From: an uncultured Clostridia bacterium | Lineage (GTDB): Bacteria; Bacillota; Clostridia; Oscillospirales; Acutalibacteraceae | Assembly: GCA_947364045.1 (NCBI GenBank) | Contig: CANARN010000002.1 | Location: 1 to 64,000, forward strand | Length of the DNA stretch: 64,000 nucleotides | Direction of reading: 5' to 3' | Part shown: positions 1 through 64,000 of the stretch, piece by piece | Layout of the letters: each line of letters begins with the position of its first letter | How positions within the stretch are numbered: position 1 is the first letter of the stretch | The notes under the pieces: model-generated | Database searches by the model: none | What the model saw: the letters and a program-made list of their open reading frames with translations, nothing else | What the model was told of the DNA's origin: nothing | Translations under genes and position numbers: made by a program

Positions 1-1
1 G

Positions 2-988
2 TCGCTGGGATTTGGCTACAGCTATCTTTTAATTATGATGATAGGCTTTTTGCCCTATGCCCTGACGCAGTGCTTTTCAAGTACGCTGCGTGAAATCGAA
101 AAACCGATGCTTCCTATGGTTGCCGGAGTAATCGCTGTTGCAGTCAATCTTGTTCTTAATTACATATTGATTTTCGGTCATTTCGGAGCGCCGAAAATGG
201 GCGTTAACGGTGCGGCGGTTGCGACGGTTATTTCAAGATTTGCCGAGCTGCTAATTGTTTCTGTCTGGACGCTCGCTCACAGAAAGAATACGCCGTTTAT
301 TATAGGTGCGTTCAGAAGCCTTTATGTTCCGAAAGAGCTTGTTAAGCAGATAACCTTAAAGGGTATGCCGTTAATGCTGAATGAAACTATGTGGTCTGCG
401 GGAATGGCAATGCTTAACCAGTGCTATTCGGTAAGAGGAATGGACGTTGTTGCGGCAAATAACATTACGCAGACGTTTTGGAATGTGTTTTCCGTCGGAT
501 TTTTGTCGCTCGGCGTTGCCATAGGCATAATAATAGGGCAGATGCTCGGGGCAGGAGAGACGGAAAATGCAAAAGACAGCGCCAAAAAGCTTATTGCGTT
601 TTCCTTTGCAGTGAGCGTTGTAATAGCAGTTGCTTTTGCGGTCTGCGCAGGCTTTATACCGTTAGCTTACAATACAACCGATTCGGTCCGTCACCTTGCA
701 ACTCGGTTTATGCTGATCATGGCGGCGGCAATGCCGCTGGACGCATTCGCCAATGCAAGCTATTTCACTATCCGTTCGGGCGGTAAGGTTTTGGTAACGT
801 TTTTGTTTGACAGCGTGTTTGTGTGGTGCGTGAGCGTGCCTGCCGCATTCATTTTGAGCAGATTTACAAATGTGAATATTCTTGTTTTACTGGCTGTGGT
901 TCAAAGCCTTAATGCAATTAAAGGTATAATAGGCTTTATTCTTGTAAAAAGAGGAAACTGGGTAAGAAATTTGATTTCACAGTCTTGA
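2..988 (+). CDS. MATE family efflux transporter (5' truncated by window edge)
   Basis: C-terminal 328 residues of a multidrug and toxin extrusion (MatE) type membrane transporter, which normally exports cationic compounds or drugs using Na+ or H+. The reading frame is open from base 2, so the true start lies upstream of the window; an in-frame ATG at 35 is internal. Repeated hydrophobic segments separated by short basic loops are visible, with MATE-like stretches such as VAVNLVLNYILIFG, followed by GAPKMGVNGAAVATVISR, and GQMLGAGETENAK in the second half. Polysaccharide flippases of the same superfamily are a less likely alternative. A tRNA gene follows after 35 bases. The substrate cannot be read from sequence. 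Confidence 0.88.
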   Translation, partial: SLGFGYSYLLIMMIGFLPYALTQCFSSTLREIEKPMLPMVAGVIAVAVNLVLNYILIFGHFGAPKMGVNGAAVATVISRFAELLIVSVWTLAHRKNTPFIIGAFRSLYVPKELVKQITLKGMPLMLNETMWSAGMAMLNQCYSVRGMDVVAANNITQTFWNVFSVGFLSLGVAIGIIIGQMLGAGETENAKDSAKKLIAFSFAVSVVIAVAFAVCAGFIPLAYNTTDSVRHLATRFMLIMAAAMPLDAFANASYFTIRSGGKVLVTFLFDSVFVWCVSVPAAFILSRFTNVNILVLLAVVQSLNAIKGIIGFILVKRGNWVRNLISQS

Positions 989-1023
989 CTTTTTTATTTT
1001 ATTCATATATAATAATTAAGTTC

Positions 1024-1110
1024 GCTGGTGTGGCGAAATAGGCAGACGCAAGGGACTTAAAATCCCTCGGTAGCAATACCGTACCGGTTCAAGTCCGGTC
1101 ACCAGCACCA
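1024..1110 (+). tRNA. tRNA-Leu (anticodon UAA)
   Basis: Class II tRNA cloverleaf. The acceptor stem GCTGGTG (1024-1030) pairs with CACCAGC (1100-1106) and is followed by discriminator A and an encoded CCA. The anticodon stem AGGGA/TCCCT encloses loop CTTAAAA, giving anticodon TAA at 1058-1060. A long variable arm and the T-loop TTCAAGT are present, as expected for tRNA-Leu. Confidence 0.97.
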
Positions 1111-1115
1111 AAAAA

Positions 1116-1147
1116 CGCTGATACTTTAAAAGTATCAGCGTTTTTTT
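1116..1147 (+). terminator. Intrinsic terminator after tRNA-Leu
   Basis: Perfect 12-bp stem CGCTGATACTTT (1116-1127) / AAAGTATCAGCG (1129-1140), immediately followed by seven T. It is placed directly after the tRNA CCA end. Confidence 0.93.
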
Positions 1148-1203
1148 ATAGCGTTTTTAATAGGCGGATTTTAAATATTACCTACTGATTTTTGCAAAAA
1201 ATG

Positions 1204-1923
1204 TTATTTAATGTTTACTTTATAATCAATATTTGCCGATTTTGCCTGCTTGCACAAATGTTTTGTCGGAATTTTATACTGCTTTCCGTCCTTGACAGTA
1301 TAAGTTCCGCACTGTCTGAACTCAAAATTAACATTTTCTCTTACACACTGTTCTCGTATGTCCAATGCCCAGTCAAAGTTAAATACTCTTGCATTTATGT
1401 CCGACTCGCCGCCCACAACAACCAATTCAATACCGTCAAGATATTTTTCAATGTCAATATTCTCTAACAACGGCTGTGCCGTAATACATTTATGCTTTAT
1501 GGGCAGGTCTTTAAATATTGACAGCTTATAATCGGCATTTTTTTGATTTTCAACGGTACAGCATACAACAACATTGTCGTAGCCGCCGTTCCAGTCCGTT
1601 GGAATACATTTCATAAATCGGTCTATTCTTTTTGTAAGAAAGAGAAAAATGCAGTCCTGTCTTTCTTTAATCATTTGCCAACAGTCGTTTCTCCATTCGT
1701 CTGCTTCTTCAATAAGAAAATCCGTAGAAAAACAGAGGTAAACAATTCCCGATTTCATTTTATAGCTTCCGTCTTTCAATTTTTCTATGGGTTTATTAAA
1801 ATCTTTAGTCTTGATTATTTCATTGGTGTTGATATTTTTCTTTATGTCGCCTTTGTGAATATAGCAATGAAGGCACCCGTCACTGCATTTTTTACATCCT
1901 CGCCAAGGATTCCACATTGCCAT
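1204..1923 (-). CDS. DUF5131 (phage Gp37/Gp68-like) family protein
   Basis: 239 residues resembling the DUF5131/Gp37_Gp68 family, whose members occur in phages and bacterial accessory regions and have a radical-SAM-like cysteine cluster; the biochemical role is not established. The N-terminus shows WNPWRGCKKCSDGCLHCYI, with cysteines spaced C-x2-C-x3-C-x2-C. Later motifs include a CFSTDFL stretch and VVVGGESD. I chose ATG at 1923, which has GGAG nine bases upstream; a TTG at 1944 in the same frame would add seven residues. It is the last gene of the seven-gene minus-strand operon, 36 bases after the small membrane protein. Function remains unknown. Confidence 0.8.
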   Translation of the reverse strand: MAMWNPWRGCKKCSDGCLHCYIHKGDIKKNINTNEIIKTKDFNKPIEKLKDGSYKMKSGIVYLCFSTDFLIEEADEWRNDCWQMIKERQDCIFLFLTKRIDRFMKCIPTDWNGGYDNVVVCCTVENQKNADYKLSIFKDLPIKHKCITAQPLLENIDIEKYLDGIELVVVGGESDINARVFNFDWALDIREQCVRENVNFEFRQCGTYTVKDGKQYKIPTKHLCKQAKSANIDYKVNIK

Positions 1924-1959
1924 ATCATCACGCTCCAACTCCAAAATTTATTTCGGCAA

Positions 1960-2169
1960 TTATTTTGTATTTTCCGCTATTGCTTTTTTGCTGTTTCGAT
2001 AAAGTGAATTAAAAACCAATTCAATAAGCATCGGTATAATCGCATAGCCTGCATTATCTACTTTTCCGAAAATACATAAAAATGCACCTAAAAAAGTTAA
2101 TGCGCAAAACAATATACTCAAAGCTAAAAAGATATTCTTTTTTATAGTTTCTTTTTTTAAATCAAACAT
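1960..2169 (-). CDS. Small two-helix membrane protein, unknown
   Basis: 69-residue protein I do not recognise. After a lysine-rich N-terminus (MFDLKKETIKKN) there are two hydrophobic stretches, about residues 13-33 and 40-53, then a basic tail (YRNSKKAIAENTK), suggesting a small hairpin-like inner-membrane protein. ATG start with GAGG eight bases upstream. It sits 33-36 bases from each neighbour in the same operon, so it is probably co-expressed and could be a membrane partner, but nothing shows which one. Confidence 0.65.
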   Translation of the reverse strand: MFDLKKETIKKNIFLALSILFCALTFLGAFLCIFGKVDNAGYAIIPMLIELVFNSLYRNSKKAIAENTK

Positions 2170-2202
2170 TTTTTTGCCTCATTCAAAATTACAATTTATA
2201 TG

Positions 2203-2841
2203 TTACTTTATTTTCTTAATCGGGTGACGTATTACTGTTTTTAACCTGCTGACATCGCATCTTCTCGGGTCGCTTAAATAGATTTCGTGGTGCAGTCTTT
2301 CGCTGGTTATATCAAGCTCATATCCGTTTTCCGTCATATATCGGTGCATTAACTCCACCGTTGCAGGCTCGTTGTCGTAAGAGCCGATATGCATACACTG
2401 AACGCAAACGCCCTCGTCATAGGTCAAAAAATCAACCTTTGAAAAATCCTGTTTTTTCTTATTGGTCGCTTCTTCTATTGCCCAGTCAAAATCTTTTTTT
2501 GTAACAAAATCGGGCAGTCTTATAACCGAAATAAAATTTAAACTTTCTTTGTCGTTATAATCTATGCCGTTTGGATTTCCGTCCTGCCACCAAAAGCCCT
2601 CAAGAGGGGGAACAACATATTCAAAATAACCATCTATTTTATGTGTGCCTTTATAGCTCATTTTAATTGTAAAAGCAATAGCGTACAAAAGCCCGATTGA
2701 TTTTTTGTATTCACCGTCTTCCGTGTTAGGGTTGCCTTTGCCCCTGACCGCAATATAATTCATTTTGGGGATTTCTATAATGCTCGGTTTGTTTTTTGGC
2801 ATATAAAATTCCTTGTATTCTTTTTTATAATCAAAAGGCAT
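2203..2841 (-). CDS. GyrI-like small-molecule-binding domain protein
   Basis: 212 residues matching the stand-alone GyrI-like effector-binding fold found in SbmC/GyrI and in the C-terminus of AraC/MerR regulators, which bind small hydrophobic or cationic compounds. Visible family features are the early IPKMNYIAVRGKGNPN strand-turn, a central GYFEYVVPPLEGFWW segment and a late QCMHIGSYDNEPATVELMH stretch. No DNA-binding domain is present. I start at ATG 2841 because GGAG lies seven bases upstream; the frame stays open for 20 further codons into ybaK but without a ribosome site. Likely ligand sensing or sequestration rather than catalysis; the ligand is unknown. Confidence 0.8.
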   Translation of the reverse strand: MPFDYKKEYKEFYMPKNKPSIIEIPKMNYIAVRGKGNPNTEDGEYKKSIGLLYAIAFTIKMSYKGTHKIDGYFEYVVPPLEGFWWQDGNPNGIDYNDKESLNFISVIRLPDFVTKKDFDWAIEEATNKKKQDFSKVDFLTYDEGVCVQCMHIGSYDNEPATVELMHRYMTENGYELDITSERLHHEIYLSDPRRCDVSRLKTVIRHPIKKIK

Positions 2842-2878
2842 ATTTTTTCTCCGTATTTTTGAAAGATGATAATTTGCC

Positions 2879-3349
2879 TTACTGAATTTTCTTGCAGACA
2901 TCTACCCATTTTTTATAACAGGAGGCTGTTTCCAATTCATTTAGAGTCAGTTTAACTGCGCTGTTTGAGCTTCCGCAGGCAGGGTAAACGGTTGTAAACT
3001 GTTTTAAGGATATATCCAAATAGACTTCCGCTTCTTCGTTTATTCCGAATGGGCAAACTCCGCCTGCCGCATGGCCTGTCATTCTTTCAACCTCGTCAAA
3101 GGGTATCATTTTCGCTTTTGTCTGAAATTCTGCTTTAAACTTTGCATTGTCTATTTTGGAATCTCCCGAAACCACGATTAGTATCGGTTTGCTATTCACA
3201 ATAAATGACATAGTTTTTGCAATTTCCGCCTCTTTGCAGTTTATGGCTTTTGCCGCCAGAGAAACGGTAGCAGACGAAATATCAAATTCCATAATTCTGT
3301 TTTCAAATCCAAATTTTTTTAAATGCTCTTTTGCTGCCGTAAATGACAT
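2879..3349 (-). CDS. YbaK/EbsC-type aminoacyl-tRNA deacylase
   Basis: 156 residues of the YbaK/ProX tRNA_edit fold, which hydrolyses mischarged aminoacyl-tRNAs such as Cys-tRNA(Pro) in trans, or acts on related substrates. Supporting motifs are EAEIAKTMSFIV, with the usual conserved lysine, and TGHAAGGVCPFGI near residue 90, the hallmark glycine/proline loop of the family. The length is typical. ATG 3349 is preferred over GTG 3358, which lies too close to the AGGAAA ribosome site. Located 35 bases downstream of the SUFU gene and 37 bases upstream of the GyrI-like gene in the same operon. Confidence 0.88.
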   Translation of the reverse strand: MSFTAAKEHLKKFGFENRIMEFDISSATVSLAAKAINCKEAEIAKTMSFIVNSKPILIVVSGDSKIDNAKFKAEFQTKAKMIPFDEVERMTGHAAGGVCPFGINEEAEVYLDISLKQFTTVYPACGSSNSAVKLTLNELETASCYKKWVDVCKKIQ

Positions 3350-3384
3350 AAATTTCACTTTCCTTTTAATTGTAATTTGTGGTT

Positions 3385-4089
3385 TTACATAACCGATTTT
3401 CTGTTGTAATCTGTTATGTCACTGCCTATTTTTTCAAATAATTCAGCAACACGTATTTCTTTATTTCGGATAGTTTTTAATTCGCTGTCGGTTGCGCCGA
3501 CAAATTCCACAAAGCAGACCTTGCCGTTGGGGGTATACAGCTCGTGAAATTTGCTGTCGGGTACTGTAATAAATCCCGTAATATTAGATTTTCTGTTGTA
3601 ATCCACGCCCTCGGTTTGTCCCGTGTATAAATATTCATATACATTGAAAATGTCGCCTTTTGTGAATGTAAGTCTTGCAATTGAATTTAAAATTCCGCAG
3701 ACACATCTTATTTCATTTTCTTCATTTTCTTCGTTACCGTAAACACCTTTTTGAAGTTTAAGGGTAAATTCCATACCGTAACCGCTGATTTCTTTTATTT
3801 CGGACTCTTTTTCATATAACTCGGACAAACCGTAGCTTACAAAATGCCAATAACTGCCGCCGTCGTAAACGCTTATACCTTGCAAAGGGTCATTTCCGCC
3901 GAGCACCCACGGTACTGAGGAATGGTAGTGCTTGGGATTGGTTTGATTAGGATAAGCCCTGTCACATTCTTCGGTAATTGCATCCCAACCGGGAGCGTAA
4001 ACATCGTCGGTTTCATTTTTAACGACTGTATTATTTGCATCCTCAGTCTTTTCACTTTTGTTCTTTTTGAATTTGTCAAACAGTCCCAT
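3385..4089 (-). CDS. Suppressor-of-fused (SUFU) domain protein
   Basis: 234-residue protein with a bacterial SUFU domain. Bacterial members are often linked to toxin immunity loci, although many are solitary and uncharacterised. The N-terminal 30 residues are a charged leader beginning MGLFDKFKKNK. The SUFU part starts near YAPGWDAITEECDR and contains ISVYDGGSYWHFVSYGLSEL, the recognisable core, then GMEFTLKL. ATG 4089 has an AAGGGAAA site upstream; the frame is open for 26 more codons, which overlap the previous gene and look spurious. It lies 25 bases after the DUF2185 gene, which shares the MGxFDKxKK beginning. Function is not demonstrated. Confidence 0.82.
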   Translation of the reverse strand: MGLFDKFKKNKSEKTEDANNTVVKNETDDVYAPGWDAITEECDRAYPNQTNPKHYHSSVPWVLGGNDPLQGISVYDGGSYWHFVSYGLSELYEKESEIKEISGYGMEFTLKLQKGVYGNEENEENEIRCVCGILNSIARLTFTKGDIFNVYEYLYTGQTEGVDYNRKSNITGFITVPDSKFHELYTPNGKVCFVEFVGATDSELKTIRNKEIRVAELFEKIGSDITDYNRKSVM

Positions 4090-4114
4090 TTCAGTTTCCC
4101 TTTCTCGTTGTGTT

Positions 4115-4510
4115 TTATCGTTTTTGCTTATCAATAAATATCGGCTTTGAGCCGTCGTCAGTCTCAAATTCGGAATTATTTACTCTGATAAAAGCACTGC
4201 CGACAGGTGACTTTAAATAGGGAATAATATCCTTATCGTAGTTGCAAACTGTATTGATAGCAAAAATATGATGATTATCGGAGTTGTTCATATATGCTTC
4301 ATCTTCATTGCCTGCCGTGAATACCCAACCGCTGTCAGGATTGTCTTCAGTAGGTTTTTCTCTGAACATATATCCAACCTTAAAACCGTCTTTTGTTATT
4401 CTGTCAGATACAATACAGCCTTCGCCGTTAGGCTCATTCCACTCTATAAGCTTTTCAATTTTTATTTTTATGAAATCATCTTTTTTCTTTAATTTATCAA
4501 ATATTCCCAT
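4115..4510 (-). CDS. DUF2185 / Imm33-like protein
   Basis: 131 residues resembling the DUF2185 family, some of which are annotated as polymorphic-toxin immunity protein Imm33. Recognisable parts are CIVSDRITKDGFKVGYMFRE, then SGWVFTAGNEDEAYM and PYLKSPVGSAFIR near the C-terminus. The protein starts with MGIFDKLKKKDD, very like the SUFU protein encoded next to it. ATG 4510 has AAGGAGAA upstream. No toxin gene is visible in the neighbourhood, so an immunity role is only a family-level possibility. Second gene of the operon, 32 bases after the esterase gene. Confidence 0.78.
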   Translation of the reverse strand: MGIFDKLKKKDDFIKIKIEKLIEWNEPNGEGCIVSDRITKDGFKVGYMFREKPTEDNPDSGWVFTAGNEDEAYMNNSDNHHIFAINTVCNYDKDIIPYLKSPVGSAFIRVNNSEFETDDGSKPIFIDKQKR

Positions 4511-4542
4511 AGTGTTATTCTCCTTAATTAAATTATGTAAGT

Positions 4543-5877
4543 TTACATCGGACCTTCTCTGAAAAGGTATCTTATGAGCTTTGCGGTTTTCCAGCGCTTG
4601 AATTTTGTTTCATTTTCGCCGAATTCCATAATTTTTCTTGACCCGTCTTCCCATTTGGGTAGTAAATCGCAGTTCGGGTCGTGATTTTTAATAAAAGCGC
4701 AGGCAGACGAGAACATTTCCTTTTCAATTTCAAAATCCCGTTTTTCAAACGGACGCCAGCTTGTGTGCAGAGTGCCGAAAACATAGAGCATATCACTGCA
4801 ATGCCAATTTCGGTTGCTGTCGCCCGGTAAATCACGGTCAAACATATAGATAAAGCACTTGTTTTTGTTGCGCTTTTTAACGGATTTTGCCCAAAGCGTG
4901 TCAGCAATTCTCAAAACGAGGGGAATCATATCACAGCTTGTCATACCCAAAAGGTACGGAATGTCGGGGATGTTTTTCAGTCCGAAATTCTCTTTTTTAA
5001 GGTATTTGCCGTCAAAAACGGGGAAGGCATAGCGCATTGCGCCGCGTGTTCCGTCAAAAATCGGCCACCAAGCGTAGAAAAGCGTTTTTGGGTCTGCCGT
5101 GCGTAAATCCTCAATAGAGCTTACACCCGCATTTTTAACCACCTTATCCCAAAATTTACGTGTTTGTTCGGGTGTATAGGGACGGGAGAAAAGGCGCATA
5201 AGCGCAGTTGCGCTCATCATAAACGCGCCCTTAAAATAATTCTTGCATTGCTCGCTTGACAGGTGAATATCTACGCTCATTGACCCTGCGCTCTGACCCA
5301 TAACGGTGATGTTGTCGGGGTCGCCGCCGAAGTCCTCAATGTTATCTTTAATCCATTTTAAGGCAGTGTACTGGTCGTAAAGGCCGTAGTTTCCGCAAAG
5401 ACCGTTTTCGTCTGTAAGGTCGGGGTGCGAGCAAAATCCCCACGGTCCCAAACGGTAGTTAATTGTAATATAAACTATGCCGTTTTCAGCAAATTTTGTG
5501 CCGTCAATGTGCGCTTCGTTGCCGCTTCCGCCCGTAAAGGTTCCGCCGTGAATGTAAATTGCAACGGGGAGCTTTTCTGCATTTTTCGGCGCATAAATGT
5601 TTAAGTATTGACAGTCCTCGCTGTATGTAAATGTGAGTCCTCGGCGAAATTCACGGTGATAAAACGCATTGCACTGCTCGTCAGGCTCAAAGCTTCTGCG
5701 CTGATAAGAGCAGTCGCCCCATTCTGTTGCATCGTAAACACCGTCCCAAGAGGTAACGGCAGAAGGGTATTCCCAGCGTTTTGCATTTGCGTATTTTATG
5801 CCTTTAAACAGGATGAATTTACCCTCGTCAATTCCTTTAATTTTCCCGCATTTTGTTGTAATTTCAACTGTCTGCAT
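4543..5877 (-). CDS. Type B carboxylesterase (para-nitrobenzyl esterase-like)
   Basis: 444-residue alpha/beta hydrolase of the carboxylesterase/COesterase family, hydrolysing carboxylic esters. It has the family N-terminus (TKCGKIKGID), the oxyanion-hole region YIHGGTFTGGSG, and the nucleophile elbow VMGQSAGS with Ser196. It is somewhat shorter than the usual 480-540 residues, mainly in the C-terminal half. There is no signal peptide, so it is probably cytoplasmic. It is the first gene of the seven-gene minus-strand unit, downstream of a consensus promoter at 5908-5936. The natural substrate is unknown; detoxification or removal of acyl groups from plant or host glycans are both possible. Confidence 0.87.
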   Translation of the reverse strand: MQTVEITTKCGKIKGIDEGKFILFKGIKYANAKRWEYPSAVTSWDGVYDATEWGDCSYQRRSFEPDEQCNAFYHREFRRGLTFTYSEDCQYLNIYAPKNAEKLPVAIYIHGGTFTGGSGNEAHIDGTKFAENGIVYITINYRLGPWGFCSHPDLTDENGLCGNYGLYDQYTALKWIKDNIEDFGGDPDNITVMGQSAGSMSVDIHLSSEQCKNYFKGAFMMSATALMRLFSRPYTPEQTRKFWDKVVKNAGVSSIEDLRTADPKTLFYAWWPIFDGTRGAMRYAFPVFDGKYLKKENFGLKNIPDIPYLLGMTSCDMIPLVLRIADTLWAKSVKKRNKNKCFIYMFDRDLPGDSNRNWHCSDMLYVFGTLHTSWRPFEKRDFEIEKEMFSSACAFIKNHDPNCDLLPKWEDGSRKIMEFGENETKFKRWKTAKLIRYLFREGPM

Positions 5878-5907
5878 AGCCTCACCCCAAAGAAATTTTC
5901 TGATAAA

Positions 5908-5936
5908 ATTATATATTTTTTTGCACTTGATGTCAA
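5908..5936 (-). promoter_or_regulatory. Consensus sigma-A promoter for the 1204-5877 operon
   Basis: On the minus strand TTGACA (5931-5936) and TATAAT (5908-5913) are separated by exactly 17 bases, both matching consensus fully. The esterase ATG lies about 30 bases downstream with GGGGTGAGG as ribosome site. Confidence 0.88.
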
Positions 5937-5976
5937 CAAACAGTTGTTAGATTATGTTATATTTAAAAGTTGTATT

Positions 5977-6002
5977 TGTAGGGTACGCCGACCCGGCGTA
6001 CC
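5977..6002 (+). repeat. TGTAGG palindrome element A
   Basis: TGTAG followed by a perfect 9-bp inverted repeat, GGTACGCCG (5982-5990) / CGGCGTACC (5994-6002), with loop ACC. First of three elements of this family placed in the 246-base gap between the esterase promoter side and the ABC transporter end. Confidence 0.75.
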
Positions 6003-6034
6003 GTGTGGCAAATGATATGATTAACAATTATAAA

Positions 6035-6061
6035 GGACAGGTGAGGGCACCTGTCCCTACA
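6035..6061 (-). repeat. TGTAGG palindrome element B
   Basis: Minus-oriented copy: 9-bp arms GGACAGGTG (6035-6043) / CACCTGTCC (6048-6056), loop AGGG, then CTACA, the reverse complement of the TGTAG flank. Confidence 0.75.
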
Positions 6062-6086
6062 ATGCGTCTGTTGAAAGTATAAAAAA

Positions 6087-6112
6087 GTAGGGGACGATGC
6101 CCACATCGTCCC
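6087..6112 (+). repeat. TGTAGG palindrome element C
   Basis: GTAG followed by arms GGGACGATG (6091-6099) / CATCGTCCC (6104-6112) with loop CCCA. The same arm sequence recurs at 31667 and 47384. Confidence 0.75.
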
Positions 6113-6123
6113 AAATTAAATGC

Positions 6124-6678
6124 TTATAAATAAAGTATTTCTTTATTATCAAACTCACCGTCAAAGCTTTCGTGTGTAACAATGATAAAATCTCTTGCTT
6201 TGCTTTCTTCCTTTATAATTTCAACTTCTTTTTGCTTTAATTCTTCGTCAAGACCTTTAAACGGTTCATCTAAAATCACAAGGTCTGCGGGGTAGCTGAG
6301 CGCACGGGCGAGTGATGCTCTTCTTCTCATTCCGCCCGAAAGCGAAAGAGGAGGCGAGTTAAATTCCTTTTCAAGTCCCAATTTGCATAAATATCTTTTT
6401 GCTGTTTCAATGTCGCTTACAGCCGCAACATTTTTCAGCACGGAAACAAACGGAATGAGCCTGTCCTCCTGAAACATAAAGGATATTTTGCTTGTCGGAA
6501 CGCTTATTTCTCCGCTGTAGCTTTCAAGTCCTGCAATCATTTTCATAAGCGTTGTTTTGCCGCATCCGGATGCGCCCTTTACAAGCAAAATACCGTTGAT
6601 TTCCAATGTGTTTGAATAGTTTTCAAACACCGTTTTACCGCCGTATTTTTTTGTAAGGTTATTTATTTTTATGTTCAA
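6124..6678 (-). CDS. ABC transporter ATP-binding protein, NitT/TauT type
   Basis: 184-residue ATPase of the SsuB/TauB/ThiZ class that powers import of small organic anions or pyrimidine precursors. Visible are Walker A GASGCGKTT, the Q-loop region SFMFQEDRLIPF, the signature LSLSGGMRRRASLARAL, Walker B LVILDEPFKGLD and the switch histidine VTHE. It is shorter than the family norm of about 240 residues, because the C-terminal tail is missing. I choose TTG 6678 as start, with a perfect AGGAGG eight bases upstream; the longer frame only reflects overlap with the permease. Translationally coupled to the permease by a 20-base overlap. Confidence 0.9.
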   Translation of the reverse strand: MNIKINNLTKKYGGKTVFENYSNTLEINGILLVKGASGCGKTTLMKMIAGLESYSGEISVPTSKISFMFQEDRLIPFVSVLKNVAAVSDIETAKRYLCKLGLEKEFNSPPLSLSGGMRRRASLARALSYPADLVILDEPFKGLDEELKQKEVEIIKEESKARDFIIVTHESFDGEFDNKEILYL

Positions 6679-7459
6679 TGAAATAACCTCCTTTTTGCAA
6701 TGCTTTTTTAAAGATAATATCAAACAGCTTTGCAAGCAGCTTTTCAAGAATAAGGCTAATTATAATAATTATTGCAGTCCATGCAAATAATTCGGCGGTT
6801 TCCATATAAACCTGCGAGTCCTTAAGCGCCTTGCCCACGGTTCCCCGTGACATACAAATAACCTCTGCGGCAACTCCTGCTTTCCAGCCAAGACCGATTG
6901 CTGTTTCACAGCCTGAGATAAACGACGGCACAGCAGAGGGTAAATAAATGTATTTAAGCTTTTTCCCGAAGCTGAATTTGTAGACCGATGCCATTTCCAA
7001 AAGATAATTGTCAGCGGATTCAATTCCCGTTATAATGCCTGACGCCACTATAGGCATTACCATTAGAATGGTTATAAAAACCGGTACGCTGTCACGCTCA
7101 ATCCAAACGAGCGCTAAAATTATGAATGATACAACAGGAGTCGTCTTAACTGCAGTTAGAAACGGTTTGAATATACTTTTTAAAACCGAAGAAAATGAAA
7201 TAAGTATTCCAATTGCCGTGCCTGCCGCCGTGCCTAAAGCATATCCGCACGTTATTCTCAAAAATGAGCGAAGACACGTTTCGTAAAATTCTTTTTGCAC
7301 AAGCATTTGCTTTAATGTAAGAATAACGCTTTTAGGCGGCGGAATTAAAAGCTCAATGCCCACCGCTTTGCTCAAAATCAACCAAAGCCCAAGCCAAAAG
7401 GCAAGGGCTAAAGTAACTTTTAATATTTTTTTCGTTAAACTCGGCAGTTTACTTTGCAT
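6659..7459 (-). CDS. ABC transporter permease, NitT/TauT (SsuC/TauC) type
   Basis: 266-residue inner-membrane permease with about six hydrophobic segments, beginning with a lysine-rich N-terminus and a first helix near residues 13-33. The BPD_transp_1 core includes the EAA-like loop region MASVYKFSFGKKLKYIYLPS, followed by AVPSFISGCETAIGLGWKAG, characteristic of the SsuC/TauC/ThiX group. It overlaps the binding-protein gene by 11 bases and the ATPase gene by 20 bases, so the three products are surely stoichiometric partners. Substrate is set by the lipoprotein upstream and cannot be read with certainty. Confidence 0.92.
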   Translation of the reverse strand: MQSKLPSLTKKILKVTLALAFWLGLWLILSKAVGIELLIPPPKSVILTLKQMLVQKEFYETCLRSFLRITCGYALGTAAGTAIGILISFSSVLKSIFKPFLTAVKTTPVVSFIILALVWIERDSVPVFITILMVMPIVASGIITGIESADNYLLEMASVYKFSFGKKLKYIYLPSAVPSFISGCETAIGLGWKAGVAAEVICMSRGTVGKALKDSQVYMETAELFAWTAIIIIISLILEKLLAKLFDIIFKKALQKGGYFIEHKNK

Positions 7460-8450
7460 AGTAGAAATCGTCTGCGGGCATTTTGCCGCCTATTGATTTC
7501 GGGTCTGCATCAAAGAAAATCTGAAGATTGGCAGAAACCGATTTTTTCATTTCTTCGCCTGTAATGAATACAATGTTGCAGTTCGGAATAGCCTTTTTCG
7601 CCATAGCGGCTTTCGGAATTATTGAATATGTTTCGCAAAGTGCAGCTGCCTCGTCAACATTATTTACCGCAAAATCGATAGACGCTTTGTATTCCTCAAG
7701 GAACTTTTTAACAGCTTCGGGATTTTTCTCGCAGAATTCCTTATTTGCAATGACACAGCCCTGAATAAGAGTAAGATTTGTTGCTGACTCAAATTCCTTT
7801 GTAAGATCAATAGCTACTCTCATATCTTTATTTTGCATTAAGGTTGCCGTAACCTTAGGCTCGGGGAGCATTGCGATGTTCACTTTTCCTGCGGCTGCCT
7901 TTGCGGCAAGCTCATCATGAGAGGCTTCATATTCAACCTTTACCTTGTCTGAAATTCCGTTCTTCTCGAGAAGATAATTGAGAATGTATTCGGGAGTGGA
8001 GCCTTGACCTGTTGCATAAAGGGTTTTGCCTGCAAGGTCGGAAAATGAGTTTATTTCGTTGCCGTTTTCAAGAATATAGAGAACTCCCGCTGTGTTAACG
8101 GCAAGAATTCGGATTCCGCCGTTTGTCTTGTTGTAAAGGGCGGAAGCAAGGTTGACGGGAACGGAAGCAATCTGGAAATTTCCGCTTATAACGCCGGGGT
8201 TAACTTCGGTTGCAGGGTCAGAGCAAAGAGTAAAATTGTAGTTGTTTGCCGCCTGACTGTTTTTCTGCATATCCATAAGCTTCGCCATACCGACTCCCGT
8301 AGGACCTGCTAACGTAGCGACATTTATGTCGACAGACTTGTATTCAGCAGGAGCATTTGACGTACTCGGCGTTTCGGTTGCACTCTTGCCGCAGGCGGCA
8401 AGGGAGAGCAGCATAACAATTGCTAAAAAGATTGACAGTGTTTTTTTCAT
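7449..8450 (-). CDS. ABC transporter substrate-binding lipoprotein (NMT1/SsuA-like)
   Basis: 333-residue solute-binding protein. The N-terminus has a type II signal peptide with lipobox LSLAAC at Cys20, then an acidic/serine linker and a two-lobed periplasmic-binding fold of the NMT1/SsuA/TauA class. Recognisable stretches include VATLAGPTGVGMAKLMD, GNFQIASVPVNLASALY and a LYATGQGSTPEYILNYLLEK segment. Family ligands include sulfonates, nitrate, taurine and thiamine precursors; the sequence here does not decide between them. Encoded 34 bases downstream of the Crp-like regulator, so regulator and transporter probably form one operon. Confidence 0.9.
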   Translation of the reverse strand: MKKTLSIFLAIVMLLSLAACGKSATETPSTSNAPAEYKSVDINVATLAGPTGVGMAKLMDMQKNSQAANNYNFTLCSDPATEVNPGVISGNFQIASVPVNLASALYNKTNGGIRILAVNTAGVLYILENGNEINSFSDLAGKTLYATGQGSTPEYILNYLLEKNGISDKVKVEYEASHDELAAKAAAGKVNIAMLPEPKVTATLMQNKDMRVAIDLTKEFESATNLTLIQGCVIANKEFCEKNPEAVKKFLEEYKASIDFAVNNVDEAAALCETYSIIPKAAMAKKAIPNCNIVFITGEEMKKSVSANLQIFFDADPKSIGGKMPADDFYYAK

Positions 8451-8484
8451 TTTTATTACCTCTTTTATGATATAAAATAATAAA

Positions 8485-9126
8485 CTAAATTAATAATATT
8501 TTCTTGTTCTCACGGCGGATTTTACCGCTTTGCTGGAGTGAGTCCAGCACTCTGTAAAGACTTGCCCGACTTATGCAAAGAACCTTGGAAAGCTCTTTCA
8601 TTGAAACAGCGATTTCACACTGACCGTTTTGATTTTTTGAATTCTGTTTAAGATAACACATAAGCTTTTCTTCGGCAGACTGCGCCGTGTAGCCCTTGAT
8701 TTTGTCATTAAGAAACGTAACTCTGTGCGAAAGGTATTTAATGTAATTAAAAGCGATTGACGAATCATTCTTAATAAGAATATCCATACCTTCCTTTGAA
8801 AGCACTGCGACACTTAAGGGAGTAAGCGCAGTTACGGTATTTTGAAAAACCGAAATGTCATTGTAAAGGAATGCCGCGCCGTAAAGGTCATATTTTGAAA
8901 GACGGCTTATTACGGTTTCGCCCTTTTTCACGATTGCCGAGCCTTCAAGAATAACGCAGATACACGGAACAAAGCTTTCTTCAGAAAAGACCGTTTCGCC
9001 TTTTGAGAAGGATTTTATTTCTGCATGGGCTTGAAGAACATTTCTCAGCAGATCTTCGTTTCCGCAGACAAAAATATCACTCTTTTTGAAATATTGGATT
9101 GTGTCAAAATTTGTTTGTTTACTCAT
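8485..9126 (-). CDS. Crp/Fnr family transcriptional regulator
   Basis: 213 residues: an N-terminal cyclic-nucleotide-binding-like beta-roll (about residues 20-120, with SFSKGETVFSEESFVPCICV and EGSAIVKKGETVISRL) and a C-terminal winged helix (VSMKELSKVLCISRASLYRVL, with recognition helix ISRASLYRVLDSL). It lacks the Fnr N-terminal cysteine cluster, and the cAMP-contact motif is not clearly conserved, so the effector is unknown. First gene of the minus-strand transporter operon, arguing for local regulation of the importer. It is divergent from lacZ with 179 bases between them, so it could also act on that promoter. Confidence 0.9.
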   Translation of the reverse strand: MSKQTNFDTIQYFKKSDIFVCGNEDLLRNVLQAHAEIKSFSKGETVFSEESFVPCICVILEGSAIVKKGETVISRLSKYDLYGAAFLYNDISVFQNTVTALTPLSVAVLSKEGMDILIKNDSSIAFNYIKYLSHRVTFLNDKIKGYTAQSAEEKLMCYLKQNSKNQNGQCEIAVSMKELSKVLCISRASLYRVLDSLQQSGKIRRENKKILLI

Positions 9127-9243
9127 AAAACCACCAAAAGTGTCTTAAATAATACACATTTTCTACGTGAAATGGTATCACAACTAAAATAAAATGTCAA
9201 TAGAAATAAACGGATTTTTTAGGCTTTTTTATAAAAAAGACCG

Positions 9244-9289
9244 TTGTAAAAGACGCAGTATTATGTTAATATTGTATTACAAATACAAT
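9244..9289 (+). promoter_or_regulatory. lacZ promoter with overlapping inverted-repeat operator
   Basis: TTGTAA (9244-9249) and TAATAT (9267-9272) are spaced by 17 bases. An 8-bp inverted repeat ATTGTATT (9271-9278) / AATACAAT (9282-9289) begins inside the -10 box and covers the expected start site, the usual position of a repressor operator. GGGGGT precedes the ATG at 9306. The protein that binds is unknown. Confidence 0.6.
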
Positions 9290-9305
9290 TTGGGGGTACA
9301 TTTAT

Positions 9306-12300
9306 ATGAATTACCTTATAAACCGTGAAAATTTCAGACAATTTGAAATAAGCGAGCTGGGAAAGCTTCCTCCCCGCGCTTATTTTATTCCTTATTCTTC
9401 AAAAAATTTATTGGAAAGCCAGACAGTTCTGACCGAAAGGTATAACAGCGACATGGTTCTTATACTTTCGGGCGAGTGGGATTTTAAGTATTACGACAAG
9501 GATATGCTTATTCCGAACAGCTTTTATACAGACCGTGTTAAGTTTGACAAGGTGAATATTCCGTCTACTTGGCAGAGAACAGGCTACAGAGAGCCGTGCT
9601 ACCTTAATACACGCTATGAATTTGAGCCGACGCTTTACCCTGAAATGCCGCAGGACGTCCCTATTGGCATTTACAGAAAGCTTATCAACATTGAAGATGT
9701 AAGCAAGGTACGTATTATTACTTTCCTCGGCGTTATGTCATCTCTTGACCTTTACGTTAACGGCAAATTCGTCGGCTACAGCGAAGGCTCGCACAACTCC
9801 GCCGAATTTGATATTACCGATTATTTAACCGAGGGTGAAAACGAAATTCTTGCCGCTGTCAGCAAATGGTCAACAGGAACATATCTTGAGTGTCAGGATA
9901 TGTTCAGAGAAAACGGTATTTTCCGTGATGTTTATATTACGGAAAGTGAAAAAACATATATTTTTGACTGCTTTGCAAATTCAGAAAAAGCGTCCGACGG
10001 CAAATATAAGCTTGATGTTTCAGTTGATTTAACTGGAGACACCGCAGAGCATACGGTTCTTTGCGAGCTTTATGACGGCGAAAAGCTTTTAGCGTCAAAT
10101 GAGCAAAAAGCCGAAAATAAAATGGCGGTTAATTTCGGCGCTCTTAAGGTAAAAGAGTGGAACGCTGAAGAGCCTTATACCTATACGCTTTACGTAACGC
10201 TCAAAAACGGAGATGAAACGCTTTCCGTTATCAGAATGTATATAGGCTTTAAAACGGTTGAAATTAAGGGGAATATATTTTATTTTAACGGTAAGCCGAT
10301 AAAATTCAAGGGCGTAAATCATCACGATACTGATATGGTAAACGGTTATGCTTTAACACCTGAGCAGATTGAGAACGAGCTAAAAACTATGAAAGAGTTT
10401 AATATAAACTCAATCCGTACCTCGCATTATCCGCCCGACCCGACTCTTTTGACCCTTGCGGATTTAATGGGCTTTTACATTATTGACGAAGCGGATATTG
10501 AAACTCACGGCGCATTTAACTGCCGTAAGGTTGCTCCTACGCCCAACCTTATCAGCAACGATTTGAAATGGGCGCCGAGGTATATTGACAGGGTAAGCAG
10601 AATGTATTACCGTGACCGCAGTCACCCCTCAATTACAATGTGGTCGCTGGGTAATGAAGCCGGCGGCTGGAAGTGTCAGGATGCATGCTATGACTATTTA
10701 AAGAAGCAGGGAACAAGAATTCCCGTTCATTATGAGGGCGTAATAAGAACAAAGCGGATGGCTTATGACGTTATTTCAGAGATGTATCCGAGTCACAGTC
10801 ACGTTGAAAAGATAGGCAGTAAGACAGATGAATCCCGTTTTAATAAAAAGCCGTTCTTTATGTGCGAATACTGTCACGCAATGGGCGTAGGACCCGGCGG
10901 ACTTGAGGAATACTGGCAAAGCATTTATTCTCACGATAATCTTATGGGCGGCTGTATCTGGGAATGGGCAGACCATGCGGTTTATCACGATGAGGGCAGC
11001 TCAAAATACAAAACCGAATATACGTACGGCGGAGATCACGGCGAGAAAAAGCATGACAGCAACTTCTGTGTGGACGGTATGATGTACCCTGATAAGACAC
11101 CGCACTCAGGCGCATTTGTAATTAATGCTGTTTACAGACCTGTAAGAAGCCGTTATGTCAGGGGATATCTGTTTGAATTTACCAATACAAACCGCTTTAA
11201 AAACAGCAGTTATCTGAGTGTTAAATGGATTCAGCTTGTTAACGGAAAAGAAGTCGGAAACGGAGCTGTTACCCTTGACATAGCCCCTATGCAAAAAAAG
11301 ATTTACGAAATTCCGTTTGCGGATTATGCGGCTTCAGATGACTGCCATATAAACATTGAATATTTTGACGGTGAAAACAGAGTTGGAATTGAGCAGACTG
11401 TTTTGAGTGACCGAAAAAGATTTATTCCGTCTGAAAACGGAATCGGAAAAGTTACCGCGTCGCTTAATAACGAGATTTTAACGGTTGATTTTGACGGCGG
11501 TTCAGTTAAATTTAATAAGCAGACAGGCGAAATGACAGAGTACTGCGTAAACGGTAAGAATTATCTTAATCAGAGTTCCGCATGCGGTAAAATCGGCTTT
11601 GTTCCGAACCTTACGCGCGCTTCGCTTGACAACGATTCTTACGGAATTCCGAAGCTTTGGTCGGTTGCAGGGCTGAATGATGCTAAAACCGTGCTTAAAA
11701 GCTTCAGCTATGCGGACAAATCTTATTATACGGTAATTGCGGCAGCTTACAGCGTTAAGAAATCCTTCAGAAAGCTGTTCGATGTTACAATTGTTTACAC
11801 AGTTCACAGTAACGGACTTGTAGATGTCGAGTGCATTTTGAATAAAGGAGCGTTAGGCCCGCTTGAAATTCAACGGTTCGGCGTTACGGTTGAGCTTCCG
11901 AAAGCATTCTCCGAAATAGAGTTTTACGGCAGAGGCTCTGATGAAAAAATGGAAAACCTCTGTGACCTTAATGACCATGCAACAGTCGGTATTTATAAAA
12001 CAACGGTTGAAAAAATGCATGAACCGTACATTATGCCTCAGGATAACGGCAACTGCGGCGGCGTTAAGTATTTAAAGCTTTCCGACGGTAACGGCAACAC
12101 ATTTACGGTTTACGGCGTTCCGAAATTCAGCTTTTCAGCGCATAATTATACTCAGGAGTCGCTTGACAAAGCGAAGCACCAAGAAGAGATTGAGTACGTT
12201 GATTCCACTGTTCTTTCGATTGACGGATTTATGCGCGGAACGGGCACAAACACCTGCGGACCTGATACGCTGTCAAAATATAAGGTTAAAACGGACAAAA

Positions 12301-12335
12301 CTCTTAAATTTAAGTTTGCGTTCAAGGCGGAGTAA
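9306..12335 (+). CDS. lacZ: Beta-galactosidase, GH2 (LacZ type)
   Basis: 1009-residue cytoplasmic retaining glycosidase cleaving terminal beta-D-galactosides. Domain order matches LacZ: sugar-binding jelly roll (about 50-220), immunoglobulin-like domain (220-325), TIM barrel (325-620), then a second Ig domain and the Bgal_small_N beta-sandwich (about 730-1005). The acid/base glutamate is in WSLGNEAGG (Glu451) and the nucleophile in MCEYCHAMG (Glu521), where the common Ala of CEYAHAMGN is Cys. There is no signal peptide, so the substrate must be imported, plausibly by the GPH symporter at 15711. Followed by a GNAT and an alpha-L-fucosidase on the same strand. Confidence 0.95.
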   Translation: MNYLINRENFRQFEISELGKLPPRAYFIPYSSKNLLESQTVLTERYNSDMVLILSGEWDFKYYDKDMLIPNSFYTDRVKFDKVNIPSTWQRTGYREPCYLNTRYEFEPTLYPEMPQDVPIGIYRKLINIEDVSKVRIITFLGVMSSLDLYVNGKFVGYSEGSHNSAEFDITDYLTEGENEILAAVSKWSTGTYLECQDMFRENGIFRDVYITESEKTYIFDCFANSEKASDGKYKLDVSVDLTGDTAEHTVLCELYDGEKLLASNEQKAENKMAVNFGALKVKEWNAEEPYTYTLYVTLKNGDETLSVIRMYIGFKTVEIKGNIFYFNGKPIKFKGVNHHDTDMVNGYALTPEQIENELKTMKEFNINSIRTSHYPPDPTLLTLADLMGFYIIDEADIETHGAFNCRKVAPTPNLISNDLKWAPRYIDRVSRMYYRDRSHPSITMWSLGNEAGGWKCQDACYDYLKKQGTRIPVHYEGVIRTKRMAYDVISEMYPSHSHVEKIGSKTDESRFNKKPFFMCEYCHAMGVGPGGLEEYWQSIYSHDNLMGGCIWEWADHAVYHDEGSSKYKTEYTYGGDHGEKKHDSNFCVDGMMYPDKTPHSGAFVINAVYRPVRSRYVRGYLFEFTNTNRFKNSSYLSVKWIQLVNGKEVGNGAVTLDIAPMQKKIYEIPFADYAASDDCHINIEYFDGENRVGIEQTVLSDRKRFIPSENGIGKVTASLNNEILTVDFDGGSVKFNKQTGEMTEYCVNGKNYLNQSSACGKIGFVPNLTRASLDNDSYGIPKLWSVAGLNDAKTVLKSFSYADKSYYTVIAAAYSVKKSFRKLFDVTIVYTVHSNGLVDVECILNKGALGPLEIQRFGVTVELPKAFSEIEFYGRGSDEKMENLCDLNDHATVGIYKTTVEKMHEPYIMPQDNGNCGGVKYLKLSDGNGNTFTVYGVPKFSFSAHNYTQESLDKAKHQEEIEYVDSTVLSIDGFMRGTGTNTCGPDTLSKYKVKTDKTLKFKFAFKAE

Positions 12336-12484
12336 AATAGTGTGAAAAATCGCACTATTTAAATAAATTTATATTGCCCTCAAAATTTGCCTGCGGCATA
12401 ATTTTGAGATGGCTAAAATCACCATAAACGCCTGTTCAGGCAACGCAGGATAATAAGTGATTAAGAAAACGATTTGTTGCCTGA
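12335..12484 (+). other. Intergenic hairpin cluster between lacZ and the GNAT gene
   Basis: Three inverted repeats follow lacZ. AAATAGTGTG (12335-12344) pairs with CGCACTATTT (12351-12360) without a T-run. CTCAAAATT (12379-12387) pairs with AATTTTGAG (12400-12408) around an inner TGCC/GGCA stem. TTCAGGCAAC (from 12433) pairs with GTTGCCTGAA (from 12474). The first may be a weak terminator; the role of the others is unknown. Confidence 0.45.
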
Positions 12485-12502
12485 AAGGCTAAGGTGATTT
12501 AC

Positions 12503-12940
12503 ATGATTGAATATAAATGGTTTGAGGCAGGCGAGCCTTACGAGGATTGCGCCGCTATTCGCAAAGAGGTTTTCTGCGAAGAGCAGAAATACCCCGTTGA
12601 TGCTGAATTTGACGAGCTTGACAATGTAACTCCTCATTTGGTTGTCTATGAAAACGGCGTTCCCGTTGCTACGGGCAGAATTGTTTATGTTGATGAAAGC
12701 TCGTGCCATATCGGCAGAATTGCTGTTAAAAAGATGTGCAGGGGAAAGGGTCTCGGTAAAACAGTTGTCGAAGAGCTTTTACGCCGTGTTAAATCCGAAA
12801 AAATTCCTACTGTTACAATCGAGGCGCAAACACACGCAGAAGGCTTTTATAATAAATTGGGATTTAAAGCGGTAAATCGCGAGGTAATTTACGATTTGCA
12901 TATTCCGCATTACAGAATGATTTTAAATTTTGATAAATAA
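12503..12940 (+). CDS. GNAT family N-acetyltransferase
   Basis: 145-residue acetyltransferase with the acetyl-CoA-binding core GRIAVKKMCRGKGLGKTVVEELL (Q/R-x-x-G-x-G motif seen as RGKGLG) and the C-terminal EAQTHAEGFYNKLGFK segment. The N-terminal AAIRKEVFCEEQKYPVDAEF resembles the ElaA/YjcF-like subgroup, whose substrates are mostly unknown. ATG 12503 is preferred because AAGGTG lies seven bases upstream; an in-frame GTG at 12494 lies inside that ribosome site. It lies between two glycosidase genes, but no functional link to glycan use is visible. Confidence 0.85.
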   Translation: MIEYKWFEAGEPYEDCAAIRKEVFCEEQKYPVDAEFDELDNVTPHLVVYENGVPVATGRIVYVDESSCHIGRIAVKKMCRGKGLGKTVVEELLRRVKSEKIPTVTIEAQTHAEGFYNKLGFKAVNREVIYDLHIPHYRMILNFDK

Positions 12941-12949
12941 TAAGAAAGG

Positions 12950-12992
12950 GCGGCACAGCAGGGGAATATAATTTCCGAATTTTCTGTGCCGC
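12950..12992 (+). promoter_or_regulatory. Hairpin directly upstream of the GH95 start
   Basis: Perfect 9-bp stem GCGGCACAG (12950-12958) / CTGTGCCGC (12984-12992) with a 25-base loop, ending 13 bases before the GH95 ATG. There is no T-run, so it is not a normal terminator. The ATG at 13006 has no clear Shine-Dalgarno sequence, so the hairpin may influence translation or mRNA processing. Confidence 0.4.
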
Positions 12993-13005
12993 ACGGCGTT
13001 TAATT

Positions 13006-15378
13006 ATGAAATTGTGTTTTAATGTTCCCGCATCGAAAATCAAACTTAAAAACGCGCTTTTCCACAAGGGCGACAGCTTTTGGGAGCAGACCTCATTGCC
13101 GCTCGGTAACGGTACAATGGGAATATCCGTTTTCGGCGATGTAAAAAAGGATATTCTGTATTTTAACAATAAAACGCTTTGGCGGGGCGGGCCTTCTCCT
13201 AAAAGACCTGATTATAACGGAGGCAACATAACCGAGCCTGACTCAAACGGTAAAATGCCGAGGGATTATTATAAGGAAATCGGAGCAGCCTTTCAAAACG
13301 GCGAAGACGGAAAAGCAGGCGAGCTTTGCGAAAAGCTTGTCGGCAGTGACAATCAGGACGCTTACGGCGCGTACATTTGCAGAGGAAGGGTTAATCTGAA
13401 ATTCAGTGACATTCTGTATTTTAAGGATTATTCCCGTACGCTCGATATGGAAAATGCTGTTTGTACCGTTGCTTATAAAGCAAAGCTTTTGAACGGAAAG
13501 ACGGTAAAAGACAGCAGAAAATATTTTGTGTCATATCCCGATAACGCATCGGTGATTGAATTTAAGCGTGAGGGAGCTTCTCTTTCCTTTGAGCTTGAGC
13601 TTTGTAAAAATGACGCATTGGAAAGCAGATTTGAATATTCCGACGGCATTTTAACAATATATTCTGCTGTTACGGATAATTCCCTTAAATGCATTACATC
13701 GGTAAAAATAATCACCGACGGAAAAATTCTTGCAGACGGCAGAACGGTTAATTTTTCAGGCGGGACTTTCGTTTCGTTTATTACGGCTGAGGAAACCGAT
13801 TATACCGATACATATCCCGATTACCGTAAAAAAGATTTTAATGAATCTGATATTGCAAGTCAGCTGCGCCGAAAAGTCAAAAATCTTGCAGTTAAGGGAA
13901 CGGACAAAATATATAATGACCATTCAGCAGATTTCTCCCGAATTTTTAACAGAGTTTCATTGAGCCTTAACAGTGCCGGTGAAGAAACCGCCGACGCTTT
14001 AATTAAAAATTACGGAAAAGATGCGCAAAGCGACAGAAAAGCAGAAGAGCTGCTTTACGGGTTCGGGCGCTATCTGCTCATTTCGTCTTCAAGAGAAACC
14101 GACGCTTTACCTGCCAATTTGCAGGGCATTTGGAACTGCTCAAACGCACCTAAATGGAGCAGTGATTTCCATTTGAATATCAATCTTCAAATGAATTATT
14201 GGCATGCCTTTTCGGGTAATATTTCAGAGTGTGCAATTCCGCTTATACGTTACATTAAGGCTTTGTGTGAGCCGGGCAGAGTAACTGCGCAGTGTTACAC
14301 AGGAGCCGACGGTAAAAACGGATTTTTGTTCCATACTCAAAATACGCCTTTCGGATGGACTTGTCCGGGGTGGAAATTTGATTGGGGCTGGTCGCCTGCG
14401 GCTGTACCGTGGATTCTCCACAACTGCTTTGAATACTATGAATATACAACCGATTTAAAGGTGTTAAAAGATGACATTTACCCAATGCTCAGGGAAACCG
14501 CGGAGTATTTCAGCGCTCTTCTCGTTAAAAACGGAGAAAGACTTGTGACATACCCGTGCTATTCGCCCGAACACGGCCCGAGAACTATGGGCAATACTTA
14601 TGAGCAGGCACTTTTATGGCAGCTTTACGACGATGCCGTGAAGAGCGCGAAGGCACTTTGTGCTGACGGCGATTTATGTGAAAAATGGCTTAATATTCAG
14701 TCACAGCTAAAGCCCTATGAAATAGGCGAGGACGGGCAGATTAAAGAGTGGTATCACGAAACAAAGCTCGGTGAAATCGGACAGAAAAATCACAGGCATA
14801 TGTCGCATCTTTTGGGACTTTTCCCGTGCAATGTTATGAATAAAGAAAAAGACCCGAAGCTTATAGAAGCTGCAATTGTTTCAATGAATCACAGAGGGGA
14901 TAAAAGCACAGGCTGGTCAATGGGGCAGAAAATCAATTCGTGGGCAAGAACGGGCGACGGCGACCGCGCGCACAAGTTAATTTCAGATTTATTCAAAAAC
15001 GGTATTTTCCCGAATTTTTTTGACTACCATCCGCCGTTCCAGATTGACGGCAATTTCGGATATACCGCAGGTGTAAATGAGATGCTCCTGCAGAGCCATT
15101 GCGGCTACATTGAGCTTTTGCCCGCGTTGCCTTCTGCATGGAAAAACGGCGAAATAAAGGGAATTGTCGCAAGAGGTAATTTTACCGTTTCGGAAAAATG
15201 GGAAAACGGAAGGCTTACTTACGCAGAAATTTATTCCAACTGCGGCGGTGATTTGAATTTAGCCTATTTCGGCGGTAATTTTGAAGCAACGCTTCCCGAC
15301 GGAAAGGTATACAATTCCGTTAACAATAAATTGGTTTTACCTACGAATATCGGCGACAGAATAACGGTTACACTGTAA
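13006..15378 (+). CDS. Alpha-L-fucosidase, GH95
   Basis: 790-residue inverting alpha-fucosidase of the GH95 (AfcA) type, acting on terminal alpha-1,2-fucose in milk oligosaccharides, mucin glycans and xyloglucan; some family members prefer alpha-L-galactose. An N-terminal beta-sandwich (residues 1-270, with SLPLGNGTMGISVFGD) precedes an alpha/alpha barrel. Catalytic-site stretches are NLQGIWNCSNAPKW, LNINLQMNYW, and PFQIDGNFGYTAGVNEM, the last carrying the conserved aspartate. There is no signal peptide, so it acts intracellularly. It closes the lacZ-GNAT-GH95 run and has a strong terminator, with the GPH symporter next. Confidence 0.93.
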   Translation: MKLCFNVPASKIKLKNALFHKGDSFWEQTSLPLGNGTMGISVFGDVKKDILYFNNKTLWRGGPSPKRPDYNGGNITEPDSNGKMPRDYYKEIGAAFQNGEDGKAGELCEKLVGSDNQDAYGAYICRGRVNLKFSDILYFKDYSRTLDMENAVCTVAYKAKLLNGKTVKDSRKYFVSYPDNASVIEFKREGASLSFELELCKNDALESRFEYSDGILTIYSAVTDNSLKCITSVKIITDGKILADGRTVNFSGGTFVSFITAEETDYTDTYPDYRKKDFNESDIASQLRRKVKNLAVKGTDKIYNDHSADFSRIFNRVSLSLNSAGEETADALIKNYGKDAQSDRKAEELLYGFGRYLLISSSRETDALPANLQGIWNCSNAPKWSSDFHLNINLQMNYWHAFSGNISECAIPLIRYIKALCEPGRVTAQCYTGADGKNGFLFHTQNTPFGWTCPGWKFDWGWSPAAVPWILHNCFEYYEYTTDLKVLKDDIYPMLRETAEYFSALLVKNGERLVTYPCYSPEHGPRTMGNTYEQALLWQLYDDAVKSAKALCADGDLCEKWLNIQSQLKPYEIGEDGQIKEWYHETKLGEIGQKNHRHMSHLLGLFPCNVMNKEKDPKLIEAAIVSMNHRGDKSTGWSMGQKINSWARTGDGDRAHKLISDLFKNGIFPNFFDYHPPFQIDGNFGYTAGVNEMLLQSHCGYIELLPALPSAWKNGEIKGIVARGNFTVSEKWENGRLTYAEIYSNCGGDLNLAYFGGNFEATLPDGKVYNSVNNKLVLPTNIGDRITVTL

Positions 15379-15403
15379 GTAACGGCATAAAGTAATATTA
15401 ATT

Positions 15404-15438
15404 AAAAAAGTCAGGTGTTTTGTGTGCCTGACTTTTTT
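15404..15438 (+). terminator. Terminator after GH95
   Basis: Stem AAAAAAGTCAGG (15404-15415) / CCTGACTTTTTT (15427-15438), 12 bp with a T-rich 3' arm, 26 bases after the GH95 stop. The A/T-symmetrical arms could terminate both strands. Confidence 0.88.
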
Positions 15439-15605
15439 AATACTGTGTTTTACATAAATTTACAGTAAATATTTCTGTTCATAATTTTAACATTAAATAA
15501 ACATACTGCGCCAAATGATATTGTTTATATTAACCATATGAAAGGAACGTTTTTGGTACAAGTATACAAAAAACGCCCGTCAAATATTTTATATACTATA
15601 TTATG

Positions 15606-15679
15606 TTGAAAAAAATAAAATATATGTTACAATATAATAAATAATTTGTGAACAAAATTAGGCGATAGTGCCTATTTTT
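15606..15679 (+). promoter_or_regulatory. Promoter and leader hairpin of the GPH symporter
   Basis: TTGAAA (15606-15611) and TACAAT (15628-15633) are spaced by 16 bases. Downstream, AAAATTAGGC (15654-15663) can pair with GCCTATTTTT (15670-15679) to form a short terminator-like hairpin about 20 bases before the AGGGGGA ribosome site, a possible attenuator. Confidence 0.5.
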
Positions 15680-15710
15680 GTTTTATGCAAAATCAATAGG
15701 GGGATTTATT

Positions 15711-18227
15711 TTGAATTTTGAAAAGCTAAAGAACACCGCTTCAAACGCAAAAGTATACTGGAAGCGGCCTATGCCGGGACGTTATATGCCGTTTAAAGAA
15801 ATTTTCGCATATTCGTTTGGCGGAATCGGTATTTACTTTATGATTTACTGTGTTAACCAGTTAACATTGAGTACTACTAATGTTATTATCGGTAACGCAA
15901 TAGGTATCGGTCCTGACTTGATGTATATTTTATATATCATAGCTTTGATAGTGTCCTTTCCCGCTACTGCAATTCGCGCCAATATTATTGACAATGCGCG
16001 AAGCAAACAGGGAAAATACCGACCGTATATGCTCTCAATGGCTCTTCCGACCTGCCTTCTCGTTGTCGGTATGGTTATGGTGCCGTATGAGAAGATTGAA
16101 AGCCAGCTTGTAAAAGGAATTATTGTTCTTTTCTTCAACATAGGTTTCCAGTTTTTCTATATGTTCTTTTATGATTCATATGAAAATCTGATAATGGTTT
16201 TGTCGCCGGATACAACAGAGCGAAGCGACGTTCTCGGTATTAAATCGGTTGTTTATTCACTTGCTCCGTCCATCGCAACAGCTATATTGCCTGCATGCGC
16301 AAAGGCGCTTACAAACAATAACATTTTCGATATGAAGCTTTACAGAGTTCTCTTTCCGCCCTTCGCAATCCTCGGCGTTATAGCTTCGGTTTACATTTTC
16401 GCCAATACGCAGGAAAAAATTGTTCAGGCGCGTACTCACGTTGTACATATCAAATTCCTTGACGCTATCCGTGCCGTTGCCAAGAACAAGCTTTTCTGGG
16501 TTATTTCTCTTGCAGGTTGGGTTGGCTTCCTTGAAAACACTTACGGTAATATGCTTTCTTGGGCATATAACTATCATAACGACACCAAAACCGGTGTTAG
16601 TATGGGGCTTTATACCTTCATAACAATGTTCGTTGCGAATGCGAATATGTGGGGTATGATTGCCGCTCCGTTTGCTATACGTAAATGGGGCAAGAAAAAG
16701 GTGCTTATTGTTACAAATGCCATTAATGCAGGCTGTCTTGCGCTTCTTTATCCGATTGTTCAGGCACAGTCTCCGAAAATGATTTTGTATATGGCGTTCG
16801 TTCTCTTCGGCAACTATCTTATGACGTCCTTCGGCGTTATTCTTACTCCTGCTGTTAATGCGGATATCCGTGACTATCAGCAGTATATTACAGGCGAACG
16901 TATTGACGGTATGTTTGCGGCAGTCGGTCTTATAGGTACTATTATTACAGCGGCGACAAGCGGTATTGTACCTTCTGTATTTAAGTCACTCGGTATTAAC
17001 GATACTGTTTTAAAGGCGCGTACATCTGAAATTCTCATTGCGGCGGGCGACCGCGCGGCTGAGCTTGACAAAAACGCTGCCGGACTTCTTACTAACCCTT
17101 ATGATACGCTGTATCTCGGAGATATTTTCCATCAGGTATTTACCGTCATCGTTATTCTCTCCGTTATCGGCGCTATAATGAATGTTATACCGTATTTCTT
17201 CTATGATATGACAGAACAGCGTCAGCGCGCTATTGTTAAGGTGCTTCAGCTCCGCGCTATGTTTGAGGACTTCGGCAACGGACTTCTTAATGATAAAGAC
17301 ATTGTCAGCACCATTGAGATGATAGAGTTCTCTAAGAAAATGTATAATCAGGAATTAAAGGATATTAAGGCTCTTAAAGAGGCTAAAAAGAACGCGGCAA
17401 ACTCTGCCGAAAAGAAGCTTGCAAAGAGGGCAATTAAAGAAGCGCGGATTCATAACGATGATGTTGAAATTTCAAAAATCGTTATGGAAGAGCTTAATAA
17501 GTTTACAACTCCTGAGTGGCAGTTTAAACTCAGTGAGGCTGAAAAGCTTAATGCGGCAGGTCTTGACGGCTTGACAGCAGACTCATTTGAGTATCTTCAG
17601 GACGTTCTTGCAAATGCTAAGGCAATGTCTAAATCCACAAAGATTGAAAAGGAAGAGCGTTCCGCATCTATCACATCTGCAAAGAACCGTATTTACAGTA
17701 AAAAGACTATTGAAGAAAAGTATAACGGTAAAATTGAAGAGTTTGACGCAACAGTATTTGAAGCACTCTTTGAGCGTGAGGACGAAAACCTTGCGGCGCG
17801 TACTGCCCTTGAGGAAAAGATTGCTGCCGCTAAGACAAATATGAAGGAATATAAGTCAGCAGGCGATAAAGCGTATTTTGAAGAGCAGAAGAAGCTCATT
17901 GCAGAATACAAGAGTCAGATTGCAGAGCTTAAAAAAGAGAAGTCGGTTATCGATGCCGATATTAAAAAGGCAACTGACGAAAACTCTGTTTACAACCGTC
18001 TTGCAAAGCCTTATATCGATGCGAAAAACCTTGTGGCTCAAGCTGAAAATTATACTCACTATGAGGAAATCAAGGGTATGTATGATGAAGCTAAAGAGCG
18101 TTATGAAGCTCAGCTTCAGGCTGAAGAAGAAGCAGCCAAGGCTCTTGCTGCTGAGCAAAAGGCAGTAAAAGAAAAGATTAAGGCAGAAAAGGCAGCTAAA
18201 AAAGCAGAGAAATCTTCAAAGAAATAA
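15711..18227 (+). CDS. GPH/MFS-type sugar:cation symporter with long charged C-terminal tail
   Basis: 838 residues. The first 500 or so form a 12-helix transporter of the glycoside-pentoside-hexuronide (MelB-like) group, with an NARSKQGKYRPYMLSMALPT loop and DIRDYQQYITGERIDGMFAA, both typical of that family. From about residue 503 a tail of roughly 335 residues follows, rich in Lys, Glu and Ala, predicted coiled coil (RLAKPYIDAKNLVAQAENYT, then EAKERYEAQLQAEEEA) and ending in poly-Lys/Ala. GPH symporters normally stop near 450-500 residues. TTG 15711 has AGGGGGA upstream. The location after GH2 and GH95 suggests uptake of galactosides or fucosylated sugars. Confidence 0.88.
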   Translation: MNFEKLKNTASNAKVYWKRPMPGRYMPFKEIFAYSFGGIGIYFMIYCVNQLTLSTTNVIIGNAIGIGPDLMYILYIIALIVSFPATAIRANIIDNARSKQGKYRPYMLSMALPTCLLVVGMVMVPYEKIESQLVKGIIVLFFNIGFQFFYMFFYDSYENLIMVLSPDTTERSDVLGIKSVVYSLAPSIATAILPACAKALTNNNIFDMKLYRVLFPPFAILGVIASVYIFANTQEKIVQARTHVVHIKFLDAIRAVAKNKLFWVISLAGWVGFLENTYGNMLSWAYNYHNDTKTGVSMGLYTFITMFVANANMWGMIAAPFAIRKWGKKKVLIVTNAINAGCLALLYPIVQAQSPKMILYMAFVLFGNYLMTSFGVILTPAVNADIRDYQQYITGERIDGMFAAVGLIGTIITAATSGIVPSVFKSLGINDTVLKARTSEILIAAGDRAAELDKNAAGLLTNPYDTLYLGDIFHQVFTVIVILSVIGAIMNVIPYFFYDMTEQRQRAIVKVLQLRAMFEDFGNGLLNDKDIVSTIEMIEFSKKMYNQELKDIKALKEAKKNAANSAEKKLAKRAIKEARIHNDDVEISKIVMEELNKFTTPEWQFKLSEAEKLNAAGLDGLTADSFEYLQDVLANAKAMSKSTKIEKEERSASITSAKNRIYSKKTIEEKYNGKIEEFDATVFEALFEREDENLAARTALEEKIAAAKTNMKEYKSAGDKAYFEEQKKLIAEYKSQIAELKKEKSVIDADIKKATDENSVYNRLAKPYIDAKNLVAQAENYTHYEEIKGMYDEAKERYEAQLQAEEEAAKALAAEQKAVKEKIKAEKAAKKAEKSSKK

Positions 18228-18308
18228 TTCAGAGTAAATGCCGAATCTTTTATCTGTAATGTAAGACGAAGTTTTTTCAAAAGCGTCTGTAAAAAATGAA
18301 AAATTTAG

Positions 18309-18338
18309 GAACTCAGCTTTTTGCTGGGTTCTTATTTT
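18309..18338 (+). terminator. Terminator after the GPH symporter
   Basis: GAACTCAGC (18309-18317) pairs with GCTGGGTTC (18323-18331), one G-T pair, followed by TTATTTT. Confidence 0.8.
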
Positions 18339-18412
18339 CTGTTTCGCGCATTTGTTATATAATTTCTCTTAAAAAGCCGCAAAATAAAAATTATGATTTC
18401 TTATAACAGGTA

Positions 18413-18441
18413 TTGACAAATTTTGAATAAAGGCTGATAAT
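18413..18441 (+). promoter_or_regulatory. mgtE promoter
   Basis: TTGACA (18413-18418) and GATAAT (18436-18441) with a 17-base spacer. It lies about 240 bases before the mgtE ATG, leaving a long transcribed leader. A second -10-like TATAAT at 18471 lacks a well-placed -35. Confidence 0.7.
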
Positions 18442-18504
18442 ATATGTATATTGTTTTCAGCTTGTGCTGTTATAATATGTTGAAAATGAATTTGTACAGT
18501 ATTT

Positions 18505-18540
18505 AATTGCACTTTTGCGTTTGGCAATTGTGCGTTTTTT
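18505..18540 (+). terminator. Terminator-like hairpin in the mgtE leader
   Basis: AATTGC (18505-18510) can pair with GCAATT (18524-18529), or GCAC (18509-18512) with GTGC (18530-18533) plus TTGC/GCAA inside. Both are followed by GTTTTTT (18534-18540). It lies between promoter and leader ORF and could act as an attenuator; the stem is modest. Confidence 0.45.
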
Positions 18541-18567
18541 CGGATATTTAAAAAAGAGGTGAGAATT

Positions 18568-18636
18568 GTGGACGCGTCCGGAAGTACATCAGTGAAACCC
18601 CCGAGTATTAACTGCGGATTTGTTCCGCAATTCTGA
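18568..18636 (+). CDS. Putative 22-codon mgtE leader peptide
   Basis: A short ORF begins with GTG at 18568, six bases after a good AGAGGTG ribosome site, and ends with TGA at 18634-18636. The peptide would read (M)DASGSTSVKPPSINCGFV, then PQF. It has an early acidic residue and a Lys-Pro-Pro motif at codons 10-12. Proline/acidic-rich leader peptides upstream of Mg2+ transporter genes, such as mgtL in enterobacteria, sense low Mg2+ through ribosome destabilisation; that precedent plus the overlapping RNA hairpin suggests a similar role here. The ORF overlaps the 5' arm of the hairpin at 18591-18655. Expression is not shown by sequence alone. Confidence 0.55.
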   Translation: MDASGSTSVKPPSINCGFVPQF

Positions 18637-18680
18637 ATACTCACTGTGTTTCACTCTATTATTTTTCAAAGGGAGTGAAA
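18591..18680 (+). promoter_or_regulatory. Mutually exclusive hairpins controlling the mgtE ribosome site
   Basis: Hairpin 1 stacks three stems: AGTGAAAC (18591-18598)/GTTTCACT (18648-18655), GAGTATT (18603-18609)/AATACTC (18636-18642), and TGCGGA (18613-18618)/TCCGCA (18624-18629). The same 3' arm TTTCACT (18649-18655) is also complementary to AGTGAAA at 18674-18680, which overlaps the end of the mgtE ribosome site AAAGGGAG (18668-18675). The two pairings exclude each other, and the 5' arm of hairpin 1 lies inside the leader ORF. No M-box consensus is present. Confidence 0.6.
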
Positions 18681-18683
18681 ACT

Positions 18684-20039
18684 ATGACTGAAATGTTTGA
18701 AGCAGTTGTTGAGAACATTAAAGACCTTCTGCACTCAAAAAATTGGGCAAAGCTTAAAATCATTCTTGAAGATATGAACGAGCAGGACATTGCCGAGCTG
18801 TTTATGGAGCTTGAGGAGCGTGACCTTACTTTAATTTACAGGCTTCTTCCCAAAGAGCTTGCTGCAGAGGTTTTTGTTAATATGGAGCCTGAGTATCAGG
18901 AAGCGCTTATCCGCGCTTTTTCCGACTCTGAGCTTCGAGAAGTGCTTGACGAGCTTTATATTGACGACGCTGTTGATATGATTGAGGAAATGCCCGCAAC
19001 ACTTGTAAAACGAATATTAAAGCATACCGACCCCGAAATGCGCAAGAGCATAAATGAAATTCTGCGTTATCCCGAAGACTCGGCAGGCAGTATTATGACC
19101 ACCGAGTACGTTGACCTCAAACGTAATATGACCGTTTCGGACGCATTTACCCGTATTCGCAGAACAGGCGTTGACAAAGAAACGATTTATACCTGTTACG
19201 TTACAGACAGCAAGCGAAAGCTTAAGGGTGTTGTTACCGCAAAGGACCTTTTACTTTCTGATGAGAACGATTTGATTCGTGATATTATGGAAACAAATGT
19301 TATTTCTGTTTCCACGGTTGAGGATAAAGAAAAGGTTGCAGACATCTTCCAAAAGTACGATTTTCTTGCCCTTCCCGTTGTCGACGGCGAGGAAAGACTT
19401 GTAGGAATTGTTACTGTTGACGACGCTATCGACGTTTTGCAGGAGGAAACGACTGAGGATATTGAAAAAATGGCGGCTATTACGCCTACCGATAAGCCGT
19501 ACCTAAAAATGAGCGTTTTTGAAACCTATAAAAAGCGTATACCGTGGCTTATGCTTTTGATGGTGTCCGCAACCTTTACGGAGAAAATTATAAATCATTT
19601 TGAGGGTGCGCTGACAGCCTGTGTGGCGCTTACGGCATTTATCCCGATGCTGACAGGTACTTGCGGCAATTGCGGGGCGCAGTCCTCCGCAACAATAATC
19701 CGAGGAATGTCATTGGGCGACATTCAGTTCAGAGATACCTTTAAGGTTATAATGAAAGAAATGATGATAGCGCTGGCTTGCGGCTTCACACTTGCGTGCG
19801 TTAATTTTGCAAAGCTTATGATTTTTGACGATGTAGGCGTATTTGTGGCATTGGCAGTCAGCGTTACAATGCTGATGGCGGTTGTATTCGCAAAGGTTGT
19901 CGGCTCAATTCTTCCCGTATTTGCCAAAAAAATCGGCTTTGACCCGGCAGTTATGTCAAGTCCGTTTATTTCAACTATTGTTGACGCAGTAACTCTTTTA
20001 ATTTATTTTACCATCGCAAGCGCGATTCTGAAGCTGTAA
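18684..20039 (+). CDS. mgtE: Magnesium transporter MgtE
   Basis: 451-residue Mg2+ channel of the MgtE family. Domain order: N-terminal superhelical domain (about residues 10-130, with EELDxLYIDDAVDMIEEMP-like repeats), tandem CBS domains (about 135-255, PEDSAGSIMTTEYVDL and VVDGEERLVGIVTVDDAIDV), plug helix, then five transmembrane helices with the pore region ALTAFIPMLTGTCGNCGAQS and DPAVMSSPFISTIVDAV. Both cytosolic domains are known to bind Mg2+ and gate the channel. ATG 18684 follows GGGAG; the in-frame GTG nine bases earlier lies inside that site. Its long leader suggests additional expression control. Confidence 0.96.
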   Translation: MTEMFEAVVENIKDLLHSKNWAKLKIILEDMNEQDIAELFMELEERDLTLIYRLLPKELAAEVFVNMEPEYQEALIRAFSDSELREVLDELYIDDAVDMIEEMPATLVKRILKHTDPEMRKSINEILRYPEDSAGSIMTTEYVDLKRNMTVSDAFTRIRRTGVDKETIYTCYVTDSKRKLKGVVTAKDLLLSDENDLIRDIMETNVISVSTVEDKEKVADIFQKYDFLALPVVDGEERLVGIVTVDDAIDVLQEETTEDIEKMAAITPTDKPYLKMSVFETYKKRIPWLMLLMVSATFTEKIINHFEGALTACVALTAFIPMLTGTCGNCGAQSSATIIRGMSLGDIQFRDTFKVIMKEMMIALACGFTLACVNFAKLMIFDDVGVFVALAVSVTMLMAVVFAKVVGSILPVFAKKIGFDPAVMSSPFISTIVDAVTLLIYFTIASAILKL

Positions 20040-20045
20040 TAATTT

Positions 20046-20076
20046 ATCCCATATCTAATACGGTATGGGATATTTT
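20046..20076 (+). terminator. Terminator after mgtE
   Basis: ATCCCATA (20046-20053) pairs with TATGGGAT (20064-20071), followed by ATTTT. It sits six bases after the mgtE stop. Confidence 0.75.
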
Positions 20077-20184
20077 ACTGCTCTTATTTTCATTGACTTT
20101 TATTGTCGAATAAAGTATTATATAATATATAAACATATAAATTATAACCAATTTTGTTTTTTTAGCTTTTTTAGGGTGATAATA

Positions 20185-21495
20185 ATGAGAAGAATATATA
20201 AAGCAGCCGCCGTGTCCACGGTAATGGCAATAATAATGTCGGTTTTGTTTATGTTTTCGGCCTCTGCCGCAAGCGTAAGGTATTCAGTAACCGGCGCGAG
20301 CGGAGCAAAAGGCGACACCGTAACAGTCAGCGTAAGGCTTTCTTCCGATGTTAAGATTTGGGGCGCAAATGTAAGTCTCAGTTTTAATTCAAATGAACTT
20401 CAGTACGTAAGTTCGGCAAAGGGCGGCCTGATTTCAGGCGGCAGTCTTAACAGAAGCGGTTCGAGAATAAATTTTTCGGGAATGTATAACGGTAAAAGCG
20501 GAACAGTGTTTACCGCAACCTTTAAAATTTTAAAGGATTCCGGCTCTTCATCTCTCTCTCTTTCAAGCTCAGAAAATACAGACGAAAACGGCAAGGTGTA
20601 TTCCTGCTCGGCAAGCGGAGCAAATATAACAGTGACAAAAGCCGTTACGGGTGTTTCACTTAACACCGGCAGTGTTACTCTTAAAAAAGGCGAAACCGCA
20701 CAGTTGAATGCAACTGTCACTCCATCTGACGCGACCAACAGAACTGTAAAATATACCTCGTCAAATACAAAGGTTGCGACTGTTTCGGGCAGCGGCAAAA
20801 TAACCGCTGTGGGCGGCGGTACGGCTAAAATCACTGCAACAGCAGGCGGAAAAAGCGCTGTTTGCAATGTAAAGGTAAATGTTAAGCAAACAGGAATTAC
20901 CGTTTCGGGCGCTAAGGACAGAACGGTAGGCGAGGGTTCGTCATTAAAGCTTTCCGTCGTAAAGGTACCTGCCGATGCCACTGACAGCTATGCAGTAGCT
21001 TGGTCTTCATCTGATAACGGAATAGCAACGGTTTCGGCTAACGGTACTGTTACGGGTGTGAAAATCGGCTCGGCGGTCATTACTGCGACATCAAACGGCT
21101 GGAAAGCGGTTTACAATATAACGGTTACCGAAAAAACCTCGGAATCCGAAAGTGAAAGCTCGTCAGACAACATAACGGACAGTACTTCAAATGAATCTAC
21201 AACTGCTGACATTTCCGAAAGCGCTTCCGAAAGTACATCTTCGGCAGAGTTGACGGATAAAAACAGTGACAAATCTAATCCTTTAAAAAAAGTATTTAAC
21301 GCAATATTCGGTAAAGATGACGGCGAGGAACCGAAAACGGTTACAAAGAGCTATCATTATGCAATGCTTGCTTTGGTGGGCGTTGTAACGGCGCTCGTTT
21401 CCGTTCCTGTAACGGCGCTTGTAACATCAAGTATTTGTAAAAGTAAATTTAAAAATAAAGATGAAGAAGACCCATTCGGTCAAAACAGAGAATAA
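20185..21495 (+). CDS. Membrane-anchored cohesin/BIG2 surface protein
   Basis: 436 residues. A signal peptide (residues 1-28, ending SASAA) is followed by a cohesin-like beta-sandwich (about 29-150: VTVSVRLSSDVKIWGANVSL, SGTVFTATFKIL). Two bacterial Ig-like group 2 domains follow (about 152-230 and 235-315, each with ATVS..G..TAV/TGV..G.A.ITAT). Then come a Ser/Glu/Thr-rich linker (318-370), one transmembrane helix near 395-417 and a short charged cytosolic tail. ATG 20185 follows AGGGTGAT. Cohesins usually bind dockerins of cellulosome-like enzymes, but no dockerin is encoded in this window. It lies 10 bases upstream of nfo. Confidence 0.83.
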   Translation: MRRIYKAAAVSTVMAIIMSVLFMFSASAASVRYSVTGASGAKGDTVTVSVRLSSDVKIWGANVSLSFNSNELQYVSSAKGGLISGGSLNRSGSRINFSGMYNGKSGTVFTATFKILKDSGSSSLSLSSSENTDENGKVYSCSASGANITVTKAVTGVSLNTGSVTLKKGETAQLNATVTPSDATNRTVKYTSSNTKVATVSGSGKITAVGGGTAKITATAGGKSAVCNVKVNVKQTGITVSGAKDRTVGEGSSLKLSVVKVPADATDSYAVAWSSSDNGIATVSANGTVTGVKIGSAVITATSNGWKAVYNITVTEKTSESESESSSDNITDSTSNESTTADISESASESTSSAELTDKNSDKSNPLKKVFNAIFGKDDGEEPKTVTKSYHYAMLALVGVVTALVSVPVTALVTSSICKSKFKNKDEEDPFGQNRE

Positions 21496-21505
21496 GAGGT
21501 AAAGT

Positions 21506-22336
21506 ATGCTAAATATCGGTTGCCATTTGTCAGCTTCAAAAGGCTTTTTAAATATGGGTAAAACCGCAATTGAACTCGGCGGTAATACATTTCAGTTCTT
21601 TACACGCAATCCACGCGGCGGCAGCGCTAAAGACATTGACCCTGAAGACGCAAAGGCGCTCATTTCGCTGATGCAGGAAAACTCATTTGCAAAAATCCTT
21701 GCCCATGCGCCGTACACTCTAAATGCCTGTGCGAAAGTGCCGAGTATTCGCGAGTTTGCTTACAATACTATGCTTGACGATTTAAAGCGTATGGAATATG
21801 TGCCGGGCAATATGTATAATTTTCATCCGGGAAGCCACGTTGGGCAGGGCGTGGAAACCGGTATTGAGCTTATTTCCGATTTGCTTAACTCAATTCTTTC
21901 TGAGAGCCAAACGACTACCGTTTTGCTTGAAACAATGGCGGGCAAGGGGAGCGAGGTCGGTTCTCGTTTTGAGGAGCTTCGTGAAATAATCGACCGTGTC
22001 GAGTTAAAGGATAAAATGGGCGTGTGTCTTGACACCTGTCACGTTAATGACGCAGGATATGACATCGTAAATGACTTAGACGGAGTTTTAACCGAGTTTG
22101 ACAATGTAATCGGTCTTGACAGACTCAAGGCCCTCCACCTTAATGACAGCAAAAATCCTTTGGGCGCACATAAGGACAGACACGAAAAAATAGGCGAGGG
22201 TTATATAGGCACAGATGCATTCGAAAGAATAGTTAACCACCCCGTGTTAAAGGATTTGCCTATGTTTCTTGAAACACCCAATGAGCTTCCGGGCTACGCT
22301 GAGGAAATCAAGCTGTTGAAATCACTATGTAAATAA
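21506..22336 (+). CDS. nfo: Deoxyribonuclease IV (endonuclease IV)
   Basis: 276-residue AP endonuclease of base-excision repair that cuts 5' to abasic sites using three metal ions. The family signature segments are present: [10 protein letters not shown] at the start, [20 protein letters not shown] with the metal-binding glutamate, [15 protein letters not shown] and [20 protein letters not shown], and FLETP at the end. The length is typical. ATG 21506 follows AGAGGTAAAGT. It lies downstream of the cohesin protein gene, probably in one transcript, and shares a bidirectional terminator with the convergent gene. Confidence 0.96.
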
Positions 22337-22352
22337 AAATTACAGAAAAAAT

Positions 22353-22380
22353 AAAAGCGGTTCGAGAATGAACCGCTTTT
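22353..22380. terminator. Bidirectional terminator between nfo and the convergent gene
   Basis: AAAAGCGGTTC (22353-22363) and GAACCGCTTTT (22370-22380) form a perfect 11-bp stem with A- and T-rich ends, so it should work on both strands. Confidence 0.88.
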
Positions 22381-22395
22381 GCATTATATAAAGAT

Positions 22396-22950
22396 TTATT
22401 CAAATTCGTATAAATCAATTACGCTGTCAATTTCCTGCTTTGCAAATTCAAAAAGATTTTTGCCCAGCTTTGCAAATTCAGGACTCTCGCAAATCATGGC
22501 AAATGCCTTTCCGATTTCATCTGCAATATCGGCGCTTTTTCGTAACGCTAAATAGTAAAAGCTGTATTCTGCGCCGTCGTCCAGCCTGTCATAAAACTCA
22601 AACGCATTCTCTTTTACAGTGTCGTACATTCTGTTTACAGCAGTGTTTGAAAGGAGAGGAGAGGGAAGCGAATGATTAATGCAGTACTCCGCTGTGAAAG
22701 CGAGCAAAACCTTGATTTGATACATAATATCGGCGTCGAAATCCAATGTGCCGACCTCTTTTGAAAGGTCCTTTATCATTTTTTCTTCGTCTACAAAAAT
22801 ATCCGCAAGGTGCTTGCCGAGCGCTTTAGCCTTTTCTGAATTGCCGTTACTTCTGTGACGCTTCATTTCAGCAATAACCGAAACCTCGTCAAAATTTTCC
22901 TCAGCCTTTCCCTTGTCATTAAAAATTTTAATATCGCTGTCGTCAAGCAT
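22396..22950 (-). CDS. Conserved hypothetical protein, helical, unknown
   Basis: 184 residues I cannot assign. The composition is acidic and helical, without signal peptide, membrane segment or cysteine cluster; the middle (MYQIKVLLAFTAEYCINHSL) and the end (KLGKNLFEFAKQEIDSVIDL) look like amphipathic helices. I start at ATG 22950, which is correctly spaced from GGGG; a TTG nine bases upstream touches the ribosome site. It follows the PHP phosphoesterase gene by 24 bases on the same strand, so it is probably translated from the same mRNA. The two could cooperate, but no direct evidence shows it. Confidence 0.75.
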   Translation of the reverse strand: MLDDSDIKIFNDKGKAEENFDEVSVIAEMKRHRSNGNSEKAKALGKHLADIFVDEEKMIKDLSKEVGTLDFDADIMYQIKVLLAFTAEYCINHSLPSPLLSNTAVNRMYDTVKENAFEFYDRLDDGAEYSFYYLALRKSADIADEIGKAFAMICESPEFAKLGKNLFEFAKQEIDSVIDLYEFE

Positions 22951-22974
22951 AAAATTCAATTCCCCTTTATTGTT

Positions 22975-23859
22975 TTAGGCGTCTGCCGTAGCTTCGGATT
23001 TTTGCGCCATTTTCTTTTGAAGACGCTTTTGCTTTGCTTTGTATGTGAGCAATGCGTGCAACTCGTCGTCAGACGCGGTATAGTCGCCTAATGAAACCTT
23101 ATACTCATTGTAAAGCCCGTGAAAATCGCTTCCGCCTGTTACAAGTAATTTGGCTTTAGATGCAATTTTTCGCAAATTTGCCTGCTGCTCTTCGTTTGCG
23201 CTTGGATGGTTTACTTCAATTCCGTCAATACCCATTTTGATTATATCGTCAATGCTGTCCACACAGTCCGAACGGTACGGATGTGCCAAAACCGCAATTC
23301 CGCCCGCTTCGTGAATTGAATCAATAACAGCTTTTGTGCTTTCATATTTCGGCACAATAAGAATATTATTTTCACTCTTTTTTGTGAAAAGCTCTTCGTA
23401 AAGCTCGCCGTTAAAGCAGTCTGCGTAGCCGCATTCAATAAGCGACTGCATAATGTGCTTTTTAAAAAGATTTGTTGAGCCTGTGGCGCATTTTGCAATA
23501 AACTCAGTCGGAATGTTATAACGCTTTGCTGTTTGAAGCATCATAAAGTGCGAAGCTCTTTTGCGAGCCTGTGAGTTACGTTTGCAAAGACCCTCAAGCA
23601 TATCGGGAGAGTCGGGAAGGTAGCAAAGGATATGAACATTTTTGTCTGCCTCCTCAAGAGTAGAGGAGAATTCAACTCCGGGAATAACCTGAAGACCGTG
23701 CCGCGCGCCTATAACCTTTCCTCTGACAGTACCCGCAAGGCAGTCATGGTCGGTTATGGCAATTGTACTAAGTCCTTTTTTTAATGCAAATGCAATGATT
23801 TCTTCAATGCCGAGTGACCCGTCAGAAAGTCTTGTGTGACAGTGTAAATCTCCGCTCAA
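22975..23859 (-). CDS. PHP-domain phosphoesterase
   Basis: 294 residues of the polymerase-and-histidinol-phosphatase superfamily, close to the YciV/RNase AM (3',5'-nucleotide bisphosphate phosphatase) type. Four PHP motifs are visible: DLHCHTRLSDGS at the start, ITDHDCLAG, PGVEFSS and, later, LAHPYR and GSDFHG. These histidines and aspartates coordinate the catalytic metals. A lysine-rich C-terminal tail follows. TTG 23859 is chosen because GGAGGG lies seven bases upstream. The gene stands first in a two-gene minus-strand unit. The 284-base upstream gap is AT-rich and holds its promoter region and the terminator of the next gene. Confidence 0.9.
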   Translation of the reverse strand: MSGDLHCHTRLSDGSLGIEEIIAFALKKGLSTIAITDHDCLAGTVRGKVIGARHGLQVIPGVEFSSTLEEADKNVHILCYLPDSPDMLEGLCKRNSQARKRASHFMMLQTAKRYNIPTEFIAKCATGSTNLFKKHIMQSLIECGYADCFNGELYEELFTKKSENNILIVPKYESTKAVIDSIHEAGGIAVLAHPYRSDCVDSIDDIIKMGIDGIEVNHPSANEEQQANLRKIASKAKLLVTGGSDFHGLYNEYKVSLGDYTASDDELHALLTYKAKQKRLQKKMAQKSEATADA

Positions 23860-24085
23860 AATATATCCCTCCGAAAAACAACGTTAAAAAGGCGTAAATA
23901 CCCTCAATATATAATATGATTATATACCATATATGCGAAAAAATCAAGTAAAATGTTGAATATTTGTCAAAAATAGTAATAAATCATCTTAAATTAAGTT
24001 AATATATATAAATTTTGGGCTATATTTCCACATTTTGCACAAACAAACTATAGATTAAAACTAACTTAATGCTGTTGTTTGGGAG

Positions 24086-24123
24086 AAAAACAAAAACAGC
24101 GGAAAACATACCGTTAACCGCTG
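24086..24123 (-). terminator. Terminator of the thrS-metallophosphoesterase unit
   Basis: On the minus strand CAGCGG/CCGCTG (24097-24102 and 24118-24123) form the stem, followed by TTTTTGTTTTT (24086-24096). Confidence 0.75.
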
Positions 24124-24143
24124 CTTTTGGATAGTAATTAATA

Positions 24144-25763
24144 TTATTCGTCTGCTTTGATTTTCTTACCGTATTTAATCTGATTTGCAATAAAGCCTGC
24201 GCCGAGAACTAAAATAATCGGAATGAGAAGTATCAGAAGAGCAAGTATGCCGATTATGATAATTGCAGGACCTTTACGGCTCGAAACAGTGCGCTCGGGA
24301 GTCTTTTCTTCGGGAACAGGACCCTGTTCGCCCTCACGGTAATATGGCATAACGGGAAGAACTGTGTTGTAAGCGGGGATTCCTCTGTTGTGAATGAGCG
24401 GCTCTGCAAAATCGTAAAGACTGTCGGCCGTTTTAAGAAGCTTTCTGACATTTATATGTAACGCGTTAAACACAGAGTCAAAAATGCTTATGAGACCCAT
24501 TGCAATTTTGTAGTGAGCGTCATCGGGGTCATATAGGTTTTCGCCGCCGTACAAATTCAGCACCATTTTGATTATGAAGTCGAGTACGCTCTCATCTGCA
24601 ATAGGCGCCCAATCCTCTTTCTTTAGCCCAGTCTCTTTTTTTGTCCATTTTGCAACCGTGCCGATTTTAAGCTTGTTTATTATCTTCGCTACGGGCTTTA
24701 TAAGCCAACCGATTTTATAAATCAGTTTTTTCTTAATAGACATAGCCGTAACCATTGTCGCAAATGTGTCTGTATCTCCTGCGGCGGCCTTGACCATATC
24801 GACAATCATACCGGAAAGCTGATTTTCAAGATGGCTTTTAATATTTCCGCCGTGAAGCTCACAGTTGGGCTTAACCGTAATAAAGTCAGTAGTTGTGCTT
24901 ACAACATCTTTGGCTGGGTCAAGAACTACTGTGCGGATTGTACCCGGATGCCCAATAGGAGAAGCGGTTGCAATATCGTAAAATGTGTTTCCGCGTTTTG
25001 AAATATACTTGTCAATGCTGTGAATGTGCGTATGACCTGTAAGCATAAACTGAAGACCTAAATCTGCATACTGCTCACGGCGAACATCAAAGTCTCCGTG
25101 CATATCATTTTTGCCGATAAGTCCGTAAATGGGCGAGGGGGCAATGAGGGGATGATGTGTCATTGAGATTATGAACTGACCGTTTTCTTTTGCGTCCTTA
25201 ACCTGTGCCTTTAACCATTCGTAGCAGTCATCAGATATTCCGCTTTTGCCTGTAAGATTTGTGTCGTCGTTGATGGCGAAAAGTCTGTAACCGTCTGCAA
25301 GCTGAACAACGTAAGACATACTGGGCATATGAACTGACAGCGCCTGGTCAGGACCGAATTCACGGTACATTTCAAACAGGTCCTCACGTTTTGCGGCGGG
25401 GATTTTTGTCTTTTCGTCTGTTATGAAGGAATCTGTCTGTCCGTCGTCCTGATAGTCGTGAGTTGCGGTAATAACGAAAACACGTTTTCCTGAGTTTTTT
25501 AAATCGCGGAGCATTTCGATAAATTCTTTGTGCGAATCAAAGTCGCCGTTTGTGGTGGTATCTCCCGAAAGAAGAACAATATCGGTTCTTTTATCCGATT
25601 TAATCTGCTCAAAGCATGCAGCAAGCACTTCACCTGCGTCCTTTAAAAGAAGCTGGCTTTTTGAATTTGCTTTTTCATAAGCTTTACCGCTTGTGCCGAG
25701 CTTTTTTGAATAATAATGCGTGTCTGTAATGACGGTCAGAGTAAGTGGAGTTCTTGTATCCAT
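24144..25763 (-). CDS. Membrane-anchored metallophosphoesterase
   Basis: 539-residue calcineurin-like phosphoesterase. The di-metal motifs appear in order: ITDTHYY (near residue 12), LLSGDTTTNGD, TATHDY, SMTHHPLIA and GHTHIHSI. The catalytic part ends near residue 300. A helical region of about 180 residues follows, then a Pro/Glu-rich spacer and a C-terminal transmembrane helix (about 506-528) with a lysine-rich tail. There is no N-terminal signal peptide, so the topology is uncertain: the enzyme may be cytosolic and tail-anchored. The gene follows thrS by 17 bases, with GAGGTG as ribosome site, so it probably shares the thrS T-box promoter. Confidence 0.88.
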   Translation of the reverse strand: MDTRTPLTLTVITDTHYYSKKLGTSGKAYEKANSKSQLLLKDAGEVLAACFEQIKSDKRTDIVLLSGDTTTNGDFDSHKEFIEMLRDLKNSGKRVFVITATHDYQDDGQTDSFITDEKTKIPAAKREDLFEMYREFGPDQALSVHMPSMSYVVQLADGYRLFAINDDTNLTGKSGISDDCYEWLKAQVKDAKENGQFIISMTHHPLIAPSPIYGLIGKNDMHGDFDVRREQYADLGLQFMLTGHTHIHSIDKYISKRGNTFYDIATASPIGHPGTIRTVVLDPAKDVVSTTTDFITVKPNCELHGGNIKSHLENQLSGMIVDMVKAAAGDTDTFATMVTAMSIKKKLIYKIGWLIKPVAKIINKLKIGTVAKWTKKETGLKKEDWAPIADESVLDFIIKMVLNLYGGENLYDPDDAHYKIAMGLISIFDSVFNALHINVRKLLKTADSLYDFAEPLIHNRGIPAYNTVLPVMPYYREGEQGPVPEEKTPERTVSSRKGPAIIIIGILALLILLIPIILVLGAGFIANQIKYGKKIKADE

Positions 25764-25780
25764 ATTGCACCTCTTATGCG

Positions 25781-27727
25781 TTAGTTTATAGCCTTTGAAT
25801 TGATTTCTTCAAGAAGGTCTTTGATAACGTCTTCTACACTCTTTGTGCCGATGTCGCCTACGCCGCGTTTTCTGACTGAAACCGTGCCGTCCTCTGCTTC
25901 TTTGTCGCCGACAACAAACATATAGTTGATTTTCTGAAGCTGAGCCTCACGAATTTTATAGCCGATTTTCTCGCTTCTGTCGTCAACCTCTGCTCTGATG
26001 CCGTATTTTTCAAGCTCTGCTTTAATTTCAAAGCATTTCGGCTGATGTCTGTCTGCAATGGGAAGAAGCTTAACCTGAACAGGTGACAGCCAAAGCGGGA
26101 ATGCACCTGCATATTTTTCGATAAGCAGTGCAAGAGTTCTTTCATAACAGCCTATTGAAGTTCTGTGAATGATATACGGATTTTTCTTTGTGCCGTCAGC
26201 GTCCGTGTATTCCATACCGAATTTCTCGGCAAGAAGCTGGTCTATCTGAATTGTAATAAGAGTATCCTCTTTGCCGTGAACATTCTTAATCTGAATATCG
26301 AGCTTGGGACCGTAGAAAGCGGCTTCGCCTATGCCGACCTTGTGCGGAATATTAAGGTGGTCAAGAATTTTTGCCATAATTCCCTGTGCCTCGTTCCACT
26401 GTTCCTCAGTGCCGATATATTTTTCTCTGTCGTTGGGGTCCCACTGTGAAAATCTGTATGAAACATCTTCATAAAGCCCCAATGTTTTAAGCATATAAAT
26501 TGCAAGCTCAAGACAGTTTTTAAATTCGTCCTCAAGCTGATCCGGACGGCACATAAGGTGACCCTCGGAAATTGTGAACTGACGTACGCGGATAAGACCG
26601 TGCATTTCGCCCGATGCCTCGTTTCTGAAAAGAGTTGAGGTTTCGTTATAGCGGAGAGGCAAATCACGGTAGCTCCTCGCTCTGTTAAGATATGCCTGAT
26701 ACTGAAACGGACATGTCATGGGGCGCAGAGCAAAACATTCCTTTGTTTCGTCTGCGGGGTCGCCCAATACAAACATTCCGTCAAGGTAATGATCCCAGTG
26801 ACCTGAAATTTTGTAAAGGTCGCTCTTTGCCATAAACGGAGTTTTAGTAAGAAGCCAGCCCCTCTTTTGCTCCTCGTCCTCAACAAATCTTTGAAGAAGC
26901 TGAATAATTCTTGCGCCCTTCGGGAGCATTATGGGAAGACCCTGACCGATTACATCGCTTGTGGTGAAAAGCTCTAATTCTCTGCCCAGCTTGTTGTGGT
27001 CACGCTTTTTAGCTTCCTCAATTCTCTGAAGATGCTCCTGGAGCTCTGCGGCTTTCGGGAAAGCTACGCCGTAAATTCTTTGGAGCATTTTATTTTTCTC
27101 ATCACCGCGCCAATATGCGCCTGTGCAGGAGGTAAGCTTAAATGCCTTAACAGCGCCTGTTGACATAATGTGCGGGCCTGCGCAAAGCTCGTTGAAATCG
27201 CCTTGCTTGTAGAAAGAAATCGGCTCGCCCTTGTCTGCATGCTCTTTTATAAGCTCGGATTTGTAAATCTCACCGTTTTTATCAAAATACTCAAGAGCCT
27301 CTTCGGGATTCATTTCATATTTTTCAAGAGCGATATCCTCTTTAACTATTTTCTTCATTTCTGCTTCTATTTTTTCAAGAATTTCGGGAGTGAATGCGAT
27401 TTCGCTGTCAAAATCGTAGTAAAAGCCGTTGTCGATAGCAGGGCCTATGGCAAGCTTCGTTTCGGGATAAAGGCGTTTTACAGCCTGCGCCAAAATGTGT
27501 GACGCTGTGTGCCAAAATGTCTTTCTGCCGTCAATATCCTCGCCGAAGGTTACAATTTCAAGTGCGCAGTCCTCTGTTAAGGCGGTACGCAAATCGCAGT
27601 ATTCGCCGTTAATTCTGCCGCCCACGGCCGCCTTGTAAAGCCCCATACCAATGGACTTTGCAACTTCGGCAACGGTAATTCCTTTTTCAAATTCCTTTAC
27701 TTCATCTCTTAAAGTAACTTTAATCAT
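25781..27727 (-). CDS. thrS: Threonyl-tRNA synthetase
   Basis: 648-residue class II synthetase charging tRNA-Thr. Domain order: TGS (residues 1-60), editing domain with HTASHILAQAVKRLYP near residue 75 and the downstream NELCAGPHI cysteine/histidine motif, catalytic core with motif 2 RNEASGEMHGLIRVRQF and motif 3 IGCYERTLALLIE, and a C-terminal anticodon-binding domain. The frame is open for 60 further codons into the leader RNA, but the ATG at 27727 has AAAGGAG upstream and matches the family N-terminus. Expression is expected to be governed by the T-box leader just upstream. Confidence 0.97.
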   Translation of the reverse strand: MIKVTLRDEVKEFEKGITVAEVAKSIGMGLYKAAVGGRINGEYCDLRTALTEDCALEIVTFGEDIDGRKTFWHTASHILAQAVKRLYPETKLAIGPAIDNGFYYDFDSEIAFTPEILEKIEAEMKKIVKEDIALEKYEMNPEEALEYFDKNGEIYKSELIKEHADKGEPISFYKQGDFNELCAGPHIMSTGAVKAFKLTSCTGAYWRGDEKNKMLQRIYGVAFPKAAELQEHLQRIEEAKKRDHNKLGRELELFTTSDVIGQGLPIMLPKGARIIQLLQRFVEDEEQKRGWLLTKTPFMAKSDLYKISGHWDHYLDGMFVLGDPADETKECFALRPMTCPFQYQAYLNRARSYRDLPLRYNETSTLFRNEASGEMHGLIRVRQFTISEGHLMCRPDQLEDEFKNCLELAIYMLKTLGLYEDVSYRFSQWDPNDREKYIGTEEQWNEAQGIMAKILDHLNIPHKVGIGEAAFYGPKLDIQIKNVHGKEDTLITIQIDQLLAEKFGMEYTDADGTKKNPYIIHRTSIGCYERTLALLIEKYAGAFPLWLSPVQVKLLPIADRHQPKCFEIKAELEKYGIRAEVDDRSEKIGYKIREAQLQKINYMFVVGDKEAEDGTVSVRKRGVGDIGTKSVEDVIKDLLEEINSKAIN

Positions 27728-27739
27728 AAGATAAATCTC

Positions 27740-28000
27740 CTTTCGATAAATAAAAAAGCACTTCAACCCTGAAAAAGTCAGGGATGAAATGCTCAAAATT
27801 ACATTCCACGGTTCCACCCGTATTGCGGATATAATCCGCCGCTCAAAAGACTTTAACGCAGTCTGTACGGTACAGCTTAATCTAAAAATGCTTTCGCCGA
27901 CGCTCAAAAGCGGTACATTAAAACAATTCTTTAATTCCCTTTCACCGTGGCGGGAATCTCTCTGAAAAGAACGAGTGTCCTAATGCTTCTTTCTCATCAC
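27740..28000 (-). promoter_or_regulatory. T-box leader (threonine) upstream of thrS
   Basis: Minus-strand leader with Stem I starting GATGAGAAAGAAGCATTAG, an AGAGAG bulge region, and the conserved T-box sequence GGGTGGAACCGTGG near 27800-27820. An intrinsic terminator follows, with arms around GAGCATTTCATCCCTGA and TCAGGGTTGAAGTGCT and a T-run. The likely specifier is ACC (complement of 27912-27914), a threonine codon, matching the downstream gene. Uncharged tRNA-Thr would stabilise the antiterminator. Confidence 0.93.
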
Positions 28001-28018
28001 TTTATAATTATTATTTAT

Positions 28019-28046
28019 ATTATACCTATTTTATATAATTTGTCAA
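28019..28046 (-). promoter_or_regulatory. thrS promoter
   Basis: Minus strand TTGACA (28041-28046) and TATAAT (28019-28024), both perfect consensus, with a 16-base spacer; the T-box leader begins just downstream. Confidence 0.85.
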
Positions 28047-28110
28047 CGGTAATTTTTGCAGGAAATATTTTGACAATATTTTTGTTAATAAATTATTTAC
28101 AAATATTTCC

Positions 28111-28139
28111 TTGACTTTTTTTGCCTTTGGGGGTATATT
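28111..28139 (+). promoter_or_regulatory. hrcA operon promoter
   Basis: TTGACT (28111-28116) and TATATT (28134-28139) with a 17-base spacer, immediately upstream of the CIRCE operator. Confidence 0.8.
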
Positions 28140-28149
28140 ATAAACATAG

Positions 28150-28176
28150 TTAGCACTCGGGCAAACAGAGTGCTAA
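28150..28176 (+). promoter_or_regulatory. CIRCE operator
   Basis: Canonical HrcA-binding inverted repeat TTAGCACTC (28150-28158), nine-base spacer, GAGTGCTAA (28168-28176). All nine positions of each arm match consensus. It lies between promoter and hrcA, giving autoregulation of the whole heat-shock operon. Confidence 0.98.
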
Positions 28177-28205
28177 CATAAACAAACTGATGTGGCGGTG
28201 AGGAT

Positions 28206-29234
28206 GTGAAACTGAGCGAACGCAAAGAAAAAATACTTGCAAGCATTGTTGAGTATTATATTGCGACAGGCGAGCCGGTAGGCTCAAAAACGCTCTTGGA
28301 ACATTCATCTCTCTCCGTTTCGAGCGCAACTGTGCGCAATGAAATGGCGGAGCTTTCGGCTCTCGGCTTTATTGAACAGCCGCACACCTCGTCAGGACGC
28401 GTACCGTCACAGCTCGGTTACCGTTATTATGTTGACAATCTTATGAACAGCTATGAGCTTCCCGCGCAGGAAAAACGGCTTATCGAATCAAGAATTTTAA
28501 GCGCGTCCGGCGAGCCTCAGCAGATTTTGGAGCAGGCAGGGCAGGTGCTTGCCGAAATTACCAACTGTGCTGTTGTGTCGACTACCCCGTGCGACGAGCA
28601 TGCGGTTATCCGTAGAGTAGAGTTAGTGCCAATCGGCACTCGAACGGCTATGATGATAATGCTGTCATCGTCAGGGATTCTTAAAAGCAAGGTGTGTAAG
28701 CTTGACTGTGAGCTTTCCTTAGATATTATTGAGCTGTTTTACAATGTGGTTTCAAAAAACTTTATCGGCAAATCGGCTGAAGAGGTAAGCGTTGCGATGA
28801 TTCAGACTCTTGCACTGTCGCTCGGCAGCAAATCGCTTGCAGTTTCTCCGCTTTTGATAACGCTGTCGGATTTGGCGCAGATGACCGAGCAGACGCAACT
28901 GCTTTTACAAGGTCAGTCAAATCTGCTGAATTATACCGATTACGGAAATGCGTATGAAATAATGGAGTTTTTAAGACGGAGTGACCCGTTAACGTCGTTT
29001 TTCTCATCAAAGAAGAACGCAAATGCGCCGAGAATACTTATCGGCAAGGAAAATCAGTTCCGTGAGCTTCAGGATTCATCGGTAATTTTTTCAAATTACA
29101 ATGTGAGCGGCAAAGAAAGCGGCACACTCGGTCTGATAGGTCCTACAAGAATTGATTATGCAAGGCTTATTCCGAGTCTTAAATATTTGACCGAAATAGT
29201 CGGTAACATAATGTCGGATACTTTAGAAGATTAA
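28206..29234 (+). CDS. hrcA: Heat-inducible transcription repressor HrcA
   Basis: 342-residue repressor that binds CIRCE and is kept active by the GroE chaperonin. The N-terminal winged helix (LSERKEKILASIVEYYIATG, GEPVGSKTLLE and the recognition segment SSATVRNEMAELSALGFIEQ) is followed by PHTSSGRVPSQLGYRYYVD, the classical HrcA signature. GAF-like and dimerisation regions fill the rest, ending with LIGPTRIDYARLIPSLKYL. GTG start at 28206 behind GGTGAGG. First gene of hrcA-grpE-dnaK-dnaJ, with the operator 30 bases upstream. The length is typical. Confidence 0.97.
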   Translation: MKLSERKEKILASIVEYYIATGEPVGSKTLLEHSSLSVSSATVRNEMAELSALGFIEQPHTSSGRVPSQLGYRYYVDNLMNSYELPAQEKRLIESRILSASGEPQQILEQAGQVLAEITNCAVVSTTPCDEHAVIRRVELVPIGTRTAMMIMLSSSGILKSKVCKLDCELSLDIIELFYNVVSKNFIGKSAEEVSVAMIQTLALSLGSKSLAVSPLLITLSDLAQMTEQTQLLLQGQSNLLNYTDYGNAYEIMEFLRRSDPLTSFFSSKKNANAPRILIGKENQFRELQDSSVIFSNYNVSGKESGTLGLIGPTRIDYARLIPSLKYLTEIVGNIMSDTLED

Positions 29235-29270
29235 TATGATATAACAGGAAAGGAAGGGTCAATAATAAAA

Positions 29271-31650
<2,380 letters not shown>

Positions 31651-31666
31651 TTAACACCGTTTTGGG

Positions 31667-31694
31667 TATGGGACGATGTCTTCATCGCCCCATA
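31667..31694 (+). repeat. TGTAGG-family palindrome element D (between dnaK and dnaJ)
   Basis: TATGGGACGATG (31667-31678) and CATCGCCCCATA (31683-31694) form a 12-bp stem with one mismatch and loop TCTT. The GGACGATG arm matches elements C and G. There is no T-run, so it is not a standard terminator despite its intra-operon position. Confidence 0.65.
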
Positions 31695-31728
31695 CAGCAG
31701 TTTATAAAGTTCTGTTTGGAGAAGATTT

Positions 31729-32874
31729 ATGGCAGATAAAAGAGATTACTATGAGGTACTCGGCGTTGACAAAAATGCAACTGAGGAGCAAATAAAAAAA
31801 GCATACCGTCAGACTGCTAAAAAATATCACCCCGATTTACATCCCGGTGACAAAGAGGCTGAGGAAAAGTTTAAAGAGGCAAATGAAGCCTATGAGGTTT
31901 TGTCCGATGCCGACAAAAAGGCGCGCTATGACCAGTTCGGCCACGCAGGCGTTGACCCAAATTACGGCGCAGGGCAGGGCGGCTACGGCGGAGGCTTCGG
32001 CGGAATGGATTTTGACCTCGGCGATATACTCGGCAGTATGTTCGGCGGAGGCTTCGGGGGCTTCGGCGGCAGGTCTAACCCAAATGCGCCGCAAAGAGGG
32101 TCAGACACTCAGGCAAGCGTTACAATTTCATTTGAAGAGGCGGCAAAGGGCTGTAAACGAACCGTTGATTCAATGCGAATTGAATCGTGTCCCGAATGTC
32201 ACGGCAGCGGCTGCGCGGCAGGCTCTTCGCCCAAAACCTGTCCCGAATGTCACGGAAAAGGTCAGGTTACGGTTCAGCAAAGAACTCCGTTCGGCGTAAT
32301 TCAGACCTCAAAGCCCTGCGCAAAGTGCGGCGGCAGAGGGACTGTTATTGAAAATCCGTGTAAGAAATGTAACGGCTCGGGCAGAGTGCGTAAGGCGTCT
32401 AAGCTTGATATTAACATACCCGCAGGTGTTGACGACCGCCAGATTATAACTGTAAGGGGACAGGGTAATAAGGGCGTGAACGGCGGACCTGCCGGCGACC
32501 TTAACATAGTAGTAAATGTCCGTCCTCATCCGATTTTTGAGCGTGACGGTTATAATGTTTGGGTGGATTTACATTTGACTTATATGCAGGTAGCTCTCGG
32601 CTGTACAGTACAGGTTCCGACACTTGACGGTAAGGTTGAATACCCCATACCCGCAGGCACACAGCCCGGCGATGTTTATAAATTACGTAACAGGGGAATA
32701 CCCAACCGCTCGGGAATGGGCAAGGGCGACCAGCTTGTGAGAATTATTGTTGATGTACCTAAAAAGCTGACCGACAAACAGCGTGAGCTTATTAAACAGC
32801 TCGCAATTGAGTTCGGCAGTACAGAGGGGCTTGACGAAGGCAAAAAAAGCATTTTCGGCAAAAAGAAAAAGTAA
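31729..32874 (+). CDS. dnaJ: Chaperone protein DnaJ (Hsp40)
   Basis: 381-residue type I Hsp40. The J-domain (residues 4-70) carries the HPD tripeptide in [11 protein letters not shown] Gly/Phe-rich stretch ([22 protein letters not shown]) follows, then a zinc domain with four CxxCxGxG repeats ([32 protein letters not shown]), and the C-terminal substrate-binding domains. It stimulates DnaK ATPase. ATG 31729 with TTTGGAGAAG upstream. Last gene of the heat-shock operon, 78 bases after dnaK. Confidence 0.97.
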
Positions 32875-32889
32875 ATACAATAATGCAAA

Positions 32890-32925
32890 AAGCCGAGATT
32901 CACGAATTCAAGTGAATCTCGGCTT
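32890..32925 (+). terminator. Terminator after dnaJ
   Basis: AAGCCGAGATTCAC (32890-32903) pairs with GTGAATCTCGGCTT (32912-32925), a perfect 14-bp stem. The downstream run is only moderately T-rich (CAATATTT). Confidence 0.75.
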
Positions 32926-32971
32926 CAATATTTAATTAAGTATTGAAGGGACAAAGTTCTATTCGTCCCGA

Positions 32972-33007
32972 AAAAAGCAGGGCGTGGGCTTGCTCACGCT
33001 GTTTTTT
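32972..33007. terminator. Bidirectional terminator formed around palindrome element E
   Basis: AAAAAAGCAG and CTGTTTTTT flank arms GCGTGGGC / GCTCACGC (32982-32989 and 32992-32999), giving a long stem with T-runs on both strands. It follows dnaJ on the plus strand and the kinase gene on the minus strand. The core resembles the scattered TGTAGG palindromes, with GCAGG in place of GTAGG. Confidence 0.65.
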
Positions 33008-33086
33008 CACGTTTTATCCCTCGTGACAGCTTCTGTTTTTGAGGGAATGTGGGACCGCTTACGGCGGATTAGGTGAACATTCACTA

Positions 33087-34529
33087 TCACTCCGCCTTAT
33101 CGGCATCAAACCAAAACGTAACTCCGCCGTCTGAGTTGAATACGCCGTACTCGTTGCCATGAAGATTCTGAATGGCGCTGACGATTGAAAGCCCCAAGCC
33201 AAATCTGCCTTCTTTGCGTGAACGGGATTTATCCGCTCTGTAAAACGAGTCCCAAATCTTGTCAATATCCTCATCGGCAATAGCTTTGCCTGTGTTGTAA
33301 ACAAATATCCGCACTTTTTTGTCTTGCTCTTCGCAGTAAATTTTAATGAGCTTTTCGCCCTCAGTATGCGAAATTGCATTTGAAACATAGTTATTAAGCA
33401 CCATTGTAAGCTTGATTAAGTCGCCTCGGCAGATAATCTGAGCGGGAATGTCTGTTTTGCATTTTATTCCGTTTTCCTCAAAAACTATTTTTTCCCTGTC
33501 TGTGTAATCGCTGATAAAATCATACAGAGAAAAATCCTCATATTCAAGCCTGCTGTCGCCGATTTCAAATCTTGACAGCTCTAAAAGCTCAATAACAAGA
33601 GCGTTCATCTTGTCGCTTTCTTTTATAATTACGCCGCAGTATTCCGAAGCGCCGTCGGCATCTCCGCTTTGAAGCATTAACTCTGCTCCCTCAGCGTAGC
33701 CGCGAACTATTGCGATAGGCGTTTTAAGCTCATGAGAAATGCTTGAAATAAACTCTTTTCTCAGCTCGTCAAGAGTCTGCTTCTTTTCAATGTCATCCTG
33801 AAGCTTTTTGTTCTTTTGATTAAGGTCCTGAAGCGTAATGTCCAGCGAGCCTGACAGGTCGTTTATACTTTCCGCAAGTTTTCCTATTTCATCGTTTGAG
33901 CTGACTGACAGCCGTTCCGAAAAGTCCATATTTGACATTTTTTCGGTAATTTTGCTCATTTCAATCAGCGGCTTTGTAAAGCTCTCCGAGTAAATAATAA
34001 AGAATATAATAACGACTATGAAAATAAACAGAATTGACGCCCAGACAAAGTAAAGGGCAACGTCTGCATTTGCTTCGACATTTGCTATAACGCTGAAGAT
34101 TTCGATTTCAATTCCGTCGCTGAGTGTGCATTTGTAGTCAATATACTGAACACCGTTTGACTCGCGGATATCAAGAACAGCGCCGTTTTTATACGTGTTG
34201 TGTTCAATAACAATGGTATTGCCGCCTGTGGGAATCAGATTTTTCGGACTCAGATACAGCGGATTTCCGTCGGGAAAGTAGATGTCGATTGAAATGTTGT
34301 TTTCGGTTTCAAGCTTGCCTACCGTACCCAAATAAACTCCTGATTTTAAATCAAGAGTGTCAAGATATTCTGCGGTGGACGTCATTTTTTTCTTTTCGTT
34401 ATAAAAATAAAAATCGCCCAAACAGGTTGTATTTATAATTAAAATAACCGTAACGGCAGTCAAAAGAATTGCTGTTATCTGTAAAAACATTTTGAGCCTT
34501 ATGCTCAGACGGCGTTTATTCCTGCTCAT
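33087..34529 (-). CDS. Sensor histidine kinase
   Basis: 480 residues. The first transmembrane helix (about 13-37), an extracytoplasmic sensor region (38-160), and the second helix (162-185, with FIFIVVIIFFII) are followed by a HAMP domain, HisKA with ISSISHELKTP (phosphorylation site His266) and HATPase_c with NYVSNAISHT (N box) and GRFGLGLSI (G box). The G2 region is short. It is translationally coupled to the response-regulator gene by a 14-base overlap. The extracellular domain gives no clue to the signal. Confidence 0.93.
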   Translation of the reverse strand: MSRNKRRLSIRLKMFLQITAILLTAVTVILIINTTCLGDFYFYNEKKKMTSTAEYLDTLDLKSGVYLGTVGKLETENNISIDIYFPDGNPLYLSPKNLIPTGGNTIVIEHNTYKNGAVLDIRESNGVQYIDYKCTLSDGIEIEIFSVIANVEANADVALYFVWASILFIFIVVIIFFIIYSESFTKPLIEMSKITEKMSNMDFSERLSVSSNDEIGKLAESINDLSGSLDITLQDLNQKNKKLQDDIEKKQTLDELRKEFISSISHELKTPIAIVRGYAEGAELMLQSGDADGASEYCGVIIKESDKMNALVIELLELSRFEIGDSRLEYEDFSLYDFISDYTDREKIVFEENGIKCKTDIPAQIICRGDLIKLTMVLNNYVSNAISHTEGEKLIKIYCEEQDKKVRIFVYNTGKAIADEDIDKIWDSFYRADKSRSRKEGRFGLGLSIVSAIQNLHGNEYGVFNSDGGVTFWFDADKAE

Positions 34530-35208
34530 TTACATCACTTTCCTGAATTTTATAGCCTACGCCGTAAACTGTTTTGAGATGCGCGTTTCCCCAGTCGCCG
34601 AGCTTTGTGCGAAGCCTTGCAACGTGGGAGTCTACCGTTCTTGTGTCGCCGTAATAGTCAAATCCCCAAATATCGTCAAGCAGCTGTTCGCGGCTGTAAA
34701 CTCTTCCCGTATTTTCGATAAGCTTTAAAAGTATGCTGTATTCTTTTACGGTGAGCGTGATTTCTTTACCGTCCGCAAAGACCTGATGCGCATTTTTGTC
34801 AACAGTAAGACCGTGAATACCGCTGTCTGCCGATTTAGTGTTGCTTTGAGAACGCTTTAGCAACGCCTCAATTCTTTTTGTTAAAAGAACAGGACTGAAG
34901 GGCTTTGTGACATAGTCATCAGCACCCGCTTCAAATCCTGTAATTTGGTCAAATTCCTGACTTCTGGCAGATAAAAGCAGGATAGGTACAGACGAGGTTT
35001 TGCGGATTTCCCTGCAAACCTCCCAACCGTCTTTTTCGGGCATCATAATGTCGAGTACAAGTAAGTCGGTATCCTTGTTTTTCTCAAAAAGGAGCAGCGC
35101 CTCTTTGCCGTTTTCGGCTTCAAGTACTGTGAAACCATCTTTTTTAAGAAAATCAGAGACAAGCCGTCTTATGAGCTGTTCATCGTCAGCAATAATTATC
35201 TTTGCCAA
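34516..35208 (-). CDS. OmpR/PhoB-family response regulator
   Basis: 230 residues: receiver domain (1-115) with acidic pocket Asp8/Asp9, phospho-acceptor Asp53 in VLDIMMPEKDG and Lys in YVTKPF, and a C-terminal winged helix (about 130-225) with DSHVARLRTKLGD and VYGVGYKI. It activates or represses genes after phosphorylation by the kinase encoded downstream. The start is TTG at 35208, with a weak GGGCGTGG site upstream. The target genes are not evident from the neighbourhood; the glycan genes lie far away. Confidence 0.94.
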   Translation of the reverse strand: MAKIIIADDEQLIRRLVSDFLKKDGFTVLEAENGKEALLLFEKNKDTDLLVLDIMMPEKDGWEVCREIRKTSSVPILLLSARSQEFDQITGFEAGADDYVTKPFSPVLLTKRIEALLKRSQSNTKSADSGIHGLTVDKNAHQVFADGKEITLTVKEYSILLKLIENTGRVYSREQLLDDIWGFDYYGDTRTVDSHVARLRTKLGDWGNAHLKTVYGVGYKIQESDVNEQE

Positions 35209-35240
35209 ATTACCACGCCCTTTTATTTTTATTTGTTTAT

Positions 35241-35750
35241 CTATTTAAGTAAATTCCTTAATCGAGATTTCTGTACGGCGCGGCACAGCATTATGCCTAA
35301 AGTAAAGCATACCGCGGCTTCGCCTGCCGCAACCTCAAGACCTGAAATAAGAAATGCTTTAAAGGCAAATCCGCCCGGCATAAAATATGCAATTTCCGCT
35401 CCCACGAATATTCCGTTAAAAATGCACGGAAACAACAGTGACAGCAGGGGAATATCCTTAAATTTGATATTCCTTGCAAGGTATCCGAGCGCAGCGGAAA
35501 TGAGTGTTGCGGCAGAGCCTATAACAACATCAACAATTCCGACGGTGCTTGAAATGTTGCTCAGCATACAGCCGACTGTGAGTCCGGGAATTGCCGCAGG
35601 TGTGAATGCGCAAAGCACGCAAAGCGCCTCGGAAACTCTGAACTGAATAGGACCGTAGGCAAGTCCGAATGCTGAGGAGGCGGCGGTCAGGGCGGCATAA
35701 AGCGCCGCAATAACAGCTGATTTCACGACGAATAAGGTTTTTTGATTCAT
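35241..35750 (-). CDS. queT: QueT family transporter (queuosine precursor ECF S component)
   Basis: 169-residue membrane protein of the QueT/ECF S-component family, which imports preQ0/preQ1 or related deazapurines with a shared energy-coupling module. Motifs: ALYAALTAASSAFGLAYGPI followed by QFRVSEALCVLCAF, the family hallmark, and GCMLSN. About six hydrophobic segments. The assignment is strengthened by a preQ1-I-like riboswitch directly upstream that overlaps its ribosome site. No EcfA/EcfT genes are in this window, so it must use a module encoded elsewhere. Confidence 0.88.
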   Translation of the reverse strand: MNQKTLFVVKSAVIAALYAALTAASSAFGLAYGPIQFRVSEALCVLCAFTPAAIPGLTVGCMLSNISSTVGIVDVVIGSAATLISAALGYLARNIKFKDIPLLSLLFPCIFNGIFVGAEIAYFMPGGFAFKAFLISGLEVAAGEAAVCFTLGIMLCRAVQKSRLRNLLK

Positions 35751-35760
35751 TTTTTATTAC

Positions 35761-35803
35761 TCCGTAGTTTTATTTTACGTCAGGATGGTTTCGAACTGAC
35801 GTT
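35761..35803 (-). promoter_or_regulatory. preQ1-I-like riboswitch upstream of queT
   Basis: On the minus strand a 7-bp stem ACGTCAG/CTGACGT encloses loop TTCGAAACCATC. It is followed by the A-rich tail AAAATAAAACTACGGAG. The small hairpin, the TTC-N-A loop start, the loop CC that can pair with the tail GG, and a tail that runs into the CGGAG ribosome site all fit preQ1-I riboswitches that block translation on ligand binding. The downstream gene is the expected target. The loop differs from the best-known examples. Confidence 0.65.
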
Positions 35804-35827
35804 ATATTAAAAATTACCGAATTGCCG

Positions 35828-36988
35828 TTAATTACGGCCGCTTTTGATAATCGGCAATTTTTTAATACGCTCGTTAAGATAGTTTTTCTGAGTTGCTACA
35901 ACACTTGACCCCATTGATGCGAAAAACTGTCTTATAACCTTTGAAAAAAGCGCTCTGTTCTGAGGCGAAATATCCTTTACCGCGTCGAGCGCCAAGGGAA
36001 CATTGGTAAGAAGGTTTTCCATCCATTGCCTGAAGGTAGGCGAGTCTGCTTCGTTGGTTTTTTCAATAAGCAGGAACATTCCTTCAAGAAATTGTTCGCG
36101 CTGTTCAGGCGCAAAGCCGAATACCCATTCGTTAAAGGTAGTGTCAATGATTTTTGCGCGCATTACGATTTTTGTTCCGGGAACAAAGGTTATGCCGTCA
36201 ATTTGCCACATGAACGGGTCATGCTGATAAAAGCCTATGCCGTCGCTTTTTACAATCTGAACCGTGGATTTATCAGTTAAAAGCATACCTATCATTGACT
36301 CTTCGGGAACAAATTTGGAAATTTTCGGAAGAGTTTTTATGTAAGCTTCATCGTTGACAAATTCCTCGGTAAAGCCCGGACTGTCAAATGAAATAATCCG
36401 CTTTATTTTTTTTCTGTTTTCTTCTTTGCAGTAAACGCTTGAATAAATGGCAAGGTTTCCGCCCTTGGAATGTCCTGTAACAATAACCTTACCGCGAAGG
36501 CGGGGAATTACCTTATCAACATATGCCACGGAAATTTCCTGAGAGCTTACGGGGTATCTGTAAAGCATATTGCAGTTTTCTTTCCAGCCGATTATAGTTG
36601 AATCTGTCCCCCTGAATGAAATTACATTAAGATTTTTAGGCAGAACAAATACAACTCCGCAAAACTGCGTGTCACTGTCTTTTTCGGCAATGTCTTCATA
36701 GAACTTTGCCCTGACCTTACCGTATCTTTTTGAATATGCGACCGCATTAAACAGCTTTGTGTTGTTTTCGGCGGTACGCGGAAGCGTAAAAATATCCGGG
36801 AATTTTTCATGCTCCGCAATTTCGTGCAGGTAAACGCCCTTTGATTCGGAACGCGTATCTTCGACAATACCTGTATAATTCAGGTATGAGAGCTGTGAAA
36901 AAATCAAAGCGTCAATTTTATTAAACGGAATTTCATCAAAATCCCTGTTAGCATTAAAAAGCGCGTAATCAATAATACTGTGAGACAT
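35828..36988 (-). CDS. Mbeg1-like / DUF2974 alpha/beta hydrolase
   Basis: 386-residue lipase-class-3-like protein of the DUF2974 family, common in Clostridia and uncharacterised. A family N-terminus (IIDYALFNAN...FNKIDALIFSQLSYLNY) leads to FRGTDSTIIGWKENCNM and the nucleophile elbow VTGHSKGGNLAIYSS with the catalytic serine. There is no signal peptide or membrane helix, so it is probably cytosolic or peripherally membrane-associated. Its own gap to queT is about 77 bases and holds the riboswitch, so the two are probably separate units. The substrate is unknown; lipids are suggested only by fold. Confidence 0.85.
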   Translation of the reverse strand: MSHSIIDYALFNANRDFDEIPFNKIDALIFSQLSYLNYTGIVEDTRSESKGVYLHEIAEHEKFPDIFTLPRTAENNTKLFNAVAYSKRYGKVRAKFYEDIAEKDSDTQFCGVVFVLPKNLNVISFRGTDSTIIGWKENCNMLYRYPVSSQEISVAYVDKVIPRLRGKVIVTGHSKGGNLAIYSSVYCKEENRKKIKRIISFDSPGFTEEFVNDEAYIKTLPKISKFVPEESMIGMLLTDKSTVQIVKSDGIGFYQHDPFMWQIDGITFVPGTKIVMRAKIIDTTFNEWVFGFAPEQREQFLEGMFLLIEKTNEADSPTFRQWMENLLTNVPLALDAVKDISPQNRALFSKVIRQFFASMGSSVVATQKNYLNERIKKLPIIKSGRN

Positions 36989-37104
36989 TTTATCACCTTT
37001 TAAAAATGATTTTATGTATACATATTAAATATTGAATATTTTGTGAAATTATACCATATTAAACATTTCCCGTCAATAAAATAATTGATTTATTATATTT
37101 GTTC

Positions 37105-37133
37105 TTGACAATTGATTTTCTCTGTGATACAAT
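37105..37133 (+). promoter_or_regulatory. Promoter of the rpmG-secE-nusG unit
   Basis: TTGACA (37105-37110) and TACAAT (37128-37133) spaced by 17 bases. The following leader contains small hairpins such as CCTC/GAGG (37141-37154) and GGGC/GCCC. Confidence 0.82.
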
Positions 37134-37230
37134 ACTGATACCTCGAAAAAGAGGGCTTTATTTTTGTGCCCATTTTTGAGGCAGGCTTATGTCGCTAAAA
37201 TTTGCGATGAATTAACGGAGGTGCCGAAAA

Positions 37231-37380
37231 ATGAGAGTAAAAATCACATTGGCTTGTACGGAGTGCAAACAGCGTAATTATGACACGATGAAAAACAAAA
37301 AGAACACTCCCGACAGAATGGAAATGAACAAGTATTGCAGATTCTGCAAGAAACACACTCTCCACAGAGAAACAAAGTAA
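37231..37380 (+). CDS. rpmG: 50S ribosomal protein L33
   Basis: 49-residue protein, small enough to be missed by length-limited ORF finders. It begins [17 protein letters not shown] and ends [15 protein letters not shown], with the two CxxC zinc-ribbon pairs of the C+ form of L33. ATG 37231 has ACGGAGG nine bases upstream. Placement just before secE and nusG is the standard Gram-positive arrangement. Confidence 0.97.
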
Positions 37381-37395
37381 TCGGAGGTAACAGAA

Positions 37396-37746
37396 ATGGC
37401 TGAAAAAAAAGAAAACGCCGCTTCCGAAGTAAAGAAGAACAGCAAGAATGCCGATAAGCCCAAAGCTAAAAAAGGCAATCCCTTTAAAAAGGCGGGCAAG
37501 GCAATCAAAGAATTCTTCAAGAACTTCAGGGGTGAATGTAAGAAAATCACATGGCCCTCAGGCAAAACTGTTCTTAACAGCTCGCTTGTTGTTATCGCCG
37601 TAGTCGCAATTGTGGGACTTGTTATATTTGCTTTTGACACAGGTATTTCAGCAGCTATTGACGCTCTTGTAGGTCTTGCATCAGACCACAAGGCTAAGGC
37701 GGCGGCGGAAACCGCAAGTGCTATTTTCCCGTTTATTATGGGTTAA
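37396..37746 (+). CDS. secE: Preprotein translocase subunit SecE
   Basis: 116 residues. A lysine-rich cytosolic extension (about 1-50) precedes the conserved amphipathic helix FKNFRGECKKITWPSGKTVL and a single transmembrane helix (about 62-83, SLVVIAVVAIVGLVIFAFDT). This is the essential single-span subunit of the SecYEG channel. The C-terminal Ala-rich tail is longer than in Bacillus. It sits 15 bases after rpmG and 14 bases before nusG. Confidence 0.95.
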   Translation: MAEKKENAASEVKKNSKNADKPKAKKGNPFKKAGKAIKEFFKNFRGECKKITWPSGKTVLNSSLVVIAVVAIVGLVIFAFDTGISAAIDALVGLASDHKAKAAAETASAIFPFIMG

Positions 37747-37760
37747 ACGGAGGGACAAAA

Positions 37761-38321
37761 ATGGCTGAACTCTCCAGATGGTTTGTTGTTCATACCTATT
37801 CAGGATATGAAAATAAGGTTGCGACAAACATTGAAAAGGTTGTTGAAAACCGAAAGATGCATGACCTTATCCTTGACGTTAACATTCCTATGGAAACCGT
37901 TACCGAGGTTAAGGACGAGCAGAAAAAAGAAGTTGAAAGAAAAGTTTTTCCCGGTTATGTAATGGTCAAGGTTGCCGTATTTGAAAATGAAGATACGGGC
38001 GAGCTTGAAATGACTGACGATACTTGGTACGTAATCCGCAATACACGCGGTGTTACAGGCTTTGTAGGCCCTGAAAGCAAGCCTATTCCTTTAACCGAGG
38101 AAGAGGTTTACGCAATGGGCGTTGAGAAAAAGGTTATCAAGATTGACTATGAAATAGGCGATATGGTAACGATTATCGACGGCGCGTTTGAAGGCGTTGT
38201 GGGCGTTGTCCGCGAGCTTGATACTGAAAACGGCTCTGTTTGCGTTGTAATTTCAATGCTCGGCCGTGAAACACCCGTTGAGCTTGAGCTTGACCAGGTA
38301 GAAAAAACAGAACAAGAATAA
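37761..38321 (+). CDS. nusG: Transcription termination/antitermination protein NusG
   Basis: 186 residues: NGN domain (RWFVVHTYSGYENKVATNIE at the start, FPGYVMVKV in the middle) and a C-terminal KOW domain (GDMVTIIDGAFEGVVGVVRE). It binds RNA polymerase and couples it to Rho or ribosomes. ATG 37761 with GGAGGGAC upstream. Third gene of rpmG-secE-nusG, followed by the rplK leader. Confidence 0.96.
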   Translation: MAELSRWFVVHTYSGYENKVATNIEKVVENRKMHDLILDVNIPMETVTEVKDEQKKEVERKVFPGYVMVKVAVFENEDTGELEMTDDTWYVIRNTRGVTGFVGPESKPIPLTEEEVYAMGVEKKVIKIDYEIGDMVTIIDGAFEGVVGVVRELDTENGSVCVVISMLGRETPVELELDQVEKTEQE

Positions 38322-38351
38322 TTTGGTAATCAGCGTTAAATACGCTTTTTA

Positions 38352-38411
38352 TGACGCTTCTTCGAAGCGCCGTGGGAGAAACGGCACGAGCTTCCGTTTC
38401 GCCATACCACG
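38352..38411 (+). promoter_or_regulatory. Structured rplK leader (probable ribosomal-protein autoregulation site)
   Basis: CGCTTC/GAAGCG (38355-38360 and 38364-38369) is followed by CGTGG (38371-38375) / CCACG (38407-38411). The latter encloses an asymmetric internal loop (GA opposite GCCATA) and an inner stem GAAACGG (38378-38384) / CCGTTTC (38394-38400). The GTGGGAG...ATACCAC arrangement resembles leaders seen upstream of rplK in other Firmicutes and may bind L1 or L11. The identity of the binder is inferred. Confidence 0.5.
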
Positions 38412-38429
38412 AATTTTGGAGGTGCTAAA

Positions 38430-38855
38430 ATGGCTCAGAAAGTAACAGGCTTTATTAAGCTTCAAATCCCTGCCGGAAAAGCAACACCGGCACCGCCCGT
38501 AGGACCGGCTCTCGGTCAGCACGGCGTTAACATTATGGCGTTCACAAAGGAATTCAATGAACGGACAAAGAATGACATGGGTCTTATTATCCCTGTTGTT
38601 ATCACTGTTTATGCAGACCATACGTTTACATTCGTAACAAAAACTCCCCCCGCAGCAGTTCTTATTAAAAAGGCTTGCGGAATTGAGAGTGGTTCGGGTG
38701 TTCCCAACAAGACAAAGGTTGCTTCAATAACAAAGGAACAGGTTCAGAAGATTGCCGAGCAGAAAATGCCCGACCTTAACGCTGCTTCTGTTGAAGCTGC
38801 TATGAGTATGATTGCAGGTACTGCCCGTTCAATGGGTATTACCGTAGTTGACTGA
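38430..38855 (+). CDS. rplK: 50S ribosomal protein L11
   Basis: 141 residues of the GTPase-centre protein L11: [20 protein letters not shown] at the N-terminus and the C-terminal [20 protein letters not shown] followed by GTARSMGI, which carry the family signature. ATG 38430 with TTTTGGAGG upstream. First gene of the L11-L1 pair. Confidence 0.98.
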
Positions 38856-38912
38856 TCTCCTTGTGGGAGGAAAATCAGATCCGATTAACCACTTTTTTGG
38901 AGGAATTTAATT

Positions 38913-39620
38913 ATGAAACACGGAAAAAAATATGTTGAAAGCGCAAAGCTTATCGACAAAACAAAACTTTATGACACTGCTGAGGCTCTTGACATTGCAG
39001 TTAAGACAGCAACAGCTAAATTTGATGAAACTGTAGAAATCCACGTTCGTTTGGGTGTTGACTCACGTCATGCTGACCAGCAGGTTAGAGGCGCAGTTGT
39101 TCTTCCCAACGGTACAGGTAAAAAGGTTCGCGTTGCAGTATTTGCAAAGGGCGACAAGGTTGACGCCGCTTTGGCAGCAGGCGCTGAGTATGTAGGCGCT
39201 GAAGACCTTATGGAAAAAATTCAGGGCGGCTTTATGGATTTTGACGTTTGTATCGCTTCTCCCGATATGATGGGTCTTGTAGGTAGACTCGGTAAGGTAC
39301 TCGGTCCCCGCGGCTTGATGCCCTCACCGAAGGCAGGCACAGTTACTCCCGACGTTGCAAAGGCTGTAACTGAGGCTAAGGCAGGTAAAATTGAGTACCG
39401 TCTTGACAAGACAAATATCATTCACTGCCCCATCGGCAAGGCTTCTTTCGGCGCTGATAAGCTTAAAGAAAACCTTGACACTCTTATGGACGCAATCGTT
39501 AAGGCAAAACCCGCTGCAACAAAGGGTCAGTACATTAAGTCATGCGCAGTAGCGACAACAATGGGCCCCGGCATTAAAATTAATCCGAACAAGTTTGTTG
39601 CAACAGCAGTTGCTGAATAA
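38913..39620 (+). CDS. rplA: 50S ribosomal protein L1
   Basis: 235 residues: [20 protein letters not shown] near the start, and the hallmark [16 protein letters not shown], then [19 protein letters not shown]1 forms the mobile stalk and often represses its own mRNA. ATG 38913 follows TTTGGAGG. The rplK-rplA gap (38856-38912) contains a short imperfect CTGAT/ATCAG hairpin. Confidence 0.98.
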
Positions 39621-39632
39621 TTTAATTTGTTA

Positions 39633-39661
39633 TTGACATACGTAAGATAGTGTGTTAATAT
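39633..39661 (+). promoter_or_regulatory. Promoter of the rplJ-rplL unit
   Basis: TTGACA (39633-39638) and TAATAT (39656-39661) with a 17-base spacer, 12 bases after rplA. It drives the L10 leader. Confidence 0.8.
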
Positions 39662-39667
39662 AATATT

Positions 39668-39783
39668 CGCTTGCCGAAGACAGTAGGTGCATTTTGCGTA
39701 AAGGGTTTCCCTGCCTACCGAGGAAAAGAACTTATTTTCATTGAAGTTTTGAGCCTCTCTGTCTTTCAGCAGAGAGGTTTTTT
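39668..39783 (+). ncRNA. Ribosomal protein L10 leader
   Basis: Contains the conserved core CCGAAGACAGTAGGTGC (from 39673) and CCTGCCTACCGAGG (39710-39723), whose GTAGG/CCTAC arms pair. An intrinsic attenuator CCTCTCTG (39754-39761) / CAGAGAGG (39770-39777) followed by TTTTTT comes next. This matches the L10 leader family, which binds L10(L12)4 to limit rplJL expression. Confidence 0.92.
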
Positions 39784-39827
39784 ATCTCATAAAGCAAGCG
39801 TAATTAAAATTTAGGAGGTGAATTCGT

Positions 39828-40346
39828 TTGCCAAGTGAGAAAGTTTTAGAAATCAAAAAGCAGCAGGTTGCTTCTCTTAAAGAGAGAATCGACGCTTCTG
39901 TTGCAGGTGTAGTTGTTGACTACAAGGGTATCAGCGTTGCTACCGACACTCAGCTTCGTAAGGAGCTTCGTGAAGCAGGAATTGAATACACAGTTGTTAA
40001 GAACACTCTTCTTAAACGTGCTATTGAGAACACAGACCTTGAAGGTATGTCATCAGTTCTCGAGGGTACAACTGCTATCGCTACAAGCAAGGAAGACCAC
40101 GTAGCAGCAGCGCGCATTCTTAATAAGTATGCGTCTGCAAAAGATTCAACCTTCAGCATCAAGACAGGTTATCTTGACGGTGAGGTTATCAGCCTTGAAA
40201 TGATTGACAGTCTTGCAAAGCTTCCCTCAAGAGAGATTTTGCTTGCTACTGTTTGCAATGCATTCAATGCACCTATTGCCGCTTTCGCAAGAGCTATTCA
40301 GGCTATTGTTGACAAGAACGGCGAACCGGCTCCTGCAGCTGAATAA
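39828..40346 (+). CDS. rplJ: 50S ribosomal protein L10
   Basis: 172 residues. The TTG start at 39828 has a strong TTAGGAGGTG site upstream. Typical L10 features are the N-terminal EKVLEIKKQQVASLKERI, GVVVDYKGISV and YTVVKNTLLKRAIE rRNA-binding region, and the C-terminal helix AFARAIQAIVDK that carries L7/L12 dimers. Regulated by the leader just upstream. Confidence 0.97.
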   Translation: MPSEKVLEIKKQQVASLKERIDASVAGVVVDYKGISVATDTQLRKELREAGIEYTVVKNTLLKRAIENTDLEGMSSVLEGTTAIATSKEDHVAAARILNKYASAKDSTFSIKTGYLDGEVISLEMIDSLAKLPSREILLATVCNAFNAPIAAFARAIQAIVDKNGEPAPAAE

Positions 40347-40386
40347 TTTTAAAATTTATTACAATAATTTTTGGAGGTAAAATACC

Positions 40387-40764
40387 ATGGCATCAGAGAA
40401 AATCGCAGCAATGATTGAAGAAATCAAAGCTCTTACAGTTCTTGAGCTTTCAGAGCTCGTACACGCAGTAGAAGATGAATTCGGCGTTTCAGCCGCAGCA
40501 GCAGTTGCAGTTGCAGCTCCCGCAGCAGGCGCAGCAGCAGCCGAGGAAGAGAAGACAGAGTTCGACGTTGAGCTTACAGAAATCGGCGCAGAAAAGATTA
40601 AGGTTATTAAGGCTGTTCGTGAAATCACAGGCCTCGGTCTTGCAGAAGCAAAGGCTCTTGTTGACGGCGCTCCCGCAAAAATCAAGGAAGCAATGCCCAA
40701 GGACGACGCTGAAGCTGCAAAAGCAAAGCTTGAAGAAGTTGGCGCAAAGGTTACTCTTAAATAA
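40387..40764 (+). CDS. rplL: 50S ribosomal protein L7/L12
   Basis: 125 residues: N-terminal dimerisation helices ([20 protein letters not shown]), an Ala-rich hinge ([18 protein letters not shown]) and the C-terminal domain with [20 protein letters not shown] for binding translational GTPases. ATG 40387 with TTTGGAGG upstream. It ends at a strong terminator and is not followed by rpoB. Confidence 0.98.
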
Positions 40765-40782
40765 TTTAAGATTTAGCTGTAC

Positions 40783-40814
40783 AGGCATCCCGAATGGGAT
40801 GCCTGATTTTTTTT
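40783..40814 (+). terminator. Terminator after rplL
   Basis: AGGCATCCC (40783-40791) / GGGATGCCT (40796-40804), perfect 9-bp stem, four-base loop, then GATTTTTTTT. Confidence 0.95.
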
Positions 40815-40823
40815 GCAAAACTA

Positions 40824-40852
40824 TTGACAAATTTTTAATACAGTGGTATTAT
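40824..40852 (+). promoter_or_regulatory. Promoter of the 41-codon gene
   Basis: TTGACA (40824-40829) and TATTAT (40847-40852) with a 17-base spacer, located just after the rplL terminator. Confidence 0.78.
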
Positions 40853-40884
40853 TTGTATAATAGAAAGCGAAGGGAGGGCAAATA

Positions 40885-41010
40885 ATGGATCAGATTATGG
40901 ACACTTTAGGCCCCATTATTGACACAATTAAAGGCTTATTGGAGAATATTGATTTTGAAACTATCATTTCAACAGTTAAAGATATTTTCGGTAGCATTAT
41001 AGGTGGCTAA
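40885..41010 (+). CDS. Small amphipathic 41-residue protein, unknown
   Basis: 41-residue ORF with its own promoter, a strong ribosome site (GGGAGGG, eight bases before ATG) and its own terminator. The sequence begins MDQIMDTLGPIIDTIKGLL and ends TVKDIFGSIIGG. Hydrophobic Ile/Leu residues recur every three to four positions, alternating with Asp/Lys/Glu, so it should form amphipathic helices, perhaps a helix-turn-helix hairpin around ENIDFETI. The size and character recall phenol-soluble-modulin-like or small bacteriocin-like peptides, but no homology is claimed. No transport or immunity gene is adjacent. Confidence 0.7.
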   Translation: MDQIMDTLGPIIDTIKGLLENIDFETIISTVKDIFGSIIGG

Positions 41011-41028
41011 GCCTTATTTTAAAAATTC

Positions 41029-41057
41029 TCCCACTCACATTTCTGAGTGGGATATAT
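41029..41057 (+). terminator. Terminator after the 41-codon gene
   Basis: TCCCACTCA (41029-41037) / TGAGTGGGA (41044-41052), perfect 9-bp stem, followed by TATATTTTT. Confidence 0.88.
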
Positions 41058-41126
41058 TTTTATACAGACATTTTATAAAACGAAAGGAACGGCTTCTGCG
41101 GATACAGTTAGCCGCGTTGTAAATAA

Positions 41127-41726
41127 ATGAAAAAGACAGTTTCTTTGATTGTTGCTGCTATGATTTTTGTATGTGCTTTTTCGTCCTGTCAGAAGAAAAA
41201 TGTAAGTGAGCCGTCTTCTGAGGCACTGAATTCATCATATATAACCAAAAGTACATCTGCTCAGCAGAGCGCAGCTGCAAGTTATGCTGTGAGCAGTACT
41301 CTTCCTACTGAAACCCAAGCACCGTTAAAAACAGAGCCGCAGGATGAAAATAATGTTGTTACATATATTTCGGAAAATCCAAATAATACTTACATTTGCC
41401 GTGTTGCTGAAAAGTATGGGAGCAATAAAGCAAATTTAATCGCATTTATTAAGAAAAATTCTAAAACACCAGGTGCAACCGTTCTTGAATTTTCAGGTAA
41501 ACGCGATTCGAACGGCGATTTAATTGTGACTGCCGAGGAATTGAAATATGTTTATGACGTGTCCGACGGCAAGGAGATTAAGCGCGCGTCCTCTGACGGT
41601 AAAAATAATGACGGCTATAATAAAATAGTGGCTAAAGCTGCTTTTGCGCTCGGAGAGAAATTTTTACTGCCGAGCATTGACGAAATGCGCCGAGAACGCA
41701 GATATGAGGATTATTTTGAAAACTAA
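41127..41726 (+). CDS. Hypothetical lipoprotein
   Basis: 199 residues without a family I recognise. Signal peptide II with lipobox FSSC (Cys20), then a long Ser/Ala/Thr-rich low-complexity linker (about 25-70) and a globular part of about 130 residues containing CRVAEKYGSNKANLIAFIKK and VLEFSGKRDSNGDLIVTAEE. The second half ends with DEMRRERRYEDYF. No membrane helix after the signal. The ribosome site is weak: GAAAGGAA lies 40 bases upstream and nothing strong lies nearer. Terminator directly at the stop codon. Surface-exposed location is likely. Confidence 0.75.
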   Translation: MKKTVSLIVAAMIFVCAFSSCQKKNVSEPSSEALNSSYITKSTSAQQSAAASYAVSSTLPTETQAPLKTEPQDENNVVTYISENPNNTYICRVAEKYGSNKANLIAFIKKNSKTPGATVLEFSGKRDSNGDLIVTAEELKYVYDVSDGKEIKRASSDGKNNDGYNKIVAKAAFALGEKFLLPSIDEMRRERRYEDYFEN

Positions 41727-41748
41727 CAGCGGATTTTCGCTGTTTTTT
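41725..41748 (+). terminator. Terminator after the hypothetical lipoprotein
   Basis: AACAGCG (41725-41731) / CGCTGTT (41738-41744) with a six-base loop and TTTTTT continuing from the 3' arm. The 5' arm overlaps the stop codon. Confidence 0.82.
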
Positions 41749-41820
41749 GTTGCAACTTTTACGTGCATATGTTAAAATCAAGGTGTATTTAATAAGGGCG
41801 ATAAATTAGGGAGGACGTTT

Positions 41821-42261
41821 ATGTCGAAATATACTGAACGAGCCGAATTTTTATTCAGAAGCGGGTATAATTGCTCTCAGGCGGTCTTTTGTACTTTTGC
41901 TGAGGATTTAGGTCTGACGGAAGAGCAGGCGGCAAGAATATCAATAGGACTCGGCGGAGGAGTCGGCAGAATGAGGGAGGTTTGCGGAGCAATTTCAGGC
42001 GCCGCAATGCTTGTAGGTCTTGCTCGTCCGGATTATGACAAGGCTAAGGTTTATGAAACGGTAAGAGAGATAACCGAAGAGTTTAAAAAAAGCCAAAAGT
42101 CTGTTATTTGCAAGGATTTGCTTGGGCTTAAAGAGGTTAATTTTAATGAAAAGCCTGAACCGCGAACACCTGAGTTTTATTTAAAAAGACCGTGCCTTAA
42201 AATAATCTGCGATGCAGTTTCAGCGATTGAAAAAATACTGTTTATAAAGGGGAATTACTGA
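41821..42261 (+). CDS. C_GCAxxG_C_C family protein
   Basis: 146 residues of the C_GCAxxG_C_C family (named after spaced cysteines and a glycine motif), frequent in anaerobic Firmicutes and often next to redox or metal-related genes; its biochemistry is unknown. The motif region reads YNCSQAVFCTFAEDLGL, then RMREVCGAISGAAMLVGL, with later cysteines in SVICKDLLG and RPCLKIICD. Cytosolic. ATG 41821 follows GGGAGGACGTTT. It ends one base before the next glycosidase gene and is surely co-transcribed with it. Confidence 0.88.
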   Translation: MSKYTERAEFLFRSGYNCSQAVFCTFAEDLGLTEEQAARISIGLGGGVGRMREVCGAISGAAMLVGLARPDYDKAKVYETVREITEEFKKSQKSVICKDLLGLKEVNFNEKPEPRTPEFYLKRPCLKIICDAVSAIEKILFIKGNY

Positions 42262-42262
42262 T

Positions 42263-44956
42263 ATGGCAAATGTTTATGCATATTCTCAGGACGGCAAAAT
42301 AGTAATCGGCAACGATTATATTGAACGCGTTTTTCTGAATACGGAAGACCGGCTTCGTACACAGGAAATAATCAATAAACGAATAGGCAGCGGTGTTTCT
42401 CTGAAGCTTACGGATTTTTCGGCAGAATTTTTTGTAGGCTTTAAAATTCAAGGCAGATTTCGGGATAAAACAGAGTTTTTATCTTCAAACGAACTGATAC
42501 TTGATAACATAAATATTTTTAAAAACAGAATTGAATTCATATTTAAGCCCTACGCATTTTCGGGCGCAAGAATAACCTTCGTGCTAAACTATGAGGTTAC
42601 GGAAAACAGCCCGTATATGTCAAAATATATTGAAATGATAGTTGACGGAAGTTACCAGGAAAATATTACAATTGACTGTATTGACTGCGAGCATATATGC
42701 TTTGACTCCTGTCAGGAAAAATGGTGCATAGGCGAGGTGGAAAAAGCTTATCTAAGTCCATATCACAGCTCTTTGGGTCAGCCTGTTTACCTAAACGGAA
42801 TGTTTTTTGCCAGTACTTTTCCGTTGGCGGACTCCAATATTTCAGGTAATACTGCCAGTATCCGTTATTTCAGCGGCAAGCGGTTTGATAAAATGAATTT
42901 GAGCTGCGGAACAACGTACCGAACATGGAGTACGGTTTCCGGAGCGGCTTCGGCTGTGGATTACAACACTGTACGCCGTGAATTTCTGAATTTCATCCGT
43001 TTTATTTCAAGAAAAATTCAGCCGAGATTTCAGTATAATTCGTGGTATGACCATATGCTCGACATTACCGAGGACAATATACTGAAATCCTTCACCGAAA
43101 TTGAGGACGGACTTTCTAAAGCGCTTATCGAGCCTGTTGACTCCTTTGTTGTCGATGACGGATTTTCCGATTATAAGGGTGACTTTTGGAATTTTAATTC
43201 AAAATTTCCAAATGAATTTTCAAAACCGTGTGACCTTGTAAAAAGATTTTCCTCGAATTTCGGTATGTGGATAGGACCGCGCGGCGGATATAATTCGCTG
43301 ACAAAAGCCTTTGCTAAAAATATGGAAAAGGCGGGTAAAGGCGGGTATAACAGAGCGTCAAGAGATGTCTGCGTTGCCGACACACGTTATATCAAAAATA
43401 TTACCGATTATTTTATTGATATGATGACCCGTTTTGACATAAATTACTGGAAGCTGGACGGCTTTTTGCTGAAAGCCTGTCCCTCTAAAAAGCACGGGCA
43501 TATAACAGGCGGCTTTAATGATATGTACGAATATACGGAAATGTGGGAAAATTGGATTGGCATATTCCGTAAAATGCGTATTCATCGTGAAACAGCAGGT
43601 AAGGATTTATGGATAAACCAAACAAGCTACTGCAATGCAAGTCCGTTTTTTCTCCAGTGGGTTGATTCTCTTTGGATTCAGAACAGCAGCGATGTAGGAT
43701 TTCTTGAAAAAACCAACCGCGGAGAAAAATTGCCGTCGGCAGATGTTGACAGGCTTCTTTCGTACCGTGATAGCAGATATTATGACTTTTTTATAAAAAG
43801 AAAATATCAGGTTCCTCCTGAATACCTTTACAATCATGACCCCATTTACGGCAACACTGCAAAGGTGTCAATGACAGACAGCGAATACAGAAAATATCTG
43901 TTTATGATGGCGGCGAGGGGAACGTATTTTTGGGAGCTGTATTATTCCTATAATATGCTTTCACCTTCAAAATGGCAGATAAATGCCGATGTATTCCGCT
44001 TTATAAAAAGCAATGCAGAAATACTTAAAAATTCAACATTTATCGGCTCTGACCCGGCTGACAGCGGAGTTTACGGCTATTCTGCATGGGGAGAGGGAGC
44101 GGGAATAGTTGCTCTTCGTAACCCGTCATCAAAACCGCAGGAATTTACTTTTGTACTCAGCAATGAAATGGGCTGCGCTCCTTTTGAGGGTGAAATGCGC
44201 CGTGCAAATGTTTATCCGTACACGGAACAATGTGACAGCGAAACATATTCCTACGGCGACTCATTTACCGTTACGCTTTCGTCCGGCGAAGCTGTTTTAA
44301 TGAAATTTACATCGGTAAAGGAAAAAACGCCTGCTTTAATTTACAGCAGATTTGACTCTTCCAAGGAGCTGTTACTGTTCTTTGACAGCAGAGTTTACCT
44401 TTCCTCCGATATGGTTTCTTCCGATAAAAAAATTGCATCTCTTGATTTGCTCTCGGATTACAGTACGCTTAAAATTACATTTGCCGAAGATGTTGAAAAG
44501 GTATATGTTTCTCTTACCGTTAAAAATGCTTTCGGCGATATGGCGGATGCTGAAATTAACGCTGATTATTACCCTGATTTTGTTTGCAGTGAAAATAAAA
44601 TTCCTAACGGACGTGACTTTACCGTTGCATTTACATATAGGGATTCAGATGAATATAACTGCCTTTTGAAAACCGATGACCTGTCTTTAAAGGTGTATGA
44701 CGGCGGATTGCTTTTAAGCTTTTTCGAAAAAAAATCAAAGCTTAACGCAGAAGTTTCGGACGGCGACAGATTAATTCTTGTCTGCGAGCCGAATTCTCTT
44801 ATTAAGCTTTATAAAAATGCAGAGCTTTTGGGTTCTGTTTTCGCAGAGGATTATGTAAATTCACTCTTCGGTCAAAAAATTGAGTTTTCCGAAAATATCT
44901 CAAATGTGAAAATCCTTTCAAAAGCATTAAAATATGATGAAACGGAGAGGGTATGA
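42263..44956 (+). CDS. GH36-like (clan GH-D) glycosidase, divergent
   Basis: 897 residues. An N-terminal beta-sandwich (about 1-240) is followed by a TIM barrel (about 245-600), with FNSWYDH-like RFQYNSWYDHMLDITEDNIL, FVVDDGFSDYKGDFW, MWIGPRGG and the probable nucleophile Asp399 in INYWKLDGF, then C-terminal beta domains. The layout resembles alpha-galactosidase/alpha-N-acetylgalactosaminidase-type GH36/GH27 relatives, but the sequence is far from typical members. No signal peptide. It starts one base after the previous gene with AAAGGGG upstream and overlaps the GH31 gene by four bases, so both enzymes likely act on the same oligosaccharide. Confidence 0.72.
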   Translation: MANVYAYSQDGKIVIGNDYIERVFLNTEDRLRTQEIINKRIGSGVSLKLTDFSAEFFVGFKIQGRFRDKTEFLSSNELILDNINIFKNRIEFIFKPYAFSGARITFVLNYEVTENSPYMSKYIEMIVDGSYQENITIDCIDCEHICFDSCQEKWCIGEVEKAYLSPYHSSLGQPVYLNGMFFASTFPLADSNISGNTASIRYFSGKRFDKMNLSCGTTYRTWSTVSGAASAVDYNTVRREFLNFIRFISRKIQPRFQYNSWYDHMLDITEDNILKSFTEIEDGLSKALIEPVDSFVVDDGFSDYKGDFWNFNSKFPNEFSKPCDLVKRFSSNFGMWIGPRGGYNSLTKAFAKNMEKAGKGGYNRASRDVCVADTRYIKNITDYFIDMMTRFDINYWKLDGFLLKACPSKKHGHITGGFNDMYEYTEMWENWIGIFRKMRIHRETAGKDLWINQTSYCNASPFFLQWVDSLWIQNSSDVGFLEKTNRGEKLPSADVDRLLSYRDSRYYDFFIKRKYQVPPEYLYNHDPIYGNTAKVSMTDSEYRKYLFMMAARGTYFWELYYSYNMLSPSKWQINADVFRFIKSNAEILKNSTFIGSDPADSGVYGYSAWGEGAGIVALRNPSSKPQEFTFVLSNEMGCAPFEGEMRRANVYPYTEQCDSETYSYGDSFTVTLSSGEAVLMKFTSVKEKTPALIYSRFDSSKELLLFFDSRVYLSSDMVSSDKKIASLDLLSDYSTLKITFAEDVEKVYVSLTVKNAFGDMADAEINADYYPDFVCSENKIPNGRDFTVAFTYRDSDEYNCLLKTDDLSLKVYDGGLLLSFFEKKSKLNAEVSDGDRLILVCEPNSLIKLYKNAELLGSVFAEDYVNSLFGQKIEFSENISNVKILSKALKYDETERV

Positions 44957-47319
44957 TGAAAAATTTATATGAAAGACTTCTTGCAGAAACTCACGGAAAA
45001 GCAAATGAAAGCAATATAATAACCGAGAATAATACCCGAATAACCGTTTTAAGCGATATACTGATAAGAATTGAAACAGGTGAATTTACCGATTTGCCGT
45101 CGCAGACTGTGTGGCACAGGAACGGTGAAAAAACGGATTTTAAGACAGAGAAAAACGGAAATATTATCCGTATTATTACAAAAAAAGCAGAATTTGCCGT
45201 TAATGTCAAGAACGGAAAATTCCTCTATGCCGTGATTGAAGGTGTAAAGCAGAAGTACGACAGTGACCTTAATATGAAAGGCACAACACGAACTCTTGAC
45301 CAGACCTTCGGCGCAGTACCTCTTAAGGACGGAGTTTTGTCGCAGAACGGCGTAACCGTAATGGATGACAGTAAAACGCTCCTTTTAAGAGAGGACGGTC
45401 AGCTCCAAAACCGTAAAAAAGGCTCGTCTGATAAATATGTTTTTGCCTACGGAAAGGATAATATCGGTTGCTTGAAAGCATTTTATTCCATTACAGGTAA
45501 AGCGCCGCTCATTCCCCGTTTTGCCCTCGGCAACTGGTGGAGCAGATACAGAGCCTACACCCAAAAGGAATATGAGGATTTAATGGACGAGTTTATCCGC
45601 CGAGATATTCCTCTTACGGTTGCCACGGTTGATATGGATTGGCATTGGGTAAATGTCGAAGAAAAATTCAATTACAAGGGTAAACAGGGTCTTGTCTGGA
45701 AAGGCGGCTGGACAGGTTACAGCTGGAATACCGACCTTTTCCCCGATTATAAAGGCTTTCTTAAAGGACTTCACGAAAGGGATTTAAAGGTAACGCTTAA
45801 TTTGCACCCTGCGGACGGTGTTCGCCCCTTTGACGATATGTACAGCGAAATGTGCGAGGCTGTGGGGCAGGATAAGTCCGCTCAAAAGCCCGTTGAGTTT
45901 GACCTTACAGACAGCACATTTATTAACGCATATTTTGATGTTTTGCACCATCCGTATGAAAACCAGGGCGTTGACTTTTGGTGGATAGACTGGCAGCAGG
46001 GTACAAAGAGCAAAAGCGCAGGGCTTGATCCGCTTTGGCTTTTAAACCATTACCATTACCTTGACAGTTGCCGTGACGGCAAGCGCCCGCTTATTCTCTC
46101 CCGTTATGCAGGGCTTGGTTCGCACCGTTATCCTTTAGGCTTTTCGGGTGATACCGCAATCAATTGGTCTGTGCTTGATTTTCAGCCGTATTTCACCGCA
46201 AATGCGGCAAACTGCGGTTACACTTGGTGGAGTCATGACATCGGCGGGCATCATATGGGCGCACACGACGATGAGCTTTATATCCGCTGGCTTCAGCTCG
46301 GAGTTTTTTCTCCCATAATACGCCTTCATTCAACAAGCAACGATTTGCTCGGCAAAGAGCCGTGGAATTTCTCATGGGAAGCCGAAACAATAGGCGTTGA
46401 TTTTTTGCGTCTGCGCCATAAGCTCATTCCCTATATCTATTCAATGAATTACCGCTCATTCTCCGACGGCAGAGCGCTTTGCGAGCCGATGTATTACACA
46501 TATCCCGAAAACAGCGGTGCATATTCCGTTAAAAACGAGTATATGTTCGGCTCAGAGCTTCTTGTTTGCCCTGTCACAACAAAGCTTGATAAGCATACAA
46601 AAACCGCATTCACAAAAGTTTGGTTGCCCGAAGGGCGCTGGACAAATATTTTCGACGGCAGAATTTACAAGGGCGGTCAAACGGTAACCGTTACTAGTCC
46701 TATTAACACAATTCCCGTCTTGGCAAAAGAGGGCGCTGTTATTCCTATGTCGGAGGATATGGGTAATTCCTGGCGCAATCCCGAAAATCTTTCGTTTGAT
46801 ATTTACAGAGGTAACGGGATTTTTAATCTTTATGAGGACGACGGTGAAACATCTTCTTATGAAAACGGCGAATATTCCATTACCGATATTCTCGTAAATG
46901 AAAATGAAAATACCCTTAGAATCAGCGTTTCGGGCGGAAAACAGATTTCTTCGATTCCCGAAAAACGCAATTACACATTTAAGTTTAAGGATATTGAAGC
47001 ATTTGAAAAGGCAGAAGTGCTTGTTAACGGCACCGAAAAAACAGATGCTGTTCAAAACGGTAAAATCCGTATTGAAAATATATCTGCCGAGGACAGAATT
47101 GAAATTACATTAACGGGCGTTACAGCGAAGAAAAATAAGCCTGCCCGTGAAAGAGTGCTTGACTGCTTTATAAAATACAACGGAAACAACACTAAAAAGA
47201 GCGCAGTGTATAAAGCGTTTAAGACAGATGATGTAAATGTTCTCCGTCAAAATGCGCAAAAGGTACGTAACAAGGCGTTAAGACTTTCAATTCTTGAAGC
47301 AACAGACGCAATGGAATAA
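44953..47319 (+). CDS. GH31 family alpha-glycosidase
   Basis: 788-residue retaining alpha-glycosidase (alpha-glucosidase/alpha-xylosidase/alpha-galactosidase group). N-terminal beta-sandwich (1-180), TIM barrel with PRFALGNWWSRYRAYTQKEY, VDMDWHW, and the nucleophile motif DFWWIDWQQG (Asp346). The acid/base region is GFSGDTAINW (Asp400), then TWWSHDIGGHHMG. C-terminal beta domains follow (FNLYEDDGETSSYENGEY). It is cytosolic, without a signal peptide. ATG 44953 overlaps the stop of the GH36-like gene; ATG 44956 is equally possible behind GGAGAGG. The exact sugar cannot be fixed from sequence. Confidence 0.92.
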   Translation: MMKNLYERLLAETHGKANESNIITENNTRITVLSDILIRIETGEFTDLPSQTVWHRNGEKTDFKTEKNGNIIRIITKKAEFAVNVKNGKFLYAVIEGVKQKYDSDLNMKGTTRTLDQTFGAVPLKDGVLSQNGVTVMDDSKTLLLREDGQLQNRKKGSSDKYVFAYGKDNIGCLKAFYSITGKAPLIPRFALGNWWSRYRAYTQKEYEDLMDEFIRRDIPLTVATVDMDWHWVNVEEKFNYKGKQGLVWKGGWTGYSWNTDLFPDYKGFLKGLHERDLKVTLNLHPADGVRPFDDMYSEMCEAVGQDKSAQKPVEFDLTDSTFINAYFDVLHHPYENQGVDFWWIDWQQGTKSKSAGLDPLWLLNHYHYLDSCRDGKRPLILSRYAGLGSHRYPLGFSGDTAINWSVLDFQPYFTANAANCGYTWWSHDIGGHHMGAHDDELYIRWLQLGVFSPIIRLHSTSNDLLGKEPWNFSWEAETIGVDFLRLRHKLIPYIYSMNYRSFSDGRALCEPMYYTYPENSGAYSVKNEYMFGSELLVCPVTTKLDKHTKTAFTKVWLPEGRWTNIFDGRIYKGGQTVTVTSPINTIPVLAKEGAVIPMSEDMGNSWRNPENLSFDIYRGNGIFNLYEDDGETSSYENGEYSITDILVNENENTLRISVSGGKQISSIPEKRNYTFKFKDIEAFEKAEVLVNGTEKTDAVQNGKIRIENISAEDRIEITLTGVTAKKNKPARERVLDCFIKYNGNNTKKSAVYKAFKTDDVNVLRQNAQKVRNKALRLSILEATDAME

Positions 47320-47336
47320 AAATTTTATACCGATTT

Positions 47337-47363
47337 TGTAGGGTCAGGTTTCTATGCCTGACC
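47337..47363 (+). repeat. TGTAGG palindrome element F
   Basis: TGTAG, then arms GGTCAGG (47342-47348) / CCTGACC (47357-47363) around an eight-base loop. It lies 18 bases after the GH31 stop and could also slow transcription (TTTTTG follows). Confidence 0.7.
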
Positions 47364-47383
47364 TTTTTGTTTTTATCCTATTT

Positions 47384-47410
47384 TGTAGTGGACGATGCCT
47401 TCATCGTCCC
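47384..47410 (+). repeat. TGTAGG palindrome element G
   Basis: TGTAGT followed by arms GGACGATG (47390-47397) / CATCGTCC (47402-47409), loop CCTT. The same arms occur as in elements C and D. Confidence 0.72.
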
Positions 47411-47425
47411 ATGACTGTTTCACTC

Positions 47426-47486
47426 TTGACTTTACAAATTTTTTATGATATTATAAGTAACAAAGATTACGCAACAATCGTTACTT
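47426..47486 (+). promoter_or_regulatory. Promoter and putative operator of the TetR-ABC operon
   Basis: TTGACT (47426-47431) and TATTAT (47449-47454) with a 17-base spacer. An inverted repeat AAGTAAC (47455-47461) / GTTACTT (47480-47486) lies right behind the -10 box, as expected for autoregulation by the TetR protein encoded 20 bases downstream. Confidence 0.65.
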
Positions 47487-47505
47487 TAAAAACGAGGTGA
47501 GAAAA

Positions 47506-48075
47506 ATGCCCCCGAAATTTAAATTCACAAAAGATGAAATAATCAGTGCCGCATTAAATTTAGTACGTAAAAACGGTATGTCTGCCCTTACCGCAAGGGC
47601 GCTGGCAGAAGAACTCGGCTGTTCTGTTAAGCCGATTTTCGGGCTGTTTAAAAATATGGACGAATTACAGCAGTCGGTTTTCTCGGCCGCGAAAAATCTC
47701 TATCAAAGCTATTTACAGGACAGCGCTTTTAACGGTGAATACCCTGTGTATAAATCCGCAGGTATGGCGTATATCCGCTTTGCTAAAGAGGAAAAGGAGC
47801 TTTTTAAACTCCTTTTTATGCGTGACCGAAGAAATGAAAAGATTGAGGAAAACAGGGAAGAGGTACGTCAGTTTACCGATTTAATTATGGAGAAATTAGG
47901 GATAAGCGAAGATGAGGCTTATATGTTCCACCTTGAAATGTGGATTTACGTCCACGGAATTGCCACAATGATTGCCACGTCTTACCTTGAATGGTCAGAC
48001 ACGCTTGTAAGCGAAACGCTGACCGACATTTTTACAGGGCTTAAACACCGATATTTACAAAAGGGGAAAGAATAG
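47506..48075 (+). CDS. TetR/AcrR family transcriptional regulator
   Basis: 189 residues: N-terminal helix-turn-helix (FTKDEIISAALNLVRKNGMS, LTARALAEELGCSVKPIFGLF) and a C-terminal ligand-binding domain of about 130 residues with the TetR_C_33-like region. ATG 47506 with GAGGTGA upstream; an in-frame GTG at 47497 overlaps that site. Its stop codon touches the ATG of the ABC ATPase gene, so regulator and exporter form one operon. Probably a repressor released by the exported compound. Confidence 0.9.
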   Translation: MPPKFKFTKDEIISAALNLVRKNGMSALTARALAEELGCSVKPIFGLFKNMDELQQSVFSAAKNLYQSYLQDSAFNGEYPVYKSAGMAYIRFAKEEKELFKLLFMRDRRNEKIEENREEVRQFTDLIMEKLGISEDEAYMFHLEMWIYVHGIATMIATSYLEWSDTLVSETLTDIFTGLKHRYLQKGKE

Positions 48076-48800
48076 ATGGAAGCGATAAAAACAGCAAAGC
48101 TTAAAAAAAATACAAGGATTTGATTGCTGTAAATGCCCTTGATTTAACCGTAGAGCAAGGCGAGCTTTTCTCACTCCTCGGCGTTAACGGCGCAGGCAAA
48201 ACAACAACCGTTAAAATGCTTTCCTGTCTTTCAAGACCGACTTCGGGCGAGGCTTACTTAAACGGCAAAAGCATTATTTCCGATTCTTCGGCAGTTAAAA
48301 GCATAATAGGCGTTTCGCCGCAGGAAACGGCGGTTGCTCCCAATTTGACTGTTAAGGAAAATTTGGAGCTTATGTGCGGAGTACATGGGTTTTCTAAAGA
48401 AAAAAGCAGCGACAAAACTGCAGAGCTTGCCGAAAAATTTGAGCTTAACGGGATTCTAAAGAAAAAGGCGGGCAAGCTTTCAGGCGGCTGGCAGAGAAGA
48501 CTGAGCATTGCAATGGCGCTTGTGAGCGAACCGCAGATTCTCTTTCTTGACGAGCCGACCTTGGGGCTTGATGTCATTGCAAGAAGCGAGCTTTGGGATT
48601 TGATTAGAGAACTTAAGGGTAAGACCACCATTATTCTGACAACACATTATATGGAGGAAGCCGAGGCTCTTGCGGACCGTGTGGGTATTATGAAGGACGG
48701 CAGACTGCTCTCAGTCGGAACACCCGAGGAGCTGAATGAAAAAACGGGTACAAGCTGTCTTGTGGACGCTTTTCTTAAAACAGTAAAGGGGGAGATATAA
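48076..48800 (+). CDS. ABC-2 exporter ATP-binding protein with internal frameshift at A8
   Basis: The natural start is ATG 48076, directly after the TetR stop and behind AAGGGGAAAG. That frame (MEAIKTAKLKK) runs into eight A residues (48103-48110) and stops at TGA 48121. One nucleotide back, the frame continues YKDLIAVNALDLTVEQGELF and the complete ATPase: Walker A GVNGAAGKTTT-like GVNGAGKTT, signature LSGGWQRRLSIAMAL, Walker B ILFLDEPTLGLD, H-loop TTHYMEEAE. Thus full-length protein needs a -1 slip, or transcripts with nine A. Alternatives are a TTG start at 48120 with poor ribosome site, a sequencing error, or a pseudogene. The partner permease is encoded next. Confidence 0.8.
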
Positions 48801-49531
48801 TGAAACTGCTTGCATTTTCCAAAAGAACCGCAAAGGAAATATTGCGTGACCCTCTGAATCTTGCTTTCGGAATAATTCTTCCCAATGTTCTGATTTTGCT
48901 TCTCTCAGCAATTCAGGCAAATGTGCCTGTGGATATATTCAAAATAGAAAGTCTGACTCCCGGAATCGCAGTTTTCGGACTTTCTTTTATGACGCTTTTT
49001 TCCGCCGTGCTGATTTCTAAGGACAGGGAAAGCGCAATGTTTCAGCGTCTTTATTCCACACCGCTTACTGCATCGGATTTCATATTAGGGTATATGCTGC
49101 CGATTTTGCCCATAGCCGTACTTCAAAGCGCTGTTTGCTTTATTGTGGCAATTTGCTTGGGACTTCCCGTGACAGTGCGGATTTTATACTGCCTTTTGTT
49201 TGTATTGCCCGTTTCGCTTTTCTTTATTGCATTAGGGCTTCTTTGCGGAAGCGTATTTAATTCAAAGCAGGTGGGCGGAGTTTGCGGCGCTCTTGTAACC
49301 AATATTACCGCTTGGCTTTCGGGAGCATGGTTTGATTTATCGCTTGTGGGCGGTACATTCAAGAAAATTGCGGATTTACTTCCGTTTGTTCACGCACTTG
49401 AAATGGAAAAAGCAGTTTTAAATGGAATTTACGGTGATATTTTCCCGCATATTTATTGGGTAATAGGCTACAGCGCAGTTGCCTTGACCGCCGCCGTTCT
49501 TGTCTTTTTGAAACAAATTAAAAAACAGTAA
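48800..49531 (+). CDS. ABC-2 type transporter permease
   Basis: 243 residues with about six transmembrane helices of the ABC2_membrane type, including VFGLSFMTLFSAVLISKDRE, followed by SAMFQRLYSTPLTASDFI, the typical cytosolic connector, and a Gly/Ala-rich later helix. It starts within the ATPase stop codon (TAATG), with GGGGGAG upstream, so translation is coupled. It probably exports a drug, peptide or lipid-like compound, sensed by the TetR regulator. The intact permease argues against simple decay of the operon. Confidence 0.9.
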   Translation: MKLLAFSKRTAKEILRDPLNLAFGIILPNVLILLLSAIQANVPVDIFKIESLTPGIAVFGLSFMTLFSAVLISKDRESAMFQRLYSTPLTASDFILGYMLPILPIAVLQSAVCFIVAICLGLPVTVRILYCLLFVLPVSLFFIALGLLCGSVFNSKQVGGVCGALVTNITAWLSGAWFDLSLVGGTFKKIADLLPFVHALEMEKAVLNGIYGDIFPHIYWVIGYSAVALTAAVLVFLKQIKKQ

Positions 49532-49547
49532 ATTTGAAAATATAATT

Positions 49548-49572
49548 TGTAGGGCGAGGGCTTGCTCCCGCC
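49548..49572 (+). repeat. TGTAGG palindrome element H
   Basis: TGTAG, then imperfect arms GGCGAGGGC (49553-49561) / GCTCCCGCC (49564-49572) with one mismatch and one G-T pair. It lies just after the permease stop. Confidence 0.65.
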
Positions 49573-49607
49573 GCTTTTTCTGCTATCACCATTTGTGCTC
49601 CACAACT

Positions 49608-49633
49608 TGTAGGGACAGCCGACTCGGCTGTCC
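49608..49633 (+). repeat. TGTAGG palindrome element I
   Basis: TGTAG, then perfect arms GGACAGCCG (49613-49621) / CGGCTGTCC (49625-49633), loop ACT. Its arms resemble those of element J. Confidence 0.75.
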
Positions 49634-49661
49634 GAGAAAATGCAAATGATAAAACCGAATA

Positions 49662-49704
49662 AAACACATAAACAGGGCACAAAATGTGCTCTGTTTATGT
49701 GTTT
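49662..49704 (-). terminator. Terminator of the carbohydrate-binding lipoprotein gene
   Basis: 19-bp stem between 49662-49680 and 49686-49704 (arms start AAACACATAAACAG and end CTGTTTATGTGTTT) with one G-T pair and a five-base loop. On the minus strand a TTTTATTCGGTTTT run follows, 14 bases after the gene's stop. Confidence 0.78.
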
Positions 49705-49717
49705 GGGGGGTTATATA

Positions 49718-51244
49718 TTAAAATACCGTGTAGGTATTGCCGCCTGCGTTTAAGTTAAATACCGTTTTACCCGTGTCGTTTCCGTTTGCATCGGGTGATG
49801 TTCCGTTTTCGTCTGTCGGTCTTTCTCCGCTCGGCATTTCGGGCGGTGTGCTGCCGTCAGTCTCGGAACTGTTTGGGCGAGTGGGACGTTCACCGTTCGG
49901 CATCTGCGGCGGAGTTGCTCCGTCAGGCTTTTGCTCTCCTGTCATACCTTCAGGTCTTTGACCGCCGAAACCGCCTTTCATTCCGCCTGCACTTTCTGCA
50001 ACGCCCAGTTCTTTGCCGTCTGCAAGTAGCTTGTAATCTCCGCCCTGAAGCTTAGGTGACGAAACAATTAAATAGGTGAACGAGTTTTCCGGAGTGCATT
50101 TAATCACAGCTTCGCCGTTGCTGTTTTGAAGCTCATAAGCTTTTGAACCTTCCTGCTTATCACGGAATGTAAATACAGCATAGTTTTGCGCTCCTCCTGA
50201 GATTTCGTCAAGCATATTTCCGGTTGCAGTCAGCGTTCCGCCGTTAATGTAAATTCCGTTATCGGAGTCAATTCCTGCGTCGCCGCTCTTACTGCACGCC
50301 TGTGCAAACACATTTCCGCCGTTAATAACGAGCCATCCGTTTGAATCTATTCCATCGCCCTCTTCGGCGTTTTCACTTACCTTAATATTCAGCGTGCCGC
50401 CGTTAACGGTTGTAACGGAAACACCGTCCTCGTTGGTATTTATCCCGTCGTCATCCGAAACTATATTGATAACTCCTCCGTTAATTGTGAGATGAAGCTC
50501 AGAATCAATGCCCTCGTTTTCTGCATTAACATTCAGCACACCTGTGCCGCCCTCAATATTCATTGTCATTTTGGAATATAGTGTACCGTCGTATTTGTGA
50601 AGCTTTTTGCTGTCGGTAATTTCCGTACCGTTTTCATTTAAAACTACGGATTTGTAAATTTTAGCAACATAACTTCCGTTAAGCGTGTTCTCTGTGCCGT
50701 CAGCAATCTGAACAATTGCGCCTGCCTTCGCCGTGTCAACGGTTTTATCTGCCGTTTCGCTGTCTTCATTTCCGCACTCGTAAACATTGTAGAAAATGAT
50801 GCTCGGCGCAACAGTTGATGTAATATCAACTCCGTTTAGAACAAGCTTTACAACAGCGTTTTTGTCTGTTTTCGCATCTTCGCCGAGGTCGACTGCAACC
50901 TGACCCTTTGAAAGAATTCCCGAAAGCACATAGGTGCCGGGCTTTGTAATATGGACAACCGTGTGACCGTCTGCTTCTTCCTTTGAGTGCTCGTCGTTTT
51001 TTTCACCCTCGCCGTAGGTAAAGTCGTGTCCCTCTTCATAGTAAACTATGTCGTTTGCTGTGTAAACAGCTTCGTTTTCGTTTGACGTTACAGGAGCTCC
51101 GTCCACGGTAATGCCGCTGTCGCTTAAGTTAATTTTAACTCCTTCGATTTTTTGTTCGCTGTTACTGCTTTCAGGCGATTTACCGCAGGAGGCAAAGCTT
51201 AAAAGCATAGAAAGTGCAATTGCGGCAGATATTGCTTTTTTCAT
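49718..51244 (-). CDS. Carbohydrate-binding domain lipoprotein (Cthe_2159-like)
   Basis: 508 residues. Signal peptide II with lipobox FASC (Cys20); then a right-handed beta-helix-like domain (about 60-390) of the family containing Cthe_2159, a polygalacturonate/cellulose-binding surface protein. Repeats of the type INGGVINIVSDDDGINTNED, then GWLVINGGNVFAQ and GIYINGGTLTATG stack as parallel beta turns. The C-terminal about 90 residues are Gly/Pro/Glu/Thr-rich low complexity (GGMKGGFGGQRPEG), perhaps a wall-spanning linker, ending in a short beta-like motif. ATG 51244 with GAAAGGAT upstream. Likely binds acidic polysaccharides at the cell surface. Confidence 0.85.
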   Translation of the reverse strand: MKKAISAAIALSMLLSFASCGKSPESSNSEQKIEGVKINLSDSGITVDGAPVTSNENEAVYTANDIVYYEEGHDFTYGEGEKNDEHSKEEADGHTVVHITKPGTYVLSGILSKGQVAVDLGEDAKTDKNAVVKLVLNGVDITSTVAPSIIFYNVYECGNEDSETADKTVDTAKAGAIVQIADGTENTLNGSYVAKIYKSVVLNENGTEITDSKKLHKYDGTLYSKMTMNIEGGTGVLNVNAENEGIDSELHLTINGGVINIVSDDDGINTNEDGVSVTTVNGGTLNIKVSENAEEGDGIDSNGWLVINGGNVFAQACSKSGDAGIDSDNGIYINGGTLTATGNMLDEISGGAQNYAVFTFRDKQEGSKAYELQNSNGEAVIKCTPENSFTYLIVSSPKLQGGDYKLLADGKELGVAESAGGMKGGFGGQRPEGMTGEQKPDGATPPQMPNGERPTRPNSSETDGSTPPEMPSGERPTDENGTSPDANGNDTGKTVFNLNAGGNTYTVF

Positions 51245-51386
51245 ATTTTTTATCCTTTCGTTTTAGATTGTTTTGAGTATAATCTCAATATATTACAATG
51301 AAATGACCTGAAAATAGACAAACTGTAAACAAATTCCAACTTTCTTGTGAAAATTGTTACAAAAATATAAATACAATATTTTCTCC

Positions 51387-51414
51387 TTGAAAAAATATTA
51401 AACAGTATTATAAT
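51387..51414 (+). promoter_or_regulatory. Promoter of the GH3 lipoprotein gene
   Basis: TTGAAA (51387-51392) and TATAAT (51409-51414) with a 16-base spacer, just before the AGGAGG ribosome site. Confidence 0.75.
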
Positions 51415-51434
51415 TAAATCAGGAGGAATTGCAA

Positions 51435-52871
51435 ATGAACTTTTCAATGCCCGTAAAAAAGGCTGTTTCACTGCTGCTCACAGCAGTTTTAATTATGACA
51501 CTTTTCGGCGGATGCGGAAAGCCTGCATTGAAGGCGGATAACAGTACATCTTCTGTATCGGAAGAGACGGTCGGAACAACATCTGATGATGAGAAAGAAA
51601 ACGAAAGCGTTTCGGACGGGTCAAATCCGTCTGAAAGCACAGACGCCGAATCCGATTCAAAATCGGAAATAAAAACCGATGATAAGACCGAATCCAAAAC
51701 GGACAAAACCGAAGCATCCCAAAAGCCGACAGGTACAACCAAGCCGAAATCAACCGAAAAGCCTACTCAAAATACGAGTACGGCTGAAAATACAACAAAA
51801 AAGCCGACAACTACTGCGAAACCGACTCAGGCAGAAAAACCAACCGAAAAGCCTAAGCCGCAGAAAAGTAAATTAGAAGCTTATGTGGATTCAATGACGC
51901 TTGAGCAAATGGTAGGGCAAATGTTTTTTGCCCGCTGTCCGTCAAGCAGAGTCGTTTCACAGATTAAACAGTATCAGCCGGGGGGGTATATACTTTTTGC
52001 GAGAGATTTTAACGGTCAAACGCCCGATTCTGTCCGAAAAAATATAAAGAGCTACCAGAATGCAAGCAAAACCCCTATGCTCATAGGCGTTGACGAGGAA
52101 GGCGGAACAGTAGTCCGCGTGTCCAAATACCCTGCGTTCCGTGCATATCCCTTTTTGTCGCCTGCCGATATTTACAACAAAAGCGGTATAAACGGGCTTG
52201 TAAGCGATACAGCCGAAAAGGACAGATTGCTAAAATCCCTTGGAATAAACGTGAATTTGGGGCCTGTTTGTGACGTTTCGCAAAATCCGTCAGATTATAT
52301 CTACAAACGGACGCTCGGCAAAAGCGGAAAAGAAACCGCAACGGCAATCAGCGCAATGGTTTCACAAATGAAAAAGGACAGAATGGGTGCTGTGCTGAAG
52401 CATTTCCCCGGGTACGGCAGTAATGTGGACACGCACACGGGAATTGCAGTAGATAAAAGAAACATTGACAGTTTTAGACAAAACGATTTTCTACCGTTTG
52501 TCGCCGGCATAAAAGCAGGGGCAGGGGGAGTGATGATAAATCATAATATTATAAACTGTCTTGACAGTAAACACCCTGCGTCGCTTTCTTCTGCCGTTGT
52601 AAAAACATTAAGAAATGAACTTGGATTTAAGGGCGTAATTATGACGGACGATTTGTCGATGTCCGCCATTACAAAATACACCGACGGCAAAAATGCGGCA
52701 GTTTCGGCTGTAATCGCAGGTAGCGATATGCTCATTTCATCAGACTTTGTTAATCAGTACAATGCTGTTTTGTCTGCCGTCAAAAACGGAACAATATCCA
52801 AAAGCCGAATAAGACAGTCAGTAATGCGAATTGTGCAGTGGAAAATAAATTTAGGACTGATTTCGCTTTAA
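51435..52871 (+). CDS. GH3 family lipoprotein, beta-N-acetylhexosaminidase-like
   Basis: 478 residues. Signal peptide II with lipobox FGGC (about Cys26), a Ser/Asp/Thr/Lys/Pro-rich linker of about 110 residues (KPTQNTSTAENTTKKPTTTA-like), then a GH3 N-terminal barrel (about 145-475): MTLEQMVGQMFFARCP, GVDEEGGTVVRVSKYPAFRA, KHFPGYGSNVDTHTG and IMTDDLSMSAI. KHFPG-x-G with a following His/Asp is the NagZ-type signature, so peptidoglycan- or chitin-derived GlcNAc substrates are likely. ATG 51435 with AGGAGG eight bases upstream. Cell-surface location. Confidence 0.9.
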   Translation: MNFSMPVKKAVSLLLTAVLIMTLFGGCGKPALKADNSTSSVSEETVGTTSDDEKENESVSDGSNPSESTDAESDSKSEIKTDDKTESKTDKTEASQKPTGTTKPKSTEKPTQNTSTAENTTKKPTTTAKPTQAEKPTEKPKPQKSKLEAYVDSMTLEQMVGQMFFARCPSSRVVSQIKQYQPGGYILFARDFNGQTPDSVRKNIKSYQNASKTPMLIGVDEEGGTVVRVSKYPAFRAYPFLSPADIYNKSGINGLVSDTAEKDRLLKSLGINVNLGPVCDVSQNPSDYIYKRTLGKSGKETATAISAMVSQMKKDRMGAVLKHFPGYGSNVDTHTGIAVDKRNIDSFRQNDFLPFVAGIKAGAGGVMINHNIINCLDSKHPASLSSAVVKTLRNELGFKGVIMTDDLSMSAITKYTDGKNAAVSAVIAGSDMLISSDFVNQYNAVLSAVKNGTISKSRIRQSVMRIVQWKINLGLISL

Positions 52872-52895
52872 AAAATTTTAAATAAAAATAATTAA

Positions 52896-52926
52896 AAAAA
52901 CGGGGCAGTCAAGCTCCGTTTTTTGT
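52896..52926 (+). terminator. Terminator after the GH3 gene
   Basis: AAAAACGGGGC (52896-52906) / GCTCCGTTTTT (52913-52923) with one G-T pair and six-base loop, ending in T-run. Confidence 0.85.
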
Positions 52927-52940
52927 ATGTTGGGTTTATT

Positions 52941-52965
52941 TGTAGTGACAGCTGACCTCGGCTGT
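52941..52965 (+). repeat. TGTAGG palindrome element J
   Basis: TGTAGT followed by arms ACAGCTGA (from 52948) / TCGGCTGT (52958-52965), one G-T pair. Same arm family as element I. Confidence 0.65.
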
Positions 52966-52974
52966 ATTAAAAAA

Positions 52975-52988
52975 TGTAGGGTATGCCG
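52975..52988 (+). repeat. Half-copy of TGTAGG palindrome (element K)
   Basis: TGTAGGGTATGCCG matches the flank and left arm of element A at all but one base, but the right arm is absent. Probably a truncated or decayed copy. Confidence 0.5.
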
Positions 52989-53005
52989 TTGCTGATATTT
53001 TATTG

Positions 53006-53653
53006 TTACAAAGCCTCAACAATGTCAATTCCGTTGCCGTCAGGGTCTTTAATGTTAAAATATCTGTATCCCCAGGGCAAGTTCTGCGGCGGCTGTTCGA
53101 TTTTAACACCTATGTTCAGCATCCTTTTGTATTCAGCGTCCGCATTTGCAACTCTGAACTCAAATCCTTGGCACGCATTTGCCTTTGCGGGTATATAATC
53201 CTTTTGGTAATTAACTGCAATACACACAGCATTTTCATATCGCTTGCCAAACCAAATTTCAATTCTGTCAGGACCGCCGTGTTCACGGTCGTTAACAACC
53301 GTAGCTTCAAGCACCTCACGGTAAAATTCACTGAGCCTAACGGGATTTGCAGAAACAATATTTATCAATACAAGCTTTCTGGTAAAGCCTGTTTCCGCTG
53401 TAAACTCACGCAAAATCCGTTTCTCTTTCTCAAGATATTCGGATTCCGAATCAGAGCATCCCAAAAGTTCATCGACCGTGCAATTGAAAATTTCCGCAAT
53501 TTCGGGCAGTAGCTGTATGTCGGGGTAGCTTTGCGAAAGCTCCCATTTTGATACGGACGCTTTAGTAACTCCTAATTTTTCCGCCAATTCATCTTGCGTA
53601 AGATTTAATTCTTTTCTCTTTTGTCTTATAAATGAAGATACATTTAATTTCAT
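53006..53653 (-). CDS. XRE helix-turn-helix fused to a VOC (glyoxalase-like) domain
   Basis: 215 residues. Residues 1-66 form an XRE/HTH_3 DNA-binding domain (IRQKRKELNLTQDELAEKLG, VTKASVSKWE). A short acidic linker leads to a vicinal-oxygen-chelate domain (about 92-213) with LINIVSANPVRLSEFYREVL, IEIWFGKRY and the closing YRYFNIKDPDGNGIDIVE. VOC domains are mostly dioxygenases, glyoxalases or binding proteins for antibiotics, so the fusion could be a regulator with a small-molecule sensor. ATG 53653; the upstream gap holds the divergent proS leader. No neighbouring target gene is obvious. Confidence 0.9.
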   Translation of the reverse strand: MKLNVSSFIRQKRKELNLTQDELAEKLGVTKASVSKWELSQSYPDIQLLPEIAEIFNCTVDELLGCSDSESEYLEKEKRILREFTAETGFTRKLVLINIVSANPVRLSEFYREVLEATVVNDREHGGPDRIEIWFGKRYENAVCIAVNYQKDYIPAKANACQGFEFRVANADAEYKRMLNIGVKIEQPPQNLPWGYRYFNIKDPDGNGIDIVEAL

Positions 53654-53784
53654 AAAAACAACACATCCAATATATTTTTAAACAATTATAATACAAAGCT
53701 TATTAAAAAGCAAAGGAATATAAATTGACTTTGTCAACTGACGGTTTACAAAATAAGCCGTATAATATTTCGGCAGATGAACGC

Positions 53785-53813
53785 TTGACATATATTGGAT
53801 TTTATGTGATAAT
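53785..53813 (+). promoter_or_regulatory. proS promoter
   Basis: TTGACA (53785-53790) and GATAAT (53808-53813), 17-base spacer, followed by the T-box leader. Confidence 0.8.
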
Positions 53814-53837
53814 ACGAATAATTAAACACAAAAGCTA

Positions 53838-54091
53838 TGATAAGAAACAGTAAGCATCTCGGATTTTCAGAGAGAGGGCGGTTGGTGCGAGTCCTTATGA
53901 AAAAGATGCCGAACCCCCCTTTGAGCTGTGGGCTGAAATAACAGTAAGCCTTACCGGGTTCTCCCGTTACAGAGATACGGCATCGGTTTTTCCTGTGCCT
54001 GAAAGTGCGGATTGTATCTGAATTTAGGTGGTACCGCGGACTTGAAAGTAGTTCGCCCTAAGCTAATGTAATATTGGCTTAGGGCTTTTTT
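53838..54091 (+). promoter_or_regulatory. T-box leader (proline) upstream of proS
   Basis: Stem I begins GATAAGAAACAGTAAGCATC and includes the AGAGAG region and a GGTTGGTGCGAG apical part. The T-box sequence AGGTGGTACCGCGG lies at 54026-54039. The terminator GCCCTAAGC (54055-54063) / GCTTAGGGC (54077-54085) plus TTTTTT follows. The likely specifier is the proline codon CCG at 53909-53911, though adjacent CCC leaves some doubt. Confidence 0.93.
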
Positions 54092-54121
54092 GTGTTTAAA
54101 TTTAAAACGGAGGTATTATAT

Positions 54122-55831
54122 ATGAAACTTGAAAAACTTGTCGGAGAGCGATTCCGTGAAAAACCGTCGGACTGTGTTGTTGACAGCCACGCTTTAATGG
54201 TGCGGGGCGGTTATATGAAATATGTCGCAAACGGTATATTTTCTTCTTATATGCCGCTTAAAAGAATTACACGCAAGATTGAGCAGATTATCCGTGAAGA
54301 GATGGACGCTATTGACGGGCAGGAGGTACAGTTCCCTGTTGTTATGCCTGCTTCTCTTTGGCAGGAGTCGGGAAGATATGAAAGCATAGGTAAAGAAATG
54401 GCACGGTTTAACGACCGAAGCGGCAGTCCTCTTGTTCTCGGAATGACGCACGAAGAAGCCGCCGTACAGCTTGTCCGTGATTACGGGCAAAGCTATACAA
54501 AATATCCCTTTATGGTGTATCAGATTCAGACAAAATTTCGTGATGAAGCAAGACCGAGAGCGGGTCTTATCCGTGTGCGTGAATTTACAATGAAGGACGC
54601 TTATTCCTTTCACACAAGTCAGGCGGATTTAGAAAAATATTACGACAAGTGCCATAAGGCTTATGAGCGTATATACGAGAGAGTGGGACTTCCCGAGGTT
54701 ATTTCGGTCGCATCGGATTCGGGTATGATGGGCGGCAGTATTTCACACGAGTTTATGCTTTTAACTCCTATCGGCGAGGACTCTATCGTTATTTGTACGG
54801 AATGTGATTACCGTGCCAATATGGAGGCGGCGGAATGTATCACACATAACAAAAGGAACGACCTTTCCGAAGAACTCACTTTGGTGCATACTCCGAATAT
54901 TCACACCGTTGAGGAGGTTTGTGAGTTTTTGCACTGTGACGAAAAAACGTCCTGCAAAGCAGTTGTCTATCAGAAAAATTCCGATGACAGCTACATTGTA
55001 CTGTTTATCCGCGGCGACCTTGAGGTAAATGAAACCAAACTTACAAATTATTTGGGCTGTGACATTCACCCTGCGGTTATCACCGAAGAATGTGAACTTA
55101 ATGCAGGATATATCGGTCCTGTTAACTTAAACGGCGATTTCACCGTGCTGTATGACCGTTCTCTTGAGGGAATGAATAATCTTTCCTGCGGTGCGAATGT
55201 TTGCGAATATCATTATACGGGGCTTGATATGAGCCGTGATGTGCAGGGTGCTGAATATCACGATTTTGCCAAAATACAGGAAGGAGGAATTTGCCCGCAT
55301 TGCGGAAAGCCTGCTATTCAAGTTTCACGAGGTATTGAAGTGGGCAATATCTTCCAGCTCGGCACAAAATATACTAAATCTATGAATATGACTTATATTG
55401 ACCGTGACGGAGAAGCGCAGTACCCGATTATGGGGTGCTACGGAATAGGTGTCGGCAGGCTTGCCGCTTCAATCTGTGAGGCGCATCATGACGACTACGG
55501 TCCTGTTTGGCCTTTGGCGGTTGCACCGTGGCAGGTGCATATCTGTGCTGTCCGTGCCGACAATGCAGATGTCAAGTCTTATGCCGAGGGGCTGTATGAA
55601 AAACTGCAAAATAAAGGCGTTGAGGTAATCTTCGACGACAGAGAGGTGAGCGCCGGGGTTATGTTCTCAGATGCCGACCTTCTCGGCGTGCCGTTCAGGG
55701 TGATTGTCAGTCCGCGGAATATTAAGCAAAATATTGTTGAAATCGTTTCAAGGGATAAGAGCTTTTCCCAAAATGCTCCAATGGATTCAGCGGCAGATGA
55801 AATACTGAGAATATTATCCGAAGCAAAATAA
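54122..55831 (+). CDS. proS: Prolyl-tRNA synthetase (bacterial type)
   Basis: 569-residue class II synthetase of the bacterial ProS form, which contains an editing (YbaK-like INS) domain inserted between motifs 2 and 3. Catalytic segments: PVVMPASLWQESGRY, VLGMTHEEAAVQLVRDYGQS, the motif 2 region QTKFRDEARPRAGLIRVREF and motif 3 GCYGIGVGRLAAS. The C-terminal anticodon-binding domain starts near WPLAVAPWQVHIC. ATG 54122 with GGAGGTATT upstream; the frame is open for 10 extra codons inside the terminator region. Controlled by the T-box. Confidence 0.97.
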   Translation: MKLEKLVGERFREKPSDCVVDSHALMVRGGYMKYVANGIFSSYMPLKRITRKIEQIIREEMDAIDGQEVQFPVVMPASLWQESGRYESIGKEMARFNDRSGSPLVLGMTHEEAAVQLVRDYGQSYTKYPFMVYQIQTKFRDEARPRAGLIRVREFTMKDAYSFHTSQADLEKYYDKCHKAYERIYERVGLPEVISVASDSGMMGGSISHEFMLLTPIGEDSIVICTECDYRANMEAAECITHNKRNDLSEELTLVHTPNIHTVEEVCEFLHCDEKTSCKAVVYQKNSDDSYIVLFIRGDLEVNETKLTNYLGCDIHPAVITEECELNAGYIGPVNLNGDFTVLYDRSLEGMNNLSCGANVCEYHYTGLDMSRDVQGAEYHDFAKIQEGGICPHCGKPAIQVSRGIEVGNIFQLGTKYTKSMNMTYIDRDGEAQYPIMGCYGIGVGRLAASICEAHHDDYGPVWPLAVAPWQVHICAVRADNADVKSYAEGLYEKLQNKGVEVIFDDREVSAGVMFSDADLLGVPFRVIVSPRNIKQNIVEIVSRDKSFSQNAPMDSAADEILRILSEAK

Positions 55832-55846
55832 AATTTCTGTATTAAA

Positions 55847-55884
55847 AAACAGCGTAAGGGAGAAAACACTCCTTTACGCTGTTT
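55847..55884. terminator. Bidirectional terminator between proS and the kinase gene
   Basis: AAACAGCGTAAGGGAG (55847-55862) and CTCCTTTACGCTGTTT (55869-55884) form a 16-bp stem with one mismatch-type pair. The 3' arm lies inside the end of the minus-strand gene; TTTTTT follows on the minus strand. Confidence 0.7.
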
Positions 55885-56419
55885 CAGTATATGCCTCATA
55901 AATGCTATTCACAATATCCGTCAGCGGAAGTGCGGCATCCAATTCCAAAACGGGACATGAAATATACTGCATCTGTTTTTCTATATGCTTATCTGTTCTT
56001 GCTAAGACTTTGCTATGAAATTTTTGTTGAGAACCGTATAAATCTCCGCCCTCTAAAACTCTGTTGCCGAATTTTTTGTATTCACGCCTGTTTATGCGCT
56101 CCATTCTTATATCAATCGGTGCTTTTAAAACAACAGCAAGCTTAAATGCGAAATTTATTTTTTCTCCCCAATTGCAGTTAACGGTTGCAAGGACAAATTT
56201 TTTGTGCTTTTCAATGTCGCACTCCATAAGCCGTTGCGTTTCTTCAAGAGTATGAAACTTTGAATAGGGCATATCACTTTTAATAAAATAATAATCCTCA
56301 ACATCCATACTGAAATAATTTAATTTTTCTGCAAGCAAACGGCAAACAGTCGACTTCCCGCATCCGTTCAGCCCTGTAATTAAAATCCCCTCAGGCACAA
56401 TATATTTTCCTTTCATCAA
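55874..56419 (-). CDS. P-loop nucleotide/small-molecule kinase-like ATPase
   Basis: 181 residues of the AAA_33/shikimate-kinase-like P-loop fold. Walker A is GLNGCGKSTVCRLLAEKL near residue 16; a DVEDYYF acidic stretch follows, and RMERINRREYKKFGNRV resembles the lid arginines of nucleoside-monophosphate-kinase-type enzymes. No signal peptide or DNA-binding domain. Such proteins often phosphorylate small molecules or antibiotics, but the substrate is not identifiable. ATG 56419 (a second ATG follows at once) with GAAAGGA-type site. Its end overlaps a bidirectional terminator. The next minus-strand gene upstream starts 53 bases away. Confidence 0.8.
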   Translation of the reverse strand: MMKGKYIVPEGILITGLNGCGKSTVCRLLAEKLNYFSMDVEDYYFIKSDMPYSKFHTLEETQRLMECDIEKHKKFVLATVNCNWGEKINFAFKLAVVLKAPIDIRMERINRREYKKFGNRVLEGGDLYGSQQKFHSKVLARTDKHIEKQMQYISCPVLELDAALPLTDIVNSIYEAYTETA

Positions 56420-56472
56420 TACTTTATATAACGTCTTACTTATTTCGTTTTATTAAATCTTTTTTTCAAAAG

Positions 56473-57672
56473 CTATATTTCTTTGACATACAATCTGTCT
56501 TTTTCATTACTGTAATTAACAATATCTTTAAGATAACAGTATCCGTACTTTTCATACAAGCCTATATGCTCTGACGGAATGTATGTTCTGTCAAATCCGA
56601 TTTTCTTTGCATACTCGTTCGCAAAATCAATCAGCTTTTCGCTTATCCTGTATCCGCGGTACTCTTCCGTCACAAATATGCACGATACCCACGGATAAAT
56701 TTCGGATAACGGGTAATAATCTGTCTTAATAATAAATGCCATTCCCACAATTTGACCGTTTACAATTGCGGCAAACGGGGTTTCCCAATCAGTAAATGCC
56801 CACGTCCGAAGCGTTTCCAACGTATGCTCTTTTACATCTTCCCACGAAAAATTTTTAACAAAACAGATTAGCTTATCCGCCAAATCCGTGCCTTTGTCAA
56901 CTTTTTGTATTTTCAATGCGTCAGTAATATTCATTTTAACTCCTGTTTCTTTTTTTAGAACATAATAACTCGGCGGCATACCGCCATAAACGTAATTTCC
57001 CATTTTCCATTCTAAAAACATATATTCTACACTGTCAATTGTTTTAAAGGTATATTGAGAAACCGTGGACTTGGCAGAATCAAGCAAAACTCCTTTTGAC
57101 CATTTATCGTGCCATTCTTCATCACTGTATTTTCTTACGGCTTGACCGTCCGGATAAAAGCTGACTTTCCGCAGCCAAAAAGTATCGTTTAAGTTTATGT
57201 TTCCGCAAAATTCATCAATGCTGTCAACAAATCCAACCGTATTCCAGCTTCCGATTATTTTTTCGTCAAATACAAAAGGAATATTTATATTCTCTCTGCG
57301 CCCGATTTCTTTAAGCTTGTAGTGTTTTCCGGACACCTTTTTTAATACCTCTGTATAAGTTTCATCTTTTTCATTTATTTCAATAAACATATACGAGTTA
57401 CCGTCAATGTCTTTTATGTTATATTTATAAGTAAGAACAGGCTCGTTTCCTCCGTAATGAATAAGCAAATAACCTTTTGTCCATCCCTCGAAAATCCAAT
57501 ATTTCTCACCTTCCGGAAAAAAATATATCTCTTTAAAACCTTTATTAAAAGCGGAATTTATAACTCTGTCGGGACTAAAATCGTCTTGAGAGCTAACAAT
57601 ATCAAAAAAATCCCATTTTCCAATAGCTTTTTCATCGTTAATAAACGGCATACCGTTGGCTGTTTCTTTCAT
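56473..57672 (-). CDS. GNAT acetyltransferase with duplicated N-terminal lipocalin-like domains
   Basis: 399 residues. Two related units of about 115 residues lie at about 8-120 and 130-245: each has (P)F(I/V)xDEKxIGxWxxxxxV, then FYPDG/FFPEG, a W..KG step, YxFKxID-type strand and YMFxE. They resemble lipocalin-like repeats found in the C-terminus of BlaR1-type and other Clostridial sensor proteins. Residues about 255-399 form a GNAT domain with FAAIVNGQIVGMAFI, VTEEYRGYRISEKLIDFANE and a conserved YEKYGYCYLKD end. The natural acceptor is unknown. ATG 57672; 53 bases upstream of the kinase-like gene. Confidence 0.8.
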   Translation of the reverse strand: MKETANGMPFINDEKAIGKWDFFDIVSSQDDFSPDRVINSAFNKGFKEIYFFPEGEKYWIFEGWTKGYLLIHYGGNEPVLTYKYNIKDIDGNSYMFIEINEKDETYTEVLKKVSGKHYKLKEIGRRENINIPFVFDEKIIGSWNTVGFVDSIDEFCGNINLNDTFWLRKVSFYPDGQAVRKYSDEEWHDKWSKGVLLDSAKSTVSQYTFKTIDSVEYMFLEWKMGNYVYGGMPPSYYVLKKETGVKMNITDALKIQKVDKGTDLADKLICFVKNFSWEDVKEHTLETLRTWAFTDWETPFAAIVNGQIVGMAFIIKTDYYPLSEIYPWVSCIFVTEEYRGYRISEKLIDFANEYAKKIGFDRTYIPSEHIGLYEKYGYCYLKDIVNYSNEKDRLYVKEI

Positions 57673-57866
57673 TTAAACTCACCGCCTTTATGAACAGTAT
57701 AGCAGAAATACGATAACAAATCAATTGTGCATTGTTTATTACGGAAATCCGATTTAATAAATCGCTTCGTCAATGGCGAAGAGCAGCGGAAAAACATTTT
57801 CACTTTTCACTGTTACTTGTTACTTTCAAAAATTGACTGGTAAAATTTAGTGAAGAGCGAAAAAGT
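57673..57866. other. Intergenic stretch with simple repeats
   Basis: No gene seen. It contains a low-complexity TTTTCACTTTTCACTGTTAC / TTGTTAC run (57797-57825) and a partly self-complementary CGCTTCGTCAATGGCGAAGAG (57763-57783). It may hold the promoter of the minus-strand GNAT gene. Confidence 0.4.
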
Positions 57867-57900
57867 AAAAATTCCGCGCACTTTTGTATGCGGAATTTTT
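57867..57900 (-). terminator. Terminator of the tRNA-Ser transcription unit
   Basis: AAAAATTCCGC (57867-57877) / GCGGAATTTTT (57890-57900), 11-bp stem, then on the minus strand TTTACTTTTT. It closes the minus-strand unit after the second palindromic element. Confidence 0.8.
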
Positions 57901-57901
57901 G

Positions 57902-58025
57902 GCTGGGGAGGATAGACTCGACAAGGCAAGCCTTGTCTTTGCTACGCAAAATCCTATTTTATGTCCGTGCTCCTCTGCCTGCGGCAACCGTCGCACATGG
58001 ACGAAAGAGTTCTCGTCTCTCCCAT
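57902..58025 (-). other. Palindromic element 1 with tRNA-like 3' tail
   Basis: Read on the minus strand it starts ATGGGAGAGACGAGAACTC and ends GAGTCTATCCTCCCCAGCC(A), a sequence like the T-arm/acceptor/CCA end of a tRNA. The ends pair (GGGAG/CTCCC and ACTC/GAGT). Inside are hairpins GACGA/TCGTC, CGG-TTG-CCG, TTTGC/GCAAA and GACAAGGC/GCCTTGTC. No anticodon arm or normal T-loop exists, so it is not a functional tRNA by inspection. It lies 55 bases downstream of tRNA-Ser(GCU). Confidence 0.55.
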
Positions 58026-58079
58026 CTATAAAAATCATTAAAAAAATAAAAAGCCTGTGGAATATACACAGACTTTTTG

Positions 58080-58170
58080 TGGCGCAGAAGGAGAGACTCG
58101 AACTCTCGCGCCGGTTACCCGACCTACGCCCTTAGCAGGGGCGCCTCGTCACCAACTTGAGTACTTCTGC
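58080..58170 (-). tRNA. tRNA-Ser (anticodon GCU)
   Basis: Minus strand. Acceptor GCAGAAG (58164-58170) pairs with CTTCTGC (58084-58090), discriminator G, CCA encoded at 58080-58082. The anticodon loop CTGCTAA gives GCT at 58134-58136, and the variable arm is long, as in class II tRNA-Ser. T-loop TTCGAGT. Confidence 0.96.
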
Positions 58171-58206
58171 AAGTGTAACGTGTTTATCGTTATTAAATTA
58201 AAAAAG

Positions 58207-58357
58207 TGGCGGAGAGGAAGGAATTCGACAGATTTTGCAGGCAAAATCCATTCGCTCGGCGACCGAATTTCTTTGAAATTCAGTACCCGCCTCACGCTCT
58301 TCGCTAAAAACAGTTCACTGAACTGTTTTTTACGCTCAGACCCTCACGGGTTCGAAT
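58207..58357 (-). other. Palindromic element 2 with tRNA-Ser-like 3' tail
   Basis: On the minus strand it begins GAATTCGA (58350-58357) and ends TCGAATTC (58221-58228), a perfect closing stem, followed by CTTCCTCTCCGCCA, identical to the 3' end of the neighbouring tRNA-Ser(UGA). Internal hairpins: AAAAACAGTTCA/TGAACTGTTTTT, GAATTTC/GAAATTC and GATTTTGC/GCAAAATC. It has no anticodon arm, so it is not a normal tRNA. Confidence 0.6.
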
Positions 58358-58410
58358 TCGTAAAGACGAAAATAACTAAAAAGCATAAAAACTTTACGAA
58401 CAATTAAAAA

Positions 58411-58499
58411 TGGCGGAGAGGAAGGGATTCGAACCCTTGTGAGTTTGACCTCAAACGGTTTTCAAGACCGCCGCGTTATGACCGCTTCGCTACCTCTCC
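58411..58499 (-). tRNA. tRNA-Ser (anticodon UGA)
   Basis: Minus strand. Acceptor GGAGAGG (58493-58499) pairs with CCTCTCC (58415-58421), discriminator G, encoded CCA at 58411-58413. Anticodon loop CTTGAAA gives TGA at 58462-58464. Long variable arm TTTGAGGTCAAACTCA-like and T-loop TTCGAAT. First gene of the minus-strand tRNA unit. Confidence 0.97.
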
Positions 58500-58514
58500 G
58501 CATTTGGCTTGATT

Positions 58515-58543
58515 ATATTATCATACATTTTATTTTTTGTCAA
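58515..58543 (-). promoter_or_regulatory. Promoter of the tRNA-Ser unit
   Basis: Minus strand TTGACA (58538-58543) and TAATAT (58515-58520), 17-base spacer, just upstream of tRNA-Ser(UGA). No other promoter or terminator of equal strength was seen before 57867, except the hairpin in element 2. Confidence 0.8.
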
Positions 58544-58685
58544 GAAAATTTAGAAAAAACCTTCAATATATTTTACAAAATTTTAATTTTCAGACAACTG
58601 AATTTTTGCAACAGCCGTTTACAAATGTTTTATATAATGTTAAAATATCCTTACTATATGTTATTTTACAAAGGACGGATATTTT

Positions 58686-59024
58686 ATGCAATGGATGTAT
58701 CCGATATTTATTTTTCTGTTTCTTGCTTTCATATTCTCAAACAGAGAAAAAAACGCAGTAATTGCACACAAAATACACAAAAATAAAAAAGAGGCTTTTA
58801 ATATGACAGATTTAATTAAAGAATATATCGGCAAGGAGTGTCTGATTTATACCTGTATGTCGTCTTCGCAGATTTCGGGAACAATCCGTTCTTACAGCGA
58901 CGGCTGGATTGTAGTGGAAAATGCAAACGGACAGCGTGATATTGTAAACTGCGAATATATTACAAGAATACGTGAATACCCAAGAGATAAAAAGGGAAAG
59001 AAAAAATCCGTAATATTTGACTGA
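58686..59024 (+). CDS. Small membrane protein with Sm-like (DUF6897-type) domain
   Basis: 112 residues. A single N-terminal transmembrane helix (about 3-18, MYPIFIFLFLAFIF) and a basic linker (KIHKNKKE) precede a small beta-barrel-like domain (IGKECLIYTCMSSSQISGTI, DGWIVVENANGQRDIVNCEY, ITRIREY). The latter resembles the LSm-fold DUF6897 domain of unknown function; a lysine-rich tail follows. ATG 58686 with AAAGGACGG upstream. A second ATG at residue 40 would give only the soluble domain. It precedes the GH27 gene by 16 bases, probably as an operon. Confidence 0.68.
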   Translation: MQWMYPIFIFLFLAFIFSNREKNAVIAHKIHKNKKEAFNMTDLIKEYIGKECLIYTCMSSSQISGTIRSYSDGWIVVENANGQRDIVNCEYITRIREYPRDKKGKKKSVIFD

Positions 59025-59040
59025 GAAAGGATGTTAATAT

Positions 59041-60336
59041 TTGAATAAAAATCGTTTTGCAAAAAAGCCGCCTATGGGCTGGAACAGCTGGGACTGCTAC
59101 GGCGCCGCCGTTAACGAGGAACAGCTGCTCGGCAATGCGGAGTATATGGCTGAAAATCTTAAACAGTACGGCTGGCAGTATGTTGTCTGTGACATTCAGT
59201 GGTATGAGCCTAAAGCGAAAAATACCGATTATAATAATTTTACAGAGCTGTGTATGGACGAATATTCTCGTCTTATTCCTGCCGAAAACCGTTTCCCGTC
59301 ATCAAAAAACGGCACAGGCTTTAAGCCTATTGCGGACAAAATTCACGCAATGGGTCTTAAATTCGGAATACATATTATGAGGGGAATACCGCGTCAGGCA
59401 GTACATCAGAATACAAAAATATTAGGCAGCGATAAAACTGCCCGTCAGATAGCGCATCATTTTTCCGTTTGCCCGTGGAATACCGATATGTACGGAGTTG
59501 ACGCGAGAGCGGACGGCGCACAGGAATATTACGATTCTCTTTTTTCGCTTTACGCTTCTTGGGGTGTTGATTTTGTAAAGGTGGACGACATTTGCGTAAC
59601 CGAATTCAGAAAGTGGGATAATCCGTATTCCGCGCGTGATGAGGTTGAAATGATAAGAAAAGCTATTGATAAAACAGGGCGTGAAATGGTTTTAAGTCTT
59701 TCGCCGGGCCCTGCTGAAATCAGTGTGGCAGACCACCTTTGTGAAAATGCAAATATGTGGCGTCTTACGGGCGATTTTTGGGATAGCTGGGAACAGCTTT
59801 ACGGAATGTTCGACCGCTGTAAGCTTTGGGAAAACGTTGTTTCCGAAGGCTGTTGGCCCGACTGCGATATGCTGCCGCTCGGCAGAATTTCCAAAAACGG
59901 TACCTGCCACGGCGGGCAGAACAGATATACAAAATTCACTCCCGACGAGCAGAAAACCTTAATGACTCTTTGGTGCATTTTCCGTTCTCCCTTAATGTTC
60001 GGCGGAGAAATGCGTGAAAACGATGAATTTACCGTATCTCTTATTACTAACCCTGAGGTTCTGGCGGTAAATCAGACCTCACACGGCGGAAAAGAGATTT
60101 ACCGTGACAGTGATTTTATTATCCGCAAGGCTTATGATGCGGAAAATAATGTCATTTTTGCCATATTTAATGTGAGCGGCGAAGAAAAAGAAATAACGAT
60201 TGACCTTGAAAAATTCGGTTTTGATACTGATAAAACTCTCCGTGACCTTTGGGGAAGAGAGGATGTCGGCAAAACAGAAAATAAAATGAGCTTTAAAACA
60301 GCTTCGCACGGCGCGCAGCTTTATAAAATTTATTAA
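59041..60336 (+). CDS. Alpha-galactosidase, GH27
   Basis: 431-residue retaining alpha-galactosidase/alpha-N-acetylgalactosaminidase of clan GH-D. The barrel starts with PPMGWNSWDCYGAAVNEEQL. The nucleophile lies in FVKVDDICV (Asp182), and the acid/base in RLTGDFWDSW (Asp245). NPEVLAVNQTSHGGK and the C-terminal beta-domain (LRDLWGREDVG) complete the typical length. No signal peptide. TTG start at 59041 behind AAAGGATG. It follows the Sm-like protein and precedes addB by 21 bases. Substrates may be raffinose-type or galactomannan oligosaccharides. Confidence 0.93.
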   Translation: MNKNRFAKKPPMGWNSWDCYGAAVNEEQLLGNAEYMAENLKQYGWQYVVCDIQWYEPKAKNTDYNNFTELCMDEYSRLIPAENRFPSSKNGTGFKPIADKIHAMGLKFGIHIMRGIPRQAVHQNTKILGSDKTARQIAHHFSVCPWNTDMYGVDARADGAQEYYDSLFSLYASWGVDFVKVDDICVTEFRKWDNPYSARDEVEMIRKAIDKTGREMVLSLSPGPAEISVADHLCENANMWRLTGDFWDSWEQLYGMFDRCKLWENVVSEGCWPDCDMLPLGRISKNGTCHGGQNRYTKFTPDEQKTLMTLWCIFRSPLMFGGEMRENDEFTVSLITNPEVLAVNQTSHGGKEIYRDSDFIIRKAYDAENNVIFAIFNVSGEEKEITIDLEKFGFDTDKTLRDLWGREDVGKTENKMSFKTASHGAQLYKIY

Positions 60337-60357
60337 ACTGTTAAAAAGGAGTGGCTT

Positions 60358-63300
60358 ATGCTTCGTATTATTACAGGCAGAACAGGCAGCGGAAAAACAA
60401 GAAGAGTACGTTCTGTTATTGCCGATATTGCAAAACTTAATTTCGACAAAGCAATAATAATTGTTCCCGAACAGTTTTCCTTTGAAACCGAACGGGCAAT
60501 GCTTTCTTTGCTCGGAAACGAAAAAGTTAATAATACCGAAGTGTTAAGCTTTTCAAGACTTGCGGAAAAGCTTTTGAAAAAGCGGGGAAAATTACCTTCA
60601 AAAACCGTTGACGACGCTGCCCGCGGAGTGCTGATGAGTATGGCGGTTGAGTCTTTGCAGGACAAGACCGTGTCTTTCAAAAAATATATCAAAAATCCCG
60701 CGCTCATAAATGAGCTTGTCGCATTCCGTAAGGAGCTTAAAAAGTGCAGAATATCTTCTGAAAATCTGGAAAGCGTTTCGGGAAAGGTGCGACGCGAATC
60801 TTTTTCGCTGAAGCTGTCGGAATTATCTGAAATATATACCTGCTATGATGCGCTTGTGCATAACAGCTTCGGAGATGACACCGATTTTCTCGACATTCTG
60901 TCCGAGGTTTTGGAAACGGATGATTTCTTCAAGGGCAAAACGGTTGCCGTTGACGGCTTTTCGGGATTTTCGGCTCAGGAATATTCAGTCCTCGAAAAAA
61001 TAATGAAACAAGCTTCAGAGCTTTATGTGACATTTTGCTATGACAGCGAAGTGCGTAACGGCAAATATGAGCTTTTCGGAAATGTGCATAACGAAATTAA
61101 AAATTTAATCAGAATTGCAAACAGGGCAGGGGTAAAAATTGCGGCAAGAGAGAATCTTTTGCCGAAAGAGAAATATAAAGCTTCCGAGCTGAATTTTCTT
61201 GAAGAGAATATATTTGCCAACAGCGGAAAAATATTTAAAGAAAATGCCTCGGCGGTTTGCATTATTCCCTGTAAAAATAAAAAAGACGAGTGCGATGCGG
61301 CGGCCGCGGAAATTCGCCGTTTGGTGCGTGAGGAGAATTACCGTTACCGTGACATTGCAGTTATTGAAAGACAGGAAAATTCATATAAAAACGACCTTGC
61401 AAACTCTTTCAGAAAATACGGAATAAAGTGCTTTTTTGATTCGCGCCAACCGGTTCTCACTCAGCCGCTTGTAGTATTTATCCGCACGCTTTTTGACATA
61501 ATCGTAAACGGATTTTCCTCAGACAGTGTTTTAACTCTTCTGAAAACAGGTCTTTACGGCTTTTCGGCAGAGGAAGCGGGCGAAATTGAAGATTACATTT
61601 TGATGTGGAACATTAAAGGCTCCGACTGGAAAAATGACTGGACAGACAACCCTGAGGGCTTCGGTGAAGAATTTGACGAAAAATCCGTTGAAAAGCTCGC
61701 AGGGCTTAATGAACTGCGCAAAAGAACAGTCGCGCCGATTATAAATCTAAAAAATAAAATTACCGATGCACTCGGCTCTGTAATTGCAAAGGAAGTATTC
61801 GCATTTTTAAGAGCGGCAGGGGTTGACAAAAACTTAAAAACCATTGCCGAGTCCCTTAAAAAGAGCGGGGAGAGCGAGCTGTCCGTTGAACAGAATACCG
61901 TGTGGAAAATGATTGCTGACATTTTTGATACGCTGATGTTTGCAGTTGGTGACAAAACCGTTTCCGTTTCGCGATTTTCAGAGCTTTTTGACATTTTGGT
62001 AAGCGCTAAGGATATAGGAGTTATTCCAAACGGAATAGACGAGGTGATTATAGGCAGCGCAGACAGAATCAGAGCGTCTGCGCCGAGGGCAGTATTTATT
62101 GTGGGTGCTAACAGCGGCGTTTTCCCTGCAAACGGCTCGGGCGGAGTTCTTCTCTCCGACAAAGAGCGTACAGAGCTTATGGAAAATAATATTGAGCTTA
62201 TAAGCAATATTGAGTATAACAGCGTCAGTGAAATGTATATTGCATACCGCGCCGTGTCACTTCCGACGGAAAAGCTGTATGTTTCATATTCTTCATTCGG
62301 CACAGACGGCGATTCGCTCTTTCCGTCTGAATTGGTGACAGAAGCAAAATCGCTTTTGCCGTATTGCAAAACACTTGAAAATGACATTATGAGTCGAATT
62401 GAAAGCGAAAAATCCGCGTTTTCCGTTTTGGCGGGTGAAAGCGTGAACGGTTCGGTGCTTGCATCCTCGCTCTATGAATATTTTAAAGAAAACGGCAATG
62501 ACGGCAGAATACGGATGATAGACAAAATCCGCAAGAATACCTTCGAACTGAAAAACAGAGCTGTTGCCGAAAAGCTTTTCGGAGCGAATATGTTCCTGAC
62601 AGCCTCAAAAACAGAGAAGTTTTATTCATGCCCGTTTGAGTATTTCTGTCAGTACGGTCTGAAAGCCAAGCCGAAAAAGGCTGCGGAGGTTGATCCTGCA
62701 CAGGCAGGTACGCTTATTCATTTTGTGCTGGAAACAGTGCTTCGCGAGTATCCGAAAGAGAAATTTATTTCTTTGTCACCTTTGGAGGCGGAGAAAATTA
62801 CTGCGTCAATAATTGACTGTTATATTGAAGAGCAAATGAGCGGAGCCGAAAACAAATCTGCCTCATTTAAAAGAACAATCGATTTAATAAAACTGCGTAC
62901 CCTTAAAATAGTACTCCGTTTAATAGAGGAGTTTAAAAACTGCGATTTTACTCCCGTAAGCTTTGAGCTTAACATAGGCGTTGACGGAGAAATTCCCGCC
63001 TATAAGCTAACTTTGGACCGCGAACATAAAATTAACATAGTCGGAAAAGTAGACCGTGTAGACAGTTGGCAGAACGGCGAAAATAATTTCATAAGAGTAG
63101 TAGACTACAAAACCGGAGGAAAAGAATTTAAGCTGTCAGAGGTTTTGCAGGGAATAAATATGCAAATGCTCATTTACCTTTTTGCCATTTGGCAGAACGG
63201 AAAAGAAAAATACGGAAATGTTGTTCCTGCGGGAGTTCTTTATTTTCCCGCAAAAGCAGTACGCGTGTCTTCAGCTAAATCGGACAGATATTCGTCTTCA

Positions 63301-63684
63301 GAGGATATACAAAAATCTCAGAGAGACGAATATAAAATGAAGGGTATGGTTCTGAATAACCTTGAGGTTATAAACGCAATGGAACACGGTATGGGCGGAG
63401 TGCTTATACCTTCGAAAATCGATAAATCAGGCGCCGCTTCCGGAAATGTAATTTCCCTTAATTCTCTTTATAAGCTGAAGGATTATATCGACGGTGAAAT
63501 TAAAAATATGGCTCTCAGCCTTTATAACGGCGAAATTGATGCAAATCCCATAAAAGACGCCTGCACATATTGCGATTACAAAACCGTGTGCAAGCGTGAG
63601 GACGGCGGAAAGCAGAGAGAGCTTGCCGATTACAGCTTCAGTGATGCGCTTGCGGCATTGGGAGGTGACGGGGATGAGCGATAA
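60358..63684 (+). CDS. addB: ATP-dependent helicase/deoxyribonuclease subunit B (AddB)
   Basis: 1108 residues of the AddB type. Walker A-like GRTGSGKTRR at the N-terminus, IIIVPEQFSFETERAML, a helicase-like central part with a VDGFSGFSAQEY stretch, VFIVGANSGVFP and a C-terminal RecB-family nuclease domain (AGTLIHFVLETVLREY, RVDSWQNGENNFIRVVDYKT with the catalytic Asp/Lys). The iron-sulfur cluster cysteines are visible: FYSCPFEYFCQ and CTYCDYKTVC (C-x2-C-x5-C). Works with AddA in double-strand break repair. ATG 60358; overlaps addA by 11 bases. Confidence 0.96.
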   Translation: MLRIITGRTGSGKTRRVRSVIADIAKLNFDKAIIIVPEQFSFETERAMLSLLGNEKVNNTEVLSFSRLAEKLLKKRGKLPSKTVDDAARGVLMSMAVESLQDKTVSFKKYIKNPALINELVAFRKELKKCRISSENLESVSGKVRRESFSLKLSELSEIYTCYDALVHNSFGDDTDFLDILSEVLETDDFFKGKTVAVDGFSGFSAQEYSVLEKIMKQASELYVTFCYDSEVRNGKYELFGNVHNEIKNLIRIANRAGVKIAARENLLPKEKYKASELNFLEENIFANSGKIFKENASAVCIIPCKNKKDECDAAAAEIRRLVREENYRYRDIAVIERQENSYKNDLANSFRKYGIKCFFDSRQPVLTQPLVVFIRTLFDIIVNGFSSDSVLTLLKTGLYGFSAEEAGEIEDYILMWNIKGSDWKNDWTDNPEGFGEEFDEKSVEKLAGLNELRKRTVAPIINLKNKITDALGSVIAKEVFAFLRAAGVDKNLKTIAESLKKSGESELSVEQNTVWKMIADIFDTLMFAVGDKTVSVSRFSELFDILVSAKDIGVIPNGIDEVIIGSADRIRASAPRAVFIVGANSGVFPANGSGGVLLSDKERTELMENNIELISNIEYNSVSEMYIAYRAVSLPTEKLYVSYSSFGTDGDSLFPSELVTEAKSLLPYCKTLENDIMSRIESEKSAFSVLAGESVNGSVLASSLYEYFKENGNDGRIRMIDKIRKNTFELKNRAVAEKLFGANMFLTASKTEKFYSCPFEYFCQYGLKAKPKKAAEVDPAQAGTLIHFVLETVLREYPKEKFISLSPLEAEKITASIIDCYIEEQMSGAENKSASFKRTIDLIKLRTLKIVLRLIEEFKNCDFTPVSFELNIGVDGEIPAYKLTLDREHKINIVGKVDRVDSWQNGENNFIRVVDYKTGGKEFKLSEVLQGINMQMLIYLFAIWQNGKEKYGNVVPAGVLYFPAKAVRVSSAKSDRYSSSEDIQKSQRDEYKMKGMVLNNLEVINAMEHGMGGVLIPSKIDKSGAASGNVISLNSLYKLKDYIDGEIKNMALSLYNGEIDANPIKDACTYCDYKTVCKREDGGKQRELADYSFSDALAALGGDGDER

Positions 63685-64000
63685 TAAAAAATGGACTCCC
63701 GAACAGGAAAACGCTGTAAATTCATTGGACGGAACAATTCTTGTTTCGGCGGCGGCAGGTTCGGGAAAAACCTCTGTTTTGGTTGAGAGAATAATCAAAA
63801 GAATAACCGATTCGGAAAATCCGTCGTCGGTTGACAGACTTTTGGTGGTAACCTTTACAAAAGCGGCGGCTGCCGAGATGAAAAACAGGCTGTCAGACGC
63901 AATATCGCATCTTTTGGAGAAAAATCCCTCAAACGTGTTTTTGAAAAGACAAAAGCTTTATCTTTCGGAAGCGCAGATTTGTACTATGGACAGCTTTTGC
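63674..64000 (+). CDS. addA: AddA helicase-nuclease subunit (3' truncated by window edge)
   Basis: First 109 residues of the UvrD-like helicase subunit. KKWTPEQENAVNSLDGTIL and the Walker A SAAAGSGKTSVLVERI are followed by LLVVTFTKAAAAEMKNRL (motif Ia) and AQICTMDSFC (motif Ib-like), all characteristic of AddA. ATG 63674 sits inside the end of addB with GGAGGTGACGGGG upstream, so translation is coupled. The remaining approximately 1,100 residues lie beyond the window. Confidence 0.96.
   Translation, partial: MSDNKKWTPEQENAVNSLDGTILVSAAAGSGKTSVLVERIIKRITDSENPSSVDRLLVVTFTKAAAAEMKNRLSDAISHLLEKNPSNVFLKRQKLYLSEAQICTMDSFC

Follow-up and report, generated by a model that had tools for sequence, protein, structure and literature searches.

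A leader ORF with competing pairings upstream of mgtE in a gut Clostridia bacterium and its relatives as a candidate magnesium switch

In the literature that we surveyed, the leader peptides that read Mg2+ through the behaviour of the ribosome are enterobacterial (mgtL and mgtQ), and the Mg2+ control described for Bacillus subtilis is the M-box. The report on Salmonella mgtQ (PMC8092293) describes an upstream ORF of 8 codons, located inside an operon before mgtB, that carries a strong Shine-Dalgarno (SD) sequence and an Asp at codon 2 and acts on translation. Alternative stem-loops overlapping this ORF, built from four segments (1:2/3:4 versus 2:3), mask or free the ribosome site of the transporter gene, and early destabilization of the ribosome is proposed to favour the open form. 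For mgtL, which precedes mgtA in Escherichia coli and Salmonella, the Mg2+ importer is described as repressed when the leader is translated in full at ample Mg2+ and as induced when ribosomes are lost early at low Mg2+; the system has acidic and proline residues near the N terminus, an EPDP motif and Rho-dependent termination (PMC11282234, in part). In Mycobacterium tuberculosis, short ORFs follow the pe20 M-box, anti-SD and anti-anti-SD segments pair, and the upstream ORF rv1805A is described as being under direct M-box control (PMC12810186). A search of the open-access literature, preprints left aside, turned up no paper describing a leader peptide for mgtE.

The locus considered here lies in a window of 64,000 nucleotides from an uncultured gut Clostridia bacterium, and all of its features are on the forward strand. 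The presumed regulated gene is mgtE (18,684 to 20,039, with an ATG start at 18,684), which encodes a Mg2+ transporter (NCBIfam TIGR00400, E value 2e-142). Upstream are a sigma-70-type promoter (18,413 to 18,441; TTGACA-17-GATAAT, 11 of 12 matches) and a leader ORF of 22 codons with a GTG start (MDASGSTSVKPPSINCGFVPQF; 18,568 to 18,636), whose SD is GAGGTGA (18,556 to 18,562) and whose codons 10 to 12 read KPP. An AGTGAAA copy within the ORF (18,591 to 18,597) belongs to a 5' arm (AGTGAAAC; 18,591 to 18,598) that pairs in the ON fold with a shared 3' arm, the anti-SD segment (GTTTCACT; 18,648 to 18,655), in which TTTCACT occupies 18,649 to 18,655. A second AGTGAAA copy (18,674 to 18,680) overlaps the mgtE SD (18,670 to 18,675), and this combined region (18,670 to 18,680) is masked in the OFF fold. 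The original prediction had named the promoter, the GTG ORF with its good ribosome site and KPP codons, and the two arms competing for TTTCACT, and all of these hold.

Two additional stems complete the hairpin, with GAGTATT (18,603 to 18,609) pairing with 18,636 to 18,642 and TGCGGA (18,613 to 18,618) pairing with 18,624 to 18,629. In the predicted ground-state OFF fold, computed for the window, the leader start region (18,562 to 18,572) pairs instead with 18,624 to 18,634. The three-stem hairpin was rejected as an intrinsic terminator, because no T-run directly follows the stem and the scan called none there. Farther upstream, an imperfect hairpin with a T-run (18,505 to 18,540) had been called terminator-like; the hairpin exists, but it is not one of the two terminator-like sites listed by the scan. 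It aligns with the M-box terminator region of two relatives (L004 and L008) and is likely what remains of an M-box expression platform after loss of the aptamer. The exact promoter pattern recurs in four of the five M-box-less relatives scanned (L002, L003, L007 and L014, with L015 lacking it).

As had been predicted, neither the window nor the genome it comes from contains an M-box (RF00380) scoring above the gathering threshold (0 matches), but this absence is not a rule. The M-box is matched in 28 of 39 genomes of the genus. Of the 35 that carry mgtE, 27 have it in front of the leader and the transporter gene; the other eight have no M-box and all eight keep the leader. The absence in the window's lineage is a local loss. 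Rfam detects no M-box within the leader itself, and Rfam 15 finds no family over the window leader, the best match (E value 0.35) overlapping the 3' arm and falling far below its gathering score. Among the 18 of 30 genus loci covered by Rfam 15, there are 15 M-boxes, one ZTP and no other family. The genome of the window has a single MgtE match, no CorA and no MgtA above the cut-off. With no M-box, one MgtE and no CorA, the leader is the sole Mg2+-related control element found in this genome.

In the genus, every one of the 35 genomes with mgtE has the leader ORF in front of it, and the ORF also precedes mgtE at 42 of 69 further loci; none was seen at the remaining 27, three of which have less than 500 nt upstream. 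A search of 295 genomes of the order with a blind DNA pattern, composed of the end of the SD (GTGA) and leader codons 1 to 5 and applied regardless of the neighbouring gene, gave one match in each of 27 genomes (reversed control, 0), and each of the 27 precedes a gene for a Mg2+ transporter (25 mgtE and two MgtA-type P-type ATPases). A looser pattern matched in 18 of 391 genomes of the class (control, 2), with five matches before mgtE (L139, L140, L148, L153 and L154, with L148 coinciding with L123 from the order-level search) and the other 13 resembling background. A genus-style pattern at the family level gave 0 of 300 and is uninformative, because its spacing was off (4 rather than 5 free bases). 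The observation extends far beyond the window, and most of the leaders found in the genomes searched are from Clostridia belonging to the same order as the window.

The encoded peptides are 21 to 45 residues long with variable C termini, and an alignment of 45 of them is poor past the first residues. The recurring N terminus MDAGS is partly a selection effect of the ORF finder, which restricted codon 2 to Asp, Ser, Asn, Glu or Lys; the same bias applies to the count of 42 Asp and two Glu at codon 2 among 49 leaders. Within the genus, 34 of 35 leaders have Asp or Glu at this position, the exception being Gly2 in G017, and in one leader (G036) the reading frame shifts after codon 3 while the arms are retained.

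Both alternative helices of the window RNA fold in computation, and their generality was assessed with 49 leaders that are less than 75% alike. Each leader's own duplexes are better than those formed with foreign partners (KS p 6e-11 for arm:arm and 1.5e-7 for arm:SD), with mean rank fractions of 0.21/0.16 and 0.25/0.28 where chance is 0.5. They also surpass dinucleotide shuffles, with mean z values of -2.2 (arm:arm) and -1.2 (arm:SD) and Wilcoxon p values of 4e-13 and 4e-9, respectively; individually, p is 0.05 or less in 28 of the 49 leaders for arm:arm and in 16 of 49 for arm:SD. The two duplexes overlap by at least 4 nt in 46 of 49 leaders, and the helices were written out for 28 chosen loci (for example L018, L055, L065, L087 and L103). 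Judged from sequence, the pairing of the leader arm with the anti-SD arm and that of the anti-SD arm with the mgtE SD are both retained despite changing sequences.

An alignment of related mgtE upstream regions had been suggested as a check. The leader ORF is conserved (35 of 35 in the genus), but covariation across the three stems in a clade alignment is modest, the score being reached by 12 of 500 shuffles and the number of pair types by 263 of 500. This alignment used 13 of the 16 leaders of the clade (L003, L006 and L015 were left out), and the register of the arm:SD pairs shifts between its sequences. Two of the eight pairs of helix 1 of the ON fold fail, in 9 and 10 of the 13 sequences. 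In stem 2, 89.4% of cells are paired and three of seven pairs show a double change, and in stem 3, with five pairs counted, 98.4% of cells are paired and one of the five shows a double change. Because the arms drift between clades, the own-versus-foreign and shuffle tests replaced a single clade alignment.

What appears to be new here is the placement of Pro-Pro or the codon CGA at leader codons 10 to 15. One or the other occurs there in 42 of the 49 diverse leaders and neither in seven, compared with 41 of 3652 six-codon windows of mgtE. Conservation of the KPP codons had been suggested as a check; Pro-Pro is found in nine of the 49 leaders and CGA in 36. In a second set, selected by codons 1 to 5 only, the figures are 24 of 27 leaders versus 32 of 1885 mgtE windows. 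CGA makes up 48 of 69 Arg codons within leader codons 1 to 16, versus four of 59 later in the leaders and 38 of 880 in mgtE, and its distribution over the frames in codons 5 to 16 is 48:14:9 (in frame first), with many codons following. The Gly and Pro codons that precede CGA use all four third bases (31 of 38), Pro-Pro codons located in an unpaired loop show a change at a third base, and AGT and CGA are constrained at the codon level. We infer a slow step at codons 10 to 15, provided by Pro-Pro in the window (codons 11 and 12; 18,598 to 18,603) and by the rare CGA in most relatives. In Salmonella, rare-Arg and Pro-Pro codon pairs are described as being among the slowest (PMC4046918, in part). 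However, a B. subtilis reporter carrying four CGA codons is described as giving no lower output (PMC10454642, in part), and CGA may thus not be slow in Firmicutes. Furthermore, CGA often lies inside the 5' arm, so a pairing constraint is also a possible cause.

To place the ribosome in this scheme, we computed the opening energy of the mgtE site with a ribosome masking different codons. Over the 49 leaders it averages 7.9 kcal/mol for empty RNA, 7.3 with a ribosome at codon 1, 10.3 to 11.0 at codons 5 to 15 and 6.8 to 7.2 from codon 21 on. A ribosome at codons 5 to 15 thus raises the computed energy by about 3 kcal/mol on average, whereas one at codon 1 does not. With the ribosome at codon 11, the energy is more than 1 kcal/mol higher than for empty RNA in 37 leaders and more than 1 lower in one. 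At codon 7 the change is +3.2 in real sequences and +0.2 in 294 shuffles (p 3.5e-14). By this computation, a ribosome waiting at the Pro-Pro or CGA step would cover the 5' arm of the leader.

The state of the empty leader is less uniform. The isolated window RNA favours the masked (OFF) fold by a computed 4.6 kcal/mol, so the ON state requires an early ribosome or folding during transcription. The opening energy in the window is 8.2 for empty RNA, 5.6 with a ribosome at codon 1 and 5.0 at codon 3, and the 16 window-like leaders average 8.4 empty versus 6.1 to 6.2 with a ribosome at codons 1 to 3. With the ribosome at codon 1, the minimum-energy fold of the window still masks the mgtE site and only the opening energy drops. 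Outside the window's clade, the difference between codon 1 and empty varies in sign; over all 49 leaders, codon 1 is more than 1 lower in 19, within 1 in 17 and more than 1 higher in 13. These computations speak against two parts of the original prediction. A leader free of ribosomes was expected to free the mgtE site, which does not apply in the window, and leaving at KPP was expected to switch mgtE on, but with a ribosome on KPP the 5' arm is occupied and the fold is computed to be OFF, and KPP is not such a site by itself. A fold that is ON with the ribosome at codon 19 and OFF at codon 22 suggests that a wait at the end of the ORF could also open the site. Removal of the window leader's start codon is predicted to lower mgtE, and removal of the mgtQ start codon is reported to lower mgtB (PMC8092293, in part).

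Given these findings, we favour, with a probability of roughly one half, a switch that is set by the position of the leader ribosome and that would keep mgtE off during normal translation and turn it on at low Mg2+. The anti-SD segment would pair either with codons 8 to 14 of the leader ORF, leaving the mgtE site open, or with the mgtE site itself, and the position of the ribosome is predicted to select between the two. When Mg2+ is ample, the ribosome would get to the slow step and pause on the 5' arm, with mgtE masked. When Mg2+ is low, young ribosome complexes, with the conserved Asp2 and a short nascent chain, would be less stable and would be lost or delayed early, whereupon the 5' arm would pair with the anti-SD segment and mgtE would be translated. 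Against this last part, the window leader has a single acidic residue, and E. coli reporters carrying EE or DE by itself are described as showing no EttA effect (PMC11282234, in part). In most genus relatives, an upstream M-box would add transcriptional control, and in the window's lineage its aptamer has presumably been lost, leaving the leader. A broader proposal, which we regard as tentative and rather doubtful, is a magnesium fuse widespread in Firmicutes with the ribosome as sensor. A parked ribosome with a nascent chain of 10 to 14 residues would sit on the anti-anti-SD arm and hold mgtE off, and low Mg2+ would dislodge the complex parked at, or nearing, Pro-Pro or CGA to free the arm; such a device would act beneath the M-box and could replace it, as in the window's lineage.

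The favoured switch seems to resemble mgtQ in its working, which is a likeness of function and not a claim of common descent. A short ORF with an SD lies directly upstream of a Mg2+ transporter gene, the pairings are mutually exclusive by sequence and computation with one masking the transporter's ribosome site, and Asp2 is shared. Of the acidic codons 2 and 5 of the mgtQ type, which impede translation of that leader, the window has Asp2 only, and some relatives whose leaders start MDADS carry two. Unlike mgtQ, these leaders encode 21 to 45 residues, contain the anti-anti-SD arm inside the ORF, mostly target mgtE, have the Pro-Pro/CGA step on the arm in most cases and often lie below an M-box. 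The proposed logic of induction by early ribosome loss, like the acidic and proline residues, is shared with mgtL, but the pairing would mask a ribosome site in place of Rho-dependent termination, and an EPDP-like destabilizing motif is absent from the window leader, with D/E-P-x-P-P in some relatives. In contrast to the pe20 system, the mgtE leader carries an alternative pairing of its own and is retained where the M-box is absent.

An mgtL-like peptide is the alternative nearest to the original prediction, with ribosomes leaving at acidic or proline codons at low Mg2+ and an untranslated leader that is ON by default as hairpin 1 forms. Asp2 and KPP are both present in the window leader, D/E-P-x-P-P-R in some relatives (L020, L021 and L030) is reminiscent of mgtL, and compared with empty RNA a ribosome at codon 1 makes the mgtE site harder to open by more than 1 kcal/mol in 13 of 49 leaders and changes little in 17, so some members of the family may be ON when empty. 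We nevertheless consider it rather unlikely, given that the window RNA is computed to be OFF both when empty and with a ribosome at KPP, and that proline is missing from codons 1 to 16 in 13 of the 49 leaders (for example L103 and L107). The strong positioning of Pro-Pro or CGA could also reflect a starvation attenuator that responds at these codons to the charging of tRNA-Pro or tRNA-Arg (or to EF-P or tRNA inosine) and not directly to Mg2+. The sensing of proline by Salmonella mgtP is a precedent (PMC3641672, in part), and among the 30 of 32 tRNA matches listed for this draft genome the tRNA-Arg anticodons are CCG, ACG and CCT, so that CGA would be decoded by the ACG (inosine) tRNA. However, two different residues at one place fit slowness better than a single tRNA, codons 10 to 15 usually hold one CGA and no run of control codons, and a ribosome at the slow step is computed to be OFF, such that starvation would shut off Mg2+ import. 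This alternative is quite unlikely.

Two other explanations give translation a different role or none. If the hairpins sensed Mg2+ or another ligand directly, the ORF would be a passenger, and the complementarities do persist while the C-terminal half of the peptide diverges, G036 keeps its arms despite a shifted frame, and the lack of a matching Rfam family leaves room for an undescribed RNA. Yet the SD, the start codon, Asp2, the in-frame preference of CGA (48:14:9), the free third bases before it (31 of 38) and the third-base change in the unpaired Pro-Pro loop all point to translation, which makes an RNA-only device distinctly unlikely. That the peptide is a small protein acting in trans on MgtE or the ribosome is highly improbable, since the recurring MDAGS start, itself partly due to ORF-finder selection, is offset by the variable length (21 to 45 residues) and C terminus, the codon-level constraints on AGT and CGA, and the frameshifted G036.

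Overall, the reading of this locus as a Mg2+ leader is upheld in part, through the conserved ORF, the exclusive pairings that share the anti-SD arm, the link to Mg2+ transporters at 27 of 27 places and the enterobacterial resemblance. The Pro-Pro/CGA placement points in a concrete and testable way to a programmed pause of the ribosome in the leader, and the identity of the CGA codon can be separated from the peptide sequence in tests. If the favoured switch is true, these bacteria would possess a separate Mg2+ leader, often stacked under an M-box and able to stand without one, which would tie production of the transporter to magnesium supply.

A short leader ORF and two mutually exclusive RNA pairings precede mgtE in the window, and the switch architecture they form is very likely real. 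By MgtE identity, the draft genome (2.0 Mb, 85 contigs) is close to Ruminococcaceae UBA7217 (97%) and UBA3329 (96%). A pattern scan places a promoter (TTGACA-17-GATAAT) at 18413-18441, which is followed by an imperfect hairpin together with a T-run (18505-18540) and by a 22-codon ORF with a GTG start and its own Shine-Dalgarno (SD) sequence (18568-18636). By sequence and folding, the last (3') arm of a three-stem hairpin, GTTTCACT (18648-18655), is complementary both to a 5' arm within the ORF, AGTGAAAC (18591-18598), and to AGTGAAA across the SD of mgtE (18674-18680), whose ATG start lies at 18684 (TIGR00400 match). Re-reading of the sequence showed that the coordinates originally assigned to these leader elements were correct. 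Elsewhere, the window carries a ribosomal protein L10 leader (39656-39792) and a T-box leader (53828-54063).

The original prediction called for conservation of the ORF in close relatives, and this is what we find. MgtE is matched in 35 of 39 genus genomes, our own included, and the leader occupies the same position in all 35 mgtE upstream regions (30 loci and five more). Residue 2 is acidic in 34 of these leaders (28 Asp and two Glu in the first 30, and four of the remaining five); the leader of genome G017 has Gly2. In genome G036 (locus L161) a frameshift follows codon 3, through either assembly error or decay, and the RNA arms remain in place. Beyond the genus, a named-genome set of 80 mgtE loci was reduced to 69 by removing 11 repeats of genus loci, and a leader ORF was detected in 42. 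The finder searched at most 500 nt upstream, required an SD match and accepted only Asp, Ser, Asn, Glu or Lys as residue 2, which biases this residue in loci beyond the genus. Of the 27 loci in which it detected no leader, three have less than 500 nt of upstream sequence, and several appear by eye to carry only an M-box-like aptamer and terminator (L043, L045-L047, L049, L053, L054, L056, L070, L084 and L108). Three Lachnospiraceae loci (L079, L096, L098) have a distinct, more acidic leader-like ORF (MEYEPKQDIDYHLC.., MEHDAKQDIDYHLC..) upstream of mgtE. Outside the order, mgtE at two loci (L139, L140) is preceded by a related yet separate type of leader, MDADSSRLCIF.., whose codon 7 is CGA.

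The association with magnesium transporters also emerges from a search that is blind to neighbouring genes. A pattern comprising only the SD tail and codons 1-5 (GTGA, 2-10 free bases, ATG GAY GCN GGN AGY) gave 28 rows, representing 27 places in 27 genomes, among 295 genomes of the order, and the reversed control pattern gave no match in the same genomes. MgtE lies closely downstream of 25 places (tblastn). The other two, L121 and L137, lie upstream of P-type ATPases that fit magnesium-translocating NCBIfam models best, both fragments scoring below the full-length cut-offs. At L121 (1380-2070), the mgtA-type ATPase gene lies behind an apparent M-box end and a tandem pair of leader-like ORFs; ORF 1 resembles the family only at its start, and ORF 2 reads MESGSKRSPEPDGRHRS...

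Duplex energies were computed for 72 leaders, both for the ORF arm with the downstream segment and for that segment with the SD region, and statistics were restricted to 49 representatives of <75% identity. Mean z-scores against dinucleotide shuffles are -2.2 and -1.2, respectively (Wilcoxon p 4e-13 and 4e-9), with 28 and 16 leaders individually at p<=0.05, and at least 4 nt of the downstream segment are common to both duplexes in 46 of 49. When each partner is tested against those of other loci, own pairs reach rank fractions of 0.21/0.16 for arm:arm and 0.25/0.28 for arm:SD, against 0.5 by chance; shared base composition could contribute to this result, which the dinucleotide shuffles control for. 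Helices of 28 loci hand-picked from the 72 keep the same layout with clade-specific sequences (TTTCACT:AGTGAAA, TTTGTTTCC:GGGAAACAAA, CCTTGC:GCAAGG and others). Evidence from pair counts within the window clade (13 of 16 leaders) is weaker than that of the swap and shuffle tests: none of the four double-changed pairs falls in helix 1. Paired cells there amount to 79%, 89% and 98% for helices 1, 2 and 3.

How a ribosome on the leader might act on these pairings was modelled by blocking a 31-nt footprint codon by codon and computing the energy needed to open the mgtE start region. Mean values for the 49 leaders (kcal/mol) are 7.9 when empty, 7.3 at codon 1, 10.3-11.0 at codons 5-15 and 6.8-7.2 from codon 21 on. 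A codon-11 ribosome raises the energy by >1 in 37 of 49, whereas the codon-1 effect is of mixed sign (lower by >1 in 19, higher by >1 in 13). The codon-7 effect is +3.2 in real leaders versus +0.2 in 294 shuffled versions (p 3.5e-14). For 16 window-like leaders, the values are 6.1-6.2 at codons 1-3, 8.4 when empty and 8.3-9.6 at codons 5-11; for the other 14 genus leaders, empty (8.7) and codon 1 (8.9) are similar, and codons 5-13 give 12.0-12.5. The ribosome-free window RNA has the SD-masked (OFF) fold as its ground state (-41.7 versus -37.1 for ON, in which the 3' arm pairs with the ORF arm), with the leader start paired to 18624-18634. A ribosome at codon 3 or 19 gives the ON fold, the minimum-energy fold at codon 3, and one at codon 1, 7, 11, 12 or 22 leaves the mgtE arm paired.

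A slow step within codons 10-15 is a testable inference from codon usage. CGA accounts for 48 of 69 Arg codons in leader codons 1-16, compared with 4 of 59 in later leader codons, 38 of 880 in mgtE of the same loci (p 2e-40) and 40 of 580 in 29 long window frames. Codons 10-15 contain CGA or Pro-Pro in 42 of 49 leaders (36 and nine, respectively) versus 41 of 3652 mgtE windows, and in 24 of 27 pattern-set leaders, selected on codons 1-5 alone, versus 32 of 1885. A plain RNA motif explains the CGA placement poorly, since CGA in codons 5-16 favours the reading frame (48:14:9, in-frame first) and its neighbours vary: at codons 10-16, 31 of 38 CGA codons follow a Gly or Pro codon, whose third position takes any of the four bases, and the next codon is AGT in 15 of 38 and otherwise varied. 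The tRNA-Arg anticodons among 30 of 32 tRNA matches examined in our genome are CCG, ACG and CCT, and thus CGA would be decoded by the ACG (inosine) tRNA. For Salmonella, one study places rare-Arg codon pairs and Pro-Pro among the slowest, with CGA slower than CGU and CGC (PMC4046918). However, a B. subtilis study counts against slow CGA, as four CGA codons did not diminish reporter output (PMC10454642).

The M-box riboswitch occurs in 28 of 39 genus genomes. Among the 35 with mgtE, 27 have it and eight lack it, and all eight retain the leader. The window hairpin at 18505-18540 can be read as a relic of an M-box terminator because it aligns with the terminator region of loci L004 and L008. Between promoter and leader (18445-18541), the window has a stem-loop and this terminator-like hairpin with no M-box, and L002 and L003 have a similar stretch.

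Our literature search, which covered few subscription journals and no preprints, did not turn up any description of a leader peptide for mgtE. Salmonella mgtQ is the nearest known system in mode of working: it has alternative stems overlapping a short ORF, Asp2, a translational effect and lowered target expression upon loss of the start codon (PMC8092293). The likeness is one of working; segment layout, length, place and target differ. The leader mgtL acts by termination (PMC11282234). Our genome has a single MgtE, with no CorA match and no MgtA above cut-off. Footprint energies and window folds together give the predicted direction of the switch, which is likely, as is its link to Mg2+: a ribosome in mid-ORF would turn mgtE OFF, and one held or lost early in the leader would turn it ON.
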